Of a stretch of DNA of 11,232 nt, positions 1 to 11,232 are shown one piece after another (within the stretch, counting starts at the first letter, position 1; every line of letters begins with the position of its first letter). This DNA is from a bacterium. Its GTDB lineage: Bacteria > BMS3Abin14. The notes below the pieces were generated by a model, which had not been told where the DNA came from, did not search any database, and worked only from the letters and a program-made list of their open reading frames with translations. Where the stretch lies: the NCBI GenBank assembly GCA_029210545.1, contig JARGFV010000067.1, positions 1 to 11,232 of the forward strand. The letters are read 5' to 3'. Both the position numbers and the translations under genes were made by a program.

Positions 1-74
1 TCAAGAAAAGACCCAAAAAAGGGCTTTCCGAAAAACTTACAGCAGCGTGTCAAGAGGTTTTCCGACACGCTGCT
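1..74. repeat. Palindromic element at the left edge, abutting the ald remnant
   Basis: There are two inverted repeats in a row. The first is a bulged hairpin at about 7-27: AAAG-A-CCC, an A6 loop, then GGGCTTT. The second is a perfect 11-bp stem, AGCAGCGTGTC (41-51) and GACACGCTGCT (64-74), with a 12-nt loop. Alanine dehydrogenase homology begins at about base 73, immediately after the second right arm, so the palindrome sits where the upstream half of ald should be. It could be a dispersed repeat or a mobile-element scar. The left boundary is outside the window. Confidence 0.6.
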
Positions 75-351
75 AGGGGGCGGAAATGTGGGGATAAACG
101 CCGCCAGGGCCGCCTACGGCCTTGGAGCCGAGGTTGTGATCATCGACACCAGCCACAACCGCCTCACCTATATCGACGACATCTTCGACGGCAAGGTCGT
201 GACCCTTATGTCCAACAGCCGCAACATCCGGGAGGCGGCCGCAGCGTGCGACATGCTCGTGGGGGCAAACACCTGGGACGGCCACGTGACCTGCCGGCCT
301 GTGGCGGAAGCGACGGGGAGAGATTACAGGGCGGTGGAGGAACTGTTATAA
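73..351 (+). pseudogene. ald: Alanine dehydrogenase remnant (N-terminal truncation plus internal deletion)
   Basis: The reading frame gives LGGGNVGINAARAA, the NAD-binding Rossmann glycine motif of alanine dehydrogenase (L-alanine + NAD+ to pyruvate + ammonia + NADH). The family-typical IDDIF and TLMSN segments follow. After DMLVGA (codons near 253-267) the protein jumps directly to NTWDGHVT and PVAEATGRDY, which is the extreme C-terminus of the family, ending in TAA at 349-351. About 100 residues of the NAD/substrate domain are missing at that junction, in frame. The whole N-terminal catalytic part, roughly 170 residues, is absent. The frame is open back to base 1, but that part encodes palindrome sequence with no family resemblance. 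A GTG at 88 could start an 87-aa peptide, but such a product could not be a working dehydrogenase. Family length is about 370 aa. Confidence 0.8.
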
Positions 352-386
352 GTGCAGAGTGCAAAGTGCAGGGTGTACAGTTTCCA
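352..386. repeat. Degenerate heptamer tandem repeat after the ald stop
   Basis: Successive 7-nt units GTGCAGA, GTGCAAA, GTGCAGG, GTGTACA and the more diverged GTTTCCA start one base after the ald TAA and run up to the palindromic terminator. The period is 7, with substitutions but no indels across five units. Confidence 0.6.
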
Positions 387-421
387 AACAAAGGGCCGGG
401 AGATCTCCCGGCCCTTTGTTT
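386..421. terminator. Bidirectional intrinsic terminator between ald and the Cys-rich gene
   Basis: This is a perfect 36-bp palindrome. The arms are 386-403 (AAACAAAGGGCCGGGAGA) and 404-421, centred on AGATCT. It is GC-rich in the core and ends in TTTGTTTTT on the plus strand. It lies between two convergent units, ald (+) and the gene ending at 446 (-). A symmetric stem with terminal A/T runs can stop transcription from both sides, although the T run is better on the plus strand. Confidence 0.8.
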
Positions 422-424
422 TTC

Positions 425-452
425 TTAGAACTTGGTTCCCAGTTCTTAGCTC
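425..452. repeat. Heptamer tandem repeat overlapping a stop codon
   Basis: Read on the minus strand the units are GAGCTAA, GAACTGG, GAACCAA and GTTCTAA, four copies in strict 7-nt register. The first unit contains the TAA stop of the gene at 446-865, so the repeat starts inside the coding sequence and continues to the terminator. Confidence 0.55.
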
Positions 453-865
453 TCGATTTTTGTAATACTGTTCCCGTTGATGGTCAGCTTTTCGATCACC
501 TTGCCCTCGGCCTTGACCGTGGCCTCCTCGTGGCATCCGAAGCTTTCAATTTCAATGGTGATGTCGGAAATCCCCAATTTTTCAGTGTAGTATTTTACCA
601 GGTAGCCCTCGATCTGTTCGAGACGGGCTTTGCCCTCCCGGGGGTTGGCATCAGAGCCTCCGCAGCCCCCGCAACCCGCCGATGAACCGCACCCTGAGCC
701 GTCGGTTCCGCATCCGGAAGATGGACCGGCGGCCTTGGGAGCCACTTCCCGAGCCACACCTGCACGGGCAACGGTATCCTGTCCGCTCTTGCTCTGAAGG
801 GCAAAGACCGAGACCGAGACGAGAACGAGCGCTGCGACACTGCCCATGATGACGTACCTTTTCAT
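446..865 (-). CDS. Exported or membrane-anchored Cys/Gly-rich protein, function unknown (139 aa)
   Basis: I do not recognise a named family. The start at 865 (MKRYVIMG) has a good ribosome-binding site, GGAGG six bases upstream; a longer in-frame start at 955 would put 30 non-signal-like residues before it. Residues 7-22 are a hydrophobic segment (signal peptide or anchor). Residues 51-70 are a Gly/Ser/Cys linker with four cysteines (C52, C59, C65, C68). Residues 78-139 form a compact-looking mixed helix/strand domain with a fifth cysteine in SFGCHEEA (C111). The clustered cysteines could bind metal or form disulfides in the periplasm; this is inference. The stop lies within a heptamer repeat, followed by a strong terminator, so this is probably the last gene of the unit coming from trkA/trkH. 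The two proteins downstream of trkH may be membrane accessories, but nothing in their sequence proves a link to potassium transport. Confidence 0.7.
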   Translation of the reverse strand: MKRYVIMGSVAALVLVSVSVFALQSKSGQDTVARAGVAREVAPKAAGPSSGCGTDGSGCGSSAGCGGCGGSDANPREGKARLEQIEGYLVKYYTEKLGISDITIEIESFGCHEEATVKAEGKVIEKLTINGNSITKIES

Positions 866-926
866 TTCAATCCTCCATAAAACGCCTTCCCGTGAAACAG
901 AAGTCGTTTTATCGAAATTGCTCCCC

Positions 927-1142
927 TCAGAGCCATTCACCTTGCTTATTAACAACCACTACAGTTTTAGTCAAGTTTTTGTTGTATTCCCCTGACTTAC
1001 CACGCAAAACAACGCCCATTCGCTCCTGGCCTGGGAAAAAACCATATCCATGCCGGCTGCCGCGGCCGAAAAATACAGTGAGAAGCATACCGACAACGAG
1101 AACGACCGCCAGGATAACAAGGAAGATATCTGTCTTTTTCAT
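927..1142 (-). CDS. Small single-span membrane protein (71 aa), function unknown
   Basis: The chosen ATG at 1142 gives MKKTDIFLVI, a textbook N-terminus for a short membrane protein: two lysines followed by a hydrophobic stretch at about residues 6-25. A Gly/Arg/His segment (GRGSRHGYGF) and a soluble tail of about 35 residues follow. A longer in-frame start at 1382 would read through the heptamer repeat and the trkH 3' end, and I reject it. The ribosome-binding site is weak (GAGAA nine bases or so upstream). The gene lies between trkH (153 bp upstream) and the Cys-rich gene (61 bp downstream), all on one strand. The tail (KTVVVVNKQGEW) resembles nothing I can name. Coding status rests on the membrane-protein signature and strand context. 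Confidence 0.6.
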   Translation of the reverse strand: MKKTDIFLVILAVVLVVGMLLTVFFGRGSRHGYGFFPGQERMGVVLRGKSGEYNKNLTKTVVVVNKQGEWL

Positions 1143-1219
1143 GGTCGTTCTCGTTGAGTGCCTGGTGCCTGGTGTCTGGTTCTGGCAAACGAACGAAGCA
1201 CAATGTACGAAGAGCGAAG
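1143..1219. repeat. Heptamer tandem array upstream of the 71-aa gene
   Basis: On the minus strand the sequence reads in 7-nt register CTTCGCT, CTTCGTA, CATTGTG, CTTCGTT, CGTTTGC, CAGAACC, AGACACC, AGGCACC, AGGCACT, CAACGAG, AACGACC and then the ATG. The AGRCACC and CTTCGTN units are clear; the middle ones are diverged. It occupies the leader of the 71-aa gene, including the position where a ribosome-binding site should be. Beyond it, a 10-bp inverted repeat pairs 1212-1221 (GAGCGAAGAA) with 1245-1254. Confidence 0.55.
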
Positions 1220-1257
1220 AAAAAGTCCGTTGCTTCGCGCTTTGTTCTTCGCTCACG

Positions 1258-1316
1258 ACCCGCAACCTGGCGGATATATCATCCGAAAAACCATTTATTT
1301 TCGCCAGGTTGCGGGT
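1258..1316 (-). repeat. 15-bp inverted repeat made from the trkH 3' end
   Basis: ACCCGCAACCTGGCG (1258-1272) is the exact reverse complement of 1302-1316, with 29 nt between. The right arm is the trkH coding sequence for the last residues (VPATWR), and the stop codon lies in the loop. A transcript leaving trkH could fold into a long stem here. There is no T run, so it is not a classic intrinsic terminator; mRNA 3'-end protection or partial attenuation before the small downstream genes are possibilities. Confidence 0.7.
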
Positions 1317-2755
1317 ACGAACAGGATGAGAATGGAGTATAGCTCCAGACGCCCGGCCAGCATCAGGAAAGACAGGATCCACTTGCCGGGCTGGGAGATC
1401 CAGGCATAGTTCTCAACCGCCCCCACCTTTCCCAGGCCGGGACCGATATTGGACAGGCAGGCTACCGAAGCGCTGAAAGCGGTCACCAGGTCGGCGGATT
1501 CCGTCACCGTCATGGCAACCGTCCCCGCCGCGAAGAGGAACATGTAGATGATGATGAACGCCGCGGTCCTCATCACGTAGGCGTCGACCACCGGCTTGGA
1601 GTCCACTTTGAGGGGCATCACCACGTTTGGTGAAATGGCCTTGATGATGCTTTTGAAGGCTGTCTTGAAGGCAACATAAATCCTGATGACCTTGATGCCC
1701 CCGCCTGTCGAACCTGCGCACCCACCGACGAACATGAGCAGGACCAGGGAGATCCTCAGGAAAGCGGGCCACAGGTTGAAATCGGCGGTCGTATAGCCTG
1801 TGGTGGTCATGATGGACACCACCTGGAAGGCGGACTGGCGCAGGTTGACCTCGTTGAAGCCGCTCCCCCGGACACCCAGGACAACTGTAAACAGGGCGAT
1901 GCAAACCAGGATGACGATGAAGTAGGCCTTGAACTCCTCGCTGTGCCAATAGCTTTTCAGCCGCCCCTTCAATCCCTGGTAATGGAGGAGGAAGTTGCAG
2001 CCGGCAAGGAACATGAAAAGGATGACGATCCACTGAACGGCGCCCCCGTAAGCGGCGATGCTGGCGTTTTTCGTGGAGAACCCCCCGGTCGCCATGGTGC
2101 CGAAGGTGTGGCACAGGGCATCGAAAAAGGGCATCCCCGCCATCAGGAGAAGGAGGACCTCGGCAACAGAGAGGATGAAGTAGACGTTCCAGAGGGTCTT
2201 GGCCGTCCCCTTTATCCGGGGACTGAGCCTCTCGGCCGTCGGGCCGGGCGCCTCTGCCCGGTAAAGCTGGTAAGCGCCCCGGCCGATGGCGGGAAGCAGG
2301 GCAACAGAAAGCACGATGATCCCCATACCTCCGAGCCAGTGGGTCAGACTGCGCCAGAACAGCACACCCCTGGGCAACCCTTCGACCTGTGTCAGGATGG
2401 TGGCCCCGGTGGTGGTAAACCCGCTGGCAGTCTCGAAAAAGGCGTCGGTGAAAGTCCCCGTGACACCGCTCAGGTAAAAGGGCAGGGCTCCCAGGAGGGA
2501 CACGGCCAGCCACGACAGCCCGACCACAGCGAGCCCGTCCTTGGCGCCCATGATCTCGAAATCGTCGAGGGAAGCGGGAAGCAGGCGCCTGACGACCAGG
2601 ACAAGAACAATACCCAGAACGATAGTGATGACAAACGCCCTGGTCTCCCGGCTGCCGGGATCGTCGGCAAGAGCCCAACCCAGGGGCAGCAGCATGGTCA
2701 GGGAAACCACCAGGAAGATCCTGGAAACGATGTTGAAAACCTGGCGTTTATGCAT
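1295..2755 (-). CDS. trkH: Trk-type potassium uptake membrane subunit TrkH
   Basis: Translocating subunit of a Trk/Ktr-type K+ uptake system in the inner membrane, working with the cytosolic regulator TrkA encoded just upstream. Its 486 aa match the usual family size of about 480. The four pore-loop/selectivity-filter segments are visible: TTTGAT at 114-119, TMATGGFS at 220-227, MTTTGYTT at 316-323 and SNIGPG at 435-440. Hydrophobic helix pairs flank each. The conserved GGCAGSTGGG lies at 344-353 and the family-typical ending LFVPATWRK at 478-486. The start MHKRQVFNI fits family N-termini, but no Shine-Dalgarno sequence is evident and the leader is a heptamer repeat, so the start is less certain than the identity. 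trkA lies upstream across a 234-bp palindrome-rich spacer. The last codons form one arm of an inverted repeat. Confidence 0.95.
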   Translation of the reverse strand: MHKRQVFNIVSRIFLVVSLTMLLPLGWALADDPGSRETRAFVITIVLGIVLVLVVRRLLPASLDDFEIMGAKDGLAVVGLSWLAVSLLGALPFYLSGVTGTFTDAFFETASGFTTTGATILTQVEGLPRGVLFWRSLTHWLGGMGIIVLSVALLPAIGRGAYQLYRAEAPGPTAERLSPRIKGTAKTLWNVYFILSVAEVLLLLMAGMPFFDALCHTFGTMATGGFSTKNASIAAYGGAVQWIVILFMFLAGCNFLLHYQGLKGRLKSYWHSEEFKAYFIVILVCIALFTVVLGVRGSGFNEVNLRQSAFQVVSIMTTTGYTTADFNLWPAFLRISLVLLMFVGGCAGSTGGGIKVIRIYVAFKTAFKSIIKAISPNVVMPLKVDSKPVVDAYVMRTAAFIIIYMFLFAAGTVAMTVTESADLVTAFSASVACLSNIGPGLGKVGAVENYAWISQPGKWILSFLMLAGRLELYSILILFVPATWRK

Positions 2756-2797
2756 GATGGCAAATCTGACAGCTCATAGCTGAGTGTCAGCAGACAG
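2756..2797. repeat. Heptamer-period leader immediately upstream of trkH
   Basis: Minus-strand units in 7-nt register up to the trkH ATG are CTGTCTG, CTGACAC, TCAGCTA, TGAGCTG, TCAGATT and TGCCATC. Only the TCAGNTN/TGAGCTG similarity is strong, so this is the weakest of the heptamer loci. No ribosome-binding site is visible in it. Confidence 0.4.
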
Positions 2798-2820
2798 CCT
2801 CCATTTTGCGATCGATACCT

Positions 2821-2983
2821 GTCGCGCCCGGGAAGGGCGCCCGGATCGATGACCGATTAACAGCAGCCGCGCCTGGGAGCGGCGCCCGGATCAGTGACTG
2901 AAATACAGGGCACTGATCCGTGAGGGAACCGGAAACCACGCTTTTCGGTTCCCGTTGAGCCAAAGTCCCACCCGGACTTTGGC
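2821..2983 (-). repeat. Composite palindromic element between trkA and trkH
   Basis: Read on the minus strand, starting 6 bp after the trkA stop, there are four parts. (a) A perfect 10-bp stem GCCAAAGTCC/GGACTTTGGC with a 5-nt loop (2959-2983). (b) The linker TCAAC, then a stem of 8 bp plus 3 bp with one mismatch, GGGAACCG/CGGTTCCC (2924-2953). (c) A stem pairing GGATCAGTG with CACTGATCC (within 2886-2919). (d) Two copies of a module in which GATCCGGGCGCC is followed by a short loop and GGCGCG, with the 12-mer at 2881-2892 and at 2836-2847. A homologous element with altered stems but the same linkers lies at 10995-11123. It could act as a processing or attenuation element in a trkA-trkH transcript, or as a dispersed REP-like repeat. 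Confidence 0.75.
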
Positions 2984-2989
2984 GATTAT

Positions 2990-4348
2990 TTAGAGAAGAC
3001 TTCTGTGCGCAAAAAGCCTTTCCATCTGGGGGACCGAATCCTCCCGGCAGAAGACCACGACGGCCTCCCCCTCCTGGATACGGGTCTTCCCGTCCACCAG
3101 GTGAGCCTCCTCCCCTTTGTGCACGGCACCGATAATAGCGTTCTTGGGAATTTTCAGGTCCTTGATGGCCTTCCTGGTCACAGGGGAGTCGGCTTCCGGG
3201 ATCAGTTCGAGGACCTCGGCCTTGCACTCCGGAAGCGTGGCCACATAACTGATCCGGCTTCCGCGCACCAAACGGAGGATCTGGTCGGTAGCCAGCAGAC
3301 GGGGGTTAATGAAAGCGTCGATACCCAGCCCCGCCATGATGGGGGTGTAATCGGGCTGGTGAGTGGTGATCACCGTTGTTTTGGCCCCCATCTGCCTGGC
3401 CAGGACCGCGCTTATGAGGTTGTGATGATCGCTGGCGGAAACCGCGATGAAGGCATCGGCCACCTCGATCCCGCACTCCCTGAGGATATCCGCATCCGAA
3501 GCCAGTCCGTTGATGACGCGAACGTTGTCCAGCTCCCCAGCCACCTTCTCGGCACGCGGCCGGTTCTCCTCTAAAAGCACCACGTCCGACACTTTCTCCG
3601 AAAGGCTCCGGGCGAGGCTGGTGCCCGTGTTCGTCGCGCCGTAGATGACCACTTTTTTGGGGAGATGGACGCTTGGGTGAACGAAGGTGAGGAACTCGGC
3701 CAGGGATTGCTTCGGCAAAAGGACGTAGATCCTGTCTTCCCTCTCGACGGTGTCGTCACCCCGGGGGATGATGACCTCGCCCCCCCGGTTGATCGCTACT
3801 ACGAGGAAGGGCCACGGAAAATCGGACTCCCTGAGGTCCCCAAGTTTCTCACCGTTCAGGGGGGAGTCATGAGGCACGTTGAAGGACCTCAGGAGAATCT
3901 TCCCGTCTGCAAAATCGGCCACCTCCCGGGATCCCGGCGCTGCCATGATCTTGACGATGGCCTGGGCGGCCACCTCGTCGGGGTTGATGATCTCGTCCAC
4001 GTGGAAGTGGGAATGTCCGAAACGTTCGACGACATCGGACAGGTCCATGTCCCGGACCCGGGCAATCCTCTTTCGTGTTCCCAGGGCAGCTGCGAGAGAG
4101 CAGATAGCGAGATTCACCACGTCCGAGTTGGTCACGGCGATGACCATGTCCGCGTGGGCCGCTCCGGCGTTCTCCAGTATTCTGGGATCGAAAGCCGAGC
4201 CCGACAGGACACGGACGTCGAACTTCTCCGTGGCGCGGGCGGCCACGCCTGCTTTCTGCTCAATGAGAGTGACTTCGTGCCCTTCCTCGGAAAGGTACTT
4301 GGCGAGGTTGGAACCGATGACACCCGCACCGCACACGATAAGTTTCAC
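2990..4348 (-). CDS. trkA: Trk potassium transporter regulatory NAD-binding subunit TrkA
   Basis: Peripheral cytosolic subunit that binds nucleotides and gates the TrkH channel. Its 452 aa contain two tandem RCK (RCK_N plus RCK_C) halves, the standard full-length TrkA layout. The first Rossmann fold starts at residue 1 with CGAGVIG at 6-12 and an acidic E30 after the second strand. RCK_C follows at about 140-225. The second Rossmann fold starts at about 231 with YGATNTG (236-242), which departs from the usual GxGxxG and may bind nucleotide less well. Its RCK_C runs from about 365 to 445. The start is GTG at 4348, with GGAAGG about 13 nt and AGGG about 11 nt upstream, a little far. The GTG shares GTGA with the stop of a 36-codon ORF, suggesting translational coupling. 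trkH is downstream on the same strand. Confidence 0.95.
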   Translation of the reverse strand: MKLIVCGAGVIGSNLAKYLSEEGHEVTLIEQKAGVAARATEKFDVRVLSGSAFDPRILENAGAAHADMVIAVTNSDVVNLAICSLAAALGTRKRIARVRDMDLSDVVERFGHSHFHVDEIINPDEVAAQAIVKIMAAPGSREVADFADGKILLRSFNVPHDSPLNGEKLGDLRESDFPWPFLVVAINRGGEVIIPRGDDTVEREDRIYVLLPKQSLAEFLTFVHPSVHLPKKVVIYGATNTGTSLARSLSEKVSDVVLLEENRPRAEKVAGELDNVRVINGLASDADILRECGIEVADAFIAVSASDHHNLISAVLARQMGAKTTVITTHQPDYTPIMAGLGIDAFINPRLLATDQILRLVRGSRISYVATLPECKAEVLELIPEADSPVTRKAIKDLKIPKNAIIGAVHKGEEAHLVDGKTRIQEGEAVVVFCREDSVPQMERLFAHRSLL

Positions 4349-4455
4349 GGGCTCATGCCCTTCCCATGAGTCTGCCTGAAATGGTCTGCAAACTCATGGA
4401 TGAAAAAAGCCCTGGATATCTCCCTCAATAGCCCAACATCCGCGTTTACAATCAT
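4345..4455 (-). CDS. Putative 36-aa leader or coupled small ORF upstream of trkA
   Basis: ATG at 4455 has a strong ribosome-binding site (AAGGTG at 4461-4466, five bases from the start), better than that of trkA itself. The frame encodes 36 residues beginning MIVNADVGLLREISRAFF and stops at TGA 4345-4347, overlapping the trkA GTG start as GTGA. The arrangement is typical of translationally coupled genes. The peptide is amphipathic with no membrane segment; LLREISRAFF vaguely recalls the start of UbiB/ABC1-type proteins, too weakly to name it. It may be a real small protein, a fragment of a lost gene, or a leader whose translation opens the trkA start. A 6-bp hairpin, CTCATG/CATGAG (4352-4370), holds the trkA ribosome-binding site in its loop and would be melted by ribosomes on this ORF. 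Confidence 0.5.
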   Translation of the reverse strand: MIVNADVGLLREISRAFFIHEFADHFRQTHGKGMSP

Positions 4456-4464
4456 GTTTTCACC

Positions 4465-4482
4465 TTATTGACGGTTATTGAC
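4465..4482. promoter_or_regulatory. Direct repeat TTATTGAC x2, possible operator upstream of the trkA unit
   Basis: TTATTGAC occurs at 4465-4472 and again at 4475-4482, a 10-bp repeat period, so both copies face the same side of the helix. It lies directly upstream of the ribosome-binding site of the 36-codon ORF. I see no convincing sigma-70 pair here, so the regulatory role is a guess from the spacing and position. Confidence 0.3.
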
Positions 4483-4533
4483 AGTGAGAAGGGTGACACA
4501 AGGGTGGGGAAGGGTCAAGAGGAGGAAAACGCC

Positions 4534-4568
4534 GGGAATAGGGAATAGGGAAGGATGAAGGATGAAGA
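4534..4568. repeat. Heptamer tandem repeat (GGGAATA type)
   Basis: Units GGGAATA, GGGAATA, GGGAAGG, ATGAAGG and ATGAAGA lie in strict 7-nt register on the plus strand, in the spacer between the flavin oxidoreductase gene and the trkA unit. It is purine-only except for the T residues. Confidence 0.7.
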
Positions 4569-4583
4569 AAATCATGGTGTTTT

Positions 4584-4632
4584 TACCCTTCTTCCTTCCT
4601 CCTTCTACCTTCCACCTTCCTCCTTCTGCCTT
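4584..4632. repeat. Seven-unit heptamer repeat running through the 3' end of the oxidoreductase gene
   Basis: Seven consecutive pyrimidine-rich heptamers lie on the plus strand: TACCCTT, CTTCCTT, CCTCCTT, CTACCTT, CCACCTT, CCTCCTT and CTGCCTT. The complement of CTACCTT supplies the TAG stop (4605-4607) of the minus-strand gene, and the units from 4605 to 4632 encode its basic/acidic tail. Because 7 is not a multiple of 3, a gain or loss of one unit would change the reading frame at the C-terminus. Confidence 0.75.
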
Positions 4633-5732
4633 TTCTTTTTTTCCGGAACGCAGTAGATCCCTCCCTCCCGCATTCCGGGCCTGAAGCACAGGTTGCAGGA
4701 AGTACAGGTGGAGCGGTGGGCAGGATCACACCGCCAGATGTTCACCAGGTCCGGTTCCCGGATGAGGGGCCGGGACAGGGAGAACAGGTCCGCAGCGCCT
4801 TCGTCGAGGAGAGCCTGGATCACCGGGAAACTCCGCAGCCCTCCGACCAGGAGGACCGGGACACCCACTTCGGGCCTGATCCGGCGGGCGAAACCGGCAT
4901 TGTACGCCTCGCGCTCCTCGCTGCTGATCATCTTTCGCACAGGGACTCCCTCCCCGGAGCCGGCCGTGCCGGCGCTGACCTCGATGGCGTCGATCCCCAT
5001 GGCGTCCAGCCGCCGTGCAAAGTATACCGCGCCTTCGATCCCGAGACCGCCGGCAAGGTTGTCGGAACCTGTCAGCTTGATGATCACCGGAAAGCCGGGA
5101 CCGACCTGTCTGCGGACGCTGCCGAAGATCTCCTCAAGTAACCTGAAACGGTTTTCCGGAGAACCGCCGTATGCGTCCTCCCGCCGGTTGGTCAGAGGGG
5201 AGAGAAACTGGTTGATGAGGTACCCGTGGGCGCCGTGGAGCTGAACGCCGTCAAACCCGGCTTCCATGGCCCTGCGGGCCGCCTGGCCGAACGCTTCAAC
5301 CACTTCGGCGATCTCCCCGGCGGTCATGGCCCTGGGAATCCCGGAATAGAAAGGACTTTCAATAGCCGAAGGGCCCAGGGGAGCCTCACCGATGGTCCTG
5401 GTGGAGGTCTGGGCCCCGGCATGGAAAAGCTGGGCCATGATCCTCCCCCCGGCATCGTGGACCGCTTCAGCGAGGGTACTCAGCACGGGGATCTGCACGT
5501 CGCTGCACGCCCCGATGGCTCCGGTCATCTGGCGGCCCTTTGCGTGGACCACCGTGTAACCGGTGATGATGAGACCCACACCGCCGAGAGCCAGTTCACG
5601 GTAGAGGTCGGCCAGCCTCGGTGTCGGCCGGCCGAACTCGTCGCACATCCCCTCCCACGTGGCGCTTCGCACAAAGCGGTTGGGAAGTTCCAGGGTGCCT
5701 ATTTTGATTTTGTCGTAAAGGGTCTTGCTCAT
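4605..5732 (-). CDS. NADH:flavin oxidoreductase, Old Yellow Enzyme family, with C-terminal Cys motif
   Basis: FMN-dependent (beta/alpha)8-barrel ene-reductase-type enzyme. The start at 5732 (MSKTLYDKIKIGTLELPNRF) matches family N-termini; an upstream in-frame start at 5792 adds unrelated residues and is rejected. Visible landmarks are SATWEG at 23-28, HAG at 104-106, HGAHGYL at 166-172, then FLSPLTNRR and DAYGG (to 190), SPENRFRL at 191-198 and the phosphate-binding VGGLRS at 296-301. Four cysteines near the end (C343, C346, C349, C361) form C-x2-C-x2-C-x11-C. This is close to the [4Fe-4S] motif of 2,4-dienoyl-CoA reductase relatives, but with one residue fewer between the second and third cysteines. 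The NADPH domain of those enzymes is absent (375 aa in all). The natural substrate cannot be told from sequence. The last 9 or so residues (KRQKEEGGR) come from a heptamer repeat. The gene stands alone between two spacers. Confidence 0.9.
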   Translation of the reverse strand: MSKTLYDKIKIGTLELPNRFVRSATWEGMCDEFGRPTPRLADLYRELALGGVGLIITGYTVVHAKGRQMTGAIGACSDVQIPVLSTLAEAVHDAGGRIMAQLFHAGAQTSTRTIGEAPLGPSAIESPFYSGIPRAMTAGEIAEVVEAFGQAARRAMEAGFDGVQLHGAHGYLINQFLSPLTNRREDAYGGSPENRFRLLEEIFGSVRRQVGPGFPVIIKLTGSDNLAGGLGIEGAVYFARRLDAMGIDAIEVSAGTAGSGEGVPVRKMISSEEREAYNAGFARRIRPEVGVPVLLVGGLRSFPVIQALLDEGAADLFSLSRPLIREPDLVNIWRCDPAHRSTCTSCNLCFRPGMREGGIYCVPEKKKRQKEEGGR

Positions 5733-5774
5733 AGCTTTATTGAACCTCGTTCCTTTTTGCGCTTGGAAAAACAT

Positions 5775-5815
5775 ACCCTCTGGATCAGCCACAGGGTTCG
5801 TGGCAACCAGAGGGT
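5775..5815 (-). promoter_or_regulatory. Two-tier stem-loop in the leader of the oxidoreductase gene
   Basis: The outer arms are ACCCTCTGG (5775-5783) and CCAGAGGGT (5807-5815), a perfect 9-bp stem. Nested inside are GCCAC (5788-5792) and GTGGC (5800-5804). It sits about 43 bp upstream of the ATG and downstream of the candidate promoter, so it would be in the 5' untranslated RNA. It could be an operator or an RNA structure; it matches no riboswitch I know. Confidence 0.5.
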
Positions 5816-5840
5816 GTCATAAACAGCTAAACGGGTTGGT

Positions 5841-5869
5841 CTTTTAGCACACAGGGTTTGCTTTTGCAA
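5841..5869 (-). promoter_or_regulatory. Candidate sigma-70-like promoter for the oxidoreductase gene
   Basis: On the minus strand, TTGCAA (5864-5869), a 17-bp spacer and TAAAAG (5841-5846) each match the consensus hexamers at four of six positions. It lies about 110 bp upstream of the start codon, ahead of the stem-loop at 5775-5815. It is weak and unsupported by anything else. Confidence 0.25.
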
Positions 5870-5924
5870 GCGGGGGAAAGGCAGCTTATAGATGGTGCCC
5901 TGAAGCTCTATGCTGGGAACCAAT

Positions 5925-6587
5925 GCGCGGGCTTATAGCCCAAACGCCCGGGATTTGACCGCAGAGCACGCCAAGAACGCGGAGAAAACCGGAGAACCAT
6001 GGGGACAAGCGCGGGCTGGTGCCTTTAGGGCTTTAAGGTCTGCCTCGCGCCCGTTCGCCACGCCATGGCGTGACTCACTCAAGCCGCAAAGCCGCAAAGG
6101 AGATCACACCCTCACCGGATACGTTGAAAGACCTGACTGCCAGGATGAAAATTCATTTTCACCTCTGTGCATCAGGTCTTTCAACTTCTTTCCAAAGGAA
6201 AGCCCATTCCCCTGGAATGGGTCGGTGAGGGAAATGTTTCCTCTGCGTTCTTCCCCCTGATTTAAGGTTTTCCCCTGTGAAACCCTGTGTACCCTGTGGT
6301 GAGATACGGGCTTTTGCGCCGCAAGGCATGAGATCGCTCCCGTCTACGTCTTCGACTACGCCGTTGCAAGTCACCTGGTGTTTGCTCGCGAAGACAAGCA
6401 TCACCCCAGTTCCTGGCTTTCTCCGTGTCCTCTGCCAGTCACGCCAGAGGCGTGATGCCTCCGTGGTAATAGCCCTTCGGGCATTTACGGCACACGCCCG
6501 AGTCTCCCCCCCCAGCTCTATGGTTTCCTCTGAGTTCTCTGTGCCCTCTGTGGTGATAGCTCTCCTGGAATTTATGGCACACGCCCG
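5925..6587. repeat. Gene-free repeat region of CACAGAG-type units and hairpins
   Basis: The gap 5793-6571 holds no credible gene. Two imperfect copies of a unit lie about 87 bp apart on the minus strand (starting at 6586 and 6499). Each begins GGGCGTGTGCCRTAAAT, continues to TATYACCACRGAGG and then has a purine-rich tail built on CACAGAG/CACGGAG. A related unit lies at about 6260-6335 (ACCACAGGGTACACAGGG). One in the opposite orientation lies at about 5928-5990 (GGGCTTATAGCCC, then GACCGCAGAGCACGCC). Palindromes in the region: CACGCCATGGCGTG at 6059-6072, TCACGCC/GGCGTGA at 6439-6455, CTTTCC/GGAAAG at 6188-6202 and CCCATTCC/GGAATGGG at 6203-6221. An 8-C run is at 6506-6513. Open frames through it encode only the repeated peptide pattern RRAITTE. 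Confidence 0.75.
6124..6184. repeat. 13-bp inverted repeat with nested hairpin
   Basis: TTGAAAGACCTGA (6124-6136) and its exact complement TCAGGTCTTTCAA (6172-6184) enclose a smaller stem TGAAAA/TTTTCA (6146-6161). Two more small hairpins follow directly (6188-6202 and 6203-6221), giving three or four stems in 100 bp. The outer pair resembles in layout the GTTGATGGAC/GTCCATCAAC pair at 11124-11152. Confidence 0.65.
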
Positions 6588-7678
6588 GACACTTCTTCCA
6601 AGATCTTTCTGTACTCCTTCGCCAGGACGTTCCACGAGAGATGGGTTAGATCCGGGGCCGGTGTAGCGCGGACAGCTTCGGGATCGGCGCACATCTGCTC
6701 CAGCCTGTCTGCCAGGATCTGTACCTCACCCTCTGCATCTTCTTCAAGTGACTGGTACCGGAACTCATCAGGGAAAAGCTCCCGGTAGGCCAGGCGGTCC
6801 GGGACCATGGGAAGGCACCCCGCGGCAACAGCCTCAAGGACGGCTATCCCCTGGAAGTCGTGCAGTGCGGTGGACACAACCACGTCCGATGTCGCGAGGA
6901 TCTTTCGATAGCTGCTTTCATCCTCGACGAACCCCCAGGTAAGGACGCGATCCCCCAGACGCCTCCTGGCCTCGTCGAACACCGGCGGACGGTCCCTGAA
7001 CTGCTGACCGACGACATGGACCTGGAACGGGATATTCCTGTCCATGAGTTCATAAAGCGCCTGGAAAAAACGGGCAGGCGCTTTATCGTGCTCCCACCTG
7101 TGATTCCACAATATCTTCAGGGGACCTTCAGATTTTCCGGAATCACAGGTATAAAATTCCTCTTCCAGAGGAACGGGAAGGACCTGGGATCTTTTCTCGA
7201 TCGCTTCAACAATACCCGGAGGAACGCCATCGGGCATTACCGAGAGCAATTCCCGGGCGCCATCCAGTAATGTTCCCATGTTGTAACGGGAGTTGAACAG
7301 TATCCTCTGGGCGGCCAGGGCCGTATACAGGTTTGTGAGCTTGTAGTTCTGGTACTCCTTTCGCTCCCTCTGTTCGGGGTAGGCGAACTGGTTCTCGTGG
7401 AAATAGACCACGGTCGGGGTCGCGGCGAGAGCGGGAACGATCCCCTTGAGACCGGCCAGGTTGGTCATGGATGTAGCCAGGACGAGGTCGTAACCCCGGT
7501 TGAGGGTCTCCCCTTCCCCGAAAGCCCACGTCAGGGGGTTGCCCCTGGACCTCCAGGCGAAAAACCGCGGCGGCAGGGCCAGGACCGTCCATTGGATATC
7601 CGGAAGGTGCCGGACCAGTCCTTCACGCCACTGTCGATGGCTCACGGCGTCGTACGCGGAAAGGAGAAGGATGCGCAT
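6572..7678 (-). CDS. tRNA-queuosine alpha-mannosyltransferase-like glycosyltransferase (QTMAN/GTDC1, DUF3524 family)
   Basis: A GT-B fold glycosyltransferase of 368 aa, full length for this family. The animal member (GTDC1, renamed QTMAN) transfers mannose from GDP-mannose to queuosine in the anticodon of tRNA-Asp. From memory of the family, these signatures match: SHRQ at 13-16, YFHENQF at 92-98, FNSRYNM at 128-134, LWNHRWEHDK at 190-199, TALHDFQGIAVLEAV at 270-284 followed by AAGCLP, and LAYRELFPDEFRY at 296-308. The N-terminal half is the DUF3524-type acceptor domain and the C-terminal half the nucleotide-sugar domain. Its bacterial role is inference: it could modify Q-tRNA or another acceptor. 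The ATG overlaps the upstream TGA as TGATG, with no separate ribosome-binding site, so it is probably translated by coupling to the lipoprotein gene. The last few codons and the TAA lie in a dispersed repeat. Confidence 0.85.
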   Translation of the reverse strand: MRILLLSAYDAVSHRQWREGLVRHLPDIQWTVLALPPRFFAWRSRGNPLTWAFGEGETLNRGYDLVLATSMTNLAGLKGIVPALAATPTVVYFHENQFAYPEQRERKEYQNYKLTNLYTALAAQRILFNSRYNMGTLLDGARELLSVMPDGVPPGIVEAIEKRSQVLPVPLEEEFYTCDSGKSEGPLKILWNHRWEHDKAPARFFQALYELMDRNIPFQVHVVGQQFRDRPPVFDEARRRLGDRVLTWGFVEDESSYRKILATSDVVVSTALHDFQGIAVLEAVAAGCLPMVPDRLAYRELFPDEFRYQSLEEDAEGEVQILADRLEQMCADPEAVRATPAPDLTHLSWNVLAKEYRKILEEVSGRVP

Positions 7679-9303
7679 CAGGGTGTGTAGACCGTAAAGC
7701 CCTTTGGGCTGACCCCGTTTATGTAGGTGCTGCTCAGGTTGTCAATGGTACCCTGCACCGGATCGTATACACCGAGATGATTTTCAGTCGTCTGCCCAGC
7801 CAGGTTGCTGCTGTAAAAGAAAAGCCTTCCATCGAAGGGCGTCGTCTCAAAGGGATAAAGGTTGTCACTTCCAGCCACTGTGGTCAGGGGACTGGCTCCG
7901 TCGTGGGACCATATCCAGCTGGTATAATTATCATCACTGCCCCTCAGGTAAAGGTTGCCGTCAAGGATCGCGGGGTATGTTTCGCTACCGGAAACCGTGA
8001 ACGGGGCCACAGCGTTGTCGGTCCACTTTGTGAAAGCACCCGCCGCCGAGACAGACCACAGTTGAGCAGGCGCTGTGGACCCCGGGGCCCCCATAGCCGT
8101 GAAGTAAAGTTCATTGTCATAGCAGATCATGTTGTACGGGGATGTAACCGTATTGGTAACCGTGTCGGCCGGGCTGGTTTCGTCGTAAGACCATAGGTAT
8201 TCATAGGGGGCCGCCGCACCGTACCATCCGGCAAAATAGATCCTTCCGTTACAGACAGTAAGGTCCCGGGGCGACAAGGCGGTCTCCACGGAGATATTCG
8301 TCTCCTGATTCAGGCTTTGCATGACGGGGTCGTAGGACCACAACTGTCTTCCCTGCCCCTGAAAACCAGAAAAATAGATTTTGCCGTTATAACTTGTGAG
8401 ATAATTCGGTGACATGGCGACCGTACCAGTGACCGAGTTCCAGGAACCGGAACCGTTCGTGGACCAGAGAAACGATGGTGTACCTCCCGTTCCGGCGAAG
8501 GTGCTGACGTACAGGAGGCCATCATGAACGAGCATATCCCCGGCTGCGGCCCCCTCAGTTATAAATGAGTACTGACCCAGGTAGGGATCGAAGGAAAAGA
8601 GGAAGTTGGCCTCGAAGCTGGCATCAGTGCCGATAAAATAGATCCTGTCCTGATAGGGCTGTCCTCGAAGGGCCTGCTTTATGCCGATGGCACTCGTCCC
8701 CTGGGCGCTTCCTGGAACGGTCTGGATGGGATTGATCCCATCGTAACTCCACAGGTGGAACATTCTGGCGTCGTCATCTCCTCCGAAATACAGCTGGGGG
8801 GATGTTACCTGGGGCAGAGTCACTGTCACATGAACAATCGCCGTATTGCCCCATGCCTCCTGGTCGCCCACGTGGTAAGTAAAGCTGTCGGTGCCCACGT
8901 AACCCTGGTCGGGTGTGTAGGTGACAACCCCACCTTCGGGATAGGTTCCCCGATATGCCGACAGGTTCCCATGCCAGGGAGGAGGTGGTGGGCCATCCCA
9001 GAGTGGTGGCACGGCCACCTCCCAGTGAAGACCATCGCTGCTCGATTGGTCTGGATCACATGCCAGCATGTCGATATCAAGGGGAGTGTCCAGCTGGGTG
9101 AAGAGCTGCCTGTAGTATGCCCTTGGCAAGCTGTTTCCAATGGCCAGCGGTTCGGGAAGGGTATCGGCGTAATAGCCGGGGCAAAAGGATGGTGCCGCCT
9201 TGCTGCTGTCAGGACCTCCACTGCTACATCCCGTGGTCAGCAAAAAGGTACCGGCGATCAGAACCGGTCCGATCCATCCTGAAACTCTTTTTTTAGGCCA
9301 CAT
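7678..9303 (-). CDS. Lipoprotein with Ig/cadherin-like domain and beta-propeller repeats
   Basis: 541 aa, exported. Residues 1-25 are a lipoprotein signal (basic MWPKKR, hydrophobic core, then LLTTGC with C26 as lipidation site). The lipobox is slightly unusual, with Thr at -3. Residues about 70-162 look like a bacterial cadherin/Ig-like repeat (VVTYTPDQGYVGTDSFTYHV). From about 170 to the end there are about eight blades of roughly 45 residues. Each has a pattern like LYF-G then LWSYD-G (for example IYFSGFQGQGRQLWSYDP and IYFAGWYG), recalling ELWxxDGT-type propeller repeats. A binding or surface-scaffold role is likely; no catalytic motif is seen. The start at 9303 has GGGAG seven bases upstream. 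It follows the FecR gene by 48 bp and overlaps the mannosyltransferase-like gene by one base, so the three probably form an operon. Confidence 0.8.
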   Translation of the reverse strand: MWPKKRVSGWIGPVLIAGTFLLTTGCSSGGPDSSKAAPSFCPGYYADTLPEPLAIGNSLPRAYYRQLFTQLDTPLDIDMLACDPDQSSSDGLHWEVAVPPLWDGPPPPPWHGNLSAYRGTYPEGGVVTYTPDQGYVGTDSFTYHVGDQEAWGNTAIVHVTVTLPQVTSPQLYFGGDDDARMFHLWSYDGINPIQTVPGSAQGTSAIGIKQALRGQPYQDRIYFIGTDASFEANFLFSFDPYLGQYSFITEGAAAGDMLVHDGLLYVSTFAGTGGTPSFLWSTNGSGSWNSVTGTVAMSPNYLTSYNGKIYFSGFQGQGRQLWSYDPVMQSLNQETNISVETALSPRDLTVCNGRIYFAGWYGAAAPYEYLWSYDETSPADTVTNTVTSPYNMICYDNELYFTAMGAPGSTAPAQLWSVSAAGAFTKWTDNAVAPFTVSGSETYPAILDGNLYLRGSDDNYTSWIWSHDGASPLTTVAGSDNLYPFETTPFDGRLFFYSSNLAGQTTENHLGVYDPVQGTIDNLSSTYINGVSPKGFTVYTP

Positions 9304-9351
9304 GGTCTATCTCCCTCGGTTAAAAATGCATGGCGTTTGCAGACGGGAGGT

Positions 9352-10134
9352 TCAATAGTAAATGGGATTCCCGTCACTGTCTTCCACAGGATCGCATTCC
9401 GGCTCACCGCCGTCGTCACCATCATTGTTCTGGTTCAGGGTGCTCAAAAGTGATCCTTTGGCCGGCAGGGAGCTGAGGTCAACTCTGTAACCGCCCCCCT
9501 TTTCCCAGTCGCCCCACGGGTCGCCGGAAGGATCGAAATCTTCCGTGTCGCCGAACCCTTTCCGGTCCTCGACACCCATGGTCTTGCCCCTGCCGAGCCT
9601 TGTCCTGGTCCCCGAAGTCCTGTCGGTATCCGTCACCTCGACCACCCCCGAGAATACCGCCACCCGGGTCAGGTTCTTCGGTTTCTGGCGCAGGACCGCG
9701 AAGAGGGTCCCCTTCACGCCCGCGATGACGTTGGTGGTCTGGACCTCGAACCCGTTCTGCACCCCCCTCTTCCTGATCTTGAAAAGGCCGGTGCCGTCTT
9801 CCAGCTCGACCCGGCGGATATCCTTCTTCTCTCCCTCGTCCGCCACCTCCGGCACGATGATCACCGTGTTCTCGTAAAGGCGCATCTTGCCCGTGGCGCA
9901 CGAGATCTCGGCTTTCGACTTCGGCCCGGTCTTTACCGCATCGCCCGAAGCCAGCAGCCGCCCGGCTTCGGCCGCCTCCCACCCGGAAGCGCCAGCCCCT
10001 TTCACTGTCACATCCCCCTCCACGAAGGAGACCACCGGGGCCACCACGGGAAAATCAAAGGAGGCCATGGCAAAAACAGCTGATGGAAAAAGCAGAACAG
10101 CTGTCAGCGCGACCAGCAAAAACTTTATTTTCAT
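9352..10134 (-). CDS. Periplasmic FecR-domain protein
   Basis: 260 aa with a signal peptide (KIKFLLVALTAVLLF then AVFA, cleavage near residue 22) and a FecR domain. SFVEGDVTVKG at about 36-46, SGDAVKTGPKSKAEI at 63-77 and FEVQTTNVIAGVKGT at 129-143 are the family core (threshold-like G-D-x-I/V-x-T, then an A/G-G-V-x-G-T motif). The Gly/Asp-rich C-terminal tail, residues about 195-260, is low complexity. No sigma factor or TonB receptor gene is adjacent, so this is more likely one of the stand-alone FecR proteins that occur with surface or envelope proteins than an iron-signalling anti-sigma factor. The start at 10134 is preferred because AAAGGA (10144-10149) is 9 nt upstream; the ATG at 10140 would be only 3 nt from it. 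First gene of the putative operon with the propeller lipoprotein. Confidence 0.85.
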   Translation of the reverse strand: MKIKFLLVALTAVLLFPSAVFAMASFDFPVVAPVVSFVEGDVTVKGAGASGWEAAEAGRLLASGDAVKTGPKSKAEISCATGKMRLYENTVIIVPEVADEGEKKDIRRVELEDGTGLFKIRKRGVQNGFEVQTTNVIAGVKGTLFAVLRQKPKNLTRVAVFSGVVEVTDTDRTSGTRTRLGRGKTMGVEDRKGFGDTEDFDPSGDPWGDWEKGGGYRVDLSSLPAKGSLLSTLNQNNDGDDGGEPECDPVEDSDGNPIYY

Positions 10135-10160
10135 CGCCATCCATCCTTTCGTGTATATGC

Positions 10161-10177
10161 CATCAGTTTAACTGATG
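10161..10177. promoter_or_regulatory. Palindrome CATCAGTT-T-AACTGATG, candidate operator of the fecR-like operon
   Basis: A perfect 8-bp inverted repeat around one central base, about 27 bp upstream of the preferred start codon. A further direct repeat, TTGGAACC, lies at 10194-10201 and 10205-10212 (11-bp period). A hexamer pair TTATCA/TATACA with 18-bp spacing overlaps the palindrome, but it would put the transcript start within the ribosome-binding site, so I do not call it a promoter. Confidence 0.35.
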
Positions 10178-10212
10178 ATAATCCGGTATGCATTTGGAAC
10201 CTTATTGGAACC

Positions 10213-10428
10213 GGCTCATTTATAACGTAACCGTTGAAGCACCTGTATCCAGGCGGCCCCATACCATGGTCGGATGGCCGGTTGCCGAGAGATCAAGATG
10301 GTTCGCGATCCTGGGCCCCTCGGCGAGATCAGGGGGGTGCCGTGCTGTGATCCTGAACAAGGAGCAGTTCAGACCAATTCCCCTTGCCACAGGTAAACAG
10401 TGATCCAATCCCCCTCGATATAGCAACG
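10213..10428. other. Intergenic region with no recognised feature
   Basis: Part of the 323-bp gap between the fecR-like gene and tpx. Short open frames exist on both strands (about 70 codons each) but neither shows a ribosome-binding site, a hydrophobic segment or any family motif. I see no hairpin or promoter I would defend inside these bases. Confidence 0.5.
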
Positions 10429-10457
10429 CCGGGACACCATCGGCGCCCGGATCCCGG
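10429..10457 (-). repeat. Repeat module directly after the tpx stop codon
   Basis: Immediately after the tpx TAA (minus strand), CCGGGA (10452-10457) and TCCCGG (10429-10434) form a 6-bp stem. Its loop contains the last part of the 12-mer GATCCGGGCGCC (10442-10453), which also occurs twice in the trkA-trkH spacer and once at 11099-11110. No T run follows, so a terminator role is uncertain. Confidence 0.55.
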
Positions 10458-10958
10458 TTATCTCAAGACAGCAAGGGCAGCTTCGTAATCAGGCTCCCTG
10501 GTGATCTCCGGGACGAGCTCCGTGTAGATCACCTTTCCCCGCGTATCGATGATGATGATAGCACGGGTCAGGAGGCTTTTCAGCGGCCCGTTCATGATCC
10601 TGACCCCGTAGCCGTTGGCAAAGGCCCGGTAGCGGAAAGCAGACAGGGTCTCGACGTTGTCGATCTCCTCGGCGCCGCAGAACCGCTTCTGGGCGAAGGG
10701 AAGGTCCTCGGAGACGCAGAGGACTTTTGTATTCTGAAGGCCGGCGGCTTCCTCGTTGAACCGGCGCACGGACATGGCGCACACCGCCGTGTCCAGGCTG
10801 GGGAAGATGTTGAGCAGGAGGCGTTTACCGGAATATTCGGCCAAAGTTACATCGGTGAGGTCGTTCCTCGTGAGGGCGAAATCAGGGGCTTTCGTGCTGA
10901 AGGGCGGCAGGTCGCCCACGGTGTTGACGGTCTCGCCTTTGAAGGTAACTGTCGCCAT
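10458..10958 (-). CDS. tpx: Thiol peroxidase (atypical 2-Cys peroxiredoxin Tpx)
   Basis: Reduces hydrogen peroxide and alkyl hydroperoxides with thioredoxin as electron donor. At 166 aa it is standard length for Tpx. The peroxidatic cysteine is C60 in the PxxxTxxC motif (P53-SLD-T57-AV-C60). The resolving cysteine is C94 in KRFCGAEEIDNV, the Tpx-specific placement on helix alpha-3. R130 or so in the LLTRAIIIID segment is the usual transition-state arginine region. Family members normally have TPVC; here it is TAVC, a mild departure that leaves the catalytic residues intact. An additional cysteine, C81, is present. The start at 10958 has an excellent AAGGAG seven bases upstream. It stands alone: the 5' side is a palindromic repeat array starting 37 bp away, so any promoter must be in that short gap or inside the repeat. 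Confidence 0.95.
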   Translation of the reverse strand: MATVTFKGETVNTVGDLPPFSTKAPDFALTRNDLTDVTLAEYSGKRLLLNIFPSLDTAVCAMSVRRFNEEAAGLQNTKVLCVSEDLPFAQKRFCGAEEIDNVETLSAFRYRAFANGYGVRIMNGPLKSLLTRAIIIIDTRGKVIYTELVPEITREPDYEAALAVLR

Positions 10959-10994
10959 ATCAGATTCTCCTTATAAGCAAATTCAGAACAACAT

Positions 10995-11232
10995 TGATAG
11001 GGTCGCAAAAAGTCCGATCCGGGACTTTTTGCTCAACGGGAAGGGAAAAACGTGGTTTTCCCTTCCCTCACGGATCGCTGACATATTTAACGGTCATCGA
11101 TCCGGGCGCCCCGCAAGGGGCGCGTTGATGGACTTTTTGCGTGTCCATCAACTGTGATAGGGTCGCAAAAAGTCCGATCCGGGACTTTTTGCTCAACGGG
11201 AAGGGAAAAACGTGGTTTTCCCTTCCCTCACG
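10995..11232 (+). repeat. 160-bp-period tandem array of palindromic modules (cut by window end)
   Basis: Bases 10995-11072 are repeated identically at 11155-11232, an offset of exactly 160, and the second copy continues past the window. One unit holds four stems. GCAAAAAGTCC/GGACTTTTTGC (11005-11032) is a perfect 11-bp stem. GGGAAGGGAAAA/TTTTCCCTTCCC (11038-11067) is a perfect 12-bp stem. GCGCCCC-GCAA-GGGGCGC lies at 11106-11123. GTTGATGGAC/GTCCATCAAC (11124-11152) is a perfect 10-bp stem. The first three match, module by module, the element at 2821-2983 read on the other strand. It lies just upstream of tpx in the opposite orientation. Confidence 0.85.

Follow-up and report, generated by a model that had tools for sequence, protein, structure and literature searches.

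Two palindromic sequences in a bacterial genome of the BMS3Abin14 lineage, one in the trkA-trkH spacer and one near tpx, resemble each other in their linkers while their stems differ on both arms together. This raises the questions of what kind of element they represent and what keeps the arms paired. A first-pass annotation of the window (the whole 11,232-nt stretch analysed here) had read them as a composite element with a common order of parts, possibly a structured RNA or a protein-bound repeat.

Two copies of a dispersed repeat in the window

Both palindromic stretches were found at the positions given by the first-pass annotation, with the stems that it described (Table 1). Hairpin 1 has different arms in the trk and tpx copies, and CC/GG pairs of hairpin 2 are swapped to GG/CC; TCAACG, TCACGGATC and GGTCATCGATCCGGGCGCC are common to both copies. 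In a repeat search the arms 2881-2964 and 11027-11110 matched over 84 nt at 79%, and the resemblance of the two copies is far beyond chance. The common order of parts held for hairpins 1 to 4, but colinearity was incomplete: the trk copy is made up of a single hairpin 1-2 unit plus two hairpin 3-4 units and lacks either terminal inverted repeat, which makes it a rearranged, end-less composite. The tpx copy had been taken to end at 11123; the complete element in fact spans 10995-11150 and is followed in tandem by another copy, which extends past the window end into an assembly gap on the contig. RNA folds of two complete elements were far more stable than those of shuffled sequences (z = -7 and -10).

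Table 1 Features of the two repeat loci in the window.
Feature	Position	Strand	Basis
Composite copy in the trkA-trkH spacer: hairpins 1, 2, 3, 4 and a second hairpin-3/4 unit	2823..2983	-	sequence; ~60 genome matches
Hairpin 1 of trk copy, GCCAAAGTCC/GGACTTTGGC	2959..2983	-	sequence
Hairpin 2 of trk copy, GGGAACCGAAAA-GCGTGG-TTTCCGGTTCCC, one A.C position	2924..2953	-	sequence
Hairpin 3 of trk copy	2888..2919	-	sequence
Hairpin 4 of trk copy	2869..2885	-	sequence
Second hairpin 4 of trk copy (extra unit)	2823..2842	-	sequence, repeat search
Complete 156-bp element near tpx, first of tandem pair	10995..11150	+	sequence
Terminal inverted repeat, A end of tpx copy, TGATAGGGTCGCAAAAAGTCC	10995..11015	+	end-pattern search, repeat search
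Hairpin 1 of tpx copy, GCAAAAAGTCC/GGACTTTTTGC	11005..11032	+	sequence
Hairpin 2 of tpx copy, GGGAAGGGAAAA..TTTTCCCTTCCC	11038..11067	+	sequence
Hairpin 3 of tpx copy	11072..11103	+	sequence
Hairpin 4 of tpx copy	11106..11123	+	sequence
Hairpin 5 (B-end hairpin) of tpx copy	11126..11150	+	sequence
Terminal inverted repeat, B end of tpx copy, GGACTTTTTGCGTGTCCATCA	11130..11150	+	end-pattern search, repeat search
Second tandem copy near tpx, start only, cut by window end	11155..11232	+	sequence, repeat search

The window also contains a 43-nt direct repeat of another kind (CCTCCGTGGTAATAGCCCTTCGGGCATTTACGGCACACGCCCG, 84%), located in a spacer at 6458-6500 and 6545-6587. None of the repeat elements matched an Rfam covariance model. 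Weak Rfam microRNA matches at 4499-4644 of the window fell on a low-complexity stretch, where a purine tract lies opposite a pyrimidine tract (4540-4622); these matches are presumably spurious and were taken as chance.

Ends, target sites and size of the family

Using the trk copy as a query, we recovered ~60 matches, spread over ~45 loci of its own 2.72-Mb genome, with E values down to 1e-60, which bears out the suggestion of a dispersed family. When the copies were aligned with their flanks, most started with TGATAGRGTCGCAAAAAGTCC and finished with GGACTTTTTGCGAGTCCATCA, forming an imperfect terminal inverted repeat of ~21 bp. A pattern built on these ends matched the genome 405 times with up to 3 mismatches, while the reversed pattern, used as a control, had no match in the same genome; we therefore estimate roughly 200 elements for the genome. 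Most are 156-157 bp long, 157 bp being the commonest length. A 48-bp form consists of the two ends alone, and gain or loss of hairpin 1-2 or hairpin 3-4 units is common in the family, with composites reaching about 570 bp. Identical 4-mers flanked 53 of 81 simple elements, compared with 3.5% when the flanks were re-paired at random. The target consensus was CAANNTTG, of which 4 bp (ANNT) are duplicated; in the longer composites target duplications were mostly absent.

Terminal inverted repeats, target-site duplication and a short, non-coding, high-copy unit are features of miniature inverted-repeat transposable elements (MITEs), and no transposase domain was found inside the ~157-bp elements. 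AT-richness is often listed for MITEs as well but is not essential; the consensus here has 51% GC, below the 58% of the window yet not AT-rich. By rough ORF-based gene calls, 86 of 87 copies are intergenic.

Copies often sit in AACTGTAAACTGTGAACCGT-like simple repeats that contain CAANNTTG-like targets (for example at L011, L015, L017 and L034). Many contigs of the assembly (among them C2, C16, C17, C19, C33, C34, C41, C54 and C60 of G000) begin within 55-80 bases of an element end, indicating that the fragmentation of the assembly into 241 contigs is largely due to the repeat; many contigs also break off inside a copy.

Transposase genes between the same ends

An IS1182-like gene of 520 aa in the same genome (L136:1240-2906, contig C1 of G000) lies between TGATGGACCCGCAATTAGTCA and TGACGGCATCGCAAAAAGTATCA, and this was the only IS1182-like element found there. 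In a Desulfobacterales genome, a 1.9-kb element (L211) carries a 582-aa gene whose product is 50% identical to the own-genome transposase; this gene takes up the interval between a pair of MITE-type ends, which show 0 and 4 mismatches to the end pattern. A decayed relative with the left end TGACGGACTCGCAAAAAGTATCA was found in another genome of the family (G009). Judged by ends, elements at L136, L141 and L211 are candidate autonomous partners, by which the MITE is predicted to be mobilised. Two further long stretches bounded by ends (L147 and L219) contained ordinary genes and no transposase.

The IS1182 model was the best NCBIfam match for both transposases (E = 1.6e-33 and 2.1e-39), but their scores of 116 and 136 bits were under the equivalog cut-off of NF033551 (270 bits), so that by sequence they are related to the IS1182 family without being certified members. 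Their DUF772 and DDE_Tnp_1 domains scored just over or over the Pfam cut-offs. Transposases of the rve type (IS3, IS21, IS30 and IS481) had no match in the genome and were rejected as partners. The element ends, TGATRGRSTCGCAAAAAGTCC and its inverse, are most likely recognised by the IS1182-like DDE transposase, which would then move the element. IS1272, a member of the IS1182 family, was reported to target stem-loops, replacing them without duplication (PMC5678879). Such targeting fits the palindromic target of the MITE, although IS1272 makes no duplication. Taking these observations together, we consider it very likely that the copies form a new MITE family with an IS1182-like partner.

Compared with its L211 relative, the L136 transposase lacks ~80 residues. 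Going by the usual DDE layout, the missing stretch probably includes the last catalytic acidic residue, and the own-genome transposase is probably dead; the family may therefore now be stranded in this genome. The 4-mers flanking the L136 element differ (ACCT and ATAT), and a complete MITE lies 4 bp from its left end.

Paired changes in the stems

Among 40 distinct simple copies, 98.5% of cells in the paired columns could pair, and the arms of further copies thus did not vary independently. Two-sided changes occurred at 10 pairs and in 38 cells, compared with 4.2 and 6.9 in shuffles, and none of 500 shuffles reached the observed covariation score. When partners were slid by 1-3 columns, pairing fell to 38-56%. 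Hairpin 2 alone showed more than ten different perfect stems across copies. Pair counts obtained for hairpin 5 were alignment artefacts and were set aside. The paired changes inferred by the first-pass annotation from two copies are therefore real and exceed chance. It had taken them as the mark of selection on structure, but template switching between the arms can yield them too, and by themselves they do not tell a one-strand fold apart from palindromes in the DNA or from such switching. For this reason, we compared one-sided changes between the strands.

Strand asymmetry of wobble changes

A one-sided change that leaves A.C on one strand leaves G.U on the other. Counted over unique arm pairs on the A-to-B strand, the ratio of A.C to G.T cells was 27:5 in hairpin 2 and 32:2 in hairpin 3, and the asymmetry was weak in hairpin 1 (18:12). 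On this strand 22 pairs leaned to A.C and 3 leaned the opposite way (sign test, p = 1.6e-4). Steps inferred from trees of short alignments of related copies pointed in the same direction: on the strand read from the B end (TGATGGACTCGC), G.U exceeded A.C by 24:9 in the window's family and by 26:10 in a second interior from Desulfobacterota, giving 50:19 together for two interior families that are not wholly independent, as they have the ends and hairpin 1 in common. The stem formed between the two ends gave 13:2, but its columns overlap hairpin 1.

In contrast to the tree counts, the matching mutation classes were even in unpaired columns (78:78; Fisher p = 0.002), and recent singletons were divided 8:7 between the two classes, so that a simple mutational bias was rejected as the source of the asymmetry. 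New singletons were also fewer in paired columns (8/84) than elsewhere (22/73). Given the asymmetry in the stems and the even unpaired columns, a fold of the B-to-A strand, as RNA or single-stranded DNA, is the best account. Covariation beyond shuffles and a preference for wobble pairs on one strand, both expected of a structured RNA, were thus found together, and we regard strand-specific selection on structure as probable. The selected molecule would most likely be RNA and less likely single-stranded DNA. The earlier proposal of a structured RNA therefore gained real support, while it had missed that the element is a mobile MITE.

Proposed model and alternative explanations

We propose that the copies are non-autonomous DNA transposons whose ends would be recognised by an IS1182-like transposase, which would insert the ~157-bp unit into the target and duplicate 4 bp. 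Hairpins 1 to 4 form a chain in the interior, the fifth hairpin lies at the B end, and the two element ends can pair as well, closing the whole fold. Gain and loss of the two-hairpin units would give rise to the composites and to the end-less trk copy. Selection would maintain the hairpins through the fold of the B-to-A strand, and this fold may aid the element's own persistence or spread rather than neighbouring genes. With its conditional steps included, we consider this account of an IS1182-linked MITE with fold selection on one strand likely to be correct. More tentatively, the interior might encode a structured RNA, or a strand-specific fold of single-stranded DNA, that is needed for the spread of the element, on a five-hairpin plan common to the window's phylum and Desulfobacterota despite poorly aligning inner sequences. 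If so, a DDE-type mini-transposon would depend on a fold of one strand. A search of one element for promoters found no match.

The perfect stems and their paired changes would also be accounted for if the hairpins were palindromes at the DNA level only, in a MITE mobilised by IS1182-like enzymes, with no role for RNA and with the stems kept perfect by template switching (quasi-palindrome correction) or by a transposase that reads cruciforms. The reported stem-loop targeting by IS1272 of the IS1182 family (PMC5678879) and the lack of orientation bias to genes agree with this. However, both strands are exposed in a cruciform and the copies occur in either orientation, so A.C and G.T intermediates should be equally frequent, in contrast to the observed 50:19 beside 78:78 in unpaired columns, and we regard palindromes of this kind as unlikely. 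Still less likely is a cis-acting RNA element in host mRNAs (a terminator, an attenuator or an RNase III/E processing site) kept for the neighbouring genes. The very stable RNA folds and the intergenic location of nearly all copies are consistent with such an element, and ERIC and NEMIS, for which such a role was proposed, offer precedents (PMC2229807). Yet the four arrangements of flanking genes occurred 21, 28, 21 and 17 times among the 87 copies (rough ORF-based gene calls), none being preferred, no conserved T tract was found 3' of the hairpins, and the mRNA of the trk spacer would carry the A-to-B strand, which shows no wobble preference. That no orientation is preferred speaks against a fixed role in host mRNAs and suggests instead that the fold serves the persistence or spread of the element itself.

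A repeat of the REP/BIME type spread by a RAYT (Y1) transposase, another comparison raised by the first-pass annotation, is very improbable. The genome does have a RAYT gene above the NCBIfam cut-off (229 aa; L049:1429-2118, contig C150 of G000), with one element copy ~0.8 kb away. But this gene is flanked by short repeats of its own, CTGACACCGGGCGGGATG, which bear no relation to the MITE ends, the element close to it has an ATGT duplication of its own, and the family as a whole carries terminal inverted repeats and 4-bp target duplications. An origin of the family from REP repeats is contradicted by these duplications and the separate RAYT repeats.

Comparison with known systems

MITE families as such are known, with ERIC, NEMIS and BOX as precedents; what is unusual here is the chain of hairpins with wobble pairs conserved on one strand. 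The IS1182 family (IS1182 and IS1272) is the closest to both transposases by NCBIfam model, and a palindromic target was reported for some of its members (PMC5678879), but both transposases here score below the model cut-off and the duplication is 4 bp, compared with none for IS1272. ERIC, NEMIS (Correia) and RUP are likewise intergenic MITEs of 100-200 bp with terminal inverted repeats, target duplications and stable folds when transcribed (PMC2229807). They mostly form a single long hairpin and have TA at their termini, whereas the present family has a chain of separate hairpins, an ANNT duplication, other ends and strand-asymmetric wobble changes. BOX of Streptococcus pneumoniae also combines end modules with a variable number of internal modules, and an IS partner was proposed for it from similar ends (PMC3049150); it differs in host phylum and is unrelated in sequence by its described features, while here both the hairpin 1-2 and the hairpin 3-4 units vary in number. 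REP/BIME repeats with RAYT are dispersed intergenic palindromes too, but REPs are 20-40 bp long, are spread by a Y1 transposase and have neither terminal inverted repeats nor target duplications.

In the literature searched, we found neither the element end sequence nor any account of an IS1182-linked MITE from this group. The family is without an Rfam match despite its roughly 200 copies in this genome and the wide occurrence of its ends in Desulfobacterota. If the fold of one strand is real, the family would allow one to ask why RNA structure is conserved in a DNA mini-transposon. Other palindromic repeats with a disputed RNA role, such as ERIC, NEMIS and BOX, can be examined by the same simple comparison of A.C with G.U changes.

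Distribution among genomes

As a query, the trk copy also found matches in 8 of 11 further genomes of the family, whereas 29 genomes from outside the family gave none. Of the 12 genomes of the family, which as a single family constitute the sample of the phylum, 11 carried the ends. Ends of the same type also occurred in many Desulfobacterota, often around other interiors, and Desulfogranum marinum is a cultured host that shares them. Besides the window's family, a few named MAGs (L172, L179 and L195) carried the window-type interior. The second MITE interior in Desulfobacterota has the same ends and hairpin order, with hairpins 2-4 poorly alignable to those of the window type; it was found at L163, L192, L197, L209, L218, L231, L234, L242 and L305-L334, with 19-43 or more matches per genome.
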